64,000 bases of DNA. Origin: Roseibium alexandrii DFL-11 (lineage in GTDB: Bacteria; Pseudomonadota; Alphaproteobacteria; Rhizobiales; Stappiaceae). The stretch's first letter is position 1. Every line of letters starts with the position of its first letter. The notes beneath the pieces were generated by a model. The model was not told the origin of the DNA, did no database searches, and saw nothing but the letters and a program-made list of their open reading frames with translations. The translations under genes and the position numbers were made by a program. Of this stretch, positions 1-64,000 are shown piece by piece. The stretch lies in contig NZ_CM011002.1 in the NCBI RefSeq assembly GCF_000158095.2, positions 2,433,228 through 2,497,227 on the forward strand. The letters are read 5' to 3'.

Positions 1-75
1 CGCAATCGCTTCGATCTTGGCTATCACACCAAGAACGTCGACGTAATTTTTGAGCGGGTATTCGGGGAAAGCTGA
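1..75 (+). CDS. 3' end of an unidentified protein (partial)
   Basis: From the first base an open frame runs 24 codons to a TGA at 73-75 and ends in the residues VDVIFERVFGES. The sequence is amphipathic and protein-like and uses the same codon style as its neighbours, so it is probably the C-terminus of a gene whose body lies outside the window. Too little is visible to name a family. It lies upstream of an intergenic repeat. Confidence 0.4.
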   Translation, partial: RNRFDLGYHTKNVDVIFERVFGES

Positions 76-92
76 CGCTGCACGAGCCTGTG

Positions 93-196
93 CCGCCCCT
101 GCGCACGCAGGGGCCCAGGACCTTCAAACGGCTGTCAGGGTTCCTGTCTATCTTCCCGGGTTACTGGATCCTTGCCTTCGCGGGGACGGCAGAATG
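93..196. repeat. Intergenic palindromic repeat, alphaproteobacterial type
   Basis: The segment holds an 8-bp inverted repeat with a 2-nt loop (CCCCTGCG at 96-103 and CGCAGGGG at 106-113), then a looser GC-rich dyad around 170-193 (the CTTGCCTTCGCGGGGAC region). This is the layout of the short intergenic hairpin repeats dispersed in alphaproteobacterial genomes. Related elements in this window are at 3058-3095 and 49889-49998. It lies directly upstream of the phosphoesterase start. Confidence 0.5.
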
Positions 197-214
197 CAAA
201 TGGGGCAATCATTC

Positions 215-964
215 ATGAAAATTGCGGTTGTTTCGGACATTCACGGCAATGTGCTGGCGCTGGAAGCGGTGCTGGCGGATCTTACCGGCGAAGCTCCTGA
301 TGTCGTCGTCAATCTCGGTGATTGCGTGTCAGGTCCTCTGTGGCCGGAGGAAACCGCTGCGATCCTGCGGGAAACCAGGTGGCCAACGGTGCGCGGCAAT
401 CATGATCGGATCGTCCTTGAAAGTCCTAAAGAGAAGATGGGCCCGACGGACTCTTTTGCAGCCGACAGGCTGTCCCGCCAAAGCCTTGACTGGCTGAAGA
501 CGACACAACCGACCATCCGGTTGAGTGATGACGTTTTCCTTTGCCATGGCACACCGGACAATGACGACCGGTATTTGACCGAAAAGGTGGAGGGCCCCAA
601 AGGTCATCTGCCGGATGAAGAAACGCTGATTGCTGAGCTCATGGGCGAATCATCCTCGATCATCTGCTGTGGTCACACCCATATTCCGCGGGTCATTCAT
701 CTTCATGAGTCCGGACAGACAATCCTTAACCCCGGCAGCGTCGGCTTGCCGTCTTATGAAGATGATCACCCGAACCGCCACACAATGGAAGTTGGCAGCC
801 CGCACGCGCGGTATGCGCTGATGACCAAAGGTACATCAGGATGGAGTTTTCAGGAAAAGATCCTGCCTTACGACTGGGAAGCTGCGGCACTAGAAGCGGA
901 AAAGAACAAGCGCCCGGGCTGGGGACGCTCATTGCGCCGCGGCTTTTACGGGCCTTTATCGTAA
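215..964 (+). CDS. Metallophosphoesterase (YfcE/MJ0936-type)
   Basis: This 249-residue protein carries the calcineurin-like phosphoesterase signature in order: D-x-H (VSDIHGN near residue 8), GDxx (NLGDCVSGP), GNHD (VRGNHDRIV), and a late GHTHIPR followed by NPGSVGLP. These residues bind two metal ions and act on phosphodiesters or phosphomonoesters; the substrate cannot be told from sequence. The frame is open upstream to 50, but that part lies in the repeat and is unlike the family, so the ATG at 215, right before the first motif, is preferred. Cytoplasmic, with no signal peptide. It ends 3 bases before the convergent galE. Confidence 0.85.
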   Translation: MKIAVVSDIHGNVLALEAVLADLTGEAPDVVVNLGDCVSGPLWPEETAAILRETRWPTVRGNHDRIVLESPKEKMGPTDSFAADRLSRQSLDWLKTTQPTIRLSDDVFLCHGTPDNDDRYLTEKVEGPKGHLPDEETLIAELMGESSSIICCGHTHIPRVIHLHESGQTILNPGSVGLPSYEDDHPNRHTMEVGSPHARYALMTKGTSGWSFQEKILPYDWEAAALEAEKNKRPGWGRSLRRGFYGPLS

Positions 965-967
965 GTT

Positions 968-1999
968 TTATTCGCTCGAACCGTCGTAGCCCTTCGGGTT
1001 CTTACAGGCCCAGTTCCAGGTGTCGGAGCACATGTCTTCCAGGCCGCGGTCCGCGGTCCACTTGAGCTTGTCCGCCGCTTTGTTTGTGTCGGCATACACC
1101 TCGGCGACGTCCCCGGGACGCCTCGGAGCGATTGTATAAGGGATCGCCTGGTTTGACGCCCGTTCAAAGGCTTTCACCATCTCCAGAACGCTGTAGCCGG
1201 TTCCGGTCCCCAGATTGACGGTGAAGCTGTTGTCCGTGTCTGTGAGCGACGCCAGCGCCTCATAGGCGCGCAGGTGCCCCTCCACCAGATCGACCACATG
1301 GATGTAATCGCGGACACCGGTGCCATCGCGCGTATCATAGTCGTTGCCAAAGACCGACAGTTTGTCGCGGCGGCCGCTGGCGACTTGCGAGACAAACGGC
1401 ATCAGGTTGTTCGGAACCCCTTGCGGGTCTTCCCCGATCAGGCCGCTTTTGTGGGCGCCGACCGGATTGAAATAGCGCAAGATGCCAAATCGCCAGCTCG
1501 GGTGACTCGCAGAGACATCACCGAGGATTTCTTCGATCATCAGCTTTGTGCGGCCATAGGGGTTGGTGGCGCTCAGCGGATGATCTTCCGTCAAGGGCAG
1601 GAACTTCGGCTCGCCATAAACAGTGGCCGAAGAGGAGAATATGAGCTGGCGCACATTGCACGCCCCCATCGCAGCCAAGAGCTCGAGGGTTCCGGTGATG
1701 TTGTTGGCATAATAGCTGAGCGGAACCTCTGTGGACTCACCAACCGCTTTCAACCCGGCAAAGTGAATTACGCCTGTGCAGTTGTACGTCCTCAGTACTC
1801 GTTCAAGCGTGGCACGGTCTCGGATGTCGCCCTTTTCATGGGCAACTTCCTTGCCCGTAATCGCGGTAATCCGTTTGAGGCTTTCCGGGCTGGAGTTGGA
1901 AAAGTTGTCGAGCACGACGACATCGTGACCTGCTTCCAGAAAGGTCACGCAGCAGTGGGATCCGATGTAGCCTGCGCCACCGGTGATCAGGATCGTCAT
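968..1999 (-). CDS. galE: UDP-glucose 4-epimerase
   Basis: GalE interconverts UDP-glucose and UDP-galactose using bound NAD and supplies galactose for surface polysaccharides. The 343-residue length is typical. The N-terminus has the Rossmann motif GGAGYIGSH, the middle has SSSATVYGEP, and the catalytic Y-x3-K appears as NPYGRTK. An extended short-chain dehydrogenase fold is expected over the whole length. It is on the opposite strand to the phosphoesterase and follows cysQ in the same direction with a gap of about 95 bases. UDP-glucose dehydrogenase, which uses the same sugar nucleotide pool, is at 50994. Confidence 0.95.
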   Translation of the reverse strand: MTILITGGAGYIGSHCCVTFLEAGHDVVVLDNFSNSSPESLKRITAITGKEVAHEKGDIRDRATLERVLRTYNCTGVIHFAGLKAVGESTEVPLSYYANNITGTLELLAAMGACNVRQLIFSSSATVYGEPKFLPLTEDHPLSATNPYGRTKLMIEEILGDVSASHPSWRFGILRYFNPVGAHKSGLIGEDPQGVPNNLMPFVSQVASGRRDKLSVFGNDYDTRDGTGVRDYIHVVDLVEGHLRAYEALASLTDTDNSFTVNLGTGTGYSVLEMVKAFERASNQAIPYTIAPRRPGDVAEVYADTNKAADKLKWTADRGLEDMCSDTWNWACKNPKGYDGSSE

Positions 2000-2094
2000 G
2001 TCACTGTTGCCTTTCCCGCGTGCCTAACGCCTATAATGCCAACGACATATTTGCTGATAAGACCTTCACGTTTCCTTACGCGCCCCAACGCCCA

Positions 2095-2940
2095 TCATGG
2101 CAGGAGCGCCAGATCGCTCACCGCCATGAAATGCGGATTGCGCAGATCGTCTTTGGTCGCGCCCTCGGCAAGTCTGTAAACGAAGATCTCGCCCGTTTCT
2201 GCCAGAACCACATGGCCGCCAGCAGCCCGGACCACCGCATCGCCGGCTGCAATGTCCCACTGCATGGTCGGTGCCATGCGCGGATAGAGATCCGCCCGCC
2301 CCGCAGCAACCCAGCACAGCTTCAACGACGAGCCGACACAGACCTTCTCGGCGACTTTCAGCTTTGCGATCAGCGCTTCGGTTTCTTCCGACAAATGCGA
2401 GCGGCTTGCCAAAACACTCAATCCCGACTCTGGCGGCTTTCGAACAGAGATTTTTCCAACATCAACGATTTCGCTGTCTGAAACCTGCCCCTGAAAGGCA
2501 CCCTGCGCTTCGCCACCCGGCAAGGTGCCGCCCCAGTAGATCTCCTTCAGCGCGGGCGCGTAGACAACGCCAAAAATCGGCGTTCCCTCATCGATCAGCG
2601 CGATATTGACCGTGAACTCACCGTTGCGCTTTACGAATTCCTTGGTGCCATCCAGAGGATCAACAAGGAAATACCGGGCGCCGCCCTCTGGTAACTTTCC
2701 GGCTTCGACGGATTCTTCGGCCACCACCGGCACATCCGGAAAAAGATCTGCAAGTCCTTTGAGGATCACGTCCTCTGCCGCCTGATCGGCGACGGTGACC
2801 GGGGACCCGTCCCCCTTGACTGACGCGCTGAAGTCTTCGGCATAGACCTTCAGGATCTCAGCCCCGGCAGCCACTGCCAAGTTCAAGAGTGATTCCACCT
2901 GGCCATCTGCGGTCCCGGTCATATGCTTGAGTTCGCTCAT
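2095..2940 (-). CDS. cysQ: 3'(2'),5'-bisphosphate nucleotidase CysQ
   Basis: CysQ removes the 3' phosphate from adenosine 3',5'-bisphosphate, a by-product of sulfate assimilation, and belongs to the inositol monophosphatase family. Visible motifs are VAEES, the metal-binding DPLDGTKEF and the late WDIAAGDAVVRAAGG. The reading frame is open to 3021, but the extra N-terminus is arginine-rich and unlike the family. The ATG at 2940 (MSELKHMTG) gives 281 residues, close to the usual length. A second ATG at 2922 is also possible. No sulfur genes adjoin it. Confidence 0.9.
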   Translation of the reverse strand: MSELKHMTGTADGQVESLLNLAVAAGAEILKVYAEDFSASVKGDGSPVTVADQAAEDVILKGLADLFPDVPVVAEESVEAGKLPEGGARYFLVDPLDGTKEFVKRNGEFTVNIALIDEGTPIFGVVYAPALKEIYWGGTLPGGEAQGAFQGQVSDSEIVDVGKISVRKPPESGLSVLASRSHLSEETEALIAKLKVAEKVCVGSSLKLCWVAAGRADLYPRMAPTMQWDIAAGDAVVRAAGGHVVLAETGEIFVYRLAEGATKDDLRNPHFMAVSDLALLP

Positions 2941-3291
2941 CGTTGCGCCGTGTTGATTGAAAGATGCCGCTCTTGTGGAACAGCTTCGTCTCCGGCGCAA
3001 GACCACAGATCCCCACGACACGTTCTACGAGATCCACACCTCGTTGCCCCCGCTAATGTCGTCCCGGACGCAGCAGAACGGAGAGCCGGGACGACAACAG
3101 TGACGTCGCTCGAAAGCGCAGCTGTCTCAGGGCGCCGTGGCGCCATGATGTGTGACTGCCGAGGTCACATTCGCGCCTGCTTATTTCAGCCATTTGATCC
3201 ATGTCGTGGACCGCTTCCAAAGTGGGCTGGCAGACTGTCATAAATTGCAGTGCGGTTGGGATCAGCAATAGAGGGGCTTGAGGATCAATCG
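2941..3291. other. Intergenic region between cysQ and hypA
   Basis: About 350 bases separate the divergent cysQ and hyp operons and should hold both promoters. No convincing sigma-70, sigma-54 or FNR site could be picked out by eye. The only clear structure is the short dyad at 3058-3095. Confidence 0.6.
3058..3095. repeat. Short palindromic intergenic repeat
   Basis: A perfect 10-bp inverted repeat (GTCGTCCCGG at 3058-3067 and CCGGGACGAC at 3086-3095) encloses an 18-nt loop. It resembles the half-unit of the alphaproteobacterial GTCATCCCGG-type dispersed repeats. No T-run follows, so it is less likely to be a terminator. Confidence 0.5.
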
Positions 3292-3633
3292 ATGCACGAA
3301 ATGTCGTTATGCGAAAACATACTCGGGATCTTGCTAGACGAAGCGGCCAGCCAGAACTTCTCTAAGGTTGACCGAGTTTGCCTGGAAGTCGGCCCCCTGT
3401 CGGGCGTTGAGCCGGAGGCCCTGCGGTTCGGCTTTGATGTGGTGACCCGCGGCAGCCTTGCGGACGGTGCCCAGCTGGACATCTTCGAGCCGGAAGCAAC
3501 CGCCACTTGCGCTGCGTGCGGCGCGACAGCTGTCATTCAAGACCGTTTCGATCCCTGCCCGTCCTGCGGCTCGCACGTCTTGCAGGTCAAGACCGGGGAA
3601 GAACTGCGGATCAAGGAACTGGAGGTCTCGTAA
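3292..3633 (+). CDS. hypA: Hydrogenase nickel-incorporation protein HypA
   Basis: HypA is the small zinc protein that works with HypB to deliver nickel to the [NiFe]-hydrogenase large subunit. The 113-residue product starts MHEMSL, whose His2 is the nickel ligand in the family. The C-terminal half has the structural zinc motif CAAC...CPSC. The frame is open to 3250, but only the ATG at 3292 gives the canonical MHE start. It is first in hypABCDEF. Its TAA shares one base with the ATG of hypB, so translation is probably coupled. Confidence 0.95.
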
Positions 3634-4457
3634 TGTGTACGGTTTGCGGCTGCGGGAGCGGTGAAACCCAGATGGAAGATGGCACGAAACACGCACATGG
3701 GCATCATGCTCACCATCACCATCACTATGGAACTGGCGATGCCGGAGCCTCGGTCGCCGGAATGAGCCAGTCCCGCCTGATCCAGCTGGAACAGGATATC
3801 CTGTCGAAGAACAACAGCTACGCGGATGCCAATCGCCGCTATCTTGCAGAGCACGGCATGTTCGCGCTGAACCTTGTCTCAAGCCCCGGCTCGGGCAAAA
3901 CCTCGCTTCTGGTGGAGACCCTCAAGAGGCTCGGCAAGACCCGTGACTGCTATGTGATCGAGGGCGACCAGCAAACCACCAATGATGCCGACCGGATCCG
4001 CGAAACCGGCGTCCCTGCCCTTCAGATCAACACCGGCAAGGGCTGTCACCTGGATGGTCACATGATCGGTCATGCGCTGGAGCGGCTTGCCGCGCAAGAC
4101 GGCGCTTATGTCTTTATTGAAAACGTCGGAAACCTTGTCTGCCCGGCGGCCTTCGATCTTGGCGAGGCCCACAAGGTCGCGATCCTGTCGGTGACCGAGG
4201 GCGAGGACAAGCCGCTGAAATATCCGGACATGTTTGCCGCAGCTGACGTCATGCTCTTGAACAAGACGGATCTCCTGCCCTACGTCGATTTCGATGTCGG
4301 AATTGCCACCGAAAACGCCCGGAAAATCAATCCGGAGATCAAGGTGCTCACGGTCTCCGCGCGGTCCGGAGACGGTCTTGAGGACTGGATCGACTGGATC
4401 GGCAACGCCCGCGCAAGGCTTTTCGCCGGATACGCCGCAACAGATGCCGCGGAATAG
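3633..4457 (+). CDS. hypB: Hydrogenase nickel-incorporation GTPase HypB
   Basis: HypB is the GTPase that drives nickel insertion. The 274-residue product begins MCTVCGCG, the N-terminal high-affinity nickel motif, followed by a histidine-rich tract (about residues 21-35, with a run of five His) that could store nickel. The G domain shows [11 protein letters not shown] (P-loop), [13 protein letters not shown] and NKTDLL. The start at 3633 is fixed by the CxxCGC motif; upstream codons in this frame lie inside hypA. hypC follows after 9 bases. Confidence 0.95.
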
Positions 4458-4466
4458 GAGCCTCCC

Positions 4467-4721
4467 ATGTGTCTCGCAATCCCTGCCAAGATCACGGAAC
4501 TTGACGGCGACGACATGGCCGTCGTTGCGCTTGAAGGCATCAAGAAACGGATTTCGACCGCGCTGGTCGAGGATCTCGCCGTTGGCGACTACGTTCTGGT
4601 TCATGTCGGCTATGCGCTTCACAAGGTCAGCCCGGACGAAGCGGCCCGCACGCTTCAGCTGATGGCCGAGGCCGGTGTGCTTCAGGACGAACTCGACGAG
4701 ATGACAGGAGCGGACCAGTGA
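4467..4721 (+). CDS. hypC: Hydrogenase maturation chaperone HypC
   Basis: HypC is an 84-residue chaperone that, with HypD, carries the Fe(CN)2CO moiety to the apo-hydrogenase. It begins MCLAIPAKI; Cys2 is the essential ligand of the family. Length and sequence are typical of HypC/HupF. An SD-like GGAG lies a few bases before the ATG. Its TGA overlaps the GTG start of hypD (GTGA), a sign of tight translational coupling between the two partners. Confidence 0.93.
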   Translation: MCLAIPAKITELDGDDMAVVALEGIKKRISTALVEDLAVGDYVLVHVGYALHKVSPDEAARTLQLMAEAGVLQDELDEMTGADQ

Positions 4722-5872
4722 AATATGTATCCGAATTCCGCGACAAGGATCTCGCGAAATCCGTTTCCGCTGCCATCCGGCGCGAGGCTGATCCGGGCCG
4801 GACCTACAATTTCATGGAGTTTTGCGGCGGTCACACCCATGCTATCTTCCGTTATGGCGTTCAGGACCTGATGCCGGACAACGTGGCTTATGTGCATGGA
4901 CCTGGCTGCCCGGTTTGTGTGCTGCCCGTGCGCCGGCTGGATGACGCGGTGGAGATTGCCGAGCGGCGCAATGTAATCCTGTGCACCTATGGCGACATGA
5001 TGCGCGTGCCGGGCACGAAACAGCGCAGCCTGATCCGCGCCAAGGCCGACGGGGCAGACATTCGCATGGTCTATTCCACTCTGGATGCCCTGAAGATTGC
5101 CCGCGACAATCCGGACCGTGAAGTCGTCTTCTTTGCCATCGGCTTTGAAACCACGACCCCGCCGACCGCCGTTGCAATCAAACAGGCCAAAAAGGAAGAC
5201 CTTGGTAATTTCTCTGTCTTCTGCAATCACGTTCTGACGCCCCCCGCAATTGCCCATATCCTGCAGTCACCAGATGTTCAGGATCTTGTCACCGTGGAGA
5301 TTGACGGGTTCCTCGGCCCCTCCCATGTCAGCTCGGTGATTGGATCAAAGCCCTATGAGCCTGCCGCGCAGATTTTCGGCAAACCGGTGGTGATCGCGGG
5401 CTTTGAACCCCTGGACGTTATGCAATCGACCCTGATGCTGATCCGCCAGATCAATGAGGGCCGCTTCGAGGTTGAAAACGAATACACGCGCGTCGTGACC
5501 CGTGAGGGCAATCTCAAGGCTCAGGCACTGGTCGAAGAGGTATTTGACATCCGCGACGCGTTCGAATGGCGCGGGCTCGGCACAGTTGCCAAGAGCGCCT
5601 TGAAGATCCGGGAGGCCTTTACCGCATTCGATGCCGAACAGCGGTTCGAGATAACACCCAAACAGTCGCGCGAAGTGAAGTCCTGTGAGTGTCCCGCCAT
5701 CTTGCGCGGCGTGAAAAAACCGACCGACTGCAAGCTCTTCGGCACGGTCTGCACGCCTGACACGCCGATGGGATCCTGCATGGTGTCGTCGGAAGGTGCC
5801 TGCGCGGCCTATTGGACCTATGGACGCTTCCGCACCAAGGCGGCCCGGCCGCAAAAAGAGGCCGCGGCATGA
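4718..5872 (+). CDS. hypD: Hydrogenase formation protein HypD
   Basis: HypD is the [4Fe-4S] scaffold on which the iron cyanide/CO ligand set is assembled together with HypC and HypE. The 384-residue protein shows the conserved FCGGHTHAI and GPGCPVCVLP motifs in the N-terminal third. A C-terminal cysteine cluster (KSCECPAI, then GTVC and GSCMV) supplies the cluster ligands. It starts at a GTG that overlaps the hypC stop. Its own stop overlaps the hypE ATG (ATGA). Confidence 0.95.
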   Translation: MKYVSEFRDKDLAKSVSAAIRREADPGRTYNFMEFCGGHTHAIFRYGVQDLMPDNVAYVHGPGCPVCVLPVRRLDDAVEIAERRNVILCTYGDMMRVPGTKQRSLIRAKADGADIRMVYSTLDALKIARDNPDREVVFFAIGFETTTPPTAVAIKQAKKEDLGNFSVFCNHVLTPPAIAHILQSPDVQDLVTVEIDGFLGPSHVSSVIGSKPYEPAAQIFGKPVVIAGFEPLDVMQSTLMLIRQINEGRFEVENEYTRVVTREGNLKAQALVEEVFDIRDAFEWRGLGTVAKSALKIREAFTAFDAEQRFEITPKQSREVKSCECPAILRGVKKPTDCKLFGTVCTPDTPMGSCMVSSEGACAAYWTYGRFRTKAARPQKEAAA

Positions 5873-6906
5873 ATATTCAGGATCCGACATTGTCCGCGCG
5901 CACGGGCAGCATCGACATGGCCCATGGCGGCGGCGGCCGCGCAACGGCAGAGCTGATCGCGGATCTCTTTCAACACCATCTGACCAATCCGATCCTAGAT
6001 CAGGGAAATGACGCGGCGCTGCTGCCACCGGTAGCCGGGCGGCTTGTCATGTCGACGGACGGTCATGTCATCTCGCCGATCTTCTTCCCCGGTGGCGACA
6101 TCGGGTCTCTCGCCGTTCACGGCACCTTGAATGACGTCGCCATGGCGGGTGCCGAACCGCTTTATCTCACCGTCGGTTTCATTCTCGAAGAAGGCTTTCC
6201 GCTCGCCGATCTGGAAAAGATCGTCATTTCGATGGCGCGGGCCGCAGAGGCGGCAGGCGTTCCGATCGTTACCGGAGATACCAAGGTCGTCGAAAAGGGC
6301 AAGGGCGACGGTGTCTTCATCACAACGACCGGCCTGGGGGTTGTGCCGGACGGCGTTCATGTCTCGGTCGAGCGCGCGGAGCCCGGCCAGGCGATCCTTC
6401 TGTCCGGCTCCTTAGGTGATCACGGTGTTGCCATCCTTTCCAAACGGGAGAACCTTGAATTCGAAACGGAAATCCGCTCCGACAGCGCCGCGCTGCACAC
6501 ACTTGTCGCCGGTATGATTTCAGCAGCACCCGGGATCGCTGTTCTGCGCGATCCGACGCGCGGCGGTCTGGCGGCAACCTTGAACGAGATCGCCCGCACC
6601 GCCAAGGTCGGCATCCATCTGGAAGAAAACGCAATTCCGATAAAGGCGGATGTGAAAGCCGCGTGCGAGCTGCTCGGGCTTGATCCGCTTTATGTCGCCA
6701 ATGAGGGCAAGATGGTGTGTTTGTGCGAGCCCGGCGATGCTGATGCGGTGCTGGCGGCCATGCGGGCCCATCCGCTTGGCCGGGATGCGGCCTTGATCGG
6801 GACAGTCACCGAGGACGATGCCCATCTGGTGGAGATGGAAACGGAAATCGGCGGCGTGCGTGTGGTCGATTGGCTTGCGGGCGAACAGCTGCCCCGGATC
6901 TGCTGA
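5869..6906 (+). CDS. hypE: Hydrogenase expression/formation protein HypE
   Basis: HypE dehydrates the carbamoylated C-terminal cysteine to a thiocyanate, using ATP, to make the cyanide ligands. The 345-residue PurM-like protein has MAHGGGGRATAEL near the N-terminus, DPTRGGLAATLNEI in the middle and ends in PRIC with the essential terminal cysteine. The frame is open to 5812, but the ATG at 5869 overlaps the hypD stop and gives the family N-terminus. The ligand cysteine is intact, so the protein should be functional. Confidence 0.95.
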   Translation: MNIQDPTLSARTGSIDMAHGGGGRATAELIADLFQHHLTNPILDQGNDAALLPPVAGRLVMSTDGHVISPIFFPGGDIGSLAVHGTLNDVAMAGAEPLYLTVGFILEEGFPLADLEKIVISMARAAEAAGVPIVTGDTKVVEKGKGDGVFITTTGLGVVPDGVHVSVERAEPGQAILLSGSLGDHGVAILSKRENLEFETEIRSDSAALHTLVAGMISAAPGIAVLRDPTRGGLAATLNEIARTAKVGIHLEENAIPIKADVKAACELLGLDPLYVANEGKMVCLCEPGDADAVLAAMRAHPLGRDAALIGTVTEDDAHLVEMETEIGGVRVVDWLAGEQLPRIC

Positions 6907-6917
6907 CAGGCCGGCTG

Positions 6918-9239
6918 ATGACCGTGACCGCAACACATGTCCGGATCAAAGGCCTTGTGCAGGGCGTTGGCTTCCGACCCTTCGTCTGGCATCTGGCACG
7001 GGAAGAAGGCCTTACCGGTCATGTTCTCAATGATGCGGACGGTGTGCTCGCGGAAATCTTCGGTGCAGCTGACCGGCAACAACGGTTTTTGGAGCGGCTC
7101 CGATGCGAAGCGCCGCCGCTTTCTGAAATTGTGAGCGTCGAAACAGCAGTTCTTGCTGGGCCCTTTAGTCCGCCGCCGCAAGACTTTCAAATTGTCGAGA
7201 GCGTTGAAGGTCCTGCCACCACCGGCATTGTCCCGGATGCGGCAACCTGCCCTGCCTGCGTTGCCGACATCTTTGATCCGGCCAACCGGCGCCACGGCTA
7301 TGCCTTTACCAATTGCACCCATTGCGGGCCGCGTCTCTCCATCGTGACATCCATTCCCTATGACCGGGCCAGCACCTCGATGGCCGCGTTCAAAATGTGC
7401 CCGGAGTGCCAGAGCGAATATGACGATCCGGCGGACCGGCGGTTCCATGCGCAGCCCAATGCCTGTCCGGCCTGCGGCCCGCAGCTCTGGGCCGAAGCCG
7501 AAGGAACGCGGATTGAAACGGCCGACCCGATCCGCTGGGCAGCATCCCGGCTGGCGGCAGGTGAGATCATTGCCCTGAAGGGCCTTGGCGGTTTTCATCT
7601 GGCCGTCGATGCCACGAATGATGCGGCCGTTGCCCGGCTTCGGGAGAAGAAAAAACGGCCGCACAAGCCGCTTGCGGTGATGGTGCGCGATTTGGAGCAG
7701 GCGCGGACGATCTGCCATGTCAGCGATAGGGAAGCGGCGCTGATGGAAGACCGCGCGGCCCCCATTGTCCTACTGAGGTTGCGGGCAAAGTCCGCAGAGA
7801 AGCCAGCCCTTTCCGGACACCTTGCGCCGGGCCTTGATCAATGCGGCCTCATGCTGCCGGCAACGCCGCTGCATCATCTTCTGATTGCAGCGGTTCCGGG
7901 CCCGCTTGTCATGACTTCCGGCAATCGCTCGGAAGATCCGCAAGTCATCACCAACGAGGATGCGCGACGCAATCTTGGGCAGATTGCCGACGGATTCCTC
8001 ATGCATGACCGGGAGATCGTCAACCGGCTGGATGACAGTGTGATGCGCGCAGATCGAGGCGGGCCGGTGATCCTGCGCCGGGCAAGAGGCCATGCCCCTG
8101 CGCCACTGGCGCTGAACAACGGTTTTCAAACATGCCCTTCGGTGCTTGCCATGGGCGGTGAACTCAAATCAACGTTCTGCCAGCTGAGGCAAGCAAGCGC
8201 CGTCGTGTCCCAGCACATGGGCGATCTGGAGAGCAGACCGGTTCTGGAGGACTATGAAAAGACCCTCACCCTCTACCGGCAGCTTTACGATTTTGAACCG
8301 GACCGCATCGCAGTCGATCTCCATCCCGATTTTGTCTCGACACAAGCCGGACGGCGGCTGGCGGCGGACCTGCACATTCCGCTGATCGAGGTCCAGCATC
8401 ATCATGCGCATCTTGCCGCTTGCATGGCTGAACACGGCCTGCCGCCGGACAGCGATCCGGTGCTTGGCGTTGTTCTGGACGGTTCGGGTCTCGGCAGTGA
8501 CGGTACGATCTGGGGCGGAGAATTTCTTTTTGGCGGTTACAAGGGCTTTGAGCGGGCCGGCCATTTTCTCCCCATTGCTCTGCCCGGCGGGGCAGCTGCG
8601 GCTCGCGAGCCCTGGCGCAATCTGGTGGCACATCTGCGGGCGGCGTTTGGTACAGACTGGTCTCCTTCGAGCGCCAGTTCCTCCCTCAGTCCTATTTTTA
8701 CCGGCAAGACCGTGAGCGTGATCGAGCACTTGATCGACAGCGGCCTCAACACGCCAATGGCCTCCTCTGCAGGACGGCTGTTTGATGCCGTTGCCGCGGC
8801 CCTTGGGATTTGCGCCACGCGCCAATCCTATGAAGGCCAGACAGGCGTGTTGCTGGAAGCTCTCGCCCGACCCTATCTTTCGCAAGCGACCGCCTACCCG
8901 GTCGACATTTCGAGCGGAACGCCGGGGATGTTGTCCTGGGAGGTGATGTGGGAGGCTTTGTTGGGCGACCTCAAACGTGGAACGGCACCGGGTCTGATTT
9001 CCGCCCGGTTTCATTTGGGGCTGATCAAGGCAATCAGCGAGATGGCAACTCACATCGCAGGGGATCGGAATATCAGGACAATCGCGCTCTCGGGCGGCGT
9101 CCTGCAAAACGCGATCCTTGCCGGCGGGCTGTACGAACAGCTGAGCGCGCAAGGGTTCGACGTTCTGGTTCCCGGAAAACTGCCCGCCAACGATGGCGGA
9201 TTGTCGCTTGGTCAAGCAGCGATCGCAGCGGTGACATGA
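6918..9239 (+). CDS. hypF: Carbamoyltransferase HypF
   Basis: HypF makes carbamoyl-AMP from carbamoyl phosphate and transfers the carbamoyl group to HypE. The 773-residue protein has the expected order: an acylphosphatase domain with GLVQGVGFRPFV near residue 12, two zinc-finger blocks built from CPACVADIFDP, CTHCGP, CPEC and CPACGP, a YrdC-like domain with the K-x-R-rich EKKKRPHKPLAVMV stretch, and a Kae1-like domain with HHHAHLAACMAEHG. The ATG at 6918 gives the standard start, with hypE ending 12 bases upstream. Unlike in many genomes, hypF is last in the operon. Confidence 0.95.
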   Translation: MTVTATHVRIKGLVQGVGFRPFVWHLAREEGLTGHVLNDADGVLAEIFGAADRQQRFLERLRCEAPPLSEIVSVETAVLAGPFSPPPQDFQIVESVEGPATTGIVPDAATCPACVADIFDPANRRHGYAFTNCTHCGPRLSIVTSIPYDRASTSMAAFKMCPECQSEYDDPADRRFHAQPNACPACGPQLWAEAEGTRIETADPIRWAASRLAAGEIIALKGLGGFHLAVDATNDAAVARLREKKKRPHKPLAVMVRDLEQARTICHVSDREAALMEDRAAPIVLLRLRAKSAEKPALSGHLAPGLDQCGLMLPATPLHHLLIAAVPGPLVMTSGNRSEDPQVITNEDARRNLGQIADGFLMHDREIVNRLDDSVMRADRGGPVILRRARGHAPAPLALNNGFQTCPSVLAMGGELKSTFCQLRQASAVVSQHMGDLESRPVLEDYEKTLTLYRQLYDFEPDRIAVDLHPDFVSTQAGRRLAADLHIPLIEVQHHHAHLAACMAEHGLPPDSDPVLGVVLDGSGLGSDGTIWGGEFLFGGYKGFERAGHFLPIALPGGAAAAREPWRNLVAHLRAAFGTDWSPSSASSSLSPIFTGKTVSVIEHLIDSGLNTPMASSAGRLFDAVAAALGICATRQSYEGQTGVLLEALARPYLSQATAYPVDISSGTPGMLSWEVMWEALLGDLKRGTAPGLISARFHLGLIKAISEMATHIAGDRNIRTIALSGGVLQNAILAGGLYEQLSAQGFDVLVPGKLPANDGGLSLGQAAIAAVT

Positions 9240-9261
9240 TCTCAGGCCGCGCTCCGCTCAA

Positions 9262-10146
9262 TCACACAGCAGGGTTAAACCGGCGCGACAGTTCCGCTAT
9301 GTGGGAAGGGCTGACCTCACAACATCCTCCAACAATCGTGGCACCCAGATCAATCCAGTCTGCCCCGTGACCCGCATAGACTTCAGGTGTCATATCGGTG
9401 CGCGCGGTAAGTTTGGAAACGCTGCTGCCCTTCTTGAGAAATTCAGGTTTGATGGCCGTAAAACCGTTGGCATAAGCACCGGTCTTCAGGCCCGACGGTC
9501 CGAGAACGGCCATGCCCCTGGTCACAGCCTCCGGCACCGAACAATTGATCAAAACCGCCTCTGGTCCGAGGTCATTGACAACTTCCACCACCTCTTGCAG
9601 CGGCTCACCGGATCGAAGGGCACCCCCATCCCCATCATCCACCGTTAGAGCGATCCAGACCGGTTTGTCATGCCTGAGCGCTGCGGTCAGGGACGCGCGC
9701 GCCTGCGCGACCGAGGCGATCGTTTCGATGACAAACAGGTCGACGTGATCTTTTTGAACTCGGCAAATTTCATCATAGAGGTCGATGGATTGGTCTTCTG
9801 ACGGAGCTCCGTCATGGCTGTACGACCAGCCAAGCGGACCAAGGCAACCTGCCACAAGACCGCTGCCATGCGCGTCCCGGGATTGACAGGCAAGGTCACA
9901 GGCAAGGTGGTGCAGCCGCTCGAACTGATCATCCAAGCCGTTGGGCCGCAACCGGTCCCTGTGGAGCGTATAACTGTTGACCGTCGCGACATGCGCGCCG
10001 GCTGCAAAAAAGTCGTCATGAATGGCGCGGACGAGATCCGGCCGCTCCATCATCAGCTCACAAGACCAAAGTCCGCTCGGCACCCGCCCGCTGCGGTGAA
10101 CCAGTTCCTGCCCCATGCCACCATCGAGAATCGTGATGTTGCTCAT
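9262..10146 (-). CDS. Homocysteine S-methyltransferase family protein
   Basis: The 294-residue protein belongs to the Pfam S-methyl_trans family, which moves a methyl group from S-methylmethionine, betaine or a similar donor to homocysteine. It begins with ILDGGMGQEL. The zinc cysteines are seen as ILINCSVPEA in the middle and GGCCEVSP near the C-terminus. The ATG at 10146 is chosen over an upstream one because it places the start just before the ILDGG motif. It is a single-domain enzyme without the cobalamin module of MetH. It converges with hypF, with 22 bases between stops. The methyl donor is not resolved. Confidence 0.85.
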   Translation of the reverse strand: MSNITILDGGMGQELVHRSGRVPSGLWSCELMMERPDLVRAIHDDFFAAGAHVATVNSYTLHRDRLRPNGLDDQFERLHHLACDLACQSRDAHGSGLVAGCLGPLGWSYSHDGAPSEDQSIDLYDEICRVQKDHVDLFVIETIASVAQARASLTAALRHDKPVWIALTVDDGDGGALRSGEPLQEVVEVVNDLGPEAVLINCSVPEAVTRGMAVLGPSGLKTGAYANGFTAIKPEFLKKGSSVSKLTARTDMTPEVYAGHGADWIDLGATIVGGCCEVSPSHIAELSRRFNPAV

Positions 10147-10472
10147 TCTCGTCCGTTTCCAAATGCCTTGCCTAAAAGCCAGCATTTTTCGGTTTTTGTT
10201 TTAAAGGCGCACATACACACGCGGCCAACACCTCCGCGCGGATCCAAGTCTGATCTTATCCGCAGGCGTTGTCCTACGCAGTCGAATATAGATTGGATCG
10301 GATGAAAAAAGGCTTTTACCTGTTGGTAGCAAAAAGCCCAGGGCATCTTGTTGACAGGGTTATGCCAACTGGCGATCAAACATTTCGCATGCACCAACAG
10401 TTAGCACTCTGCAGCGCAAGAGCTGGTCGTTGTAGCAACCCGGAGCGTAAGTTCATTTTTGAAGGAAAAAAG
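10147..10472. other. Intergenic region before tRNA-Phe
   Basis: About 325 bases between the methyltransferase start and the 3' end of tRNA-Phe. I see no open frame of protein-like composition and no strong dyad. It probably holds the methyltransferase promoter and the end of the tRNA transcript. Confidence 0.5.
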
Positions 10473-10548
10473 TGGTGCCCAGAGCCGGAATCGAACCAGC
10501 GACACGCGGATTTTCAATCCGCTGCTCTACCAACTGAGCTATCTGGGC
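10473..10548 (-). tRNA. tRNA-Phe (GAA)
   Basis: Read on the minus strand the 76 bases fold as a complete tRNA: acceptor GCCCAGA pairing with TCTGGGC, D-arm TAGCTCAGTTGGTAGAGCA, anticodon stem GCGGA/TCCGC around a loop with GAA, T-arm GGTTCGATTCC and an encoded CCA end. The GAA anticodon reads Phe codons. Confidence 0.97.
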
Positions 10549-10849
10549 GTGCTTTGATGTGGCGGGAGGCATGCCCCGTCCGCCGAAAGCCCGGTCCTTA
10601 TAGAAGCTCGTTTGTTCCTTGTCCAGCACCCCGGCAAAGTTTTTTCACAACTTGGGAAAATACCTGCCGGAAAACTGCGCATCACTTTCCAAACCCAACG
10701 GAAAACCAAAATTTTCAGTCACTTACGGATCATTACAGGCCTGAGGATACGGCGGCCCGCTTTTGCAAAATGCTGCATGAACGCGGACCAAATGCCGTTG
10801 TGAGGAGTCCTGTGCCCTCAGGTGAAACAGCCGCTTCTGACTGCAGCCG
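10549..10849. other. Intergenic region upstream of tRNA-Phe
   Basis: About 300 bases between the 5' end of tRNA-Phe and the stop of the FecR-domain gene. It should contain the tRNA promoter and the end of the preceding transcript. No clear terminator hairpin with a T-run and no small gene could be recognised. Confidence 0.5.
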
Positions 10850-13800
10850 TCAGTTCATCTCGCCAGCAACGATGCCGCTTGCCGACCAGCTTCCATCTAC
10901 CGCATTGAAGTTGCCGATAACGCCCTCGTAGTTGGATGACGGGCCGCTGACGATAGAGGTGTTGATGGAGCCCGATCCAACACTGCCGGCCAGATTTCCG
11001 GAAAACTGGTTTCCGATATCAACGGCGCGTTCGGTGAGATCTGCTCCAAACGTACGGCCATCGAAATTGGCAATATTGGCAGATCCGGTGCGGCGACCGA
11101 AATCGACCGTCATCCGGAAGTCGCCGGCTGCAAGATACTGCGCCCCATTGTTCACAACGCTGCCGGCAGCATGTCCGACGTAGCTTGCACTGCCACTGGT
11201 TGGCAGATCGGCGGCATTGGTCACGTCGCCAGCAACCCAGGTCCCGAGATGAAACGCATCTTTCCGGCCATTGGCACCGTCCAGAACACCACCCGTGTCA
11301 TCATAGGAAAGTTTTGTGCCCCAATAGCCCCATTCCAGAAAGGCACAGGTGCACTCGGTGGTTCCCGCCATGATCGCATCATCTGCGGTCCCGATCAGAG
11401 TGTTCGGCACGAAATAGGTGTTGGCATCCTGGGACGGATCCTGCTGCAAGGTGTGTCCCGCATCACTGGCAAGGGCCGACGCGACACTGCTGGCTGCCTG
11501 TACCACACCTTCAAGTCCCTCATTCCGAGGCTCGGCCAGACCTGTGTAAGGTCCTGTGCCCCCTCCGCCACCGGTTGGGTATAGGTAAGGATCAGGATTC
11601 GGATCTGGTCCTGGACCGGGAACGACAGGCTCCACCGTATCGACCGTTAGGTAGGTCTCTGAATGATCCGACGCATCGCGGGCAGCATAAAGGTCGTTGC
11701 CAATAAAGGTGGAGCGATCCGTGCCGGAACCATCGCTGTTGGAACCAAACCGCACCGAGTAAGCCGCAACATCCGGATCCAGGTCCTGACTGTCACGGAC
11801 GGTCAAACTGCCGCCGAGCGAATACTCAGCGCCATTGAACGTTACGGAAAGGTCAGCAGCGCTCTCGCTGGCAAATACAACCGGACCAACGCCTTGTCCC
11901 GGGAAGTTGACGCTGCTCTCCAAAACGCCCGCGGCATAGCCGGACAGTGTCCGGTCACTGCGGGTCAAGATGCTGGCATCGACGGAGCCACTGAGCCGCG
12001 CAACATGAAGGCTCGACGAGACCGTCGCCGGTGCTGGAAAGATGTCAGGCTGACTGACATAGCTGTCGTCATAGGCATCATCGAGAGCGCCGCCCGACAG
12101 GGAATTACCGAAAACAAAGCTTTGAGCATTGCTGCCAAAGAAATGTCCATCATCAGGCCCGGCGATTGTTCCGACCGGACCGCTGTAAAGCCCCGCGCTC
12201 TGGCTGCTTGCAATCCGGTGGCCTCCGCGCCGGTCTGTTTCCATCGAGAGGATGCCACTGGCCTCATCCGCTGCAACCTCTCCAACCGCCAGAGATATAA
12301 ACGATTTCTGGTTCTCACCCGTCCCGTCAATGTGGAACGACCCGGCCAGATAATGAGCGCTCTCCAGGGTTGCAGGATCGCTTTCGATCATCAGAAGCCC
12401 GGTCGAACTGACATCCTGGAGGAAGCTCTCACCAAGCTCCGCGGCCGCCAATGGATTGACGAACAGCGCTTCGGTGATGAGAGGCGTGAAGGTTCGGCCG
12501 TTCCCCGCCGTGCCAAGCGAAAAGGCCAGGGTCGGGTCGGTCGCCAGATCATAGATCCGAATGGACGGTGTTCCGCTTGCATCTCCGAAACTTGAAAAAT
12601 CAGTACCCACTCCACGAACGCCGACCACCATATTTTCAATGTCGAATTTGGTGGTTCCACCGGGCGTGACATTTGGCAGATGCGCGAAGGCCGCAAAGTC
12701 TTCGTGATAGTGTTGCACGCCCCACGCGTACGACGTGACGTTTCCTTCAGTTTCTGGGTCGACTGTCGGCGCTACCGGAATGAAGTCAGCCTCACCGAGC
12801 TGTGCAACAACATCCTGATCTGTATAGGTCTGGGCATAGTAGTATTGCCCGTCGCCCTCGAAGGCGAACTGATAGATCTTGTTGCCCTCGACCTCCGCTT
12901 TGTAAAGGGCTGTCGCAGTGCCGGAGGTGATTTCTCCTACCGTGAAAGTGACCGGCATATCGGTGCCGCTGCTGCCACCAATCAGTCCTTGCGCTCCTGG
13001 CGCCAAGACGGTGCGAGTTGTGTCCCAGGATGGTGTGAATTCAACGCCGGCAGTCAGGATCCGCACAACGTCCGTCGTTTCGACAGTCTCCCCACCGGTG
13101 TCTCCCGTTCCGCCGGTCGTGTCTCCGCCGTCCCCACCACCTTCGCCCCCGTTAGGGTCATTCCCACCGATAATTTCATCGGCAAGCTGATTGATTGTGC
13201 GTTGCTGGGTGTCCTTTTGGACTTGCAACAGGTCGGGTTCGGTCTGTCCGGGTGATCTCGGCTGCACACTTCTTGGTTTGGGCACGGGCGCAGTACGTAT
13301 GTGACCAAGACGTGAATTGATATTCGGAACACCGGAGCGTGCGATCTGCCGTGCAGTTGGCGGCGTGCGTGTCCCGCCGGACTGACCAGATCCTGCAGTC
13401 AGGCCGCTTTGCGCCGAAGCCAGATCGGAAGGCGTTGTCCGCCGCACACCACCAGCCTGACCGCCGGTTCCAACCTGCAGGGAATAGCCTGCAGAATAAA
13501 TGCGCCGGTTCGTTCCATCTGCGCCTGTGAAGGTCAGCTCGTCTCCAAACAATAGGGAAAAAACCGGATTTCCACCGTTCAAGTTGAGATTGGCCATGCC
13601 GCCACGAATGCCAATGGTGCCAACCGGTGTCTTGACCGAAACCCCGCCTTTTTGCTTGCTGACCTTTCCGCCGACAAATCGGACTACGCCCTTGCCGAAG
13701 GACGCGACTAGCTTTCCTGTTCCTGCATTCGGATCGTAAACAAATTCGTCAATCACGAGATCGGAGTTTGCTCCGACCGTGAAGGTGGACCCGTCATTCA

Positions 13801-14047
13801 ACAGCACTTGAACGAGGCCTGAGCCGGACGTTTCGATCCGTTCGTTGTAGACCACGTTGTCGCCAAGCAGCTTCACTTGACGGACGGCACCGGGCGGCGT
13901 TCCAAATGCATTCGTGTTGACGGCAGCGGCCGTCCCGACAGTCGTTGCTTGCACTGGCCCATTTAGCGCCAAGGTAACGATCGCGGTCGCACACGCTACT
14001 GCCCAGCGCTTTGGAGCGGCAGGAGTGAATTTAGATGATGGCATCAT
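10850..14047 (-). CDS. Secreted FecR-domain protein with TbpB-like C-terminal barrel
   Basis: The 1065-residue protein has a signal peptide (hydrophobic core around residues 15-33 ending VQA) and a FecR-type domain at about 50-165, seen as VRQVKLLGDNVVYNE, LLNDGSTFTVG and TPVGTIGIRGG. A Gly/Asp/Thr-rich linker lies near 290-330, followed by a long beta-rich region. The last 150 residues (SGSASYVGHAAGS, FRMTVDFGRRTGSANIANFDG, NQFSGNLAG, FNAVDGSWSASG) look like the eight-stranded barrel of transferrin-binding protein B and of hemophores exported by Slam proteins. A GGAGG lies 7 bases before the first ATG. It starts 15 bases after a Slam-like gene, so I infer it is the exported cargo. Its ligand and surface role are unknown. 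Confidence 0.75.
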   Translation of the reverse strand: MMPSSKFTPAAPKRWAVACATAIVTLALNGPVQATTVGTAAAVNTNAFGTPPGAVRQVKLLGDNVVYNERIETSGSGLVQVLLNDGSTFTVGANSDLVIDEFVYDPNAGTGKLVASFGKGVVRFVGGKVSKQKGGVSVKTPVGTIGIRGGMANLNLNGGNPVFSLLFGDELTFTGADGTNRRIYSAGYSLQVGTGGQAGGVRRTTPSDLASAQSGLTAGSGQSGGTRTPPTARQIARSGVPNINSRLGHIRTAPVPKPRSVQPRSPGQTEPDLLQVQKDTQQRTINQLADEIIGGNDPNGGEGGGDGGDTTGGTGDTGGETVETTDVVRILTAGVEFTPSWDTTRTVLAPGAQGLIGGSSGTDMPVTFTVGEITSGTATALYKAEVEGNKIYQFAFEGDGQYYYAQTYTDQDVVAQLGEADFIPVAPTVDPETEGNVTSYAWGVQHYHEDFAAFAHLPNVTPGGTTKFDIENMVVGVRGVGTDFSSFGDASGTPSIRIYDLATDPTLAFSLGTAGNGRTFTPLITEALFVNPLAAAELGESFLQDVSSTGLLMIESDPATLESAHYLAGSFHIDGTGENQKSFISLAVGEVAADEASGILSMETDRRGGHRIASSQSAGLYSGPVGTIAGPDDGHFFGSNAQSFVFGNSLSGGALDDAYDDSYVSQPDIFPAPATVSSSLHVARLSGSVDASILTRSDRTLSGYAAGVLESSVNFPGQGVGPVVFASESAADLSVTFNGAEYSLGGSLTVRDSQDLDPDVAAYSVRFGSNSDGSGTDRSTFIGNDLYAARDASDHSETYLTVDTVEPVVPGPGPDPNPDPYLYPTGGGGGTGPYTGLAEPRNEGLEGVVQAASSVASALASDAGHTLQQDPSQDANTYFVPNTLIGTADDAIMAGTTECTCAFLEWGYWGTKLSYDDTGGVLDGANGRKDAFHLGTWVAGDVTNAADLPTSGSASYVGHAAGSVVNNGAQYLAAGDFRMTVDFGRRTGSANIANFDGRTFGADLTERAVDIGNQFSGNLAGSVGSGSINTSIVSGPSSNYEGVIGNFNAVDGSWSASGIVAGEMN

Positions 14048-14062
14048 GCAATTTCCTCCCGG

Positions 14063-15430
14063 TCAGAACGCTTTTCGCAGCGAAAACATTGCGGAAACGT
14101 TTGAGTAACTGCTGAGGTCATAGTTGGAGTTTTGCCTCCGGACCTCGCCGACGAGCCCCGCCGACACGTTGTATTTGAGCGGAACATTCAGTGCCGCGCG
14201 CAGCCATCCCTCATGGTCCCGTTGTTTGACGGCGGCATTCACCAGCGGGTCCGGTTCATCATAGGCGCGGTAGATGTATCCCGCCTCCAGATCAATCGAC
14301 CATAGATGCGGCAGTTGTTTGACCGGGGATGCGAACTGGTAGGTCGCCCCCACCCCGCCTCCGGCCTCCCAGCTTTGCTGTGACTTGATGCGGGTTTCCT
14401 CAAAATCCGCGAGCGCCAGGACCCGCATTTGCAAGCCCTTGGTCAATTGACGCGAGACCTTGGACGCAAACTGCACGAAATATCCGTTCCGGTCGGACAC
14501 CGTCGGGTACTCGGAGGTGTCGTTGAACCAGCGCTGGCGCCACTCCAGTTTCGCATTTATTTCCGTTTGAATGTCGGGCCGGGCGACCAGCCGGGTTCCA
14601 ACGCCCAGCGCGCCATTGTAGTTCGCGTGGTTCAGACGGATACCAGAAGCAACTCCGTAAATACCGAGTTGCACATCATCAAAGTTGAAGCGCGCCATGT
14701 TGAAGGAGGGACCAAGGGTAATTTCTGCAAGACCAGTGTCGAGCCGAACCTGATCAGCAAAACGCGCGGCATAAAACACCACGTCAGTTTCGATGAGATC
14801 CCCTTGGGTTCCAAGATCATAGGACCCGTAGGCGCGGCCAGCGACAAACGCATTGATATCAGCCTGGCCCGTCGCGGTGTCGTCCAGGATAAAGTCCCTG
14901 CCGTTCAAGGTGACGCGGCGCCCGCCGGGGGCGGCATTGGCATTGGACTGGTAGCGGGCACCAATTATGACATCCGCGCGAAACTGTGTTGGCTGCTGTT
15001 TCGACGCAATTGCGGAAAGATATGTTTCGACACGCTGCTGGACCTCTTCAGGCACATCAGGCGTTTCCAGCGTCGACTGAAAATAGTAGCGCGCCGTTTC
15101 AAACGATCCCAGACGGTAATAAAGAACACCCAGTTCCAGCTTCACGCGTGGCAGGTTCGGCGCAAAGATCAGCATGCGTTCAAAAGTTGAGATCGCAGCT
15201 TCATAGTCACCGACCATCACGGAGACCGTGGCATATTCGAAGGCGATATCGAGGTCGGCCGGCCGCTCAAGCATTTTTGCCAGAAGCGCGGTTTGCCGTG
15301 CCAGCAACGCATCTGCTGACACTTCCGGCTGGCCGCCAATGTCCGCTTCCTGAGCCTCAGCAACAGCAGAGGAAAACAGAAGACCGGCCATTATCACCAG
15401 ACAAAATATCGTATCAGACGTCAAACGCAT
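14063..15430 (-). CDS. Slam-like outer-membrane protein (TPR plus beta-barrel)
   Basis: The 455-residue protein has a signal peptide (residues 1-26, ending AEA), a TPR-like helical region at about 55-145 (AFEYATVSVMVGDYEAAISTF and LGVLYYRLGSFETARYYFQ type helices), and a C-terminal part of alternating beta strands that ends in phenylalanine, the usual signal for outer-membrane barrel insertion. This TPR-then-barrel plan is that of Slam (surface lipoprotein assembly modifier, DUF560), the translocon of type XI secretion. The adjacent downstream gene carries a TbpB-like domain, the known class of Slam client. A generic TPR porin is the alternative. Confidence 0.7.
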   Translation of the reverse strand: MRLTSDTIFCLVIMAGLLFSSAVAEAQEADIGGQPEVSADALLARQTALLAKMLERPADLDIAFEYATVSVMVGDYEAAISTFERMLIFAPNLPRVKLELGVLYYRLGSFETARYYFQSTLETPDVPEEVQQRVETYLSAIASKQQPTQFRADVIIGARYQSNANAAPGGRRVTLNGRDFILDDTATGQADINAFVAGRAYGSYDLGTQGDLIETDVVFYAARFADQVRLDTGLAEITLGPSFNMARFNFDDVQLGIYGVASGIRLNHANYNGALGVGTRLVARPDIQTEINAKLEWRQRWFNDTSEYPTVSDRNGYFVQFASKVSRQLTKGLQMRVLALADFEETRIKSQQSWEAGGGVGATYQFASPVKQLPHLWSIDLEAGYIYRAYDEPDPLVNAAVKQRDHEGWLRAALNVPLKYNVSAGLVGEVRRQNSNYDLSSYSNVSAMFSLRKAF

Positions 15431-15560
15431 CCCTGGGAACCACGTTCAGGTTTTCCAACACCGATTTCAAATTCTTAACAGTGCGTTACCACACGTATAT
15501 GAGTCCGGACCACAAGTCCAATTAACCTATTGAACGCAACGGCACCTCACTCCCCAAATT

Positions 15561-15602
15561 CAACAACAAAAACGCCGGCCCTGAGATTCCCCAGAGCCGG
15601 CG
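15561..15602 (-). terminator. Rho-independent terminator of the 5'-nucleotidase gene
   Basis: On the minus strand CGCCGGC (15602-15596) pairs with GCCGGCG (15579-15573), and the stem can be extended inwards with one mismatch. A TTTTTGTTGTTG tract follows. It lies 27 bases after the stop of the 5'-nucleotidase and separates it from the Slam-like gene. Confidence 0.8.
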
Positions 15603-15628
15603 CGAAAAGTGCCTTAAAACGCCCGACC

Positions 15629-17236
15629 TTACTTCAATGTGATGCGGTCATCCGTGTAGGCCTTGTAGCTTTTCTTCTCTCCGAGATAGGCAGCTACAAC
15701 ATCCGCGAGATCGGGACCGAAATCGTATGCATTCATGCCGTTGGACTCGAAAATTGCATACCCATCACCGCCGCCACGCATGTAGTTGTTCGACACGATG
15801 CCATAGACCTTTTCCGGATCAATTGGCGCAAAGGCATCATTTTCAAGCACCATGACGTCTGAGATGCGCTGACCGGCCGGTTGCGATTTATCGATCGTGT
15901 ATTTAAGGCCTGCAACTTGAGCGAACCGGCCTGCACCTTCTTCAATCTGACTGGATCCATTTTCAAGAGCCGACACCACATCCGCCCCTTTGAGCTGGAA
16001 TGTGGCCAGCGTGTTCTGGAACGGCAGAACCGTCAAGACCTCGCCCATGGTGACTTCACCGGCGTCAATTGATGCGCGCAAACCGCCGCCATTCTGGATT
16101 GCGATCTGAACTCCCTGATCCTTTACGCGGTCCAGCATGGCTTCGGTCACAAGAACGCCCATTTCGCAGACCTCAGCCCGGCAGACGCTGCGCTCACCGC
16201 CGATCGCCGCGGTTGCTTCAGCCACGACTTCATTGCGGATTTCATCCAGCGGCTGCGCCAGCTCTTCGATGCGCGCAATAAACTCTGCATCGGGTTCCAC
16301 AGACGCATCAAGGAGGATCGGTTCCCCTTCAGCCTTGATCACGTTGCCCTCATCGTCCCAGGTCACAACAAAGTCGCCCAGGAATTTGCTGTAGGCATAG
16401 GCCTGAACGATTGGTACATCCTGACCGTCCTGGTTTTTGACCATCACCGGATAGGGACCAGAGGCTCTGTCCTGAGTGTTGGACAGCAATGTGTGCGAGT
16501 GCCCTCCGACAATGACGTCGATGCCTGGGACAGCTGCGGCGATTTTCGCGTCCATCGACAGGCCCTCATGGGTCAGCGCGATGATCTTGTTCACCCCGGC
16601 TGCTTCCAACTCTGCGACCTGGGCTTTCAGCGATTCAATTGAGTTCTGAAATTTAACGCCGGCACCTGGCGATGAGGTTTCTACCGTATCTTCGGCGAGG
16701 CTCGAGACGAAACCGATTTTCTCACCACCGCGTTCCAGCACCAGAGTGCCTGGAATGCGGTCCTTGAGCAGTGGTTCGTTTTCAAGGTCAAGATTACCGG
16801 AAATGACCGGGAACTCGACCTTGTCCAGGAAAGCAGCCAGTGCCGACGGGCCATCATCAAATTCATGGTTGCCGACCGCCATGACATCATAGCCGATACC
16901 GTTCATGAAATCGGCCGCTGCTGCCCCTTTGTAGGTCGTATAAAAGAGCGAGCCTTGGAACTGATCGCCAGCGTCGACAACGACGAAGTTCTTGCCTTCG
17001 TCGGACAACGCGTCGCGGCGCTCATCCACCATGGACTTGATTCGGGCGACACCCCCAAAGCACTTTCCCTCAGATTCGGATTCAGCATCGCAGGTGGAAT
17101 CGTACTTGTTGATCGATTCAATGCGCGAATGAACATCGTTGGTGTGAAGGATGGTCAGAGAATAATCGGCGAATGCCGCAGTCGACAACGCGGTCGTAAG
17201 CGACAGCACTGCGGCGCTCAGAAGTTGGTTTTTCAT
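15629..17236 (-). CDS. Periplasmic 5'-nucleotidase / UshA-like metallophosphatase
   Basis: The 535-residue protein has a cleavable signal peptide (residues 1-23, ending AFA) and the two-domain plan of bacterial 5'-nucleotidases. The N-terminal metallophosphoesterase domain shows HTNDVHSR, DAGDQFQGS, VGNHEFDDG, LTHEG and GGHSHT. The C-terminal substrate domain shows NGGGLRASI and VSNNYMRGGGDGY. It should release phosphate and nucleoside from nucleotides in the periplasm. A PhoB-box-like sequence 160 bases upstream fits induction by phosphate starvation. It is monocistronic, with its own terminator. UDP-sugar hydrolase activity is possible but cannot be decided. Confidence 0.88.
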   Translation of the reverse strand: MKNQLLSAAVLSLTTALSTAAFADYSLTILHTNDVHSRIESINKYDSTCDAESESEGKCFGGVARIKSMVDERRDALSDEGKNFVVVDAGDQFQGSLFYTTYKGAAAADFMNGIGYDVMAVGNHEFDDGPSALAAFLDKVEFPVISGNLDLENEPLLKDRIPGTLVLERGGEKIGFVSSLAEDTVETSSPGAGVKFQNSIESLKAQVAELEAAGVNKIIALTHEGLSMDAKIAAAVPGIDVIVGGHSHTLLSNTQDRASGPYPVMVKNQDGQDVPIVQAYAYSKFLGDFVVTWDDEGNVIKAEGEPILLDASVEPDAEFIARIEELAQPLDEIRNEVVAEATAAIGGERSVCRAEVCEMGVLVTEAMLDRVKDQGVQIAIQNGGGLRASIDAGEVTMGEVLTVLPFQNTLATFQLKGADVVSALENGSSQIEEGAGRFAQVAGLKYTIDKSQPAGQRISDVMVLENDAFAPIDPEKVYGIVSNNYMRGGGDGYAIFESNGMNAYDFGPDLADVVAAYLGEKKSYKAYTDDRITLK

Positions 17237-17397
17237 TTGATACTCGCCCTTGGATAGATTGTTCTTGAGGTCAGGCTTCTTGCCGGACCTTCACCTGCCG
17301 TGCCTTCCCAGGATGATCATTCGTACCTGCCCACTCAGCAATGAGCAGACGCCGGAGCCCTTTCCCGAGAGCCGGATCGCTGGTGCCTGGAAATTTT

Positions 17398-17415
17398 GGT
17401 GCAGTTTTATGACAG
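17398..17415 (-). promoter_or_regulatory. Candidate PhoB box upstream of the 5'-nucleotidase
   Basis: On the minus strand the 18 bases read CTGTCATAAAACTGCACC. The first half-site CTGTCAT and the A-rich spacer match the Pho-box consensus exactly; the second half (CTGCACC) differs from CTGTCAC/T at a few positions. It is about 160 bases upstream of the start codon. The match plus the phosphate-releasing gene product make it plausible. Confidence 0.5.
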
Positions 17416-17442
17416 GAGCAATAGAGGACGTAATGGAATGTG

Positions 17443-17470
17443 AAAAATATTTTGCCGGATAAATATTTTT
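17443..17470. repeat. AT-rich perfect inverted repeat
   Basis: AAAAATATTT at 17443-17452 and AAATATTTTT at 17461-17470 form a perfect 10-bp inverted repeat with an 8-nt loop, in a GC-rich genome. It lies between the 5'-nucleotidase promoter region and the yacG stop. It may be an operator or, read on the minus strand, a weak terminator for yacG. Confidence 0.4.
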
Positions 17471-17514
17471 GCAGGTTAAGCGTCTAAAAAATCAGACCGC
17501 AGCGTTGTCCAGCC

Positions 17515-17718
17515 TCAGCCGCGATCCGGGTAGTCTTCGTCGTCCAGATCGTCGGTTTCCACGACCGGGATGGAATACCCTTCGGAGAACCACCGGTTCA
17601 GATCAATCTTGGCGCAGCGATCGGAGCAGAAAGGGTAATTTTCCGGGGTGGAAAGCTTTGAGCAGATCGGACACGGACGCATCCGGCGCTGCGGTTTTTT
17701 GCCGTTTTCTTCGGTCAA
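17515..17718 (-). CDS. yacG: DNA gyrase inhibitor YacG (zinc ribbon)
   Basis: YacG is a small zinc protein that binds GyrB and inhibits gyrase in E. coli. The four zinc ligands are seen as CPIC and CSDRC, followed by the conserved DLNRWFSEGYSIP segment and an acidic tail. The frame is open to 17796, but a GGAGGGG lies 6 bases before a TTG at 17718. That start gives 67 residues, the normal family size, so the TTG start is preferred. It follows maf, as in many alphaproteobacteria. Confidence 0.85.
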   Translation of the reverse strand: MTEENGKKPQRRMRPCPICSKLSTPENYPFCSDRCAKIDLNRWFSEGYSIPVVETDDLDDEDYPDRG

Positions 17719-17767
17719 TGTGGTCCCCTCCTGAAGCGCATTTACCGCTAACGAAACGCACCCGGCA

Positions 17768-18394
17768 CTACGCTCCCGCAGTCGTCCAGTTTGCATGGAC
17801 TGGGTAGCCTGCCGATTGCAAAAGATTCACGGTTTCCGCCAGCGGCAATCCAACAACAGCTGGGTAGGACCCAACAAGCTTGACGACGAAGCTGCCTGCA
17901 AGTCCCTGGATCGCGTAACCGCCTGCTTTACCTCGCCATTCCCCCGAGGAAATGTAGTCATCCACATCCTGGCGGGACAACCGTTTGAACCGGACACGCG
18001 TTTCGACGAGCTTCGTCCGTATTTTCCCGTTCGGCTCCGCCACGGCCACGCCGGTGAAAACACGGTGGCCCCGTCCAGACAGCAGAGACAGGCACATCAC
18101 GGCCTGATCGGTGAGTTCGGCCTTGGGCAATATCCGCCGTCCGACACTGACCACCGTATCTGCGGCCAGCACAACGCCGCCGTTCATGGCATCGGTGTTC
18201 TTGGCGACCTCAAGTACGGCCTCGACTTTGGCCCGAGCAAGCCGCAAGGCCAACGCCCGCGGCGTTTCGAACTTCTTCGGGGTCTCGTCGATATCGGCGG
18301 GCAGCAGATGATCCGGTTCCAGTCCGACTTGCTGCAGCAGCGCAAGACGGCGCGGCGAAGCGGACGCCAGGATCAACTGAGGGGCATTCGTCAT
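17768..18394 (-). CDS. maf: Maf-like nucleotide pyrophosphatase
   Basis: Maf proteins hydrolyse non-canonical or canonical nucleoside triphosphates to monophosphates as a house-cleaning function. The 208-residue product begins [19 protein letters not shown], the family signature. It has DETPK near residue 37, [10 protein letters not shown] and the late [16 protein letters not shown] motif. It lies between infA and yacG on the minus strand, with about 40-50 bases on each side, probably in one transcript with both. Confidence 0.92.
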
Positions 18395-18435
18395 GGATGC
18401 ACGTGCTTTCCTGCCGGCGCAAGGCGACCTGCCGC

Positions 18436-18654
18436 TTACTTGAAGCGGTAGGTAATCCGACCCTTGGTCAAGTCATAGGGGGTCATTTCGACAAGAACCT
18501 TGTCGCCCGCGAGAACGCGGATACGGTTCTTGCGCATACGTCCAGCCGTATGAGCGATGATCTCGTGATCGTTTTCAAGTTTTACGCGGAACGTCGCATT
18601 CGGCAACAGTTCTGTCACGACGCCCGGGAACTCCAGAGCTTCTTCTTTGGCCAT
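18436..18654 (-). CDS. infA: Translation initiation factor IF-1
   Basis: This 72-residue protein is a complete IF-1: [20 protein letters not shown] opens the OB fold, [21 protein letters not shown] is the signature centre, and [12 protein letters not shown] is the C-terminus. IF-1 binds the ribosomal A site and assists initiation. Sequence and length are canonical. Confidence 0.98.
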
Positions 18655-18771
18655 TTGATATCCTGATTATGGCGGGCCTTGCCCGCAGGTGCCGCGGAAC
18701 CTAGCCGATTAGGCTCAGAATGTGAACCATTCTTTCGCATCGGTCCCAAGGCGATGTTTGATGCCGCTTTA

Positions 18772-19224
18772 TCATCCGCTGGGCGGGGGTGTCCAGTTCA
18801 ACCGTTTCTTGATCCGCATCATCAGCATGTCCCGCACAGCGCGGTATTCATTGAGGATCTGCTCCCGGGACCCGGTTGCCAAGGTTGGATCCATTGTGGG
18901 CCAATACTCGACATCTACTGCATCGGTACGGGTCAGATCGAGGGCCCAGTGGTGCGCCTCCGGAGCGAGCGTCACAATCAGATCAAAGCCGCTCTCTTCG
19001 AGCTCGAGATAGCTCTTGGGGCGGTGTGCACTCATGTCGACGCCGATCTCCGCCATCACCGCATCCACAAAGGGATCAAGCTTACCGGCCCGCACCCCGG
19101 CCGACTTCACATAGATCTGTCCCGGGAAAAGCTTTTGCGTCAACGCTTCGGCCATGGGGGAGCGCACGGAGTTCATTCCGCACGCAAACAGTACCGCCGT
19201 CGGACGCAGGTCCGGCCCGGCCAC
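18772..19224 (-). CDS. Low-molecular-weight protein-tyrosine phosphatase family protein
   Basis: The 150-residue protein has the P-loop C-x5-R as ACGMNSVRSP near residue 15 and a late acidic WPTMDP segment that supplies the general acid aspartate. The fold is shared by low-molecular-weight tyrosine phosphatases and arsenate reductases. Its place between UPF0262 and infA, conserved in Hyphomicrobiales, and the absence of arsenic genes favour a phosphatase. The substrate is unknown. The start follows the UPF0262 stop by 5 bases. Confidence 0.85.
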   Translation of the reverse strand: MAGPDLRPTAVLFACGMNSVRSPMAEALTQKLFPGQIYVKSAGVRAGKLDPFVDAVMAEIGVDMSAHRPKSYLELEESGFDLIVTLAPEAHHWALDLTRTDAVDVEYWPTMDPTLATGSREQILNEYRAVRDMLMMRIKKRLNWTPPPSG

Positions 19225-19229
19225 AGACC

Positions 19230-19733
19230 TTAGCCCTTCCAGTGCAAGGCATAGACGAGGGTGAACAACCTCCGGGCCGTTGCCATGTCCACCTCGATTT
19301 TACCGTGAAGGCGCTCCATCAGGATTGTGGAGCCTTCGTTGTGCACACCGCGGCGGCCCATATCGATGGCTTCGATCTGGCTCGGAGTCGCGTGGCGGAT
19401 CGCTTCATAATAGCTGTCGCAAATGAGATCATAATCCTTGACGATCTTGCGCAAGGGCGTGAGCGATAGAACGTGGGTGACCACCGGCTGCTCATCTTCA
19501 GTCAGGATCTGGAAAACGAGTTTCTTTTCGATGACGGAGAGGTTCAAAACGAATTTCGCTACCGGATGCCCGACCGGCTGAAAGCAGTTTTCCTCGATCA
19601 GATCGTAGATTGCGACGGCCCGGTCGTGTTCCACTTCCGGCGTGGAGCGGGCGATCGAGGATTCGTCCAGCACCACATCCACCAAACGGCCTCCCGCTGA
19701 TTGCGCAGAACTTTCCGATTGTGCATCGCTCAT
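19230..19733 (-). CDS. UPF0262 family protein
   Basis: The 167-residue soluble protein matches the uncharacterised UPF0262 family of alphaproteobacteria by its [21 protein letters not shown] and [15 protein letters not shown] segments and by its position after hisD. No function is established. It is part of the tight minus-strand run hisD, UPF0262, phosphatase, infA. The frame is intact and has no membrane segments. Confidence 0.85.
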
Positions 19734-19763
19734 GCTGTCAAAGCCTTTCTCAGAACACCCTGC

Positions 19764-21059
19764 CTACATGTTCAGTCTGATGGAAACAGACCGCGCATGC
19801 GCCGACAAGCCCTCCGCTTCACCTAGAGCGATAGCGGCAGGACCAAGTGCACGCAAGTTTTCTGCGTTGCACTTCAGGATTGACGTGCGTTTGACGAACT
19901 CCAACACTGACAGACCAGAGGAAAACCGGGCTGATCTTGCTGTTGGCAAGACGTGATTGGACCCGCCCACATAATCACCAATCGCTTCCGGCGTATGATG
20001 ACCCATGAAAACGGCACCTGCATTGCGCACCTTATCCAACAGCTGCTCCGGGTCTTCAACGGCAAGTTCCAGATGTTCGGGCGCCAGCCGATTCGCAAGC
20101 GGCATCGCGTTATCAAGGCTGTCGACCAGGATAATCGCGCCAAAATCCTGCCAGCTGGCACGGGCTACCTCTTCGCGTGGCAGCGTCTTCAGCTGACGCT
20201 CAACCGCGCCGGCAACATGATCGGCAAGCTCTGCGTCGTCCGTGATCAAAATGGATTGGGCGACCGGGTCATGCTCAGCCTGGGCCAGCAAGTCGGCAGC
20301 AATCCAGTCCGGATTGCTATACTTGTCGGCAATCACCAAAACTTCGGACGGGCCGGCAATCATGTCGATACCAACCGTGCCGAACACACGGCGCTTGGCG
20401 GCGGCAACAAAGGCATTGCCAGGCCCGACAATCTTGGCAACCGGCTTGATCGTCTGAGTACCAAATGCCAGGGCTGCTACCGCCTGCGCGCCGCCAATGC
20501 GGTAGATCTCGGAAACGCCCGCGATCTTTGCGGCTGCCAGAACAAGCGGGTTCAACACATCATCCGGGCTCGGCACAACCATGACGATGCGCTCGACCCC
20601 GGCGACCTTGGCCGGGACGACATTCATCAAGACAGAGCTTGGATAACTTGCCAATCCGCCTGGAACATACACCCCGACCGCCTCGACCGCCGTCCAGCGG
20701 GAGCCGAGCTCGACCCCGATCGGATCGGTGTAGCGGTCATCTGCCGGGAGCTGGCGTTTGTGGTGCGAATAAATCCGGTCATGGGCCAATTGCAACGCGT
20801 CGAGCGTTTCCGCCGGCACCTCTGTCAACGCCGCCTCGATCTGCTCGGCAGAGACCTTAAGATCCCCCATTTCAACTGCGTTCAAGCGGTCGAATTTGGC
20901 AGTGTATTCCAGGACGGCCTGATCGCCGCGCTTACGAACATCTTCAAGAATATCCCGAACGATCTGATCGACGTCCTCTGACGCTTCCCGTTTGCCGGCA
21001 AGGAGTTCGGCAAAACGGGCTTCAAAATCAGCGCTGGTATTCGTGAGGCGTAAAACCAC
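19764..21059 (-). CDS. hisD: Histidinol dehydrogenase
   Basis: HisD catalyses the last two steps of histidine synthesis, oxidising histidinol to histidine with NAD. Typical motifs are VGVYVPGGLASYPSSVLMN, RIGGAQAVAALAFGT, IDMIAGPSEVLV and AQAEHDPVAQSIL, and the zinc-site HHTPEAIGDYV region. A GTG at 21059 with GGAGAG 4 bases before it gives 431 residues, the usual length. An in-frame ATG at 21071 would add four residues. The frame is open to 21098. UPF0262 follows after 30 bases. Confidence 0.93.
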   Translation of the reverse strand: MVLRLTNTSADFEARFAELLAGKREASEDVDQIVRDILEDVRKRGDQAVLEYTAKFDRLNAVEMGDLKVSAEQIEAALTEVPAETLDALQLAHDRIYSHHKRQLPADDRYTDPIGVELGSRWTAVEAVGVYVPGGLASYPSSVLMNVVPAKVAGVERIVMVVPSPDDVLNPLVLAAAKIAGVSEIYRIGGAQAVAALAFGTQTIKPVAKIVGPGNAFVAAAKRRVFGTVGIDMIAGPSEVLVIADKYSNPDWIAADLLAQAEHDPVAQSILITDDAELADHVAGAVERQLKTLPREEVARASWQDFGAIILVDSLDNAMPLANRLAPEHLELAVEDPEQLLDKVRNAGAVFMGHHTPEAIGDYVGGSNHVLPTARSARFSSGLSVLEFVKRTSILKCNAENLRALGPAAIALGEAEGLSAHARSVSIRLNM

Positions 21060-21109
21060 GCAACTCTCCATCTTGATTGGCGCTCCCAGCGCCAGCAAAT
21101 TCTGCGTAT

Positions 21110-21559
21110 TTAGGTAAGGTCATGCTGCGGCAGGTTCGGCGTCGACCAGGCAGCTCCAAGATCAGACAATTGGGCCTCAATGCACTCCACGTCCAGCTGG
21201 ATGCTCGATCCGCCGGAAAATGCGAGCTCAATCTGACCGTTAGGCGCTTCATCCCCCGCCTTGAACGTGACGGCCAGCAATTCCAGCACCACGTCCTTAG
21301 CGTCCTGCTGGATCTTGTGTGCTTTCATGCCGGTCACGCGCGAGACGGCAAAGGCGGACCGGCGGCGCTCATGTTCCTTGGTCCGCTTGTCGGCCTTCTT
21401 GTCCCACACAAAGCGGTTCATGATGAACACCGCCCTTTTTTCTTTGGGCAGGTAACGAATATCTGCGATCGTGATCACAGCGTCCTGAACATGGGCGGAA
21501 AGGACCTGCAGGTCTTCCTCATCCAAAGCGGCAAGTTTCAATTGATCCATGGTGCTCAA
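21110..21559 (-). CDS. DUF2948 family protein
   Basis: The 149-residue protein resembles the DUF2948 family found between murA and hisD in Hyphomicrobiales: LAALDEEDLQVLSAHVQDAV at the start, RFVWDK in the middle and ECIEAQLSDLGAAW near the end. No function is known. It has no signal peptide or membrane helix. It sits about 50 bases upstream of hisD on the same strand, so co-transcription is likely. Confidence 0.8.
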   Translation of the reverse strand: MSTMDQLKLAALDEEDLQVLSAHVQDAVITIADIRYLPKEKRAVFIMNRFVWDKKADKRTKEHERRRSAFAVSRVTGMKAHKIQQDAKDVVLELLAVTFKAGDEAPNGQIELAFSGGSSIQLDVECIEAQLSDLGAAWSTPNLPQHDLT

Positions 21560-21810
21560 ACAAGTGTCCGGTTGTCGTGGTGTCGCAGGTGAGATGTAGG
21601 CTTTCCCGCTCCAACTCCAAGCCTGATGACCTATCCGGGATTAAGAAATTTGGCAACAAAGGAACGGCTGTATCATCAAGCCGGCTTGCCGAATTACAGT
21701 CCACCCTCAGCGAGAGAGCATCACTGAAACCATTTCAGTTGAAAGTCGCCTCTTCTCATTCCTCACCAATCCTGCAAAATACTCTGGATTTAGATAAGAA
21801 CGGACGGACC

Positions 21811-22290
21811 ATGCGCCCCACCGCAAAACTCTTCGCCCTTGCCCTGTTGTTGAATACGGCACCAGCTCCTGTAGTTTTTGCCCTTGATCTGACAAAGGCG
21901 CTTGGCGAGACGATTTATGTGCCGGCCTATTCCAGGATCTTTTCCTTTCCGGACCGGTCAGAGCTTCTGGCCGCCACCCTCACCGTTCACAATGTCGATC
22001 CGCAAAATCCGCTCACCGTGACCAAAGTCGATTATCACGGTGAAGACGGCAAGCTCCTGAAGAGCATCCTGGATGCACCGCTGCGCCTGGAGCCCTTGGG
22101 CTCTGCCAGTTTCCTTGTACCCAGCAACGACACCACCGGCGGCGTCGGCGCGAATTTCCTCGTGGAATGGTCGGCAGACCAAGGCGCCTTAAGCCCGTTG
22201 ACCGAAGCGGTCATGGTGACAGGACCCGGAACCCCGGGCCCATCTTTTACCTCCCGCGGGCGCGTTATCAGCCGCACGGCGGCTGAGTAG
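21811..22290 (+). CDS. DUF3124 family secreted protein
   Basis: The 159-residue product starts with a signal peptide (hydrophobic core LFALALLLNTAPAPVVFA) and continues as a beta-rich domain with TIYVPAYSRIF, LTVHNVDPQNPLTV and PLGSASFLVPSNDTTGG, which fits DUF3124. The frame is open to 21577 but contains no earlier convincing start; the ATG at 21811 gives a normal signal peptide. A periplasmic location is expected and no function is known. It is the only plus-strand gene in the murA-yacG block and converges on murA. Confidence 0.75.
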   Translation: MRPTAKLFALALLLNTAPAPVVFALDLTKALGETIYVPAYSRIFSFPDRSELLAATLTVHNVDPQNPLTVTKVDYHGEDGKLLKSILDAPLRLEPLGSASFLVPSNDTTGGVGANFLVEWSADQGALSPLTEAVMVTGPGTPGPSFTSRGRVISRTAAE

Positions 22291-22302
22291 TAGTAAAATG
22301 AA

Positions 22303-23592
22303 TTAACCCGAAATCCGTTGGATCTGGGCACCGCAGCGGGTGAGCTTGTCTTCCAGGCGCTCAAAGCCCCGGTCGAGGTGATAGACCCGGCTGACGGTGG
22401 TCTCGCCTTCCGCTGCCAGTCCGGCAATCACAAGCGATACGGACGCGCGAAGGTCCGTTGCCATCACCGGCGCGCCGCGCAGAGTGGACACGCCCTCGAC
22501 CGTGGCCGTGCGGCCATCAATCGCGATCTGTGCGCCAAGACGGGCCAGCTCCTGAACGTGCATGAAGCGGTTTTCGAAAATGGTTTCGGTGATCCGGCTC
22601 TTGCCGCCTGCCTTGGTCATCAGCGCCATGAACTGGGCCTGAAGATCGGTCGGGAAGCCCGGGAACGGCTCTGTCGTGACATCGGCGGGCTGAATACCAT
22701 TGCCGTTGCGATAGATCCTGAGGCCTTCGTCCGTCGCAGTGATTTCCGCCCCTGTTTGGCGCAGCGTGTCCAGCGCACTTTCCAGAAGCTCGGTGCGCGC
22801 ACCTTGCAAAAACACATCGCCGCCCGTCATGGCAACCGCCATGGCGTAGGTGCCGGTCTCGATCCGGTCCGGAACGACGGCATGGTGCGCGCCATGAAGA
22901 CGCGGCACGCCTTGAATGCGGATGGTTGACGTGCCCTCGCCTTCGATCTTGGCGCCCATGGCCTTCAGGCAGCGGGCAAGATCGACCACTTCCGGCTCAC
23001 GCGCTGCATTGACGATTTCTGTCTCGCCCTTGGCCAAGGTCGCCGCCATCATGATGGTGTGAGTGGCACCGACGGAAACACGTGGAAATTCGACCCGGCC
23101 GCCGGTCAAACCGCCCGGCGCCTTCACAACGACATATCCGCCCTCGATCTCAATATCCGCACCGAGAGCCTCAAGGCCCTGGATAAAGAAGTCCACCGGC
23201 CGTGTGCCGATCGCACAGCCACCGGGCAACGAAACGCGGGCTTCGTGCATCCGGGCAACCAACGGGCCGACAACCCAGAAGCTGGCGCGCATTTTGGACA
23301 CAAGCTCATAGGGCGCCGTCGTGTCCACGATCTCACGGGCTGTCAGGTTAAGTGTCTGGCCAGCCAGATCGTCCTGACCGCTGCGCTTGCCATTGACCGA
23401 ATAATCAACGCCGTGATTGGAGAGGATCTGCATCAGCTGGGCGACGTCGCGCAAGCGCGGCACATTCGACAGCGTCAGGGTTTCGTCGGTCAACAGGGAC
23501 GCGATCATCAAAGGCAGTGCAGCGTTCTTTGCGCCGGAAATCGGAATGATGCCGTTCAGCTCCGCGCCGCCGGTGACTTTAATGCTGTCCAT
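22303..23592 (-). CDS. murA: UDP-N-acetylglucosamine 1-carboxyvinyltransferase
   Basis: MurA adds enolpyruvate from PEP to UDP-GlcNAc, the first committed step of peptidoglycan synthesis. The 429-residue product starts [20 protein letters not shown] and contains the active-site cysteine in [11 protein letters not shown], which implies fosfomycin sensitivity at the target level. [12 protein letters not shown] and the late [16 protein letters not shown] are also typical. The frame is open to 23634; the ATG at 23592 gives the standard start. The gene is complete. Confidence 0.96.
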
Positions 23593-23742
23593 GTCTTTCC
23601 CCGAACCCAAGCCGCAAATCCGCGGCGTTCCCAAGAATTCTTATCTAAGAGGTGCGATCTACACGCAACTTATGGCCCTTGCAAGGCAGGTCATTGGCGC
23701 AGTCTTGCCGATGGCGCAAGCTGTTGCCACGTAACGGCAGGT

Positions 23743-23922
23743 CTAATCTGCCTTGGATTTGCGCGCAGCGGATTTCCGCCGCCGCAGATTTGCGCGCAGC
23801 GCTTCGGCAAGCCGGTCCTCGCGGCTTTGAGGTGCGCTCTTTGCACCGATTGTTTTCGCGGTTGAGGCTTTCACAGATCCTGCATCCGCAACATCCTGGC
23901 TTGGCTTGTCTTTTTCACTCAT
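23743..23922 (-). CDS. Small basic protein upstream of murA (59 aa)
   Basis: An open frame below 60 codons starts at the ATG at 23922 (MSEKDKPSQD) and ends at a TAG at 23743-23745. The C-terminal half, SREDRLAEALRANLRRRK followed by lysine/arginine-rich residues, is amphipathic and basic, like the short conserved protein often found beside murA in Hyphomicrobiales. GGAGG is present upstream on the coding strand (complement of the CCTCC at 23943-23947 read as AAGGAGG-type context is weaker), so the start is tentative. Function unknown; nucleic-acid or membrane binding is possible from the charge. Confidence 0.6.
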   Translation of the reverse strand: MSEKDKPSQDVADAGSVKASTAKTIGAKSAPQSREDRLAEALRANLRRRKSAARKSKAD

Positions 23923-24318
23923 GGCTTGGCTTGTGTATTAAAGGAGGACCGCAACCTATCAAGGATCAGTACGCGGGGTCAAAAGCATAAAGGTCAGGTG
24001 ACCATGAAGCGCTGTGTCCGCAGAGGGCCCTATCCAGCACCAGCACCGTGTCACAAATAGCCGTTCCCTCAAATATCCACAGGCTGGCAAACCGCGAAAA
24101 TCAAATAGATCGGCGGTATCAAAGATGAAAACCAAACAGCCACCGGGGCGCCGTTTCGAGTGGACTGAAAAAAAACAAAAACGGCGCTTGCGTCCCCGGA
24201 CCTGTTATGGCAAAAGCCCCCTCATTCCCGGCGGCATCGCTGCTCGGGACCAGCACTTACGTCCCAAAACACTTGTTTTGCCGACGCCGGGTCGACCGAT
24301 TACCGGTCCCAACCAGAT
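23923..24318. other. Intergenic region before tRNA-Thr
   Basis: About 395 bases between the small murA-side protein and tRNA-Thr. It contains an imperfect hairpin (CGCCGTTT at 24149-24156 and AAACGGCG at 24179-24186 around an A-rich loop). The tRNA promoter must lie near the right end. No convincing gene is seen. Confidence 0.5.
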
Positions 24319-24393
<75 letters not shown>

Positions 24394-24424
24394 TCCAACT
24401 CATTGAACTTCCAATAAAAGCTTG

Positions 24425-24472
24425 ATTTTCAGCCGATTATGGACACTTTGTGCCGACACATTGACCGACACA
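24425..24472 (+). promoter_or_regulatory. Candidate integrase arm sites, left end
   Basis: Between attL and the integrase lie an 18-bp sequence at 24425-24442 (ATTTTCAGCCGATTATGG) and two CCGACACA motifs at 24453-24460 and 24465-24472. The 18-mer recurs with 16 of 18 matches at 33094-33111, and ACCGACACA recurs at 33043-33051, in the same orientation near attR. Repeats clustered at both ends of an integrating element are typical of integrase or excisionase arm sites. Confidence 0.45.
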
Positions 24473-24482
24473 AGCGCCCCTG

Positions 24483-26090
24483 ATGGCTGGCAAGATCAGA
24501 TACCTCCACGAAGACAAGAACGGATACTTCGCTCGCAAGCGCGTGCCGACAGACATCAGAAGTCGGATCGGCAAGGAGTTCTTCATGAAAGCGCTGGGCG
24601 ACGGGAAACGAGAAGCCGAACGTAAACTGCCCAGCGCCATTGCCGAGTTTGAGAAAGAGATAGAGCGAGCCAGGGCGAACCTTCCAAGTGGATTCGCCTC
24701 GGAAAACGGGGACGCGGGCGATGACACGGCAGCGTGTCCGCTCTCTCCCAATCAGATGGCGGCCAAGCACTACGCTGATCAAGTGCAATTCGACCAGGAT
24801 CTCAGAAACACCACGCATCTTTATGCGCGTCATGGCTTCATCGATGAATTTTACGTTGAAACCCTGCGAGAGATCCGCAGCGGCGCAGCAACAAACGATG
24901 AGATTCAAAATGCCATCGGTTGGATTTTCAGGAAATTCAAAAGCCTGGGACATCTCGACAGTGACCCCGGCTCAACCGAGTGGCGCTATACAGCAAGCAG
25001 ACTTGCAGCTGCAGAGTATGAAGCCCTTAATCTCGCGGCTCTGCGCGATGATGACGGAGACGCCCCTGCACCACCTGAATGGATCACAAACGCTCTCAGT
25101 GAGCTTGAGAACACGTCTGAGGGCGGACAGAAACAAGAGGTAACATCTCTTCAAGCCCTGTTTGAAAAATGCAGGACGCGAAAGACTGGCCAGGAAGGCC
25201 TTAGCGACTCGACTTCAAAGTCCTACGCTAGCGGAATACGAAGCATGATTGAGTTCATGGGTGCTGACGATGCGACGCTCATTACCAACCGCAAGATTAA
25301 TGATTGGCTGGAGCACCTCCAGTTCGAAAAGGGCCTAGACCCGCAAACCCTAAATTCCAGGTACCTTCCCGCCGTAAGATCCACGCTGAAATGGGCCGTC
25401 AACCAGGGCTATATCGATCACATTGATATCACTGCCTCTGTCCAGGTGCCTCGCAAACCCAAAAACCGGCAAAAGGGCTATACTCAAGAAGAGGCAACTG
25501 AGCTACTCCAGCGTGCATTAAACTATGAGCGCCAGGCTGACAGCCGCGAGTACCCGGAGACAGCAGCATCTAAACGTTGGTGCCCTTGGCTTGCTTATTT
25601 CTCTGGCGCGCGAATTGGTGAGATCGCACAGCTCCGCAAGGAAGACGTTCGAATTTCGCCAGAGGGAATAAGATACATCCACATCACCCCTGAAGCTGGA
25701 ACAACAAAGACAGGTCACTATAGAGACGTGCCTCTGCACAAGCAGCTCATAGATATAGGCTTCCTGGAATTCGTTGAAAAATCTAGCGAAGGGCCGCTTT
25801 TCTTCCGCGATGAAAACGGAACCCGGGATCCTGTCAAGGCGGCAGACCAAGTAGCTGGTCAGATTTCAGAGTGGCTCCGCGAACATGGGTTGGTACCAAA
25901 CGGAGTATCCCCAAATCACGGTTTCCGTCATGGTTTCAAGACACTCGCCCGGCGCTATGACATCGCTACCGATTATATGCACGCTATTCAGGGCCATGCG
26001 ACAAGAACGGCAGGAGAAGCCTATGGCGATACAGACCTGATCGCTATGCAGCGTGAACTCGGGAAGATCCCCAATATTTCCATCGCTTAG
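24483..26090 (+). CDS. Tyrosine site-specific integrase
   Basis: The 535-residue protein should integrate and excise the island at tRNA-Thr. The catalytic set is visible: Arg377 in YFSGARIGEIAQL, H-x2-R in NHGFRHGFKT (His479, Arg482), His505 in IQGHATRT and the nucleophile Tyr514 in GEAYGD. The N-terminal part (about 1-60) resembles the short DNA-binding module of DUF6538-type integrases, and a core-binding SAM-like domain lies around 225-320. It is transcribed away from the tRNA, about 90 bases after attL. The gene is intact. Confidence 0.93.
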   Translation: MAGKIRYLHEDKNGYFARKRVPTDIRSRIGKEFFMKALGDGKREAERKLPSAIAEFEKEIERARANLPSGFASENGDAGDDTAACPLSPNQMAAKHYADQVQFDQDLRNTTHLYARHGFIDEFYVETLREIRSGAATNDEIQNAIGWIFRKFKSLGHLDSDPGSTEWRYTASRLAAAEYEALNLAALRDDDGDAPAPPEWITNALSELENTSEGGQKQEVTSLQALFEKCRTRKTGQEGLSDSTSKSYASGIRSMIEFMGADDATLITNRKINDWLEHLQFEKGLDPQTLNSRYLPAVRSTLKWAVNQGYIDHIDITASVQVPRKPKNRQKGYTQEEATELLQRALNYERQADSREYPETAASKRWCPWLAYFSGARIGEIAQLRKEDVRISPEGIRYIHITPEAGTTKTGHYRDVPLHKQLIDIGFLEFVEKSSEGPLFFRDENGTRDPVKAADQVAGQISEWLREHGLVPNGVSPNHGFRHGFKTLARRYDIATDYMHAIQGHATRTAGEAYGDTDLIAMQRELGKIPNISIA

Positions 26091-26204
26091 TGTTGCTCAT
26101 CAACGCATTGCCAAGTTGACGCGGTTGCCAGTTGCAACAAGAAGAATTAATAATCCAGAGATTGAATTAGAGTATTTCCAGCGCTTTAAGGATTTCGGGT
26201 AGGC

Positions 26205-29186
26205 ATGGGCATGATCAGTCGCGGTTCTGAATGGCACCGATGGGAGCCACATATTCATGCTCCTGGGACTGTCCTCAACAATCAATTCGGTAAAGCCGAC
26301 CCTTGGAGTGCCTACATCACGACGTTGGAAGGTTTGACGCCGACAATCGAGGCTATCGCCGTCACTGACTATTACGTTACTGACACTTACGAGGAATTCC
26401 TTGAACATAAGGCCGCTGGCCGTTTGCCTAACGTGGCGCTGCTCTTCCCTAACATCGAGCTGCGCCTGGATGTCGCAGCAAAGTCAGGCTTTGTGAACAT
26501 CCATCTCCTGGTTAGCCCGGAAGACCCTGATCACTTGAACGAGGCGAGGCGTATCCTCAAGCGCTTACAATTTCATGCGTTCAACGACCGGTTCGATTGC
26601 ACGCGCGAGGAACTGATCAAGCTTGGTAAGCGCGCGGATTCCACTATAACCGATGACAATGCGGCTCTTCGCCATGGCGCGACTCAATTCAAGGTCAATT
26701 TCAATCAATTGAGGAAGGTCATCAGCGAAAGCGAATGGGCGACAAACAACATACTAATCGCCGTCGCTGGCGGTTCCGGCGATGGCACGTCGGGAATTCG
26801 ACAGGCTGCCGACCTGACAGTCCGCCAAGAGATCGAAAAGTTTGCTCACATCATCTTTTCAAGTAGCCCAGCGCAGCGCGAGTTCTGGATTGGTCAGCGT
26901 AGCATGTCGACTGAAGACCTGCGCGCTCGATATGACGGGTGCAAACCCTGCCTCCACGGTAGCGACTCTCACGATCAGAAATCCGTGGGCCAGCCCGTTG
27001 ACAATCGCTTCTCGTGGATAAAAGGCGCGCTAGAGTTCGATGCCCTTCGTCAAGCCTGTATTGATCCAGAAAGCCGCGCTTATGTCGGAGAGCACCCGCC
27101 CCGCTCGGCCATACCGTCTCAGGTCATCTCGCATGTCAAAATCGAAGATGCTGATTGGGCCGCCACGCCCGACATCCCTCTGAACCCCGGTCTTGTCGCC
27201 ATAGTTGGAGCACGAGGATCCGGGAAAACGGCCCTTGCCGACGTCATAGCAGCGGGTTGCGATGCGATCACACCTGCAGGCTGGGATGCTGACGAAAACA
27301 TCAGTCCGTCCTTCCTGGCGCGAGCGCGTCAATTAATCGGGCGCGCAACGACGACACTTACTTGGGGCGGAGCTGAGACGGTCACGCGCTCGCTTGATGG
27401 CAGCGACGCCAACGGTCACATGTCTTACGAACGCGCTCGTTATCTTTCCCAACAATTCGTAGAGGAACTTTGCTCGGCCAAGGGCGTCTCCGATGGCCTG
27501 GTAGACGAAATCGAGCGAGTGATTTTTGAATCTCATTCGAAAGATGAAGGTGAATGGGCGCTCAATTTCGAGGAGTTGCGTGATCAGAAAACGTCGCGGT
27601 TTCAACAGGCGCGCGAGCGTGAAGCTGCGGCGATCTCTGACATCTCGGATCGCATCGCCACTGAGTTTGAGAAAGAGAGCCTCATCGCCACGCTTACTGC
27701 CCAAGTACAACAGAGAAAAAAGGTGATCGTGGACTACACAGCCGATCGCGCAAAGCTAGTGGTCAAAGGCACCGAAGCTCAAGTCGCCCGTCACACTCAG
27801 CTCTCTGAGACAGCGCAAGTGCTTCGCAACCAAATTCAGAATTTCGGGAACCAGCGCCGTACATTCGTCGCCCTCCAGGACGAAGTTAAGAGCATGCGGG
27901 CGACAGGAGCCCCAGAGATGCTCCGTCAGGCTCAAGCGAGATACGCCAACAGCGGAATGAAAGCCGAGCAGTGGGACGAGTTCCTATTGATCTATAAAGG
28001 CGACGTCGACAATAGCCTGAGGGCCTATATCACATGGGTGGACGGCGAAATTGCGAAGGTTAACGGCACGCCGCCGCCTATCGGTGATCCGAACGTCCCA
28101 CTAATCGCAGACACGGTCGATGTCTCAACTCTACCGCTCGCCCCGATCTCCGCTGAGATGACGCGCCTGGAGGCAATGTTCAGCGCTGACAAACTCGTGC
28201 GCGATCAGTATGCAGCTCTGACTAAACGCATCGCGCAAGAAAATTCCGCGCTTCAAACCCTCGAAACCAGACTTACCGACTCAATCGGTGCTGCCGCTCG
28301 CCGTAAGGATCTCCAGACCGAGCGCGATGACACCTACGGCCGGGTTTTCGAGGCAATCATCAATGAGCAGGATGCGCTTGCCGATCTCTACGCACCGCTG
28401 ATGGCGCGAATTGCCACATCGCCGGGCACACTGAAGAAGCTCAGCTTCTCGGTTCGTAGGATAGCCGACGTACAGGGATGGGGCACCTTCGCAGAGGAAG
28501 AACTTCTCGACCGCCGCAAAGCCGGACCTTTTTACGGTCGCGGCTCGCTGATCGCGGCAGCGACGGAGGCACTAATGCCCGCCTGGGAGACCGGATCGGC
28601 AACAGACGTCCAGTCAGCCATGACGGCGTTCATGGCCAAGTATCTGCGAGACCTACTATCGCACGCACCATTTGCACCGGCACAGCAGGCCGAATACCGG
28701 GAGTGGTCAAAGCGGTTTGCCCACTGGCTTTTCAGCACAGATCACATCACCGTCCGATACGAAATCGCCTATGACGGCGTGGATATCCGGAAGCTTTCTC
28801 CTGGAACGCGTGGCATCGTCTTGCTCTTGCTATATCTTGCGCTCGATGATGCTGATGACAGACCGCTCATCATCGACCAACCTGAGGAAAACCTTGATCC
28901 GAAGTCGGTCTTCGACGAGCTGGTAGCGCTCTTTATCGCAGCGAAGGCAAAGCGTCAGGTGATTATGGTCACCCATAACGCCAACCTTGTCATCAACACA
29001 GATGCTGATCAAATCATCGTTGCCGAAGCTGGGCCCCATCCGTCCGGAGGCCTTCCGCCCATAAGCTACGTTGCGGGCGGGCTGGAGAATGCTGCAATTC
29101 GTAAGGCTGTCTGTAAAATCCTTGAAGGTGGTGAAGATGCCTTCCGCGAGCGTGCACGTCGCCTTCGCGTGCGACTTGAACGGTAA
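26205..29186 (+). CDS. PHP-domain / SMC-like ATPase, putative defence protein
   Basis: The 993-residue protein joins an N-terminal PHP-type phosphoesterase region to an SMC/RecN-like ATPase. Metal motifs are H-x-H at 16-18 (WEPHIHAPG), VTDYYVTD near 53-60 and HGSDSHD at 251-257. The ATPase has Walker A GARGSGKT at 335-342, a coiled-coil-rich middle (about 450-760), an ABC signature LSPGTRG, Walker B LIIDQPEENLD near 888-898 and an H-loop VTHN near 922. The same plan occurs in the TrlF-family AAA-like ATPases, which are common in defence islands. I infer a nucleic-acid-sensing nuclease or phosphoesterase in anti-phage immunity. No partner gene is adjacent. The start could be at residue 1 or residue 3. 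Confidence 0.8.
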   Translation: MGMISRGSEWHRWEPHIHAPGTVLNNQFGKADPWSAYITTLEGLTPTIEAIAVTDYYVTDTYEEFLEHKAAGRLPNVALLFPNIELRLDVAAKSGFVNIHLLVSPEDPDHLNEARRILKRLQFHAFNDRFDCTREELIKLGKRADSTITDDNAALRHGATQFKVNFNQLRKVISESEWATNNILIAVAGGSGDGTSGIRQAADLTVRQEIEKFAHIIFSSSPAQREFWIGQRSMSTEDLRARYDGCKPCLHGSDSHDQKSVGQPVDNRFSWIKGALEFDALRQACIDPESRAYVGEHPPRSAIPSQVISHVKIEDADWAATPDIPLNPGLVAIVGARGSGKTALADVIAAGCDAITPAGWDADENISPSFLARARQLIGRATTTLTWGGAETVTRSLDGSDANGHMSYERARYLSQQFVEELCSAKGVSDGLVDEIERVIFESHSKDEGEWALNFEELRDQKTSRFQQAREREAAAISDISDRIATEFEKESLIATLTAQVQQRKKVIVDYTADRAKLVVKGTEAQVARHTQLSETAQVLRNQIQNFGNQRRTFVALQDEVKSMRATGAPEMLRQAQARYANSGMKAEQWDEFLLIYKGDVDNSLRAYITWVDGEIAKVNGTPPPIGDPNVPLIADTVDVSTLPLAPISAEMTRLEAMFSADKLVRDQYAALTKRIAQENSALQTLETRLTDSIGAAARRKDLQTERDDTYGRVFEAIINEQDALADLYAPLMARIATSPGTLKKLSFSVRRIADVQGWGTFAEEELLDRRKAGPFYGRGSLIAAATEALMPAWETGSATDVQSAMTAFMAKYLRDLLSHAPFAPAQQAEYREWSKRFAHWLFSTDHITVRYEIAYDGVDIRKLSPGTRGIVLLLLYLALDDADDRPLIIDQPEENLDPKSVFDELVALFIAAKAKRQVIMVTHNANLVINTDADQIIVAEAGPHPSGGLPPISYVAGGLENAAIRKAVCKILEGGEDAFRERARRLRVRLER

Positions 29187-29269
29187 GACAAAGTTCTCGC
29201 TGGCAGCTGCGATCTTGAGACAAGCCATCTTTGAAAGATCATCTCGACATTGAATTTGCCAAATTTAGC

Positions 29270-29309
29270 TGTTACATATCAAGCAACGAACCTTGCTAGA
29301 AATGTAACA
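29270..29309. promoter_or_regulatory. 40-bp nested dyad before the serine recombinase
   Basis: Two inverted repeats share one centre (29289.5): TGTTACAT at 29270-29277 with ATGTAACA at 29302-29309, and AGCAA at 29282-29286 with TTGCT at 29293-29297. The dyad ends 4 bases before the recombinase ATG, so it covers the ribosome-binding region. It is either an operator for autoregulation or a recombination half-site pair. Confidence 0.6.
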
Positions 29310-29313
29310 ACCG

Positions 29314-30006
29314 ATGCAGAACACAAAATACGTATCTTATCTGCGCGTCTCCACGCAAAAACAGGGGATGTCAGGTCTAGGCCTAGAGGCGCAAAGAGCT
29401 GCCGTGAACGCCTTCCTTCAAGGTAAGCAAGCGCGCGTTATTGAAGAGTTCGTTGAGGTAGAAAGCGGCAGCAATTCGGAACGCGATGAGCTCGACGCAG
29501 CACTGAAGGCCTGCCGTCTTCACAAAGCCGTTTTGGTGATCGCAAAACTCGACCGACTTTCGAGGGACGCAGCATTTCTGCTTAATCTTCAAAAGGCCAA
29601 CGTCAAATTTGTCGCCGCCGATATGCCTGAAGCCAATGAGATGATTGTCGGGATTATGGCTGTCGTCGCACAGGCTGAGCGCAAAATGATCTCAGACAGG
29701 ACAAAAGCGGCACTTGCAGCTGCAAAGGAGAGAGGCGTCAAGCTGGGGGGCTTTCGCGGACACAAGGCCGATAACGCCGCCCGTGAAAAGGCACGGTCAG
29801 TCAAACGGGCAAAAGCGAAGGCATTTGCGATCGATGTGCACCCGGCCATCATTGAAGCAGAACAAGCGGGCTATCGATCGCTCCGCCAGATTGCCGAAGC
29901 ATTGAACGCCAAAGAAATCCCGACCCCGCGCGGTGGAAAATGGAGCAGCGTTCAGGTCAAGCGCGTCAAAGATGCGCTGAACAACATAGTTGCCGACAAA
30001 ACATGA
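29314..30006 (+). CDS. Serine recombinase (resolvase/invertase family)
   Basis: The 230-residue protein has the N-terminal catalytic domain of serine recombinases: YLRVSTQKQ with the nucleophile Ser13, AKLDRLSRD near residue 80 and the EAERKMISDRTKAAL helix (reads QAERKMISDRT) near 125. The C-terminal 70 residues (GYRSLRQIAEALNAKEIPTPRGGKWSS) form a helix-turn-helix of the Recombinase/HTH type. At this length it is a small resolvase rather than a large integrase. A nested dyad directly precedes the gene and could be its target. The start codon lacks a strong SD. Confidence 0.88.
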   Translation: MQNTKYVSYLRVSTQKQGMSGLGLEAQRAAVNAFLQGKQARVIEEFVEVESGSNSERDELDAALKACRLHKAVLVIAKLDRLSRDAAFLLNLQKANVKFVAADMPEANEMIVGIMAVVAQAERKMISDRTKAALAAAKERGVKLGGFRGHKADNAAREKARSVKRAKAKAFAIDVHPAIIEAEQAGYRSLRQIAEALNAKEIPTPRGGKWSSVQVKRVKDALNNIVADKT

Positions 30007-30286
30007 TACATGTACCGCTGGCCTTTGCGGCATTGTTTGCATCGCTTCAAGTATTTTGAAACCCGATAATTTGGCTCAAGAAGCGGCTTTTTTGCTCAGG
30101 TCGTCAATTTTCATAAGTTGTATTTTCGACTACTTTTTTCCTGCAATTATACAGAATTACGAAGTCTTAGGTTCTGGCAATTTTCTTGACCCGGATGCTT
30201 TATGTAAGGACGAACTATTTTTATTCAATGCTTCATTAATAACTTTTTTCAATGTAAAATATTACAAACAACAAATTGGATCAAAA

Positions 30287-30424
30287 ATGAAGAAGTATAC
30301 AAGCCTGTCAATCAGAAAAGAGACACGAGATTTGCTTCGCACAATTGCGAAGTCTCAACGTCGCTCTATCGCCGAGACGGTGAGCATCCTTGTCGAAAAA
30401 GAAATGATCAAGCAAAAAGGGTAA
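30287..30424 (+). CDS. Ribbon-helix-helix protein (45 aa)
   Basis: The short product starts MKKYTSLSIRKETRDLLRTI and continues with a second helix ending in a basic tail. A beta strand (TSLSI) followed by two helices is the CopG/Arc-type ribbon-helix-helix plan, so a DNA-binding repressor of island genes is likely. The 280 bases before it are strongly AT-rich with several T-runs and contain no other gene, and probably hold its promoter. The longer open frame from 29990 has no family resemblance before this ATG. Confidence 0.65.
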   Translation: MKKYTSLSIRKETRDLLRTIAKSQRRSIAETVSILVEKEMIKQKG

Positions 30425-30430
30425 AAAACT

Positions 30431-30670
30431 TTGTTCACGAACTTCAATATCGTCGGCATGACCCCTGCTGATATCACAGAGCTCAACCGGCACTTCGTCA
30501 AAGAAGAAACAATCTGCGTAGGGGCCGCTGAGCTCACATTTGGATCGAACGAAGGACGCCCGATGGTCATCCTGATGTCACAAGGCGAGCACGCGGTTCT
30601 TCAGGTCGACGAACCATGCGACCTCAGCACCTTCGCAGAAACTTACGGCAATCCATGGGAAGATGAGTAA
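30431..30670 (+). CDS. Small acidic protein of unknown function (79 aa)
   Basis: The frame opens with a TTG at 30431, about 9 bases after an AAGGG, and encodes 79 residues with an acidic C-terminus (GNPWEDE). The ATG at 30458 (MTPADITE) would give 70 residues. The composition is protein-like, without signal or membrane segments. It starts 6 bases after the ribbon-helix-helix gene, so the two probably share a transcript, as in two-gene regulatory or toxin-antitoxin pairs. I recognise no family. Confidence 0.5.
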   Translation: MFTNFNIVGMTPADITELNRHFVKEETICVGAAELTFGSNEGRPMVILMSQGEHAVLQVDEPCDLSTFAETYGNPWEDE

Positions 30671-30699
30671 TCGCCTAGCCCAAAGTCGCTATAGCAAAC

Positions 30700-30724
30700 C
30701 TGGAGGGGAAGAAATCCCCTCCAG
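30700..30724 (+). terminator. Stem-loop after the small acidic gene
   Basis: CTGGAGGGG (30700-30708) and CCCCTCCAG (30716-30724) form a perfect 9-bp stem with loop AAGAAAT. The following bases are only mildly T-rich. It lies 30 bases after a stop codon and 46 before the next start. Confidence 0.5.
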
Positions 30725-30769
30725 ACCTCATTTGGTCTCGATCCAGCCCCGCAAACTCATGCCGAGATA

Positions 30770-31882
30770 ATGCAGCCTGCCAGCCAACACAAACAACAGA
30801 GCGACAAGAAAGTAAATTCCAAGAGGCGGAAGTCTTACTTCACCGAAGCGCATTTTTTCGCAGATCTCTGCCACCTTTCTAAGCATGGTCAAGGCCCTGC
30901 TGAGCTGCTGTCTTTAGTAGGTGTGGGTTTAGACAAAGCATCTCCGGTCAATTTCAAAAGAGGAAGAACCAGGCGATTTCCACTTCCTCCCCTCTCAACA
31001 TATTACGTGACGCCAAATAAGGAGAAGAAGAAGCCACCACTATGGCGTGACACCAGCCAACTCACCAAAGCGTTCTTCTCTCATCTGGCGATTATGGAAA
31101 CCGGACAAGCAGTAGGCGTAACCGTTAACCTGAGCTCGGAGATTGAGCGCCTTGCCAGGGCGAACAAAAAAGGCGCTCTGGACTATATTAGGCGACGGAT
31201 CGACCGGTATTTTAAAGCCATTGATGGACTATGCGAGAACTGGTGGTTCTGCATCGAAGAAACAGATTGTGGCAGGCTTCATCTGCATGGCGAATTATCC
31301 GCCTCGGAAGACGAAAATGATCGGCGCCGTATTCGGAGGGCTCTTCGTCGTGCAGCCGGGGAGTGGAGCACCAATCGGCAGCGTCAAGTTCATTTCACCG
31401 AGATCAATAATTACGGCTGGCACACCTATGTGACCAAGCGGCTTAATTTGACCGAGAAACGCGCCAGAAAATCGAATTTACGCGAACACGGCAAGCTCTA
31501 CATGCGCGCTTCTTTCGAGGGTCCGGGTTTCACGATGGCCCGCATGACAAGGAAGAGGACGGTCGAGCTGTTCGAAATGGCGCGCCAGGCCGTCATCGCT
31601 GAACGTCAGAAAATAGCCCGCAAAAAGAAGGAACCTTGTGATCAAGCAACCTCGGCAGACATCCAAAGTGGACCGAATGCCGAGGCAGCTTTCAAAGCTG
31701 CGGGTTCAACGCCTAAATGTTGCGAAGAGCTTCCAACTTGTGAAACTTCTGCCATCGCAATTGCGTGTTTCTACAGGCAGCGCTATTCGGCAAATTACCG
31801 ACCAACTTGCCGTCCTTCACGATCACCTCGATGGCCTGGCGCCCCGTGTAACCGCCCATCTGATTCTTGGTGTTCGCCTTGA
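30770..31882 (+). CDS. HUH-endonuclease-like replication protein (putative)
   Basis: The 370-residue basic protein has RLHLHGEL (H171-x-H173) in its middle after the strands WWFCIEE, and a later GWHTYVTKRL with Tyr220 and Lys223. An H-U-H pair followed by a Y-x2-K helix is the active-site plan of HUH Rep and relaxase enzymes that nick DNA to start rolling-circle replication or mobilisation. Residues 1-90 are Lys/Arg-rich and unassigned. The last 56 residues overlap the antisense lipoprotein gene and are rich in Pro/Arg/Ser, so the original stop may have been lost or the tail may be non-functional. Family identity is inferred from motifs only. Confidence 0.5.
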   Translation: MQPASQHKQQSDKKVNSKRRKSYFTEAHFFADLCHLSKHGQGPAELLSLVGVGLDKASPVNFKRGRTRRFPLPPLSTYYVTPNKEKKKPPLWRDTSQLTKAFFSHLAIMETGQAVGVTVNLSSEIERLARANKKGALDYIRRRIDRYFKAIDGLCENWWFCIEETDCGRLHLHGELSASEDENDRRRIRRALRRAAGEWSTNRQRQVHFTEINNYGWHTYVTKRLNLTEKRARKSNLREHGKLYMRASFEGPGFTMARMTRKRTVELFEMARQAVIAERQKIARKKKEPCDQATSADIQSGPNAEAAFKAAGSTPKCCEELPTCETSAIAIACFYRQRYSANYRPTCRPSRSPRWPGAPCNRPSDSWCSP

Positions 31883-32105
31883 CACAAAGCCAATGAAGCC
31901 CGCTTCGTTTGTTGAGCTGCATGTAAGAGATCTCAGCATCTCTGACCGAATAAGGGTCATAAAGAAAATCTCGGGCAGCATCGACGATTGCAGATTTGAC
32001 AGATGCCGGAGCCGGTTTCGCCTCATCAAATGACGCGGTCAGTTCCGCAGACGTCTGGCAACCAGCGACAAACACAGTCGCGGCAAAAATCGCAATAAAT
32101 CTCAA
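31713..32105 (-). CDS. Small lipoprotein of unknown function
   Basis: The 130-residue product has a lipoprotein signal: a hydrophobic start (FIAIFAATVF) and the lipobox VAGC with Cys16. The mature part contains AARDFLYDPYSVRDAEIS and CVKANTKNQMGGYTG, a pattern seen in small alphaproteobacterial lipoproteins of unknown role. The C-terminal 170 bases overlap the end of the HUH-like gene on the other strand. The signal and lipobox support this frame as the real one in the overlap. Confidence 0.65.
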   Translation of the reverse strand: MRFIAIFAATVFVAGCQTSAELTASFDEAKPAPASVKSAIVDAARDFLYDPYSVRDAEISYMQLNKRSGLHWLCVKANTKNQMGGYTGRQAIEVIVKDGKLVGNLPNSAACRNTQLRWQKFHKLEALRNI

Positions 32106-32234
32106 TTCTATTCCTCCAAATATCGAAGAAATAATTGATATTTGTGCTTATTTTTCCAGTCAAGATGACTTGTCAATCAAAGAACAAACGGGTGTGCACC
32201 GTCAGCCATTCGAACACCCGGCTGACATGATCGG

Positions 32235-32309
32235 TTAGATCATTATTTCAACCAGTTCGTCACCAATCAGGTGTTCGATGACGAAGGGTAGGTCATCCGG
32301 CCTCATCAT
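32235..32309 (-). CDS. Possible 24-aa peptide after the Rap1a/Tai-like gene
   Basis: An ATG at 32309 is preceded by AGGAG at a 6-base distance on the minus strand and opens a 24-codon frame (MMRPDDLPFVIEHL...) ending in TAA. It starts 13 bases after the stop of the Rap1a/Tai-like gene. The good ribosome-binding site is the only evidence. It could also be the start of a truncated gene. Confidence 0.25.
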   Translation of the reverse strand: MMRPDDLPFVIEHLIGDELVEIMI

Positions 32310-32321
32310 TGGGCGCTCCTG

Positions 32322-32675
32322 TTAGCAGGGGTATTTGTCCTTCAGAGCGAAGAAGACGGCTTCTGCTCCGGACAGGCCGCCAATGCGCGGTTGATCGTTC
32401 ATCCAGATCAAGGCGCTCTTGATCAATTGTTTGATCGGTGTGCGCTCGGGAACGCATAAACGAAGCCCGGACTCGGTTTTAATCAGATTCCGACTATCGA
32501 CGACTGCCGAAACGTATGACATGCATATCGCACGATTTTGACCCTCGTTCGGGTTAAGGCAGACTTCGAAAAGCTCGGCTCCGGAGTAAACAGCGGCCCC
32601 GTCTTCGGCAAAGGCTTTACCAGGCAATACCAAAGCGCCGGCAATCACCATGGCGCTCATCAAACTCTTAAACAT
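32322..32675 (-). CDS. Rap1a/Tai-like periplasmic protein
   Basis: The 117-residue protein has a signal peptide (residues 1-23, ending AFA). The mature domain has four cysteines (VCLN, AICMSY, LRLCVPE and the terminal PC) and a helical layout resembling the Rap1a/Tai family, whose characterised members are immunity proteins against type VI peptidoglycan amidases. Characteristic segments are the CMSYVSAVVD helix and LCVPERTPIKQL. No effector gene is adjacent, so here it may be an orphan immunity protein or have another periplasmic role. Confidence 0.65.
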   Translation of the reverse strand: MFKSLMSAMVIAGALVLPGKAFAEDGAAVYSGAELFEVCLNPNEGQNRAICMSYVSAVVDSRNLIKTESGLRLCVPERTPIKQLIKSALIWMNDQPRIGGLSGAEAVFFALKDKYPC

Positions 32676-33126
32676 CGATCCTCCGGTTCAGGTTGTTCCT
32701 GACTTCCTTATAGCGGCATCCACGAGGCGAATGGAAGCTGCGGGTATCCGATTGATGGGAGCTGACCTTGCGGAAGTAAGCTATATGAATCAATATCTTT
32801 AGATGATTTCGTGTCAGGCGAACGATAGCGCTCGCGACACCGCCCAGCCGCTCGCTATAAGGCTCGGGCTTCGCACTTCTCCCGTTTGCCACATCGGTCT
32901 ATACAAGCCGTTTTAAGCGCGCCTGAGCGCGTCTGCGGGCCGCTATGCGGAACACCTAACCTCAGGCTTAAACACCGTCCAGCGACCCTTAAAATTGACT
33001 TTTGAAGCACTTCCCTAAGACCAGTTAATCCACAACACATTTACCGACACAATTCACCTACACACGCACTCCGCGACACGTAGTGAAACGTCTATTTTCT
33101 GCGGATTATGGGCCCTCCCCGGAGTT
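32676..33126. other. Non-coding right end of the island
   Basis: About 450 bases between the Rap1a/Tai-like start and attR hold no protein-like frame. They contain short GC-rich dyads around 32880-32945 and, nearer the end, repeats shared with the left end of the element. The promoter of the minus-strand Rap1a/Tai gene must lie near 32700. Confidence 0.5.
33043..33111 (+). promoter_or_regulatory. Candidate integrase arm sites, right end
   Basis: ACCGACACA at 33043-33051 and ATTTTCTGCGGATTATGG at 33094-33111 repeat sequences found at 24464-24472 and 24425-24442 beside attL (the 18-mer with 16 of 18 matches). Related CTACACAC and GCGACACG motifs lie between them. Their placement just inside attR fits integrase arm binding. 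Confidence 0.45.
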
Positions 33127-33150
33127 TTCAAATCTCTCCGGCAGCACCAT
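33127..33150 (+). repeat. attR: 24-bp direct repeat of the tRNA-Thr 3' end
   Basis: The 24 bases are identical to 24371-24394. Here they are not part of a tRNA gene, since no D-arm or anticodon arm precedes them; an extra T breaks the T-arm just upstream. This marks the far boundary of the element. Confidence 0.85.
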
Positions 33151-33365
33151 TTTCTAGCGATCAGAATACCAACGCGCATCGTGATCGGAGCTGCTCCAGG
33201 AACGACCAACTGCGCACGCTTGCCTCTGCGAAAAAGTCTCCGCGCAGTTCCAGAAACAGCTTTATCTGGACCTCATGGGCTTCATGCCGTCAATGATGTA
33301 GGATCCTGGCAGGGGCGGCGTTAATCAACGCTCTCAAATAGATGATCATTCGGGAGTGCCGCGAG

Positions 33366-34340
33366 ATGAGTTTGTTGGAACCTAAAGTTTCCGCCCTCTC
33401 CGCGACAGATCTTTCCGGGCTTTGGGCCTTCGGCCTGATCAGCGCCCGTACGGGCGAGCCGCTAATCTTCGAAGGTGGCGAACACCAACTTGATACCAGC
33501 CTCACCTCTTACGGATATAATCAGGTCACCGACAGCAGCGGCAAGGTGAAGTCCGCTACCGCAGCCCCCTTCTCGGGTGGTGAACGACTTGTGCTGTCGG
33601 ATAGCCCAATCGCAGATCCTAATACCGTTGAATACGCTCGCACCCTAGCGATCATGGCACCGATCCGTGACGCGATCCTCTATCAATACGATCAGACATC
33701 CCGTGCGGAATGGGAGTTCCTGACTGCCGTCTTGACGCTGAATGGTCTCAAGACCTTGGGCGCCACAACTTCCAGCACATCGCTGCTGGCCAGTGGCGAG
33801 GTGTTTGATTATGTCGCAACAGACCCCACCGACGGCAATCCGGTGCTGCAATATCTTGAAGAGGCTGAACTTGAACTGAAGTGCCTCGGCTTCACAGCGT
33901 TTAACTTCACCAATCCCGAAGGCACCAATCACTGCGAAGAGACGGGACTGGTTGAGGGGTCAGGGATCAGAACATCCGCTGTTCTGCATGCCGGTGTTGA
34001 TGAGGTGTTTTACCTTCAGGAAAACGATGATGTGGCCGCCGCCATGCTGGACGGATCAGCGCACTACAACACCTTTGGCTGGCGGGAGGGCCGCGACCCC
34101 AATGGCTGGTTCGATACGGACTGGTATTTGGCACAAAACACGGATGTCGCCGCGGCGGACATCAACCCGCTCACGCACTACCTTGATCACGGGTGGCGCG
34201 AGGGAAGAAGCCCCTCTGAATACTTCGACGGGGATCGTTATTTGACTGCAAACACGGATGTGGCCAATGCCGGGATCGATCCTCTCAGTCATATGCTGAT
34301 GTTCGGCCTCGCGGAAGGCCGGGACTGGGGATTGCTTTAA
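33366..34340 (+). CDS. Repeat protein of unknown function (324 aa)
   Basis: The protein starts MSLLEPKVSALSA and has no classical signal peptide. Residues 1-210 match nothing I recognise; they contain DLSGLWAFGLISARTGEPL and a Ser/Thr-rich middle. Residues 211-324 are three repeats of about 38 residues built on FDTDWYLAQNTDVAAA, INPLTHYLDHGWREGR and a P-S/N linker, with aromatic and acidic conserved positions. Similar HY-x2-x-G-x2-EGR-P repeats occur in secreted and glycosyltransferase-associated bacterial proteins. The ATG at 33366 is preferred to that at 33342. A protease gene follows on the same strand. Confidence 0.6.
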   Translation: MSLLEPKVSALSATDLSGLWAFGLISARTGEPLIFEGGEHQLDTSLTSYGYNQVTDSSGKVKSATAAPFSGGERLVLSDSPIADPNTVEYARTLAIMAPIRDAILYQYDQTSRAEWEFLTAVLTLNGLKTLGATTSSTSLLASGEVFDYVATDPTDGNPVLQYLEEAELELKCLGFTAFNFTNPEGTNHCEETGLVEGSGIRTSAVLHAGVDEVFYLQENDDVAAAMLDGSAHYNTFGWREGRDPNGWFDTDWYLAQNTDVAAADINPLTHYLDHGWREGRSPSEYFDGDRYLTANTDVANAGIDPLSHMLMFGLAEGRDWGLL

Positions 34341-34716
34341 TCGGCTGCTCCAACACTGGCACTTGAATGTGGCACTAGAACCATCAACGCCTCATACCGG
34401 ACTTACCATCACCAGAAGAATGACAGCCTCCTCGGCTCGGCTGAGCGCAGAGCGCCGCCAGAGGAACGGCAGCGAAACCGCTGAGAACGGGTCGAATCCG
34501 GCCATCGACCATGCCCTTCGGCCATTCCGACTGCGTTGCTAGCAGCAACACCGCACCCAAACCGCCTAAATTTCACCTCAGAAGAGACGGACACTGCCTG
34601 GCATGAGCTTGACTGTGCTTGGAGAAGCAGGCGGTAGGCACCCATTGATCCCGCACCATCTGTTTTGAAGAAGTCGAATTCACTCATTGCCATATCAATG
34701 AACGTTCGAGGCTAGG
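34341..34716. other. Intergenic region before the protease gene
   Basis: About 375 bases without an intact gene. It contains a remnant of the 3' end of the XRE-cupin gene (34392-34462) and must hold the protease promoter. No strong dyad is seen. Confidence 0.5.
34392..34462 (-). pseudogene. Remnant of a duplicated XRE-cupin gene 3' end
   Basis: On the minus strand, bases near 34462-34433 match the codons for SGGALRSAEP of the XRE-cupin gene, and bases 34432-34392 match its last 13 codons (AVILLVM.SPV and stop). The roughly 140 bases between these parts in the intact gene are missing and the frame is shifted at the junction. It is a degraded, internally deleted second copy in the same orientation, about 1.5 kb from the intact gene. 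Confidence 0.65.
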
Positions 34717-35889
34717 ATGACCTACGAAGTTGATGACGACCTATATCCGGCAACGACCGGCATCTACATCGAAGCGACCTGGTACGGGTACGGAACGTAT
34801 ACCGGGAGCGGTGTTCTCGTTGGACGCAACGACATCCTGACAGCAGCCCATGTCGTCTATGACCCCATTTGGGGTATTGCCGACGATATTGTGCTTTACC
34901 CGTCCTACGATCCCGACGACTTTTTCAACGACACTGTCGAATGGTCGACGGTTCACTACTTTCCGGATTTCGATCCAGACGCCGATGGACGCTTGTATTG
35001 GGGTGATTTCAACTCCGGGACGCTTGGGGAAACCGAGCTTGATATTGCCCTGTTCACTCTTAGTGAAGCGGCCGGAGACGTCTATGGCTGGATGGGAATG
35101 GACTACGGGTTCAACGGCGGGAATGTAGGTGTGCTGGGCTACCCGGGCATCTATGGCCGGCAGCCAATGTATGACACCGGCTCCGTCAGCAACGCGCCTT
35201 TCAACGACTATGCGTTTCTCTATAACGGAGACCTTGAGGTCAACAGCGGCAACTCGGGCGGCCCAATATTCTATGACTACGGTGATGGGCCCTATGTGGT
35301 CGGAATCGTCTCCACAGGCATCGCAGCTGTTGATATCGCCGGCCACGAGTATTGGTTGCGCGACTATATGCGCGACAACGATGTGGCCCTGTCCGGTGGC
35401 ACGTTTGATCCCACGTCAAGTGGCGGCACCGTAACAATCGACTTGGTCGAAGATGGAGTTTACCGGTTCTACAACAGCTCGACAGGGACACATTTTTACA
35501 CCTCGGCTTATGCTGAGGCGACCTCGATCAACACAAGCTCATCCCAATACAGCTATGAAGGCGTCGCTTATAAGAGTGTCGACAGCACCGGTTCCAATGC
35601 GGCCGAGTTCTACCGGTTTTACAACTCAGACACGGGCACGCATTTCTTCACAGCAAGCGCCGCGGAACGCGACTCTGTGATCTCAACTCTGCCTCAGTTC
35701 AACTATGAAGGCGTTGCCTATCACCTCCACAGTACAGCGGACGCCGACGACATTGCACTCTATCGTTTTTTCAACACGGAAAAGGGAACGCATTTCTATA
35801 CAGCTGTTCAGGCGGAACGGGACAACGTGATCAACACGCTCTCGCAATACACCTACGAAGGAATTGTCGGATACGTTGACATTGCCTAG
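34717..35889 (+). CDS. Trypsin-like serine protease with C-terminal repeat domain
   Basis: The 390-residue protein has a chymotrypsin-fold protease domain (about 10-225) with the full triad: His in TAAHVVYD, Asp in TELDIALF and Ser in NSGNSGGPIFYDYG. Residues 245-390 are three repeats starting VYRFYNSSTGTHFYTS, each ending in YEGVAY or YEGIVGY, the DUF5648-type beta repeat often found on secreted enzymes. The protein is acidic and aromatic-rich and has no N-terminal signal peptide, so export may use a type I system or the start may be mis-set. It may work together with the upstream repeat protein. Confidence 0.82.
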   Translation: MTYEVDDDLYPATTGIYIEATWYGYGTYTGSGVLVGRNDILTAAHVVYDPIWGIADDIVLYPSYDPDDFFNDTVEWSTVHYFPDFDPDADGRLYWGDFNSGTLGETELDIALFTLSEAAGDVYGWMGMDYGFNGGNVGVLGYPGIYGRQPMYDTGSVSNAPFNDYAFLYNGDLEVNSGNSGGPIFYDYGDGPYVVGIVSTGIAAVDIAGHEYWLRDYMRDNDVALSGGTFDPTSSGGTVTIDLVEDGVYRFYNSSTGTHFYTSAYAEATSINTSSSQYSYEGVAYKSVDSTGSNAAEFYRFYNSDTGTHFFTASAAERDSVISTLPQFNYEGVAYHLHSTADADDIALYRFFNTEKGTHFYTAVQAERDNVINTLSQYTYEGIVGYVDIA

Positions 35890-35950
35890 CGCTCAATGTG
35901 GCTTCAGACCACGAGACTAAGGCTGCCCTGTATGAAAGAGATACTGACCC

Positions 35951-36499
35951 TCACACCGGGCTTTCCATCACCAGAAGAATGACAGCCTCTTTGGAGAGGA
36001 CCTCATAGCTGTGGGCGACGTCGCCGGGGAACCGGAAATAGTCGCCTGCTGACAGTGTTTCCAGCTCCTCTGCCGGGCCGACGCGAATCTCGCCTTTTGC
36101 TACAAACACATGCTCGATCGTGCCGGCTGGATGCGGCTCGGCTGAACGCAACGCACCGCCGGAAAGGCTGGTCCGATAAAGATCTCGGCGGCGGCCAGGC
36201 GGGCAATTTGCCAGCAGAACAGCGGTAAACCCGGCCGCTTCAGAGGCAACCGGCTCCCCCTCCCCGGCCCGGATGAGTGTTTTATCCGTCGTCCCCGTCT
36301 CAAACAGGAAGCTGAACGGGACATTGAGTGCGCTCGCGATTGCCCAGAGCGTTTCAACGCTTGGATTGCCCTGCCCCGCCTCCAGCTGGGACAGGGTCGA
36401 CTTTGCGAGCCCGGCCGTCTTTGCAAGCGCCGACAGGCTCATGCCCGCTTTCAATCTTTCCCGTTGAATGGCTTTTGCAATCAGGGTGATCGGTGTCAT
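35951..36499 (-). CDS. XRE-family regulator with C-terminal cupin
   Basis: The 182-residue protein has an N-terminal helix-turn-helix (AGMSLSALAKTAGLAKSTLSQ, about residues 20-40, then VETLWAIASALNVPFSFLF) and a C-terminal cupin sensor domain (GTIEHVFVAKGEIRV and AGDYFRFPGDVAHSYEV). Such regulators often sense amino acids or amines and repress neighbouring genes. It is divergent from azlCD, with TTGTTCGAT-type repeats between them, and probably controls that operon. The ATG at 36499 is chosen over that at 36535. Confidence 0.88.
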   Translation of the reverse strand: MTPITLIAKAIQRERLKAGMSLSALAKTAGLAKSTLSQLEAGQGNPSVETLWAIASALNVPFSFLFETGTTDKTLIRAGEGEPVASEAAGFTAVLLANCPPGRRRDLYRTSLSGGALRSAEPHPAGTIEHVFVAKGEIRVGPAEELETLSAGDYFRFPGDVAHSYEVLSKEAVILLVMESPV

Positions 36500-36539
36500 G
36501 TCGCATGGTCTCTTGTGATGTGTTCGTTTTAACACTCAT

Positions 36540-36605
36540 TTGTTCGATTTGACAAACAGCAGCCAATCGTTCATTTATTCAAACTACGTTCTTTATATCG
36601 AACAA
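36540..36605. promoter_or_regulatory. Divergent operator region between the XRE-cupin gene and azlC
   Basis: TTGTTCGAT at 36540-36548 and its exact inverse ATCGAACAA at 36597-36605 lie 48 bases apart, with further TTCG/CGTTC half-sites (TGTTCG at 36521, AATCGTTCA at 36565). The AT-rich stretch between them should contain both promoters. Paired inverted half-sites fit binding of the XRE-cupin dimer. Confidence 0.5.
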
Positions 36606-36639
36606 CAATCATCGAATAAGCACCTCTCAGGCGACACTC

Positions 36640-37392
36640 ATGAGCATCACACGCAATGACGGCGGAACGCCCGACTTCGCAGGCGAACAAACCAGTACCT
36701 TCCGATCCGATGTTTCGGACGGTATCCGCGATGCCCTGCCCATCGTGTTTGCCGTTGCGCCATTTGCAGCCGTATTTGGCGCCATTGCGCTGGAGAACGG
36801 ACTGTCCTTTGGCGAGCTCCTGCTGACATCGATGTCCATTTACGCCGGGGCTAGTCAGTTCGTGATGCTGGATTTGCTCGGCCAGGGCGTGCCGGCTTGG
36901 TCCATCGTTCTAACGGTCTTTGCGGTGAACTTCCGGCATGTGCTTTATTCGGCCGCCGTCGGCCGGCATTTGAGCAAGTTTACGACCTTGCAGAAGGCGC
37001 TGGCTTTTTTCGTTCTGGTTGATCCGCAATATGCGGCTGCCGAACGTCGCGCGGGGCGGGATGGCCTCCGGCCCGCCTATTACTTTTCGTTCGCAGCTGC
37101 CATCTACGTCGTCTGGATCACGTCCAACTGCCTCGGCGCTGCCTTCGGTTCGTTGATTGAAGATCCGGCCGCCTTCGGTCTCGATGTGATCCTTCCGGTC
37201 TATTTCGCAGGCCTCGTAGCCGGATTTCACACCCGCCGCGGGTTCGGAGTGATCCTTGTGATCAGTGCAGCCGCCTCAACCCTCGCCTTCCACACAATCG
37301 GCAGTCCCTGGCACATTACGATTGGCGGCCTTTGCGGCCTTGCTGCGGCCGCGCTACTGAGCCGTCCAAACGGAGAGGTGTCCCATGGATAA
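36640..37392 (+). CDS. azlC: AzlC-family permease subunit
   Basis: AzlC with AzlD exports branched-chain amino acids or analogues. The 250-residue membrane protein opens with the family segment DGIRDALPIVFAVAPFAAVFGAIA, then SIYAGASQFVMLDLLGQG and AVNFRHVLYSAAVG, and has about six or seven hydrophobic helices. The last 8 bases overlap azlD. The divergent XRE-cupin gene is the likely regulator. Confidence 0.9.
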   Translation: MSITRNDGGTPDFAGEQTSTFRSDVSDGIRDALPIVFAVAPFAAVFGAIALENGLSFGELLLTSMSIYAGASQFVMLDLLGQGVPAWSIVLTVFAVNFRHVLYSAAVGRHLSKFTTLQKALAFFVLVDPQYAAAERRAGRDGLRPAYYFSFAAAIYVVWITSNCLGAAFGSLIEDPAAFGLDVILPVYFAGLVAGFHTRRGFGVILVISAAASTLAFHTIGSPWHITIGGLCGLAAAALLSRPNGEVSHG

Positions 37393-37681
37393 CACCGTTC
37401 TGATCATCTGCCTGTGTGCCCTGGCCACCTACCTGACAAGAACAGGCGGGCATCTGATCCTGTCGCGGTTTGGCGCCCTGCATCACCGGGCGGAAGCTGC
37501 GCTTGATGCGGTTCCGGTAGCCGTCCTCACTGCGCTGGTTGCCCCCGCCGCAACGACGGAAGGCCCTGCAGAGGCCATCGCCATAATCCTGGCAGGCGTT
37601 CTGACCTTGCGTTTTTCCCTGATTATCAGCGTGTCTGCCGGGATTCTCAGTGTCGTGGCCCTTCGCAGCCTTGGGCTTTAA
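37385..37681 (+). CDS. azlD: AzlD-family permease subunit
   Basis: The 98-residue protein has three to four hydrophobic helices and the family segments CALATYLTRTGGHLIL and LDAVPVAVLTALVAP. It is the small partner of AzlC and overlaps it by 8 bases, so the two are co-translated. A strong stem-loop follows. Confidence 0.88.
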   Translation: MDNTVLIICLCALATYLTRTGGHLILSRFGALHHRAEAALDAVPVAVLTALVAPAATTEGPAEAIAIILAGVLTLRFSLIISVSAGILSVVALRSLGL

Positions 37682-37693
37682 GGCACTGAAAAC

Positions 37694-37720
37694 CGGCCGG
37701 AGGGCAGATCCCTCCGGCCG
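37694..37720. terminator. Intrinsic terminator between azlD and the acyl-CoA dehydrogenase gene
   Basis: CGGCCGGAGGG (37694-37704) and CCCTCCGGCCG (37710-37720) form a perfect 11-bp stem with a 5-nt loop. On the minus strand it is followed by GGTTTTC, so it should terminate the acyl-CoA dehydrogenase transcript. It can also act on azlCD, which converges here. Confidence 0.75.
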
Positions 37721-37751
37721 CTGACTGTCTATCCGGTTACCTTGCAGCCAA

Positions 37752-38909
37752 TCAGATGTCGATGGACCGGGCGATCAGCTCCTTCATGATCTCGTTGCTG
37801 CCGCCATAAATCATCTGCACCCGGGAATCGGCATAGATGCGGGCAATCGGATACTCCATCATGTAGCCGTACCCGCCGTGCAGCTGCAGGCATTCATTGG
37901 CGATCTCGTTTTGAACCTGCGTGCCCCAATACTTCGCCATGGATGCCGTCGCCGCATCCAGCGTCCCTTCATCCATCCGGGCAATGCAGTCGTTCAAAAA
38001 ACTGCGCAGCACTTCCGCCTTGGTCTTGCACTCGGCCAGCTTGAAACGCGTGTTCTGGAAGTCCATCACCCGCTGGCCAAAGGCCTTGCGGTCCTGAACA
38101 TAACGCACCGTCTCATCGATCGCGAAGTCGATCACGCCGAGCGCCAGACATGCAATGATCAGCCGCTCCCAGGGCAGCTGTTTCATAAGCTGATAAAAAC
38201 CCTGGCCTTCTTCACCGCCAAGCAGGTTTTCCGGTGGGACGCGCACATCTTCAAAAAACAGTTCGGATGTGTCGTTGGCCTTGCAGCCGAGTTTTTTGAG
38301 GTTCCGCCCCCGCGTGAAGCCGTCCGCGCCTTCGGTTTCAAGAACCAAAAGGGAGACACCCTTGGTGCCCATGGTCTTGTCGGTCTTGGCAACAACGATG
38401 ATAAGATCCGCAGTCTGACCGTTGGTAATGAAAATCTTCGACCCGTTGAGCACGTACTCGTTGCCGACCAACTCGGCCGTTGTCTTTACGCTCTTGAGGT
38501 CCGAACCAGTGCCGGGTTCGGTCATGGCGATGGCGCCGACATATTCACCGGAGGCCAGCTTCGGCAGCCAGCGCTCTTTCTGGCTGTCCGTGCCATATGC
38601 TGCAACATAGTGATTGACGATCGACTGGATGGAAAAACCCCAGCTGCTCTCGCCCTTGCGGCCTTGGAGATAAGCTGTCACCGCGTCAAAGCTGATTGGG
38701 GCACCTGCACCGCCGAATTCTTCGGGAAGCGCCGCACCCAGAATTCCGGCCTCGCCGGTCTTGGTCCAAAACGCGCGGTCAACGACACCCTGGTCGTTCC
38801 ACTTTTCAATATTCGGCACCATTTCATCATCCAGCAAACGCGACGCTGAATCGTAAAACATACGGTGCTCTTCCTGAGGCCAGGATGCGGTGGCGGCAAA
38901 AACAGACAC
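37752..38909 (-). CDS. Acyl-CoA dehydrogenase family protein
   Basis: The 385-residue flavoprotein oxidises an acyl-CoA to the enoyl-CoA. Family motifs are AIAMTEPGTGSDLKSVKT (FAD/substrate region), NGSKIFITNGQ, QDRKAFGQRVMDFQNTRFKLAE and the C-terminal QLHGGYGYMMEYPIARIYADSRVQMIYGG (written in parts: LHGGYGYM and IYGGSNEIMKELIAR). A GTG at 38909 has GGGAGG 5 bases before it and gives the common MSVFAATASWPQEEH start, so it is preferred to the ATG at 38861. An AraC regulator lies 70 bases upstream on the same strand. The chain-length substrate is unknown. Confidence 0.9.
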   Translation of the reverse strand: MSVFAATASWPQEEHRMFYDSASRLLDDEMVPNIEKWNDQGVVDRAFWTKTGEAGILGAALPEEFGGAGAPISFDAVTAYLQGRKGESSWGFSIQSIVNHYVAAYGTDSQKERWLPKLASGEYVGAIAMTEPGTGSDLKSVKTTAELVGNEYVLNGSKIFITNGQTADLIIVVAKTDKTMGTKGVSLLVLETEGADGFTRGRNLKKLGCKANDTSELFFEDVRVPPENLLGGEEGQGFYQLMKQLPWERLIIACLALGVIDFAIDETVRYVQDRKAFGQRVMDFQNTRFKLAECKTKAEVLRSFLNDCIARMDEGTLDAATASMAKYWGTQVQNEIANECLQLHGGYGYMMEYPIARIYADSRVQMIYGGSNEIMKELIARSIDI

Positions 38910-38978
38910 GATAACCTCCCAAGGGTCCAATTCTGACGTTTATGGAAAGGTGACGCACTTGTTACTTTTTGTCAATTT

Positions 38979-40007
38979 CTATCTGAATGTGCGATGCCCC
39001 GGCACTGGAACCTGAAGACGTCCTGATTGCCGGTATGTCCGCGGTGTCACGCCCGTCCACTCCTTGAAGGCACGAATGAAGGCACTGGTCTCGCTGAAAC
39101 CGAGACGCAGCGCAATGGCTTCGATGCTCTCGCCTGTTTCCGCCAGCATCGAACGGGCATGATCCCGCTTGACCTGCAGACGGATGTCGGGAAGTGAGAC
39201 ACCTTCTTTTTTCAGCCGTCGGCGCAAGGTGTAAACCGGCATCTCAAGGAGGCTGGCAAGCTCATCCATCGATGGCAACGGCCTTTTATCAATGATTGCA
39301 GCTTCGATCAGCCCCGCCACTTGCTGTGACACACCCTGAAGCAAAGCCACGGGCATGAAGGCATCCATAGGCGTGCGCCGGGCCCAGGCAACGGCGGCCT
39401 CCGCACTCCGGTGTAAAGGCCAGGACTGAACATCGATCGGCATAGAAAAGCCGCTATTTTCAAAGGAAAACGAAGGACGTGCGCCGGGGAAGAGTTCGCC
39501 ACAGCCTGACGCCCAGGCTGGCCGTGGATAGTCGAACCAGACCGACGACAGCGGCACCCATTTACCGGCGAGCCACCCCGTCAGCCGGTGCATCAAAACC
39601 AATATAGCCTCAATACCAAACTCTGATTTCGGAAAGGCCGGGGTCGTGCGATCGAGCTGAAACCGGCACTCTGATCCTGTAGTGGAAAATGTCACAGTGA
39701 ACGTGTTGTCCAGCATGTTCATGAAATCCGCCAGCCGCGAGAACGCGTCACCGACCGTCCGTCCGCGGGAAGCATGTTCTGCCATCAGTGCCAGCGTACC
39801 AATCCGCTGAGGCCGCTCCAGCTGCCCGGCGAACTCGTCGTTCATCCGAAGGGAGATTGCGCGGCTGAGGCGAATGAAATCCTGCGCTGTCGGCGCATCC
39901 GACAAACACTCAAGCTTAGCCGCGGTGAGTGCGTCCGACTGACTGTACCCAGCCTCAGCATACCCTTGCAGAAGATTGCTCACCAGACCTGAATATGCAG
40001 TTGTCAT
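38979..40007 (-). CDS. AraC-family transcriptional regulator
   Basis: The 342-residue protein has an N-terminal Arabinose_bd-type domain (about 20-210) and a C-terminal double helix-turn-helix: LPSMDELASLLEMPVYTLRRRL, then ESIEAIALRLGFSETSAFIRAFKEWTGVTP (seen as LGFSETSAF and FKEWTGVTPRTYR). This is the OruR/ArgR-like type that often controls catabolic genes. It lies directly upstream of the acyl-CoA dehydrogenase gene in the same direction and probably regulates it. The inducer is unknown. Confidence 0.88.
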   Translation of the reverse strand: MTTAYSGLVSNLLQGYAEAGYSQSDALTAAKLECLSDAPTAQDFIRLSRAISLRMNDEFAGQLERPQRIGTLALMAEHASRGRTVGDAFSRLADFMNMLDNTFTVTFSTTGSECRFQLDRTTPAFPKSEFGIEAILVLMHRLTGWLAGKWVPLSSVWFDYPRPAWASGCGELFPGARPSFSFENSGFSMPIDVQSWPLHRSAEAAVAWARRTPMDAFMPVALLQGVSQQVAGLIEAAIIDKRPLPSMDELASLLEMPVYTLRRRLKKEGVSLPDIRLQVKRDHARSMLAETGESIEAIALRLGFSETSAFIRAFKEWTGVTPRTYRQSGRLQVPVPGHRTFR

Positions 40008-40123
40008 AACCGTATTTTTGTAAGTTTATGTCAATAATTATCATCTTCTGTGCCAGAAGTTGGCACAAATGTCCATCCCGCCGTTCCAATTGACAGGTTA
40101 AGCGCGGTTCTCGGATCGGGAAC

Positions 40124-41032
40124 TTAGAGCGCGAACATGACCTCTGCAGCCCGGACGGCAGCGGAAGCGCGGTTCTCGACCCCAAGCTTTACAAAAATCT
40201 GCTCAAGGTGCTTGTTCACCGTGCGCGGGCTCAGGTTCAGGATTTCGCCAATATCCTTGTTGGACTTGCCCTTGGCAATCCAGATCAGGACTTCTGCTTC
40301 GCGCTGGGTCAGCTGAAACTCGACCTGCAGCGCCCGCACTTGCCCTTCCTCGTCTTCCGCCGTTACGCGAAAGAGATTCTCATCTGGCCCAACGCGGCCA
40401 AGAGGATAGAGCTGGACGGCCAATTCTTCAGACAGCCCCAACATGAAACTGCCACGCTTTGGCGTATCTGCACCACTCTCAAGCCATTCGCCGAGCGCTC
40501 GGCCCAGCTGAAAAAGCGTTGCATCTGCAGCGCCCGTCCGCGCCAAAAGGGTGTGGATCTGTGGCGTGGTCCAAAGGATCGCACCTTCCGAGGATACAGC
40601 GACGAGATGGCGTCCAGCAGCATCCAGCGCAACATGCGCACTTTGAACGGATCGGGCATTGCGCAAATGCACCTTGATCCGGGCCTTCAGCTCATCAACA
40701 TCAATGGGCTTGGTGAGAAAATCGACCCCGCCGCAATCCAGTGCCTTTACGATGTGCTCGGTCTCCGAAAGCCCCGTCATGAAGATCACAGGAACATGCT
40801 GAAGGCCCTGGTTCTCCTTGAGCTTGCGGCAGGTCTCAAACCCGTCCAGCCCCGGCATCACCGCATCCATGAGGATGGTGTCCGGGGTTACCCGCTCGCA
40901 AATGGACAAGGCCGCCTCGCCATTGGTCGCAACCAGGACCGCAACGCCTGTCTTTTTCAGAGCTTCCGTCACAAAGCCGAGGGAGTCCGGACTGTCATCA
41001 ACCACAAGAACGGTGTCGCGGCGGTTATCCAT
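40124..41032 (-). CDS. LuxR-type response regulator paired with the transporter-kinase
   Basis: The 302-residue protein has an N-terminal receiver domain (VVDDSP acidic pocket at residues 11-13, phospho-acceptor Asp56 in ILMDAVMPG, Lys in FLTKP), a PAS-like middle (about 130-230) and a C-terminal LuxR helix-turn-helix (LTQREAEVLIWIAKGKSNKDI and LSPRTVNKHLEQIFVKLGV). Its start overlaps the end of the hybrid kinase gene by 8 bases, so the two form a two-component pair. The urtA promoter with its 16-bp palindrome lies just upstream of the pair and is a likely target. Confidence 0.9.
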   Translation of the reverse strand: MDNRRDTVLVVDDSPDSLGFVTEALKKTGVAVLVATNGEAALSICERVTPDTILMDAVMPGLDGFETCRKLKENQGLQHVPVIFMTGLSETEHIVKALDCGGVDFLTKPIDVDELKARIKVHLRNARSVQSAHVALDAAGRHLVAVSSEGAILWTTPQIHTLLARTGAADATLFQLGRALGEWLESGADTPKRGSFMLGLSEELAVQLYPLGRVGPDENLFRVTAEDEEGQVRALQVEFQLTQREAEVLIWIAKGKSNKDIGEILNLSPRTVNKHLEQIFVKLGVENRASAAVRAAEVMFAL

Positions 41033-44000
41033 CCTGCCTCTCCAATCCGTTCAACACACCCTTGTACCCTTCAAAATCGAACCGGCTCAGATGGTCCTGC
41101 AGCGCTCGAACCAGGGGCTCGTTGACCGGATCTTCGGTCAGTTCCGTCAACTTCGCCTCAATCCCCTCAACATAGCCAATTTCAGCGAGATTGATCAGAT
41201 CGGCAACATGACGCCCTCCTGGCGACGTCAATCCAGAGCTTTGGGAGAGTACCAAATCTGACTCCACCTGAGCATGTTCGCTCCATTCGACATCCGTATG
41301 CTGTTGAATGAGATCGAGCAGCTGGTGAATATCAAACGGCTTGGCGAGCGACGCAGTGTGATTGGCTGGGCCTTCCGGTTTCAGCGCCTGATCACCTATA
41401 TTGGCCGACAGCATGATAATCGGAGCCATTTCCCCTTTCATCCGCAGGTCCTTGATCAGCTCCCAGCCGTTTGTCCCGGGCATTAGAATATCTACAAGAT
41501 AGAGGTCCGGCTTGAGGGGCAAGACAACCTCAACACACTGGTTTGCACTTGCCGCCTCTAGAACGACAAAGCCAAGTGGATCGAGGATATCGCGCACCAG
41601 GGCCCGATGATCAGGATTGTCGTCGATCACCGCGACAGTCTTGCGAGGACCCACGTAGCCGCTGATCCGTTTTTCGCGGCGTACCGCAGTCACAGGCTTA
41701 TCGACTGCAGCCAGCATCAGCCGAACTTCAAACCTGGAGCCTTGCCCCTCTGCGCTGGAGAGGGCAACGGCGCCGCCCAGCGTTTCGGTCAGCAGCTTCG
41801 TAATCGTGAGACCCAGTCCCAAACCAGGGATCCTGTCTGTCTCCTGAGCTGCACTGCGCGCGAAGGGTTCGAAGATTTTTGTCTGTTCATTGAGGGGGAT
41901 GCCGGGTCCGCTGTCTTCGACCACAAAACTCGCAACCTGCGACCTGTAGGTCACGGCGAAAGACACGTGCCCAGCGTCCGTAAATTTGATGGCGTTCGAC
42001 AACAGGTTGACCAGGATCTGACGCAAGCGCTTTTCGTCTGTCCGCACGATCACCGGCAGGTTTTCAGCCCGTTCGAAATGAAAGTCCAGTCCCTTTGCTT
42101 TCGCCTGCATTCGGAACATGTCAACGATTTGATCCAGGAACTCGTGGCAATTGATCTCGTTGGAATAGACCTGCAGTCGGCCTGCTTCAATCCGTGAGAT
42201 ATCCAGCAATCCGTCAATCAAGCCGGAAAGGTGTTCGGCGCTCCGGCGAATGGTCGTCACGGCCGGTTTGCGGGCTGTCGGCAACGCCTCATCCCGTTCC
42301 AAAACCTGAGCATAACCACGGACTGCATTGAGAGGTGTCCGCAGTTCGTGGCTGAGACCCACCACATAGCGGCTTTTTGCAAGATTGGCCGCTTCCGCGT
42401 CTTCCTTGGCCTTTTGAAGCGCGGCATCGGTGACACTGTGAGCGTCAATTTCCTTCTGCAACAGAGCGTTCTGGCGGGCGGATTCCTCTTCAGCCACATG
42501 GCGGGTGTCATGCGCAAGCACCAGGAACCAGGACGCGATACCAGCCGCGATTGCGAAGACGAAAAAGATGAGGGCGACGATTTCGCCCAGGACCCCAGTT
42601 GGATCTCCAAGGCGGCTGACAGCCTGAGCATAGATAATCCAGAGCACAGCTCCAATCGCAGCGATACCGAAGACGGCCGTCAGGGCATACCGACCGAGCC
42701 GTGTCTGGAACATCTCCATCACCGGTACAGGCAAAACGGCGCCAGCCACCGACCCGAGCTGATAATTCAGACGCGCCTTGGGTTTGCAGGAATCATGGCA
42801 TCTGGCATCCAGCGAGCAACACAGGGAGCATATTGGTGCCTGATAGGCGGGACAGTACGCCATGTCTTCCGGCTCAAACGGATTCTCGCAAATGGAACAG
42901 GCAATGTGTTCCCGCGCCTGCCAGCTCCTCCGGGGCTTGCGCGCAAGGTAGTATTGGCCCTTCGTCGCCCAGGCGATGAGCGGTGCTGCAACAAACGCGA
43001 TGGCCATGGCAAGGAAAGTCGAGAGCGCCGCTGCCACCTCACCAAAATACCCAAACTGAGCGGCGAGCGCCAAACCCGCGGCAAGCACCATCGCGCCGGT
43101 GCCGACCGGGTTGATGTCGTAAAGATGCGCCCGTTTGAACTCGATCCCTGGCGGAGAGAGACCAAGCGGCTTGTTGATGAAAAGATCGGCAGAAATAGCC
43201 GAAAGCCAGGCCATGGCAACGATTGAAAAGACGCCAAGCGTTTCCTCCAGCATGCGGTAGATGCCCAGCTCCATCAAAAGAAGCGCGATAACGACATTGA
43301 ACACCAGCCAGACAACCCGGCCCGGATGCGAATGAGTCAGACGGGAGAAGAAGTTCGACCATGCGAGCGAGCCCGCATATGCGTTCATAACGTTGATCTT
43401 CAACTGTGCCACGACCACAAACGCAGCCATCAGCAACAGCACTACCGTCTCGTTCGGGATCATGTATCCGAAGGCAACGGTGTACATTCTTGACGGGTCG
43501 TCCGCATGTTCTACCGGAACACCATGCGACAGGACAAGGACCGCCAGGAACGAGCCAGCAATCATCTTCGGCGCTCCGAGAATAACCCAACCGGGCCCGG
43601 CGAGGAATACTGCAAGCCTGTGGCGTTTCTGGCCGTGGTAGGATGCCGGCAGAAACCTCAGGAAATCAACTTGCTCGCCAATCTGGGCCATCAAGGCCAG
43701 GATCACGGCGGAGGCTGCGCCAAAGCTGATCAGGCTGACATTGTCCCAGCCGGTCTGCCCCACTTTTGGCGCGCCTGTCTCTGGATCAATGCCGGAAAAA
43801 CTCAACCAGGTGCCCACCGCCTGCCAATCCGTGAAGAAGATAAAGAAGAACGGCAGGATGTTCAGGATGATCCAGAACGGCTGGGTCGCCAGCTGAAACC
43901 GGCTGATCCAGGTGATCCCGTGGGTCACCAGAGGAATGACCGCAACCGCGCTGATGATATAGCCGAGCCAAAGCGGTATCCCGAACGCGAACTCCAAGGC

Positions 44001-44417
44001 CCCGGACATGATCGAGGCTTCGATAGCGAAGAGAATAAAGGTGAAACTGGCATAGATCAGCGATGTGATAGTTGATCCGATATAGCCAAATCCTGCTCCG
44101 CGCGTCAAAAGATCAATATCAACCCCATAACGCACCGCGTACCGGCTGATCGGCAGGCCGACAATCAAGAGAACAAGACTACCGACAAAGATCGCCAGAA
44201 ACGCGTTTGCCGTGCCGTGCGACAGCGTGATCGCCCCGCCGATCGCTTCCAGCGCCAGAAAGGAGATGGCCCCGATGGCGGTCTGGGAAATGGCGCGGGA
44301 GGAGAATTTGCGCGCGCTCTTGGCCGTGAACCGGAGCGCATAATCCTCAAGGGTCTGGTTGTTGACCCATTTGTTGTACTGGCGCCGGATCGGCACGATG
44401 CGTTGGCGCGCCGTCAC
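41025..44417 (-). CDS. Hybrid histidine kinase with N-terminal NCS1-like transporter and cysteine module
   Basis: The 1130-residue protein begins with about 12 membrane helices (about 45-485) resembling NCS1 purine/cytosine/allantoin permeases (SRAISQTAIGAISFLALEAIG, LLTRGAGFGYIGSTI, KINVMNAYAGSLAWSN). A cytoplasmic module with eight cysteines follows (507, 510, 522, 530, 533, 534, 540, 544), then two more helices (about 575-635). Next come HisKA with His690 in GLSHELRTPLNAV, HATPase (NLLSNAIKFTD, GLGLGLTI), a receiver with Asp976 and a short C-terminal helical extension. I infer it senses a nitrogenous substrate by binding or transport. It is divergent from urtABCDE. Confidence 0.88.
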   Translation of the reverse strand: MTARQRIVPIRRQYNKWVNNQTLEDYALRFTAKSARKFSSRAISQTAIGAISFLALEAIGGAITLSHGTANAFLAIFVGSLVLLIVGLPISRYAVRYGVDIDLLTRGAGFGYIGSTITSLIYASFTFILFAIEASIMSGALEFAFGIPLWLGYIISAVAVIPLVTHGITWISRFQLATQPFWIILNILPFFFIFFTDWQAVGTWLSFSGIDPETGAPKVGQTGWDNVSLISFGAASAVILALMAQIGEQVDFLRFLPASYHGQKRHRLAVFLAGPGWVILGAPKMIAGSFLAVLVLSHGVPVEHADDPSRMYTVAFGYMIPNETVVLLLMAAFVVVAQLKINVMNAYAGSLAWSNFFSRLTHSHPGRVVWLVFNVVIALLLMELGIYRMLEETLGVFSIVAMAWLSAISADLFINKPLGLSPPGIEFKRAHLYDINPVGTGAMVLAAGLALAAQFGYFGEVAAALSTFLAMAIAFVAAPLIAWATKGQYYLARKPRRSWQAREHIACSICENPFEPEDMAYCPAYQAPICSLCCSLDARCHDSCKPKARLNYQLGSVAGAVLPVPVMEMFQTRLGRYALTAVFGIAAIGAVLWIIYAQAVSRLGDPTGVLGEIVALIFFVFAIAAGIASWFLVLAHDTRHVAEEESARQNALLQKEIDAHSVTDAALQKAKEDAEAANLAKSRYVVGLSHELRTPLNAVRGYAQVLERDEALPTARKPAVTTIRRSAEHLSGLIDGLLDISRIEAGRLQVYSNEINCHEFLDQIVDMFRMQAKAKGLDFHFERAENLPVIVRTDEKRLRQILVNLLSNAIKFTDAGHVSFAVTYRSQVASFVVEDSGPGIPLNEQTKIFEPFARSAAQETDRIPGLGLGLTITKLLTETLGGAVALSSAEGQGSRFEVRLMLAAVDKPVTAVRREKRISGYVGPRKTVAVIDDNPDHRALVRDILDPLGFVVLEAASANQCVEVVLPLKPDLYLVDILMPGTNGWELIKDLRMKGEMAPIIMLSANIGDQALKPEGPANHTASLAKPFDIHQLLDLIQQHTDVEWSEHAQVESDLVLSQSSGLTSPGGRHVADLINLAEIGYVEGIEAKLTELTEDPVNEPLVRALQDHLSRFDFEGYKGVLNGLERQDG

Positions 44418-44420
44418 TGA

Positions 44421-44441
44421 GCTGCCTCAATAATAGGCAGC
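44421..44441 (-). promoter_or_regulatory. Stem-loop next to the kinase start
   Basis: GCTGCCT (44421-44427) and AGGCAGC (44435-44441) form a perfect 7-bp stem around CAATAAT. It lies within 4 bases of the kinase start codon, where it could hide the ribosome-binding site in the mRNA. Confidence 0.4.
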
Positions 44442-44679
44442 CGCCCCTTCTGCAGGCAGATCCGAGCCTCCATTCCCTACTTACGCTCCACGTTTTTCGT
44501 TTTGGTGAAGCACAGCAAGTTTTGCGCCAGCCCTTTGAGACGATGTTGCGGCCGCCGATCTGCCGAAAGGAAAATGAAGGTCATTTATCGGTTTGCTTGC
44601 CCCTTCTGAGCAGCCCACCCGATGACGCATCGAAATTACCCCATAATTTCATAATCTTAGACGACAGAGACCAGCAACT

Positions 44680-44695
44680 TACGTCAATTGACGTA
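44680..44695. promoter_or_regulatory. Perfect 16-bp palindrome upstream of urtA
   Basis: TACGTCAATTGACGTA is identical to its reverse complement. It lies 109 bases upstream of the urtA start. LuxR-type response regulators commonly bind such TACG...CGTA palindromes, and one is encoded in the adjoining divergent operon, so it is a good operator candidate. Confidence 0.55.
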
Positions 44696-44804
44696 TACCG
44701 CACCGCAACAAACCACCGCACGATCTTTGTCCGACAGCGGCACTCCTTCCAGCCGCCTCGCACCGGCATGGGGGCTGGTGACGTCACTCAAGAGGGGAAA
44801 TTCA

Positions 44805-46088
44805 ATGACCAAGACATTCAAGCAACTGATGCTGGGCGGCCTGATGGCGTCCACTATGATCGGCGGTGCTGCAGCTGAGGAAACCATCAAGGTTGGTATC
44901 CTCCACTCACTCTCCGGCACGATGGCAATTTCTGAAACCACGCTTAAAGATGCCATGCTGATGCTCATTGAAGAGCAGAACAAAAAAGGCGGCATTCTCG
45001 GCAAAAAACTGGAAGCCGTCGTTGTCGATCCGGCCTCCGACTGGCCACTGTTTGCAGAGAAGGCACGTGAGCTGATCGAAGTGAACGGCGTTGATGCCGT
45101 CTTCGGCTGCTGGACATCCGTTTCCCGTAAATCCGTTCTGCCGGTCTTCGAAGAGCTGAATTCTCTGCTGTTCTACCCGGTCCAATACGAAGGTGAAGAA
45201 TCTCAGCGCAACGTTTTCTACACGGGCGCTGCTCCGAACCAGCAGGCGATCCCGGCCGTTGATTACCTGATGAACGAAGAAGGCGTCGAGCGCTGGGTTC
45301 TGGCAGGGACCGATTACGTCTATCCGCGCACAACAAACAAGATTCTGGAAGCTTACCTGAAGTCCAAGGGTGTTGCTGAAGAAGACATCATGATCAACTA
45401 CACGCCGTTCGGTCATTCCGATTGGCAGACGATCGTCTCCGACATTAAAGCCTTCGGGTCAGCTGGCAAGAAGACCGCCGTGGTCTCCACCATCAACGGT
45501 GACGCCAACGTTCCGTTCTACAAGGAACTCGGCAACGCCGGTATCAAAGCTGAAGACATCCCAGTTGTTGCGTTCTCCGTGGGTGAAGAAGAACTCGCCG
45601 GCCTCGATACCGCTCCGCTCGTCGGTCACTTGGCAGCCTGGAACTACTTCCAGTCCGCCGACACTGACGCAAACGCAGAGTTCATCGAAACCTGGCAAGC
45701 CTTCGTCGGTGACGAAGAGCGTGTCACCAACGACCCGATGGAAGCCCATTACATTGGCTTCAACATGTGGGTTGAGGCTGTCACCAAGGCCGGCACCACA
45801 GATCCGGACGCTGTCATTGACGCAATCGTCGGCGTCTCCGTACCAAACCTGACCGGCGGCTACTCCGCCATGATGCCAAACCACCACATCACCAAGCCGG
45901 TGCTGATTGGTGAGATCCAGGATGACGGCCAGTTTGAAACCGTTTGGGAAACCTCCGGTCTCGTTGTTGGCGATGCCTGGTCGGATTACCTGGATGGCTC
46001 CAAGGACCTGATCGCGGATTGGCGCGCTCCGCTGTCCTGCGGCAACTTCAACACCGCAACTGGCAAATGCGGTGGATCCGGCTCCTAA
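44805..46088 (+). CDS. urtA: Urea ABC transporter substrate-binding protein
   Basis: UrtA is the periplasmic binding protein of the urea ABC transporter. The 427-residue product has a signal peptide (residues 1-24, ending AAA) and the family sequence TIKVGILHSLSGTMAISE near the N-terminus, FGCWTSVSRKSVLPVFEE and YPVQYEGEE, typical of UrtA/FmdD proteins. The frame is open to 44688; the ATG at 44805 with AGAGGGG upstream is chosen. It is the first gene of urtABCDE and is followed by a terminator-like stem-loop. Short-chain amides are alternative ligands. Confidence 0.93.
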   Translation: MTKTFKQLMLGGLMASTMIGGAAAEETIKVGILHSLSGTMAISETTLKDAMLMLIEEQNKKGGILGKKLEAVVVDPASDWPLFAEKARELIEVNGVDAVFGCWTSVSRKSVLPVFEELNSLLFYPVQYEGEESQRNVFYTGAAPNQQAIPAVDYLMNEEGVERWVLAGTDYVYPRTTNKILEAYLKSKGVAEEDIMINYTPFGHSDWQTIVSDIKAFGSAGKKTAVVSTINGDANVPFYKELGNAGIKAEDIPVVAFSVGEEELAGLDTAPLVGHLAAWNYFQSADTDANAEFIETWQAFVGDEERVTNDPMEAHYIGFNMWVEAVTKAGTTDPDAVIDAIVGVSVPNLTGGYSAMMPNHHITKPVLIGEIQDDGQFETVWETSGLVVGDAWSDYLDGSKDLIADWRAPLSCGNFNTATGKCGGSGS

Positions 46089-46106
46089 GGTAAGGGCTGG
46101 AATATG

Positions 46107-46142
46107 CGGGACGGGCGATGATGGGGGCCCGTCCCGTTTTCT
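46107..46142 (+). terminator. Stem-loop with T-run between urtA and urtB
   Basis: CGGGACGGGC (46107-46116) and GCCCGTCCCG (46127-46136) make a perfect 10-bp stem with a 10-nt loop, followed by TTTTCTTCT. It should stop a fraction of transcription, leaving more urtA than permease mRNA, a common arrangement for binding-protein genes. Confidence 0.75.
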
Positions 46143-46266
46143 TCTCCGTTGCCAAGAACAGGTGCCCCCTGTTGCCCCTCTCCCCAAAAGGAACCTCATC
46201 CTTCGAGACGCCGCGAATGCGGAACCTCAGGATGATTGGCGGATTTATTCCAACCGCGGTGGACCA

Positions 46267-47886
46267 ATGTCCTTTTTGAAATCAATCCTCGTGCTTCTGT
46301 GCCTTGCAGTGTTGTCAAACACATCAGCCTCCGCACAAGACGGTAACGACGCGCTCCGGCCGCTGGTTAATGAATTGGCCAACGGCAAATTCGACGAGAC
46401 CCAGCGCCAGGTTGAAGCGCTCAAGGCAACCGGCGATCCGACAGTTGCGCCTACCCTTGAAGCGCTGAGCGCGGGCGATCTTTATGTCCGCAAATCCGAC
46501 GGAATGGTCTTCATCGCTCAACGGGAAGGGAAATCCTACAATCTAACTGACCCACTTACGGGAGAAGAGGCTGGCACTGCCGGCCGCCGTGAGGTCAAAA
46601 AGATCAAAGTCAACAACCGGTTGCGCCGCGTGATCCGTTCGGCACTCGGATCTCTGACACTACAGGCGCCAGACCCCGAAGTTCGCTTAACGGCCGCAGA
46701 GGCGATCTTCAAAGCTCAGGATCCAGAAAAACTCGAAGCTCTGGATGAGGCGCTCGCAGCCGAAACAGACGATCAGGTTCGGACAGTCATGGAGCAGGCG
46801 CGAGCGGCGGCCGTCCTGAATTCCGACCTGGATGAGAGCGATAAGCTGGAGGCTGTTCAAACGCTATCCGACATGGGCAACCGGGATGCACTCTCCCTTC
46901 TGATTGCTGCTCAATCCGCCTCTACGGGCGCGGTTCAAGAAGCTGCCGCAAGCGCAGTTGCCAAAATCGAGAAGTCCATCGCCACCTGGGATGCCGCTCA
47001 GAACATCTGGTATGGCCTGTCGCTCGGCTCCGTTTTGCTGCTTGCCGCGATTGGCCTTGCGATCACCTTCGGGGTGATGGGTGTCATCAACATGGCCCAC
47101 GGCGAAATGGTGATGATCGGTGCCTATGTGACCTTTGTGGTGCAGGAACTGATCCGCACTTCCGCGCCGGGCCTTTTCGACTATTCCCTGTTCATTGCTC
47201 TTCCGCTTGCTTTTGCGACCTCTGGCCTCATCGGCATTGGGATCGAACGCGGCGTGATCCGTTGGCTCTATGGCCGCCCCTTGGAAACCCTTCTCGCCAC
47301 CTGGGGCATCTCGCTTATTCTGCAGCAGGCCGTTCGGTCAATTTTCGGACCGACAAACCGCGAAGTCGGCAATCCGGACTGGATGTCCGGCGCCTTTGAG
47401 ATCGGTCAGATGACGGTCACCTACAATCGGATGTGGATCATCCTGTTTGCCCTGCTGGTCTTCGCCGGGCTGATCCTGGTTCTTAAGAAAACACCTTTCG
47501 GACTTTACACCCGTGCCGTTACCCAGAACCGGCGCATGGCGGCGTCCATGGGGATTCGCACCCCCTGGGTCGACGCCCTGACCTTTGGTCTCGGCTCAGG
47601 GATTGCCGGAATTGCTGGCGTTGCTCTCTCCCAGATCGACAACGTTTCCCCGAACCTCGGGCAAGGCTACATCATCGACAGCTTCATGGTTGTGGTCTTC
47701 GGCGGTGTTGGCAACCTTTGGGGCACGCTGGTTGGCGCCATGACCCTTGGCGTGGTCAACAAATTCCTTGAACCCTACGCCGGTGCAGTTCTCGCCAAGA
47801 TCCTGGTGCTCGTCTTCATCATTCTATTCATTCAAAAGCGTCCACGGGGTCTGTTTGCCCTCAAGGGCCGGGCAGTCGAAGCATGA
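46267..47886 (+). CDS. urtB: Urea ABC transporter permease UrtB
   Basis: UrtB is one of two membrane subunits. The 539-residue protein has a signal peptide (residues 1-23), a long periplasmic helical domain (about 25-240) typical of UrtB, and then about eight membrane helices with the LivH-like ITFGVMGVINMAHGEMVMIG and VVFGGVGNLWGTLVGA segments. The frame is open upstream to 46072, but the ATG at 46267 gives the signal peptide. Its stop overlaps the urtC start (ATGA). Confidence 0.93.
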   Translation: MSFLKSILVLLCLAVLSNTSASAQDGNDALRPLVNELANGKFDETQRQVEALKATGDPTVAPTLEALSAGDLYVRKSDGMVFIAQREGKSYNLTDPLTGEEAGTAGRREVKKIKVNNRLRRVIRSALGSLTLQAPDPEVRLTAAEAIFKAQDPEKLEALDEALAAETDDQVRTVMEQARAAAVLNSDLDESDKLEAVQTLSDMGNRDALSLLIAAQSASTGAVQEAAASAVAKIEKSIATWDAAQNIWYGLSLGSVLLLAAIGLAITFGVMGVINMAHGEMVMIGAYVTFVVQELIRTSAPGLFDYSLFIALPLAFATSGLIGIGIERGVIRWLYGRPLETLLATWGISLILQQAVRSIFGPTNREVGNPDWMSGAFEIGQMTVTYNRMWIILFALLVFAGLILVLKKTPFGLYTRAVTQNRRMAASMGIRTPWVDALTFGLGSGIAGIAGVALSQIDNVSPNLGQGYIIDSFMVVVFGGVGNLWGTLVGAMTLGVVNKFLEPYAGAVLAKILVLVFIILFIQKRPRGLFALKGRAVEA

Positions 47887-49115
47887 TGACGTCCTTTCTC
47901 TTCCGGGCAATGGACGCCCGTGCGGGTATCTTCCTGGCGCTGCTTGCCGCCGTGATCCTGCTGGTCCCAGCCGGGAACCTGCTCGTTCCGGAGAGCTCTC
48001 CGTTCCATGTTCCAACCTATGCAGTTGCGCTGATGGGCAAGTACCTGACCTACGCACTGCTGGCCCTGTCGGTCGATCTTGTGTGGGGCTTCTGCGGGAT
48101 CCTGTCGCTCGGCCATGCCGCCTTCTTTGCGCTCGGCGGTTATGCCATGGGCATGTACCTGATGCGCCAAATCGGCAGCCGGGGCGTTTATGGCGACCCG
48201 ATCCTTCCCGATTTCATGGTTTTCCTGAACTGGGATGTCTTGCCCTGGTTCTGGTACGGTTTTGACATGTTCTGGTTTGCAGCACTGATGGTGGTGCTGG
48301 TGCCTGGCGCTCTGGCCTTCGTGTTCGGCTGGTTCGCCTTCCGCTCCCGTGTCACCGGCGTTTACCTCTCCATCATCACGCAGGCTCTCACCTACGCTCT
48401 GTTGCTGGCCTTCTTCCGTAATGACATGGGGTTCGGCGGCAACAACGGGCTGACTGATTTCAAGGACATCCTTGGCTTCGACATTCAGGCGGACACAACC
48501 CGGGCGGCACTCTTCGCAGCCTCAGGAATCGCGCTCGGCCTTTGTTACATCATCTGCCGGGCGATCACGCGGTCCAAACTAGGCAAGGTATTGGTCGCCG
48601 TGCGCGATGCGGAAAGCCGGACACGGTTCCTCGGCTACAGGGTTGAACACTACAAGCTCTTTGTCTGGACCATATCAGCGATGATGGCCGGGATTGCAGG
48701 TGCGCTTTATGTGCCTCAAGTCGGCATCATCAACCCGGGCGAATTCGCGCCAGCCAACTCCATTGAAGTGGTGATCTGGGTCGCAGTTGGCGGGCGTGGT
48801 ACACTGGTCGGCGCTATCCTGGGGGCTGTTCTGGTAAACTTCGCCAAGACCTGGTTTACGGCTGTGCTTCCGGACATCTGGTTGTTCGCCCTCGGCGGCC
48901 TGTTCGTGGTGGTTACCCTGTTCCTGCCCAAAGGCATTGTTGGGACAGTCTCACAAGGGTGGACGGCGCTGAAGCAGCGCAAAGTGTCTGCAAACGCGGA
49001 AAGCGGGTCTGGCACGCCGCCGACGGCACCGCCACAAAGTCCCGCCGCGCCAGCCAATATGGCCGGGCCCGCAAAGGCCAAACCACTCTCATCAGAACCT
49101 CAGCCTGCGGAGTAA
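47883..49115 (+). CDS. urtC: Urea ABC transporter permease UrtC
   Basis: UrtC is the second membrane subunit (LivM-like). The 410-residue protein has about ten hydrophobic helices, with SVDLVWGFCGILSLGHAAFF, GGNNGLTDFKDILG and SAMMAGIAGALYVPQVGIINP as typical segments. The last 45 residues form a Pro/Ala/Ser-rich cytoplasmic tail absent from many homologues. It overlaps urtB by 4 bases, and urtD starts 3 bases after it. Confidence 0.93.
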   Translation: MMTSFLFRAMDARAGIFLALLAAVILLVPAGNLLVPESSPFHVPTYAVALMGKYLTYALLALSVDLVWGFCGILSLGHAAFFALGGYAMGMYLMRQIGSRGVYGDPILPDFMVFLNWDVLPWFWYGFDMFWFAALMVVLVPGALAFVFGWFAFRSRVTGVYLSIITQALTYALLLAFFRNDMGFGGNNGLTDFKDILGFDIQADTTRAALFAASGIALGLCYIICRAITRSKLGKVLVAVRDAESRTRFLGYRVEHYKLFVWTISAMMAGIAGALYVPQVGIINPGEFAPANSIEVVIWVAVGGRGTLVGAILGAVLVNFAKTWFTAVLPDIWLFALGGLFVVVTLFLPKGIVGTVSQGWTALKQRKVSANAESGSGTPPTAPPQSPAAPANMAGPAKAKPLSSEPQPAE

Positions 49116-49118
49116 CTC

Positions 49119-49865
49119 ATGGCCAGATCAACAAGCCAGCTTTATCTGGACGGTGTCTCAGTCTCCTTTGACGGCTTCAAGGCGATCAACGATCTGTCGC
49201 TTACCATCGATCCGGGAGAAATGCGGGCCATCATCGGCCCGAACGGTGCAGGCAAAACAACGATGATGGATATAATCACAGGCAAGACACGGCCGGACGC
49301 GGGCGAAGTCTTCTTTAATGGCGTTATCGATTTGACCGGCGAGGATGAAGCCTCCATCGCCGAACTCGGCATTGGCCGTAAGTTTCAAAAGCCGACCGTG
49401 TTTGAAAGTCATACAGTCTGGGACAATCTCGAATTGTCGCTCAAAGCACCCCGGGGACCGTTCGCGACCCTGTTTCACGTTATTACAGGCGCTGAAAAAA
49501 AGCGGATTGAAGAGCTGCTTGAGCTGATCCGCCTAGGTGAAAAACGCGATGAGCTGGCCGCAAATCTCTCCCACGGCCAGAAACAATGGCTGGAGATTGG
49601 CATGCTGCTGGCCCAGGATCCAAAGCTCTTGCTCGTCGATGAGCCAGCCGCCGGAATGACCGATGCAGAAACGGCGGAAACAGCCGAACTCTTGAAAGAG
49701 ATCGCCAAGGATCATTCCGTCGTCGTCGTCGAGCACGACATGGACTTTGTGCGCTCCCTCGGGGTGAAGGTCACGGTTCTGCACGAAGGCTCCGTTCTGG
49801 CCGAGGGCTCTCTTGATCACGTCTCCGCCGACGAGCGGGTTGTTGAAGTCTATCTTGGGCGGTGA
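49119..49865 (+). CDS. urtD: Urea ABC transporter ATP-binding protein UrtD
   Basis: The 248-residue ATPase has Walker A GPNGAGKTT, the signature LSHGQKQWLEIGMLL, Walker B LLLVDEPAAGMTD and the switch histidine in VVVEHDMDFV. The LSHGQKQ form of the signature is typical of UrtD. It starts 3 bases after urtC. A palindromic repeat element follows its stop and separates it from urtE. Confidence 0.93.
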   Translation: MARSTSQLYLDGVSVSFDGFKAINDLSLTIDPGEMRAIIGPNGAGKTTMMDIITGKTRPDAGEVFFNGVIDLTGEDEASIAELGIGRKFQKPTVFESHTVWDNLELSLKAPRGPFATLFHVITGAEKKRIEELLELIRLGEKRDELAANLSHGQKQWLEIGMLLAQDPKLLLVDEPAAGMTDAETAETAELLKEIAKDHSVVVVEHDMDFVRSLGVKVTVLHEGSVLAEGSLDHVSADERVVEVYLGR

Positions 49866-49888
49866 GGAGATTTGCATGCCCTTCCTAC

Positions 49889-49998
49889 TGTCATGCCCGG
49901 ACTTGATCCGGGCATCCAAGCCGCCCGCTTTCCGTTCGGACAACGGTGCCGGACGAGACCGAACGGAATGGATTACCGGGTCAAGCCCGGTAATGACG
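49889..49998. repeat. Triple-hairpin intergenic repeat between urtD and urtE
   Basis: About 110 bases contain three perfect 9-bp hairpins: ATGCCCGGA/TCCGGGCAT (49893-49915), TCCGTTCGG/CCGAACGGA (49931-49967) and ATTACCGGG/CCCGGTAAT (49972-49994). Outer TGTCAT and ATGACG ends face each other. This is a full-length member of the CCCGG-type alphaproteobacterial intergenic repeats and may be a small non-autonomous mobile element. An open frame across it (49813-50052) is not a gene. Confidence 0.75.
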
Positions 49999-50055
49999 TG
50001 CGAGGATACTGAAGTTCTTGCAGTCCAGCCCTTTGTAACAAGTCAGGTTTAGGCG

Positions 50056-50751
50056 ATGCTCAAAGTCGAAAACATCAATCTCCACTATGGTGCTGCTCAG
50101 GCGCTAAAGGGCGTTTCCTTGAATGCAGAAACGGGCAAGGTCACCTGCCTTATGGGCCGTAACGGGGTCGGCAAGACATCGACATTGCGCGCAGTTGCCG
50201 GCCAACAGCCGATCAGTTCTGGGCAAATTATCTGGAACGGCGAGGACATTTCCAACCTGCCGCCGCATGCACGGGCCAAGAAGGGCATCGCCATTGTTCC
50301 ACAAGGGCGCGAGGTGTTTCCGCTTTTGTCGGTCAAGGAAAACCTGGAAACCGGTTATGCGCCGATCCCACGCAAAGACCGCTTTATTCCAGATACGATC
50401 TTCGAGCTCTTTCCAGTGTTAAAGGACATGCTGCATCGCCGCGGCGGAGATCTGTCCGGCGGGCAACAGCAGCAACTTGCAATCGCCAGAGCCTTGGTGA
50501 CCCGCCCCAAACTGCTGGTTCTGGATGAACCAACCGAAGGAATTCAGCCCTCGATCATCAAGGACATTGGCCGGGCCATTTCCTGGCTTCGGGATCAGGG
50601 GACAATGGCGATCGTTCTCGTTGAGCAGTATTTCGAGTTCGCCCGGGATCTTGCAGATGATTACGCGGTTATGGACCGCGGCGAAGTGGTTCTTTCCGGA
50701 CGTAGCGACGACATGTCTGAGGCGGACGTCAGGCGTTATCTGACGGTCTGA
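50056..50751 (+). CDS. urtE: Urea ABC transporter ATP-binding protein UrtE
   Basis: The 231-residue ATPase of the LivF type has Walker A GRNGVGKTS, signature LSGGQQQQLAIARALV, Walker B LLVLDEPTEGIQPS and the switch histidine replaced in context by LVEQYFEFA, as usual in LivF/UrtE proteins. It starts about 190 bases after urtD, beyond the triple-hairpin repeat. It is the last urt gene; no urease genes follow in the window. Confidence 0.93.
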   Translation: MLKVENINLHYGAAQALKGVSLNAETGKVTCLMGRNGVGKTSTLRAVAGQQPISSGQIIWNGEDISNLPPHARAKKGIAIVPQGREVFPLLSVKENLETGYAPIPRKDRFIPDTIFELFPVLKDMLHRRGGDLSGGQQQQLAIARALVTRPKLLVLDEPTEGIQPSIIKDIGRAISWLRDQGTMAIVLVEQYFEFARDLADDYAVMDRGEVVLSGRSDDMSEADVRRYLTV

Positions 50752-50814
50752 AGGTCCAAACTTGCCAGGAAAACCAAGGCAAGAAACATTGCCGTCATAA
50801 TAGTGTGCCGAAAA

Positions 50815-50834
50815 CTGCGGCATAAGGGCCGCAG
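50815..50834 (+). terminator. Stem-loop after urtE
   Basis: CTGCGGC (50815-50821) and GCCGCAG (50828-50834) form a perfect 7-bp stem with a 6-nt loop, 64 bases after the urtE stop. No T-run follows, so termination here is uncertain. A second perfect hairpin (GACGGGA/TCCCGTC, 50953-50973) lies in the leader of the next gene. Confidence 0.35.
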
Positions 50835-50993
50835 CTTGGCGCAATTGGTTCCCGTGCAGCCCTTCGTGGATTGACACCTGTCAGAAAGCCAGTACCAACG
50901 CGCTGAGTTTTCTTCTTCGGCTAATGGTATTCCGTGCCTCGGCCGCGCCTTTGACGGGATAAAAGGTCCCGTCTGGAAAAACTGGGATAGACG

Positions 50994-52301
50994 ATGCGCG
51001 TTGCGATGATTGGGACCGGGTATGTCGGTCTGGTATCTGGAACCTGTTTTGCCGACTTCGGCCACATTGTAACCTGCATTGACAAGGACGCCTCCAAGAT
51101 CGATGCCCTGAACAAGGGCGAGATCCCGATCTATGAGCCTGGCCTGCAAGAGCTTGTCGCCAAGAACGTTGCCGAAGAGCGGCTGTTTTTTTCGACCGAT
51201 GCAGAAGAAGCTGTCAAAGGGGCTGACGCTGTCTTCATCGCGGTTGGAACTCCTACCCGCCGGGGCGACGGACACGCGGACCTGACATACGTCTATGCAG
51301 CGGCAGAAGAGATTGCCACGCTCATTGACGGGTTCACTGTAGTGGTGACGAAGTCGACCGTTCCGGTCGGCACTGGGGACGAAGTGGAAGCGATTATCCG
51401 CAAGACCCGCCCGGATGCGGACTTTGCAGTCGTCTCAAACCCGGAATTCCTGCGTGAAGGTGCGGCAATCGAAGACTTCAAACGTCCGGACCGTGTTGTT
51501 GTCGGTACAGACAGCGGCAAGGCGGTGGATGTCATGCGGGAGCTCTACCGGCCGCTCTACCTCAATGAGACTCCGATCCTGGTCACCAAACGCCGTACAT
51601 CCGAGCTCATCAAATATGCTGCCAATGCTTTCCTTGCGGTGAAGATCACCTTCATCAACGAAATTGCGGACCTTTGCGAGAAGGTCGGCGGTAATGTTCA
51701 GGAAGTCTCCCGCGGCATTGGTCTGGACAACCGCATTGGCTCCAAGTTCTTGCATGCGGGGCCCGGCTACGGCGGCTCTTGCTTCCCGAAAGACACGCTT
51801 GCGCTATCCAAGATCGCGGCCGACGCGGAATCCGGGTTGAAAATCGTCGATTCGGTGATCGAGGTGAACGCTGCTCGGAAGAAGAAGATGGCCGACAAGG
51901 TCATTGATTTCATGGGCGGTGATGTTGACGGCAAAACAATCGCCCTTCTCGGCCTTGCCTTCAAACCGAACACCGATGACATGCGCGAAGCGCCCAGCAT
52001 CGACATCGTTCAAAAGCTACAAGCGGCAGGTGCCAAGATCCGCGCCTTTGATCCGGCGAGCATGGAAGAGGCCGCCAAGCTTATGCAGGATGTAATGTTC
52101 TGTGACGGTCCTTATCACGCGATCGAAGGTGCTGATGCGATTGTGATCGTAACCGAGTGGGACCAATTCCGGGCGCTCGACCTGGAGCGGGTGAAATCGC
52201 TGGTAAAAACCCCGAAGGTTGCAGACCTTCGGAACATCTACACACCTGTATACATGGCAGAAGCCGGCTTCGACTATACGAGCGTTGGTCGCTCCTACTG
52301 A
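50994..52301 (+). CDS. ugd: UDP-glucose 6-dehydrogenase
   Basis: Ugd oxidises UDP-glucose to UDP-glucuronate with two NAD, feeding acidic exopolysaccharide or lipopolysaccharide. The 435-residue protein begins MIGTGYVGLVSGTCFADFGH, has VSNPEFLREGAAIEDF and the catalytic cysteine in GPGYGGSCFPKDT, and ends with the UDP-binding domain LGLAFKPNTDDMREAPS. A stem-loop lies 20 bases before its start. A sugar transferase follows on the same strand. Confidence 0.95.
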   Translation: MRVAMIGTGYVGLVSGTCFADFGHIVTCIDKDASKIDALNKGEIPIYEPGLQELVAKNVAEERLFFSTDAEEAVKGADAVFIAVGTPTRRGDGHADLTYVYAAAEEIATLIDGFTVVVTKSTVPVGTGDEVEAIIRKTRPDADFAVVSNPEFLREGAAIEDFKRPDRVVVGTDSGKAVDVMRELYRPLYLNETPILVTKRRTSELIKYAANAFLAVKITFINEIADLCEKVGGNVQEVSRGIGLDNRIGSKFLHAGPGYGGSCFPKDTLALSKIAADAESGLKIVDSVIEVNAARKKKMADKVIDFMGGDVDGKTIALLGLAFKPNTDDMREAPSIDIVQKLQAAGAKIRAFDPASMEEAAKLMQDVMFCDGPYHAIEGADAIVIVTEWDQFRALDLERVKSLVKTPKVADLRNIYTPVYMAEAGFDYTSVGRSY

Positions 52302-52457
52302 CAATAGGTTGCATTACGGTTGTCAGACTGTGGATTTGAGGTATTTTTCGCCGCTTTGGCAGGCTCGCCTTTTTCGCCTTCGGCACGCTCGCGTAAGGCA
52401 GAATCCTGACGCCATTTTCTCCGGTAGCGCAAATAAGTATTTTATCTCATACACTTC

Positions 52458-52471
52458 GTGATCTAGATCAC
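52458..52471. promoter_or_regulatory. CRP-like palindrome upstream of the sugar transferase
   Basis: GTGATCTAGATCAC is a perfect 14-bp palindrome and fits the CRP consensus TGTGA-N6-TCACA with one mismatch at the left outer base (CGTGA...TCACA). It lies about 100 bases upstream of the sugar transferase start in an AT-rich region, a plausible promoter position. Confidence 0.45.
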
Positions 52472-52573
52472 AGCGTTAACACTTTACTAATATTTAATTG
52501 GAACCTGAAAATGTTCTGATTTATGGTCCGCAAAGTTAGGTAGGACGAAGCGGACAGCAGGTTTTTTAAACGC

Positions 52574-53395
52574 ATGGCAGATGAGACGCTGACAGACGAC
52601 AGGAAAGAAGCGCGAAAGCTTTATCGCTTCGGCTTTGGGACGCCGTCTTCCAGCTTGTTCAGAGGCACCAGCTCAGGCCGTATGCAGAAAATTCGCGGCG
52701 GGGCCGCAAACCGTATTATAACTGCCCGCCAACTGCGGAAAGCTGCCTCGCCTTACGCAGAGGTGAAGCGTCCAGTCTACGCAGCAAGGCCGCTGCAGCG
52801 CGCATTGAAACGGGTCTTCGATATCGCGGGAGCGGTCGCCGGCCTGGTGTTTTTGTTTCCTCTCCTGGCAGGCATTGCCCTGACAATCAAACTGACCAGC
52901 CGCGGTCCTGTGTTTTTCCGTCAGACCCGCCTTGGGATCAACGGACAGCCGTTTTCAATTCTCAAGTACCGGACGATGTTTGTCGATCAATGCGACCACA
53001 CAGGTTTACAGCACACCATTGTGGGCGATCAGCGCGTCACCTGGGTTGGGCGTTTCCTGCGCCAGAGCAGTTTTGATGAACTGCCTCAGCTTTGGAATGT
53101 GTTGCGCGGGCAAATGTCACTGGTGGGCCCACGGCCTTATGTCCCCGGCATGCAGGCAGGCGGTGTTCCCTACGAGTGCCTCGACTATCGCTACTATGAC
53201 CGGCTTCAGGTGCTGCCGGGAATTACAGGCCTTGCGCAAGTCAACGGGTATCGCGGAGATGCATCAGATGCGGACATGGCCCGGATGCGGCTCGAGTATG
53301 ATCTTGCATACATTGAGAATGTGAATCTGTGGCTTGATGTCAAAATCGTGGTACGCACGATCGCCCGCGAGTTCGTGAAGGGAAGCGGCGCTTAG
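52574..53395 (+). CDS. Exopolysaccharide sugar transferase (ExoY/WcaJ type)
   Basis: This 273-residue protein is a bacterial sugar transferase that starts polysaccharide repeat units by moving a sugar phosphate to undecaprenyl phosphate at the inner membrane. It has one hydrophobic helix (DIAGAVAGLVFLFPLLAGIAL, written from residue 90) followed by the family motifs PVFFRQTRLGINGQPF, KYRTM, SSFDELPQLWNVL, MSLVGPRP and LPGITGLAQVNGYRG. The N-terminal 80 residues are basic and unassigned. Its neighbour ugd makes a sugar nucleotide for the same pathway. Confidence 0.9.
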   Translation: MADETLTDDRKEARKLYRFGFGTPSSSLFRGTSSGRMQKIRGGAANRIITARQLRKAASPYAEVKRPVYAARPLQRALKRVFDIAGAVAGLVFLFPLLAGIALTIKLTSRGPVFFRQTRLGINGQPFSILKYRTMFVDQCDHTGLQHTIVGDQRVTWVGRFLRQSSFDELPQLWNVLRGQMSLVGPRPYVPGMQAGGVPYECLDYRYYDRLQVLPGITGLAQVNGYRGDASDADMARMRLEYDLAYIENVNLWLDVKIVVRTIAREFVKGSGA

Positions 53396-53428
53396 CCGAC
53401 CCAAATTTCCCGCTACTTACTTGAGCTT

Positions 53429-53872
53429 CTAGCCAGCGCGCACCAAGGCTGCGGCATGGGTGAGCGCCAGCTCATAGCCCTGGACACCACAGCCAGCGAT
53501 TACAGCATTTGCGCGGCTTGAAACGTACGAGTGTTGACGAAATTCTTCACGCTTGTGAATGTTGGAGATATGCACCTCGATAACCGGAAAGTCGCAAGCG
53601 TTCAGGGCATCTAAAATGGCGACAGACGTGTGCGAGTAAGCCGCAGGATTAATGACGATTGCAGCGGCTTTTTCCCGCGCTTCCTGAATCCAGTCAATCA
53701 GTTCATGTTCCGCATTGCTTTGCCGGCACTCGGCGGTCAAGCCCAAGCGCGCCGCGGTGGACCGGCACAACTCTTCAACATCGCCCAGGGTTTGCGCTCC
53801 ATAAATCTCCGGCTGCCGCTTGCCCAGAAGATTGAGGTTCGGGCCATTCAGAACATAAACGACGGGCGTCAT
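53429..53872 (-). CDS. aroQ: Type II 3-dehydroquinate dehydratase
   Basis: AroQ converts 3-dehydroquinate to 3-dehydroshikimate in the shikimate pathway. The 147-residue protein has [19 protein letters not shown] with the active-site Tyr/Arg, [16 protein letters not shown] and [14 protein letters not shown] with the catalytic histidine. The ATG at 53872 has AAGGA 7 bases before it and is preferred to the GTG at 53893. In many relatives accB and accC follow aroQ; here it converges on the sugar transferase instead. Confidence 0.95.
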
Positions 53873-54067
53873 TGCGGGATCCTTTGTTGTCACCGGTAGA
53901 CCTAAGGTGCGTTTTGTTTAGCAACAAGTGCGCGTTGGTGTGAACAAAATATGGATAGTTTTTCATTTGCAGCTTATTTGCCGGACAGCTGTTGCCCTCC
54001 AGACATTTAACTATTATTAACCCTACATCATAACAGAGGTCATGATTCGAGATTGACTTGGGATGTC

Positions 54068-54289
54068 ATGATAAAAATTCGTGAAAGAATAGATACATTA
54101 GAAGCTCTCAATGAAGCTGTAGAGGGGTATCAACATCTTCCCATAGATGTTCTTTCACAATTCCTGCTCGACAATTATACCGTTGATCTAGATCTACTTG
54201 CGCAATTTTCGGATTCGGCTGCTCCACTTAGACAAACAGATAAACCGGGCAAACAGAATACTGCAAAATCGAAACAGTCAGCCGCCTAG
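54068..54289 (+). CDS. Small protein of unknown function (73 aa)
   Basis: An ATG at 54068 with a GGGA 5 bases upstream opens a 73-residue frame. The first 50 residues (MIKIRERIDTLEALNEAVEG and LPIDVLSQFLLDNYTVDLDLL) predict helices with regular leucines, and the tail is Lys/Ser-rich. It resembles small helical adaptor or regulatory proteins, but no family is recognised. It is convergent with the response regulator gene. The start could also be a TTG at 54053. Confidence 0.5.
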   Translation: MIKIRERIDTLEALNEAVEGYQHLPIDVLSQFLLDNYTVDLDLLAQFSDSAAPLRQTDKPGKQNTAKSKQSAA

Positions 54290-54305
54290 TAACGTCTGAG
54301 CAGAC

Positions 54306-54842
54306 TTAACCGATAGCTGTGACAGCGCCGTCGTCGCCGTTTCCTTGATCGCCACCAGGCTGCTCCCCAGGACCACCCTGCCATATTTTCTGACGATTGC
54401 GGATCTCGCGAGGGGCCGGACCAAAATAGGTCGCGGTCTTGATGAAGTCACGTGGCTGCACAATCACACTCGACACCCGCTGATATAGCGCCTTTGCGGA
54501 AATCGGTTTGGAGAGGAGCTCGTGAACACCAAGCCGGCGAGCTTCGACAATACGGCTGCGTTCCGTATGAGCGGTCACCATGATGATCGGAATGTAGGCA
54601 AAAGGGTTGTTCGGGCTGCGGATCATCCGAACCATGTCCGCGCCATCAAGGATCGGCATGACCCAATCAAGGATCAAGATATCCGGGTTGGCACGGTCCA
54701 TCGCCTCCAACCCGGATGCGCCATCTTCGGCTTCGACAATCCGCCGCGCTCCGAACCCCTGCAGCATCGTGCGCAGAATGGTCCGCATATACGCGCTGTC
54801 TTCTACCAGCAAAAACGTCAACGAGGCCAGATCCAGGCTCAC
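54306..54842 (-). CDS. CheY-like single-domain response regulator
   Basis: The 178-residue protein is a receiver domain (LLVEDSAYMR acidic pocket, phospho-acceptor Asp59 in ILILDWVMPILDG, Lys in LLSKPIS) followed by about 40 residues with FIKTATYFGPAPREI and a Gly-rich acidic tail. The YFGPxxR extension is known from stand-alone alphaproteobacterial receivers. No output domain is present. It starts at a GTG with AGGAGG 5 bases upstream. A perfect inverted repeat lies in its leader. The cognate kinase is not in the window. Confidence 0.88.
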   Translation of the reverse strand: MSLDLASLTFLLVEDSAYMRTILRTMLQGFGARRIVEAEDGASGLEAMDRANPDILILDWVMPILDGADMVRMIRSPNNPFAYIPIIMVTAHTERSRIVEARRLGVHELLSKPISAKALYQRVSSVIVQPRDFIKTATYFGPAPREIRNRQKIWQGGPGEQPGGDQGNGDDGAVTAIG

Positions 54843-54856
54843 CCAATCCTCCTAAG

Positions 54857-54878
54857 TTCATGTCTTCTCTGACATGAA
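54857..54878. promoter_or_regulatory. Inverted repeat in the response regulator leader
   Basis: TTCATGTC (54857-54864) and GACATGAA (54871-54878) form a perfect 8-bp inverted repeat with a 6-nt spacer, 15 bases upstream of the response regulator start and next to its ribosome-binding site. It may be an operator or an mRNA hairpin. Confidence 0.45.
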
Positions 54879-55141
54879 TTTCTGAACAATGCGTTAGTCG
54901 CGTTCCGGTATTGAACATGCTCTCAAGTTGAAAAGCTAAGCCATCTTATTGGAGAACTGGTTAATTCGTAATCCCTGCCCTTACGTTTTAGTAATGTTGC
55001 GAAGAATTAAGACTTTTGCGGCCATCCGATTAACAGGACTTTCAAACTGCAGCGCCATTCTCCAGATGACTTGTCTCAACTGCATGGGCCGTTTGCCCGC
55101 TGGAAATAGACAAAACAGGCTTATAAGTGATTGTTCGATAT

Positions 55142-55306
55142 ATGACCGAAGATGAACACAATGCTCCGGACAGCGCGCCTGTTTCCAAAGAGCATCATTT
55201 ACAATCAAACGTGAGCGGCGCCTATCGCCCGAACATACTACTGCTTTCCGGAATAGGGCTGCTGATTGTTGCGACCGGAATGGTCTTATCGAACATCCTT
55301 ACCTGA
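55142..55306 (+). CDS. Possible small membrane protein (54 aa)
   Basis: A 54-codon frame starts with an ATG at 55142. Residues 1-30 are polar (MTEDEHNAPDSAPVSKEH), and residues 31-52 form one hydrophobic helix (NILLLSGIGLLIVATGMVL). The layout fits a small single-pass inner-membrane protein. No strong ribosome-binding site is visible, and no family is recognised. It converges on ccoS. Confidence 0.4.
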   Translation: MTEDEHNAPDSAPVSKEHHLQSNVSGAYRPNILLLSGIGLLIVATGMVLSNILT

Positions 55307-55341
55307 CATAGCCGGTACGGGAGCAAGCCCCCGCGCACAGG

Positions 55342-55506
55342 TCACTGGGTGTTTTTGCGTTCAGGGAGATCATCGTCATCCAGAATGCGCCATTTGGCCC
55401 CTTCCAGATCATCATATTGCCCAGTTTTTAAAGACCAGAGAAAAGCTACCAGGCCCACGCCTCCCAGTACGAGGGCAATCGGGATCAGAAAAATCAAGAC
55501 ATCCAT
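55342..55506 (-). CDS. ccoS: cbb3 oxidase maturation protein CcoS
   Basis: CcoS is a small membrane protein needed to insert heme and copper in the cbb3 oxidase. The 54-residue product MDVLIFLIPIALVLGGVGLV has one membrane helix and the conserved LKTGQYDDLEGAKWRIL tail. The frame is open to 55560, but that part lies inside ccoI. The ATG at 55506 is one base after the ccoI stop. It is the last gene of ccoGHIS. Confidence 0.92.
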   Translation of the reverse strand: MDVLIFLIPIALVLGGVGLVAFLWSLKTGQYDDLEGAKWRILDDDDLPERKNTQ

Positions 55507-55507
55507 T

Positions 55508-57760
55508 TCACTCTCCCTTAGGGCTCGCTGCCGAACCGAAGGCGGTCGTAGCGTCAGCATCAGTTGTAACCCGATTGCCCCATTTCAAACGCAGTGCATT
55601 GGCTGTGACCGCCAATGACGAGGCGGACATGGCGACGGCAGCCATCAAAGGCGTGACAAACCCTGCGACTGCGATCGGCACCGCGATGATATTATAGACC
55701 GTCGAAATCCAGAGGTTTTGTTCAATGGCGCGCCGCGCCCTTATGGAGAGCCAAAGCGCATCAAAGACCGGCTGCAGTTTCTTGCCGAGAAAGACCGCAT
55801 CAGCTGCCGCCTGGCTGAGATAAACTGCGGACACCGGGGACAAGGATACATGTGCTCCGGCGAGCGCTGGGGCATCATTCAATCCGTCGCCAACCATCAG
55901 CACTTTCCGGCCATCGGACTGCAGGGCCTCCAGACAGGCGATTTTCGCAGAAGGCGTCATCGCTGCTTGCCAATTCTCAATTCCAAGTGCCTCGGCGCAC
56001 TCCGCGACCGAGGGCTGAGTATCACCTGATACGATTTCAAGGGCATACCCTTGAGCTTTCAATCGATCGACAACCTCCCGCGCATCGGAGCGGAGTTTCT
56101 GGCGAACCGCCAACAAGCGCACGGGCTCTTGGCCATATTGAACAGCGAGCAGCGACGCCCCCGGTACTGCCAACAGGCGTTCTTCAATTGCTTCTGTCGT
56201 TGCACCGCAGAATAACGGACTTCCGAGCCGCAACCGCTGCCCATCGACATGGGTTTCAAGGCCAGCACCAGACACCTCCTGCACATCAGCAAGCGGGACT
56301 AGGGCGCCGGTTGCCTTCACCAGGGCCATGGACAAGGGATGGCGGCTTGCCAATGCCAACTGGCCAGCCAAACCCAGCACGGGATCTTGCCGGTCAATCT
56401 CTCCAACCAACTCCGGTTCGGCCAGGGTCAGCGTACCGGTTTTATCGAAGAGGATCGTGTCGATGTCGGCCATCCGCTCAATCGCGTCAGCGGAGTTCAG
56501 CAGGACACCGGACTTGAACAATTGTCCCGAGGCAACGACCTGGACAGCAGGAACTGCCAATCCAAGCGCGCATGGACAGGTAATGATCAGGACCGAGATC
56601 GCGATCACAAGTGCCGGCTGCCACTCCATGCCGGCCAGGAGCCAACCTAAGAACGTGAGGCCAGCTGCGCCATGAACCAGGGGCGCGTAAAGCTGTGCAG
56701 CACGATCGGCAATCCGGACGTATTTCGATTTAGCTTGGGAAGCTGTTTCTAACAGCCGGTTGACTTCATCGAGAAGCGTCGCGCCTGAAGCCGCTTCTAC
56801 TCGGATCTGCAGCGCTCCAGCCCCATTGAGAGTGCCGGCATAAACCCGTTGGCCCGGTTTGACGGGGACAAGGACGCTCTCTCCTGTCACGAGGCTTTGG
56901 TCGATTTCGGAAATGCCGCTTGAGACAACGCCGTCCACGGGCACCCGCTCACCGCCGGCAACCAGCACCAGGTCTCCGGCTGCAATCTTGGACAGGGGGA
57001 CTTCGCGAACCGACCCATCCGGGTTGATCCGGGCTGCCACTTCAGCTTTCAAAGCTGCGATGTTTTCGGCAAACGAGCGCGTACGCCCGCGCATGTTGTG
57101 GTCGAGATACCGCCCGACAAGCAGGAAGAAGAGAAGCATCACGGCCGATTCAAAATAGGCATGGTGATGATGCTGGATGGTTTGTACGACCGACAGTGCA
57201 ACGGCCAAACCAACGCCGATAACAATCGGCACGTCCATATTCAGACGCCCGGCGGACAAGGCACGGAACGCGCTCTTGACAAACGGCTGGCCGGAATACG
57301 CAACGGTCGGCAAGGCGATCAGAGCAGAGAGCCAGTGAAAGAAGTCCCGGGTTTCCGGCGTGATATCGCTGGCGTTTCCGGACCAGACGGAAACCGACAA
57401 CAACATGATATTCATGCCGGCGAACCCGGATACCGCCAAACAGCGCAGCAATTGCTTGCCGGTCTTGTCCTGCCGTTCTTTCTGACTTGCCGGATCAAAC
57501 GGGTGAGCTGCATACCCCAACCGCTCCAATTCAGCGACGATTTCATCAGCCCCGGTCTGGTCTTCGACCCAGTCGACCGCCAGCCGCTGTGATGTCAGAT
57601 TGACCCTAGCCTTGCGGATACCCGGAAGCCGCTTCAGCCCGCGTTCGATTTCCCCCATGCAAGCCGCACAGGTGATACCGTCGACAGCCAGATCCATATG
57701 AACCGCGCCATCATCTGCGGGAACTACAAAAGCCTGCCAATCGCGCTGATGGACCGTCAC
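55508..57760 (-). CDS. ccoI: Copper-translocating P-type ATPase CcoI/FixI
   Basis: CcoI exports copper to the periplasm for cbb3 oxidase assembly. The 750-residue protein has an N-terminal metal-binding domain with C31AAC34, about eight membrane helices with the CPC motif in IITCPCALGLAVP, the phosphorylation site DKTGTLT and the hinge GDGLNDAPALAGAHV. The HMA domain and CPC motif are intact. It starts 10 bases after ccoH. Confidence 0.95.
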   Translation of the reverse strand: MTVHQRDWQAFVVPADDGAVHMDLAVDGITCAACMGEIERGLKRLPGIRKARVNLTSQRLAVDWVEDQTGADEIVAELERLGYAAHPFDPASQKERQDKTGKQLLRCLAVSGFAGMNIMLLSVSVWSGNASDITPETRDFFHWLSALIALPTVAYSGQPFVKSAFRALSAGRLNMDVPIVIGVGLAVALSVVQTIQHHHHAYFESAVMLLFFLLVGRYLDHNMRGRTRSFAENIAALKAEVAARINPDGSVREVPLSKIAAGDLVLVAGGERVPVDGVVSSGISEIDQSLVTGESVLVPVKPGQRVYAGTLNGAGALQIRVEAASGATLLDEVNRLLETASQAKSKYVRIADRAAQLYAPLVHGAAGLTFLGWLLAGMEWQPALVIAISVLIITCPCALGLAVPAVQVVASGQLFKSGVLLNSADAIERMADIDTILFDKTGTLTLAEPELVGEIDRQDPVLGLAGQLALASRHPLSMALVKATGALVPLADVQEVSGAGLETHVDGQRLRLGSPLFCGATTEAIEERLLAVPGASLLAVQYGQEPVRLLAVRQKLRSDAREVVDRLKAQGYALEIVSGDTQPSVAECAEALGIENWQAAMTPSAKIACLEALQSDGRKVLMVGDGLNDAPALAGAHVSLSPVSAVYLSQAAADAVFLGKKLQPVFDALWLSIRARRAIEQNLWISTVYNIIAVPIAVAGFVTPLMAAVAMSASSLAVTANALRLKWGNRVTTDADATTAFGSAASPKGE

Positions 57761-57770
57761 AGCTACCGCC

Positions 57771-58283
57771 TCATTCCTTGATGAATATGCGATTTTCGGA
57801 CTTGAACTTCCGTTCGCCGTTTTCGATCACTTCAAGAAGCAACGTCCAGTTTCCTGCCGGCAACGCTTCCACTTCGGAAACATAGCGGCCGCCGCCGTCT
57901 GCCGTCAGGATCAGTGACAGATCGGCATTTACCTGCGCCGGATGCTTCAGCGTCGCTTCAACATTCATCCCGTAAAGAGGCGCATCCCCGGCATCCTTTG
58001 CAAGGACCAATAGCTTACCACTGCCATCGGCCTGTCGCGTCAATTCGCTGGAGATGTTCCAGTTGAGCTGCTCTTGCGCTTTTGCAGCCGCAATTTCCTG
58101 ATTGTACGCCTGCCCGGCCTCATAGGAACTTTCTACAGCGACACCTGGAAAGGTCCCGACCGCATAATAAAGAAAGATCCCGTTTGTGAGAAAAATCACT
58201 CCAAAGAATCCGGCCAGCCAAAGAAGTACCGTCTTGCCAGTGATTGCCTTTGGATCTTTTCCGTTTGTCTCAGCCATCGCCAT
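57771..58283 (-). CDS. ccoH: cbb3 oxidase assembly protein CcoH/FixH
   Basis: The 170-residue protein has an N-terminal cytoplasmic stretch, one membrane helix (VLLWLAGFFGVIFLTNGIFLYY, written from residue 19) and a periplasmic beta domain (YGMNVEATLKHPAQ and YVSEVEALPAGNWTL), as in FixH. It is needed for stable assembly of the cbb3 complex. The start may be at Met1 or Met3. It lies between ccoG and ccoI. Confidence 0.9.
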   Translation of the reverse strand: MAMAETNGKDPKAITGKTVLLWLAGFFGVIFLTNGIFLYYAVGTFPGVAVESSYEAGQAYNQEIAAAKAQEQLNWNISSELTRQADGSGKLLVLAKDAGDAPLYGMNVEATLKHPAQVNADLSLILTADGGGRYVSEVEALPAGNWTLLLEVIENGERKFKSENRIFIKE

Positions 58284-58350
58284 ATCCGTCTCCTCGGCGC
58301 GGTCTCTTGCTGGAGGCCCCTCTTCAGCAAAAGGTTGTTTGTCTGATTAC

Positions 58351-58390
58351 CACCGCGCCCCTATCAGGATCTGGCCACAAGGGCGCGGTG
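58351..58390. repeat. Stem-loop between ccoG and ccoH
   Basis: CACCGCGCCC (58351-58360) and GGGCGCGGTG (58381-58390) form a perfect 10-bp stem around a 20-nt loop in the 140-base gap between ccoG and ccoH. There is no T-run, so mRNA stabilisation or processing is more likely than termination. Confidence 0.5.
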
Positions 58391-58423
58391 TAGTGGTCGC
58401 TTCGTCGCGTCCAGTGCTCCGAT

Positions 58424-59887
58424 CTAGTCCGGGTCAGGCGCTTTGAATGTGTCCTTAGCGGTTATAACCTCACCCATCACACTCTCGGTAATCCGGAAGG
58501 TCACCGGCGTTGAATGCGGCATTTTTTCCCAAGGCGGTGAAGTCACGAGAACGCGGATTTCACGTGTTGTGTCCGGTCCGACCTGGACGATTGGACGGCC
58601 GGCAAAGGTCTCAGTCACACCAACAGCTTCGACCTGTGTGTTCGACGGCATTCCCTCTACGTGCAGCATGAAGTGCCGGTCATGGCGCCGCTTGTTGGAC
58701 AAGCGCACAGTGTAGCCGTTGCGGACCGAGCCGTCAGACTGCTCTACATAAACCGGGTTCCGATCATGCAGAACGCTGATGTCGGCAAAATCGCGGGTCA
58801 AAAGCGCTGCCAGCATGATGATGCCGACTAGAGCAATAACAGCCGCATAGATGACTGTCCGGACCCGAACAATTTCATAGACGGGCTCCTTGCCTTCGAT
58901 CCGGCGCTCAATGTTTTCGTCCGTATCGTAAGCAATGAGACCGGTCGGCTTGCCGACCTTCGTCATGATGTTGTCGCAAGCATCAATGCACAGACCGCAT
59001 TGAATGCAATCAAGTTGGGGACCTTTGCGGATATCAACCCCGGTCGGGCAAACTTGGAAGCACTGGTAACAGTCGATGCAATCACCTGCCGGAAGCCCCT
59101 GCGCTTCGAGTCCCTTGTTTTGCTTGAGTGATCCGCGCGGCTCGCCGCGATCCCAGCGATAGGTCACGTTTAGCGCTTTTTCATCGGTCAGCGCCGCCTG
59201 AATACGCGGCCAGGGGCACATATAAATGCACACCTGTTCCCGCATGAAACCGGCGAGCAGATATGTGGTCGCGGTCAAAATACCGATCCACATGTAGGCA
59301 ACCATCGGAGCCTGGAAGGTCAAAAGCTGCCAAACCAGCGTCGGCGCGTCGTTGAAGTAAAGCACCCAAGCGCCGCCCGTCCACCAGGCGATCATCAGCC
59401 AGAAGAAGTGTTTTGTTGCCCGTTTGCCAACCTTCGAGGCAGACCAAGGCTCCCTGTCCAGCGCGATACGCTCCCGCCGGTCCCCCTCAATCTTGCGCTC
59501 AACCCAGAGAAACAGGTCAGTCCAAACCGTTTGCGGACACAGGTATCCGCACCAGATACGGCCAGCGACTGCGTTCATGAGAAACAAGGTCACAGCCGCA
59601 ATGATCAACAAGCCGGTCAGGTAATAGACTTCCTGCGGCCAGATTTCGATGAAGAAGAAATAGCCGCGGGCGTTGTCCATATCCACGAGCACAGCCTGGT
59701 TCGGCGCATTCGGGCCGCGGTCGTATCGTATGAAGGGCAGGAAATAGTAGATGCCCAGGGTAATGAATAGCAGCGCCCATTTGATCCGCCGGAACAGACC
59801 ATGGGTTGCCATGGGATAAATTTTCTTGGCAGACGCAAACCACTCGTCGTCGTGGCCGCCCTCGTGCGTTTCGGTGTCGGTAGACAT
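58424..59887 (-). CDS. ccoG: cbb3 oxidase accessory iron-sulfur protein CcoG/FixG
   Basis: CcoG is a membrane ferredoxin-like protein, reported to reduce copper for cbb3 assembly. The 487-residue product has about five membrane helices and two 4Fe-4S motifs (CIDCYQCFQVCP and CIQCGLCIDACD), with a conserved CGYLCPQTVWTDLF segment earlier. The C-terminal Ig-like domain is periplasmic. The ATG at 59887 has GAGGA close upstream and is chosen over that at 59932. It opens the ccoGHIS operon. Confidence 0.93.
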   Translation of the reverse strand: MSTDTETHEGGHDDEWFASAKKIYPMATHGLFRRIKWALLFITLGIYYFLPFIRYDRGPNAPNQAVLVDMDNARGYFFFIEIWPQEVYYLTGLLIIAAVTLFLMNAVAGRIWCGYLCPQTVWTDLFLWVERKIEGDRRERIALDREPWSASKVGKRATKHFFWLMIAWWTGGAWVLYFNDAPTLVWQLLTFQAPMVAYMWIGILTATTYLLAGFMREQVCIYMCPWPRIQAALTDEKALNVTYRWDRGEPRGSLKQNKGLEAQGLPAGDCIDCYQCFQVCPTGVDIRKGPQLDCIQCGLCIDACDNIMTKVGKPTGLIAYDTDENIERRIEGKEPVYEIVRVRTVIYAAVIALVGIIMLAALLTRDFADISVLHDRNPVYVEQSDGSVRNGYTVRLSNKRRHDRHFMLHVEGMPSNTQVEAVGVTETFAGRPIVQVGPDTTREIRVLVTSPPWEKMPHSTPVTFRITESVMGEVITAKDTFKAPDPD

Positions 59888-59951
59888 ACCGTCCGTCCTC
59901 TTTGCCCGATCCTGCCCCAATAGGATCTTCAACCAAATGCCTAGAGCATCA

Positions 59952-60104
59952 TGCGTTCAAGTGAACGCACAAAGATACTCTTTCACTTCAATAGCGATCA
60001 GCTTTGGCGGAACAACCGGGCCCGGTTGACCCGCCGCTGATCTAGTGGAGTTCCACCATGCGCATAAGATAATCCGGCGCAAAGATATCCTCTTTGCGCC
60101 GGAT
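59952..60104. repeat. Cluster of three dyads between ccoP and ccoG
   Basis: Three strong inverted repeats lie in 150 bases: TGCGTTC/GAACGCA (59952-59969); a compound dyad GATCAGC plus GGCGG facing CCGCC plus GCTGATC (59996-60042) with the perfect 16-bp palindrome CAACCGGGCCCGGTTG (60013-60028) at its centre; and ATCCGGCGCAAAGA/TCTTTGCGCCGGAT (60072-60104), a perfect 14-bp stem with a 5-nt loop, 48 bases after the ccoP stop. None has a clear T-run. Confidence 0.65.
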
Positions 60105-60151
60105 CAAATCAAAGCCAAGTCTGGCGCTTTTGTCGCACCATTTTGAACAGT

Positions 60152-61030
60152 TTACTGACCGCCGCCGAAGGCATGGACATAAACTGTCAGCGACTTGATC
60201 GTTGCCGGATCTAGGCGGTCTTCCCAGGCAGGCATGACGCCATTCCGCGGGTTGGTGATCTGAGCCTTGATGGCGTCCAGCGACTTGCCATAAAGGTAGT
60301 TCGCTGACACCAGGCTCGGCGCACCAACATCCTGGATACCCTCCAGATTGTCACCGTGACACGCTGCGCAGTTGTCCACGTAGAGTGTCTCACCGGCTGC
60401 AAGATCGACACCCTCATCGGTTTCCAAGCCTGTGCGGGAGGCGACGTAGTTGGCAACCTGGCTGATTTCCTCTTTGCTCAAGAGTTCATCGCGGCCATAA
60501 GCTGGCATCTCGCCAAAGCGGGCATTGTCGTTGTCGACACGAATGCCGTGAAGCAGCGTGGTGTGGATGTCGTCCAGTGTACCGCCCCAGATCCAGGTGT
60601 CGTCCTGAAGGTTCGGGTAGCCTTCAAATCCGGTTCCACCAGCTCCGTGGCACGGTGCACAGTTGTCGCCGAATGCCGCACGGCCATTGGCCATCGCAAA
60701 TTGCAGGAGCTGTTGGTCGTTGGAGATGTCCGCCAACGGGGTCGCAACGATCTGGTCAGCGAACTGGGAGCGTCCGGCAACGCCTTCTTCAACGGCAGCA
60801 AGGGCTTCGGCCCGCTGGCTGGATCCCAGAACACCCGTGGTGTAACTGGAAATCAGCGGCCACGATGGGTAAAGCACCCAGTAAATCACGGCCCAAACGA
60901 TGGTGATGTAGAAGAGGTACAGCCACCATTTCGGCAATGGGTTGTTGAGCTCCTTCAGACCATCCCACTCATGGCCCGTGGTTTCGACCCCGGATACCTG
61001 GTCGACTTCCTTTTGATGTGTATCAGACAT
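60152..61030 (-). CDS. ccoP: cbb3 oxidase diheme cytochrome subunit CcoP
   Basis: CcoP passes electrons from cytochrome c to the catalytic subunit. The 292-residue protein has one or two N-terminal membrane segments (about 33-56) and two c-type heme sites, C124APCH128 and C221AACH225, with axial methionine candidates in GEMPAYG and NGVMPAWE. GGAGG lies 8 bases upstream of the ATG. It starts 3 bases after ccoQ. Confidence 0.95.
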   Translation of the reverse strand: MSDTHQKEVDQVSGVETTGHEWDGLKELNNPLPKWWLYLFYITIVWAVIYWVLYPSWPLISSYTTGVLGSSQRAEALAAVEEGVAGRSQFADQIVATPLADISNDQQLLQFAMANGRAAFGDNCAPCHGAGGTGFEGYPNLQDDTWIWGGTLDDIHTTLLHGIRVDNDNARFGEMPAYGRDELLSKEEISQVANYVASRTGLETDEGVDLAAGETLYVDNCAACHGDNLEGIQDVGAPSLVSANYLYGKSLDAIKAQITNPRNGVMPAWEDRLDPATIKSLTVYVHAFGGGQ

Positions 61031-61033
61031 GGA

Positions 61034-61189
61034 TCAGTCCTCCCGAAACGGGATCTGGGCGGCATCATCGAACTTTTTGCGGTTCTTCGGCCACAAGGCG
61101 TAGGCCAGAACGATGCCAAACAGGATCATGAAGTAGATAAGGCCACCGGTTTGCGCGAAGGCCGCGAGGGCGGAGTATGTCTCGTTCAT
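61034..61189 (-). CDS. ccoQ: cbb3 oxidase small subunit CcoQ
   Basis: A 51-residue frame lies exactly between ccoO and ccoP and encodes MNETYSALAAFAQTGGLIYF, one membrane helix (FMILFGIVLAYALWP) and a charged tail KNRKKFDDAAQIPFRED, the standard CcoQ plan. It stabilises the CcoNOP core. Confidence 0.93.
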   Translation of the reverse strand: MNETYSALAAFAQTGGLIYFMILFGIVLAYALWPKNRKKFDDAAQIPFRED

Positions 61190-61194
61190 CGCAC

Positions 61195-61929
61195 TTACCT
61201 CAGGTTGGCTTTGTTGTCGTAGATCGAGAAGTCGACCATGGTTCCGAGCACCTGAAGATAGGCGACGAGCGCATCCATCTCGGTGACCTTGCGCGGGTTG
61301 CCGTCAAAGTCGCGGACCGCCGAATTCGGCCAACGCTCTTCGAAGTCATAAGCCCCGTCGGTGTCCGGAGACGCCTGACCGATGGCATCGGCGACAGCGA
61401 ACTCGTGCTGTGCATCCGTGTAAGGAACACCAACCACCATATTGGCGCCGACGTGGCCTTGGATGTCACGGGTGAACAGCTCGGTCTCGGCAAGGAACGG
61501 ATAGCCTGGCATAATCGAGGCCGGAACCAGCGAGCGCGGATCGATCAAGTGCTCGACGTGCCAGTCATCGGAGTACTTGCCGCCAACGCGGGCCAGATCT
61601 GGACCAGTCCGTTTTGATCCCCACTGGAACGGGTGGTCGTACATCGACTCCGCTGCCAGTGAGAAGTGGCCGTAGCGCTCCAACTCGTCGCGCATCGGAC
61701 GGATCATCTGGGAGTGGCACGTATAGCACCCCTCCCGAATGTAGATCTCGCGGCCTGCGAGCTCCAGCGGCGTGTAAGGCCGCATTCCTTCGGTCTTTTC
61801 GATCGTACTCTTCAGATAAAAGAGCGGAGCGATCTCGACCAGGCCACCGACAGAGATGGCCACGAGAATACCGATCACAAGGATGATCGAGTTCTTCTCG
61901 AAGATTTCGTGTTTTTTCCATGCAGACAT
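61195..61929 (-). CDS. ccoO: cbb3 oxidase monoheme cytochrome subunit CcoO
   Basis: The 244-residue protein has one N-terminal membrane helix (about 14-32) and a periplasmic c-type cytochrome domain with C68YTCH72 in [14 protein letters not shown]. It carries electrons from CcoP to CcoN. It starts 14 bases after ccoN. Confidence 0.95.
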
Positions 61930-61943
61930 TTTTGTCCCTCCCC

Positions 61944-63599
61944 TTATTCGGCCGCAGCCAGGGAGCCTGCCGGTAGAGCTTCGGCTTCTTCAGCCTCGCC
62001 GTGACGGACAGTCATCCAGAGATTGTAGGCCATGATCAGGGCGCCGACCACGAAGAGCGCACCGCCGAGAGCACGGATGATGTAGAAGGGATGCATCGCT
62101 TCCACGGTTTCCACGAAGGAGTACTGTAGGAAGCCGAGGCTATCGTATGCGCGCCACATCAGGCCTTGCATGATGCCGGACACCCACATCGCGGTGATAT
62201 AGAGAACGATCCCCAGCGTCGACAGCCAGAAGTGCCAGTTCACCAATTTCAGGGAATACAGGCTCTTCTTGTTCCACAGCCACGGAACGAGGCAGTAGAT
62301 CGCGCCGAAGGAGATGTAGCCAACCCAGCCAAGTGCACCGGAGTGAACGTGACCAATGGTCCAGTCCGTGTAGTGCGACAGGGAATTGACCGACCGCAGG
62401 GACATCAGAGGACCTTCGAAGGTGGACATGCCGTAGAAGGCAACGGAAACCACCATCATGCGCAGAACCGGATCGGTCCGCAGCTTGTCCCACGCACCCG
62501 ACAAGGTCATCAGGCCATTGATCATGCCACCCCAGGACGGCATCCACAGGATGATTGAGAAGGTCGCGCCAAGTGTTGACGCCCATTGCGGCAGAGCCGT
62601 GTAGTGCAAGTGGTGCGGGCCAGCCCAGATGTAGATGAAGATCAGAGCCCAGAAGTGAACGATCGACAGGCGGTAGGAATAGACCGGCCGTTCAGCCCGC
62701 TTCGGGATGAAGTAGTACATGATGGCGAGGAAGCCCGCGGTCAGGAAGAAGCCCACCGCGTTGTGGCCATACCACCACTGAACCATCGCATCTTGTACAC
62801 CAGCCCAGACGATCACGGACTGGGTCGAATAGATTGACACAGGAATGGTCAAGTTGTTGGTGATGTGCAGCACCGCGATGGTCACGATGAACGCAAGATA
62901 GAACCAGTTCGCGACGTAGATATGTGGCTCTCTCCGCTTCCACAGGGTTCCCAGGAAGAGGAGCAGGTAGAACACCCAAACGATGGTCAACCAAAGGTCA
63001 GCGTACCATTCCGGTTCGGCATATTCCTTGCCCTGAGTGGCACCCAGCAAGTAACCGGTTCCGGCAATGACGATGAAGGCGTTGTAGCCCAGGATCACGA
63101 ACCAGGGCAGGATCTTGCCTGGCATCCGCGCGCGGCAGGTCCGCTGCACGACATACATCGATGTTGCCAGAAGAACGTTGCCGCCAAATGCAAAAATCAC
63201 CGCGGAGGTGTGCAAGGGGCGCAGGCGGCCGAAGTTGGTCCAGGGCAGATCAAAGTTCAGCGCAGGCCAGGCCAGCTGAAGCGCGATCACAAGACCGACA
63301 GTGAAGCCGGCAATGCCCCAGAACATGGCCGCGATTGCGCCAAACTTGATGGGGCCAATATTGTAGTTGGGTTTACCATCGAGTTCCTGCGGGATTGCTT
63401 GCCCGCCGTCATCGAAGTAATTCTTGAAGATATAGAACACGCCAAGAGCGGCGAACAATGCGCCGACGCTAGCGTGAAATGCCATGACCTGATCAAAGGT
63501 CTTGCCCGCCACGATAAGGCAGGCAAATGCAAGTAGCACAAGGAAGATGGCGAAGCCGCCTTCCTCGAGCGAGACCAATCCGGTCTTTTGTTGTGCCAT
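61944..63599 (-). CDS. ccoN: cbb3 oxidase catalytic subunit I CcoN
   Basis: CcoN is the heme b/b3-CuB subunit that reduces oxygen with high affinity and pumps protons. The 551-residue protein has about 12 membrane helices; histidine ligands are seen in [44 protein letters not shown] and [15 protein letters not shown]. It is the first gene of ccoNOQP. An FNR/FixK box lies 80 bases upstream of the start, so low oxygen should induce it. Confidence 0.97.
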
Positions 63600-63678
63600 A
63601 TTTAGCGCCCCAGTCTTTAAAATCGTTACAAGGTGCCAACGATGGCAAGACAGTGCGCACGGTTCCGGAATGGATGCG

Positions 63679-63692
63679 TTGATTCATGTCAA
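63679..63692. promoter_or_regulatory. FNR/FixK-type box upstream of ccoN
   Basis: The bases read TTGATTCATGTCAA on the plus strand and TTGACATGAATCAA on the minus strand, matching the anaerobox TTGAY-N4-RTCAA at every defined position. It lies 80 bases before the ccoN ATG, a usual activator distance for cbb3 operons. Confidence 0.8.
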
Positions 63693-63803
63693 GAATCAGA
63701 AACCCACCCCCGGTGAAGCTTGGGACAGATTATCGCAGGTACGAAAAAGGTGGCTTTCAGGAGACGCCGGACTTCTTTTTCAAGACATGACGGTCTTGAG
63801 AAA

Positions 63804-63992
63804 TCAGGTCATTGGTTTGTCGGGCGTTGCAATCGTGGAGGTGTGTCCGGTGGCGTCTGATGATTGGGGTGCCCTGCCGATGGTGATCAATGTGATTGCG
63901 GGTAACAGAAGAACCATTCCGGTGAAGCGAACAATCTGGTGGGCCGCAACGAACGCCGGATCCAGATCGAGCACGAACGCCATCAGGGTCAT
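63804..63992 (-). CDS. Possible small or partial membrane protein at the window end
   Basis: A 62-codon frame begins with an ATG at 63992 preceded by GAGGTT. It has one hydrophobic helix (FTGMVLLLPAITLITIG) and a polar Thr/Ser-rich tail. The upstream side is cut off by the window, so it may be the C-terminus of a longer gene. No family is recognised. It lies upstream of ccoN on the same strand. Confidence 0.3.
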   Translation of the reverse strand: MTLMAFVLDLDPAFVAAHQIVRFTGMVLLLPAITLITIGRAPQSSDATGHTSTIATPDKPMT

Positions 63993-64000
63993 AACCTCAA

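Follow-up and report, generated by a model that had tools for sequence, protein, structure and literature searches.

A divergent Slam relative paired with a FecR/barrel protein in Roseibium alexandrii: a proposed outer-membrane half of a sensor acting on a CHASE2 cyclase

The outer-membrane proteins of the type XI secretion system (T11SS), including Slam1/Slam2, NilB, HrpB and HsmA (DUF560/PF04575), carry an N-terminal TPR domain and a C-terminal barrel that runs to an aromatic end, and the cargo of these systems (TbpB, fHbp, HphA/hemophilin and Pls-like proteins) has a Sec signal, a variable middle and a C-terminal fHbp/TbpB-like barrel. A 2025 survey of the T11SS analysed clusters 1 and 3 and, in its available text, offers few cargo candidates for the marine cluster and uses the word FecR 0 times (PMC12282271). 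A studied case of an outside signal that reaches a CHASE2 cyclase across two membranes is NsrA-CyaK of Sinorhizobium meliloti, in which NsrA has FecR and TPRs and its gene lies directly before cyaK; according to the available part of PMC7529298, NsrA also has a beta-barrel portion, and NsrA and CyaK are both needed to perceive the plant signal. In the Burkholderia BiofilmReg operon a LysM-FecR protein is encoded beside a CHASE2 histidine kinase, with the kinase in place of a cyclase and with no outer-membrane translocon gene named in the available text of PMC5192318. Lastly, Lysobacter orf4990-orf4994 (sigma factor, FecR, TonB-dependent transporter, TbpB, Slam) clusters FecR-family, TbpB-like and Slam genes, as described in the accessible portion of PMC11233812.

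The window analysed here, a stretch of 64,000 nucleotides from Roseibium alexandrii DFL-11, holds a gene pair that resembles each of these systems in part. With the T11SS it shares the TPR-plus-barrel protein, whose gene lies beside that of a protein with a TbpB/fHbp barrel, and a partner that has the variable middle and the C-terminal fHbp/TbpB-like barrel of the cargo behind a start that looks Sec-type by inspection; it differs in that the outer-membrane protein has no PF04575 match, that the partner is 1065 aa long with a conserved N-terminal FecR domain, mostly no lipobox and a pre-barrel C-x(1,2)-C motif present in 50/50 aligned sequences, and that a CHASE2 cyclase gene adjoins the pair in many of the relatives. 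With NsrA-CyaK these relatives share FecR, TPR and an outer-membrane barrel next to a CHASE2 cyclase gene, although NsrA is one chain and two chains are present here. The Burkholderia operon likewise encodes its FecR protein beside a CHASE2 sensor, whereas in the Lysobacter cluster FecR and the TbpB-like lipoprotein are separate, the setting is iron uptake with a sigma factor, and the accessible text names no CHASE2 cyclase. We propose, with a probability of roughly 0.6, that the two proteins form the outer-membrane half of a trans-envelope sensor, which would join T11SS-type parts to a CHASE2 cyclase through a presumed surface export and a presumed FecR-CHASE2 contact. The locus joins the question of how a signal from outside gets to CHASE2 cyclases across two membranes with that of what the T11SS does outside the animal-associated cluster 1, and a chain of three parts, the Slam-related protein, the FecR/barrel protein and the cyclase, is predicted in culturable marine and soil bacteria. 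The features are as follows.

15572..15603, minus strand: terminator-like hairpin with a 14-pair stem and a T tail, between the 5'-nucleotidase gene and the gene pair
14063..15430, minus strand: gene of the Slam-related outer-membrane protein, 455 aa, with Sec-type start, TPR domain and C-terminal barrel ending in F
15062..15244, minus strand: TPR region, residues ~63-123 (Pfam TPR_9/TPR_19)
14066..14980, minus strand: Slam-like barrel region, residues 151-455 (hhalign to PF04575 proteins)
10850..14047, minus strand: gene of the FecR/barrel partner, 1065 aa (ORF list, Pfam, NCBIfam and family profile)
13943..14047, minus strand: Sec-type signal region, residues 1-35, by inspection; lipobox Cys not conserved
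13544..13840, minus strand: FecR domain, residues 70-168 (PF04773, 7.4e-8, above cut-off)
11378..13060, minus strand: variable middle region, residues 330-890, a proposed ectodomain preceded by a poorly conserved linker
11321..11353, minus strand: pre-barrel motif C-x(1,2)-C-x-[FY]-x-x-[WF]-G, residues 899-909, in 50/50 sequences of alignment A3, window included
10853..11260, minus strand: C-terminal fHbp/TbpB-like barrel domain, residues 930-1065 (FHBP_C; family profile to fHbp chains)

The original prediction had placed two open reading frames 15 bases apart, as was found on the minus strand, and had assigned the first a Slam plan. The 455-aa protein has a Sec-type start by inspection, a C-terminal half of barrel type and F as its last residue, and the TPR domain expected of a Slam matches TPR_19 at 5.9e-6 (above the Pfam cut-off) and TPR_9 at 7.4e-7 (below it). 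The TPRs and a barrel that aligns to Slams (99.0%, see below) thus stand, whereas a direct match does not: the HMM comparison of 14063-15430 with Slam/DUF560 that had been suggested gave no match to PF04575 (SlipAM/DUF560) at E<=1, and the scan of the window genome gave none either, as did the control genomes of the same scan; a separate search matched PF04575 in 22 of 150 genomes. The Slam kinship is drawn instead from the relatives' matches and from profile comparison. Among the homologues in the matches listed, 37 of 105 aligned family members match PF04575 at E<=0.1 (best 4.9e-7) and 29 of 105 match PF24575 (TPR_Slam) at E<=0.1; at least 389 homologues were found, 8000 candidates having been scored, and the alignment, A1, omits 16 of the 120 listed. 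By hhalign, the barrel aligns to 10 genuine PF04575 proteins at 99.0% over 282 columns (score 137; reversed, 0.1%) and to a weaker set of 12 at 98.9% over 283 columns (score 131; reversed, 1.2%). These 22 loci come from 27 PF04575 loci, of which 24 were read first (two fragments and one internal-stop frame left out) before L096 and L101 were left out as ambiguous. A porin family had been named as the alternative, and the porin-like BBP2_2 reaches 91.6% over 169 columns (score 58; reversed, 6.3%); the two families are kin, as a 94.9% match between BBP2_2 and Slams shows, yet the BBP2_2 match to the barrel is shorter and weaker than the Slam match (58 vs 137 and 131), Slam is clearly closer, and BBP2_2 was rejected as the barrel's family. 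In the PDB, the family profile matched nothing but TPRs, in known and designed repeat proteins. Judged by these profiles, the 455-aa protein is a divergent Slam relative with a barrel homologous to genuine Slam barrels.

The TbpB-like C-terminal domain claimed for the partner was borne out. FHBP_C (PF08794, cut-off 28.1 bits) stays below its cut-off when run on the whole protein, at 26.5 bits, and passes it with 30.0 bits on the excised domain and with 30.5 when the genome is scanned; the C-terminus also matches TbpB_B_D, and the family profile matches fHbp chains across most of the domain (best 7.7e-5). The NCBIfam model 'Slam-dependent surface lipoprotein' reaches 6.7e-8 and 33 bits against a cut-off of 80, and hhalign comparisons with cargo, made on alignments of 2-5 sequences, gave 16% for three HphA-type proteins (reversed, 14%), 5% for two TbpB-type proteins (reversed, 0.1%) and 5% for all five Slam-locus cargos (reversed, 0.2%). 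On its profile matches, the C-terminal domain resembles the fHbp/TbpB barrel of T11SS cargo. A convincing lipobox was not seen: the Cys of 'AVAC' is kept in a 98% relative (P0121) and replaced by Gly in P0122, L005 and L006, and of 65 related partner genes, taken from the loci of the best 80 of 308 relatives, 5 encode a tetrapeptide that resembles a lipobox. The range of known clients has outgrown the lipoproteins and short hemophores named earlier, longer architectures such as Pls being described in the available text of PMC12282271. By column conservation, the FecR end and the barrel end are conserved and the middle varies: residues 46-180, including the FecR domain that the partner has in common with FecR-CHASE2 receptor systems, are the best conserved part (0.68-0.83), and the middle region, which has no Pfam match at E<=1 over residues 330-890, lies mostly at 0.3-0.5 and falls to 0.05 in the poorly occupied stretch 811-855 (alignment A2 omits 29 of 117 FecR-protein homologues, and A3 omits 13 of 62 barrel loci).

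Loci were fetched for the best 80 of 308 relatives of the outer-membrane protein, and all counts from relatives refer to this set. A FecR gene lies near the barrel gene in 79 of the 80 (72 directly downstream, 7 upstream), the exception ending at a contig end, and a partner with a cargo-type barrel lies beside it in 65 of the 80, a pairing that is more than chance. The cargo-type barrel ends <=15 residues before the stop in 62/62 unbroken FecR+barrel partners, and among 121 genomes the outer-membrane protein and the cargo barrel occur together in 12 (p 4.9e-13 at 1e-30; 5e-11 at 1e-20), with one, weak, having the cargo barrel only 3 (at 1e-30) or 7 (at 1e-20) having the outer-membrane protein without it, and all other genomes lacking both. 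This terminal placement and co-occurrence, the Slam homology, and the secretion of the soluble SPI cargo by HrpB (available text of PMC8406197) all favour a plain T11SS, in which the whole 1065-aa protein would be translocated as a released or surface-held binder, FecR would be an extra fold and the linkage to a cyclase would reflect shared regulation. The constant partner of the barrel protein, however, is FecR and not the cargo-type barrel. Partners without a detectable barrel occur (L044, L067, L078, L184-L187 and L182), and in eight genomes, most of them Stappia, the barrel protein is present while an A3-type barrel is found nowhere (0/8); seven of them have a FecR-only gene 1.9-2.2 kb upstream, and the eighth locus (L031) is cut. 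The greater constancy of FecR (79/80 against 65/80) and its presence in partners that lack the barrel point to a signalling role more than to the mere release of a secreted protein, and because such partners exist, surface export may lie outside the core of the system. The plain T11SS also leaves the cyclase linkage unexplained, and a FecR domain exported entirely could not meet a periplasmic CHASE2 domain; we consider this reading unlikely, though the strongest competitor of the sensor model. The T11SS reading of the original prediction was right in pairing a Slam relative with a FecR protein that bears a cargo-like barrel and incomplete in leaving out the cyclase and the constancy of FecR.

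A linked cyclase, defined by a CHASE2 cyclase profile at E<1e-60, abuts the barrel gene and its partner in 33 of the 48 loci outside a Stappiaceae-type synteny block (33 of 80 overall). It lies downstream in 29 of these loci and upstream in 4, in several orientations, and at L067, which is among the 33, the partner is of the FecR-only kind. Pfam finds CHASE2 and Guanylate_cyc in 18/18 members of the cyclase alignment, A4, which includes 15 of the 33 linked cyclases. In an order sample of 121 genomes, 18 of the 19 that encode the barrel protein (E<=1e-20) also have the cyclase family, compared with 40 of the 102 that do not encode it (p 5e-6); when the three genomes that contributed A4 cyclases are left out, the figures are 15 of 16 and 40 of 102 (p 5e-5). 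The cyclase lies within about 1.3 kb of the barrel protein in 7 of the 18 genomes that have both. At PF04575 loci, 6 of the 22 positive genomes show a match to the cyclase profile within about 1.5 kb; five of these matches have E-values no higher than 1.6e-87, and the sixth is partial (1e-28). Two of the six contributed to the profile, and those two were Pfam-checked. The same profile found no nearby match at 20 BBP2_2 loci (0/20). In one genome (G009), FecR and TbpB_B_D, both above cut-off, are found in one protein, behind which come a PF04575 protein and a cyclase-profile match. On plasmid pAMI5 of Paracoccus aminophilus, three successive genes carry the annotations TPR, FecR and cyclase. 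The set of three parts extends from Alphaproteobacteria to more distant genomes of the phylum whose PF04575 proteins score above cut-off. The earlier statement that FecR is otherwise known from sigma-factor signalling is too narrow, since FecR also pairs with CHASE2 sensors in the system of PMC5192318 (as far as its available text goes), and in NsrA-CyaK, and a CHASE2 cyclase gene abuts the barrel gene and FecR partner in 33 of the 80 relatives.

The parallel with NsrA could also be read without any translocation, with the TPR-barrel protein as a receptor or porin and the FecR protein as a periplasmic transducer that docks by its barrel, in the manner of a split NsrA. NsrA does unite FecR, TPRs and a barrel in one chain, its published model exposes only barrel loops at the surface (both, for the barrel, in the available part of PMC7529298), FecR-only partners exist, and the barrel here has its weaker relation to BBP2_2 (91.6%, 169 columns). 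Against this, the partner's C-terminus is of T11SS cargo type, its large variable middle fits an ectodomain, and neither BBP2_2 nor NsrA comes as near to the outer-membrane protein as the Slams clearly do; the reading is accordingly given a still smaller chance than the plain T11SS. NsrA has no match to an A3-type barrel and matches the Slam-related family profile at 2e-5, a weak similarity on which it was rejected as a Slam; the separate Slam profile run on NsrA and pAMI5 contained some wrong reading frames.

The presence of a FecR domain might also suggest that the protein regulates an ECF sigma factor, as in FecA/FecR/FecI systems, and the Lysobacter cluster does encode a sigma factor and a free-standing FecR-family protein together with TbpB and Slam (accessible text of PMC11233812), so that proximity of FecR and Slam alone is no proof of a sensor. 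In the pair, however, FecR directly follows the Sec-type start and is fused to a barrel protein, and the flanking genes put to Pfam encode a 5'-nucleotidase and a homocysteine S-methyltransferase-like protein; with no cytoplasmic anti-sigma part seen before FecR and no ECF sigma gene among these flanking genes, the anti-sigma reading was rejected and is very improbable.

The occurrence of the pair beside a CHASE2 cyclase gene in many relatives suggests a surface sensor built from secretion parts. Specifically, the Slam-related protein would sit in the outer membrane and the 1065-aa partner would cross the inner membrane through Sec; its C-terminal fHbp/TbpB-like barrel would engage the Slam-related protein, and through this engagement the middle region would be shown on the cell surface or exported there, with the N-terminal FecR domain staying behind in the periplasm. 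When a ligand binds, FecR would signal to the CHASE2 domain, on the periplasmic side, of a nucleotide cyclase in the inner membrane, and the cyclase would make cAMP or cGMP. The sensor model takes domain content, pairing and the cyclase linkage in relatives from sequence, and from these we infer surface exposure, FecR-CHASE2 contact, a ligand, the direction of signalling and the role of the species' own cyclase. The fuller idea, that a second-messenger pathway has recruited a type XI translocon as its outer-membrane end, with the FecR end switching the cyclase, is more tentative and falls somewhat short of even odds. Counted for the sensor model were FecR proximity (79/80), cyclase linkage (33/48), the NsrA-CyaK parallel and the conserved ends with a variable middle; counted against it were the unlinked cyclase in the window species, the cyclase family in 40 of 102 genomes without the barrel protein, the partners without a barrel and the eight genomes without any A3-type barrel.

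In the window itself CHASE2 has no match, and hence no cyclase adjoins the pair; the genome scan gave four matches, all elsewhere, and no linked cyclase was seen in loci L005-L034, some of which are cut. The unlinked homologue of the window genome is a 778-aa frame at about 4.53 Mb (G000:C1), with CHASE2 at 7.8e-55 and Guanylate_cyc at 1.3e-24, which shares 43-46% identity across about 700 aa with the four linked cyclases that match it best and 37-44% with the other A4 members. This frame is the best candidate cyclase of the genome and may serve the pair.

As for the setting of the pair, the region has 6 terminator-like sites against 5.9 expected in shuffles, and the hairpin at 15572..15603, whose place between the 5'-nucleotidase gene and the pair suggests that the pair is a separate bicistron, has the longest stem among them. 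Among the 30 loci L005-L034, 28 have the 5'-nucleotidase gene upstream; of the other two, L013 is truncated and L026 does not carry it. The gene was seen in 0 of the 48 other loci and was therefore judged to reflect synteny and rejected as a third part of the system.

The original prediction placed two reading frames on the minus strand, 15 bases apart, and both placements and the spacing, counted from the stop of the first frame to the ATG of the second, are confirmed. The gap contains a ribosome-binding-like GGGAGGA, and between the pair and the upstream 5'-nucleotidase gene lies a T-tailed hairpin whose stem has 14 pairs; shuffled sequences yield such sites no less often, although its stem is the longest of those found. 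The barrel protein has a single match at E<=0.001 in its own genome (5.46 Mb, 3 contigs), and the closest homologue of its partner, 98% identical, is labelled Roseibium alexandrii. The features are as follows:

4718-9239, plus strand: hydrogenase maturation genes, presumably hypD-, hypE- and hypF-like
10473-10548: tRNA-Phe, immediately 3' of the partner gene
10850-14047, minus strand: partner, 1065 aa, with FecR and a C-terminal barrel
11321-11353: pre-barrel motif of the partner
14063-15430, minus strand: Slam-related outer-membrane protein, 455 aa
15629-17236: 5'-nucleotidase gene (Metallophos and 5_nucleotid_C), upstream of the pair

The outer-membrane protein comprises TPRs, which are periplasmic in Slams, and a barrel-type half. 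Its proposed Slam identity stands in part: the protein itself gives no direct match to PF04575 (DUF560), whereas, at E<=0.1, PF04575 is matched by 37 and PF24575 (TPR_Slam) by 29 of the 105 family members in the alignment. Of 150 genomes sampled from the phylum, 22 were positive and supplied the PF04575 proteins for comparison. Profile alignment of the barrel half alone scored 99.0% over 282 columns against the ten strongest, reaching the common C-terminal end, and 98.9% over 283 columns against twelve weaker ones, with reversed-profile controls at 0.1% and 1.2%, respectively. The alternative of a porin-like family was checked with BBP2_2. Its alignment to the barrel half covers 169 columns at 91.6% (6.3% when reversed), and it aligns to Slams at 94.9%; the barrels of these families are therefore akin, yet the barrel half matches Slams over a far greater length and far more strongly. 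Judged by these profiles, the outer-membrane protein is Slam-related, although it is not counted among the curated PF04575 members.

The partner passes from its signal region directly into FecR, its best conserved part, followed in conservation by the barrel and, last, by the middle region. The C-terminal domain is probably of TbpB type, as had been predicted: once excised it exceeds the FHBP_C cut-off (30.0 against 28.1 bits; 26.5 for the whole partner), and the partner family profile, at 7.7e-5, aligns most of the domain to fHbp chains; the domain's TbpB_B_D match is below cut-off. At E<=0.1, FHBP_C is found in 35 and TbpB_B_D in 22 of 50 aligned partner barrel domains, and all 50 carry the motif C-x(1,2)-C-x-[FY]-x-x-[WF]-G just before the barrel, possibly a disulfide or metal site. 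Comparison of the partner-barrel profile with five cargos from Slam loci gave no clear match either way. In Aquibium (L039 and L075) the partner is very large, the frames measuring 1799 and 2041 aa with upstream overlap counted in, and each matches the barrel domain twice.

A search of genome contigs gave 308 relatives of the barrel protein, of which the best 80 were examined. FecR and a C-terminal barrel share one frame, directly downstream and on the same strand, in 62/80, and in all 62 the barrel ends within 15 residues of the stop. Together with L007 and L083, where a stop or a change of frame splits the partner (both contigs are metagenome-assembled), and L011, where it is the second gene, a barrel partner lies near the outer-membrane gene in 65/80. 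A contig end cuts four loci (L043, L056, L061, L079), three have FecR-only partners (L044, L067, L078) and eight lack a downstream partner; in seven of these eight a gene with FecR only lies 1.9-2.2 kb upstream, the eighth being cut, which places a FecR gene near 79 of these best 80. No barrel of the aligned type was found in the 11 genomes of the last two groups, whose completeness is unstated, and the positive genomes (the window's own and those of L016 and L082) themselves contribute rows to the alignment. At L052, L055 and L070, two or three FecR genes, with and without barrel, stand in tandem after the Slam-related gene.

The synteny block L005-L034, which we call Stappiaceae-type, keeps its flanking genes (presumably hisD, Maf, YacG and others) throughout, except at L013 and L031, both cut; they recur at L044 and L083 and in none of the other 48 loci, though the pair is kept there. 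The 5'-nucleotidase gene accompanies the pair in this block only. Among 121 genomes of the order, 12 hold both proteins, 3 (at 1e-30) or 7 (at 1e-20) the outer-membrane protein alone and one, weakly, the cargo barrel alone (p 4.9e-13 and 5e-11, respectively), values that overstate the case because the genomes are related and the sample and the 80 loci overlap (G195 and G267 hold L035 and L028).

CHASE2 forms the extracytoplasmic portion of inner-membrane sensor proteins, and a CHASE2 cyclase gene abuts the barrel gene and partner in 33 of the best 80 of 308 loci (29 downstream, 4 upstream), none within the Stappiaceae-type block; of the 48 loci outside the block, 5 are cut just after the partner. 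Pfam finds both domains in 18/18 aligned cyclases, which cover 15 of the 33 linked ones. In distant genomes, too, the Slam gene of PF04575 loci has genes for FecR and a CHASE2 cyclase as neighbours: a cyclase lies within ~1.5 kb of six PF04575 loci (one a partial hit at 1e-28) and of 0/20 BBP2_2 loci. The genome G009 has a FecR/TbpB_B_D protein, a PF04575 protein and a cyclase in that order, and Paracoccus aminophilus pAMI5 has genes for a TPR barrel, a FecR-(PTG)n-barrel and a cyclase in a row. The cyclase family, present in 58/121 genomes of the order sample, occurs in 18/19 with the outer-membrane protein versus 40/102 without (p 5e-6), and in 15/16 after removal of three genomes supplying aligned cyclases (p 5e-5); in those 18 it lies within ~1.3 kb in 7, 7 kb away in one and is otherwise unlinked. 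The window's own genome has four CHASE2 matches, one of which, at C1 4.53 Mb beside a presumably rpoH-like gene, shares 43-46% identity over ~700 residues with the four best linked matches and may serve the window pair. At L183 (6806-11143), the second FecR gene of the same genome, a frame of 480 aa, immediately precedes another CHASE2 gene, a frame of 932 aa, and the two form a separate FecR-CHASE2 pair.

Domains, pairing and cyclase linkage in relatives are read directly from the sequences. In the trans-envelope sensor that we propose, the barrel would conduct the C-terminal part of the partner to the Slam-related protein or through it, the middle region would sample the outside, and FecR, left behind, would touch CHASE2. 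The existence of partners without a barrel suggests that FecR, the outer-membrane protein and the cyclase form the core and that the barrel-tipped ectodomain is an elaboration. In Escherichia coli, the FecR domain makes contact with the part of FecA that lies in the periplasm (PMC5498481, in excerpt). On Sinorhizobium pSymB the genes nsrA and cyaK overlap by a single base; Pfam assigns NsrA a FecR domain (66-160) and TPRs (~378-587), and CyaK a CHASE2 and a cyclase domain. Residues 600-1200 of NsrA, to which Pfam gives a weak match only, are described as a beta-barrel portion (PMC7529298), and plant-signal perception requires both proteins (excerpts of PMC7529298 and PMC13001267). In Burkholderia, FecR is described as paired with a CHASE2 kinase (PMC5192318, in excerpt).

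FecR near Slam is already in print in a sigma-factor role: an iron cluster of Lysobacter encodes a sigma factor, FecR, a TonB transporter, TbpB and Slam in separate genes (PMC11233812, in excerpt). While FecR and TbpB are separate genes there, FecR is fused to the barrel in the window's partner, which is predicted to be exported, and a sigma-factor role fits such a partner no better with that cluster counted in. Besides the Lysobacter paper, FecR and Slam were not found together in the mostly non-subscription literature searched; neither a FecR-barrel fusion nor CHASE2 together with T11SS/DUF560 was found in that literature, outside which subscription papers largely fall, and PMC12282271 uses T11SS 163 times, with FecR and CHASE2 both absent.

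Lastly, in the Stappia loci L016, L021 and L023 a gene that by appearance is integrase-like lies just past tRNA-Phe, so this tRNA site may be a phage attachment hotspot.
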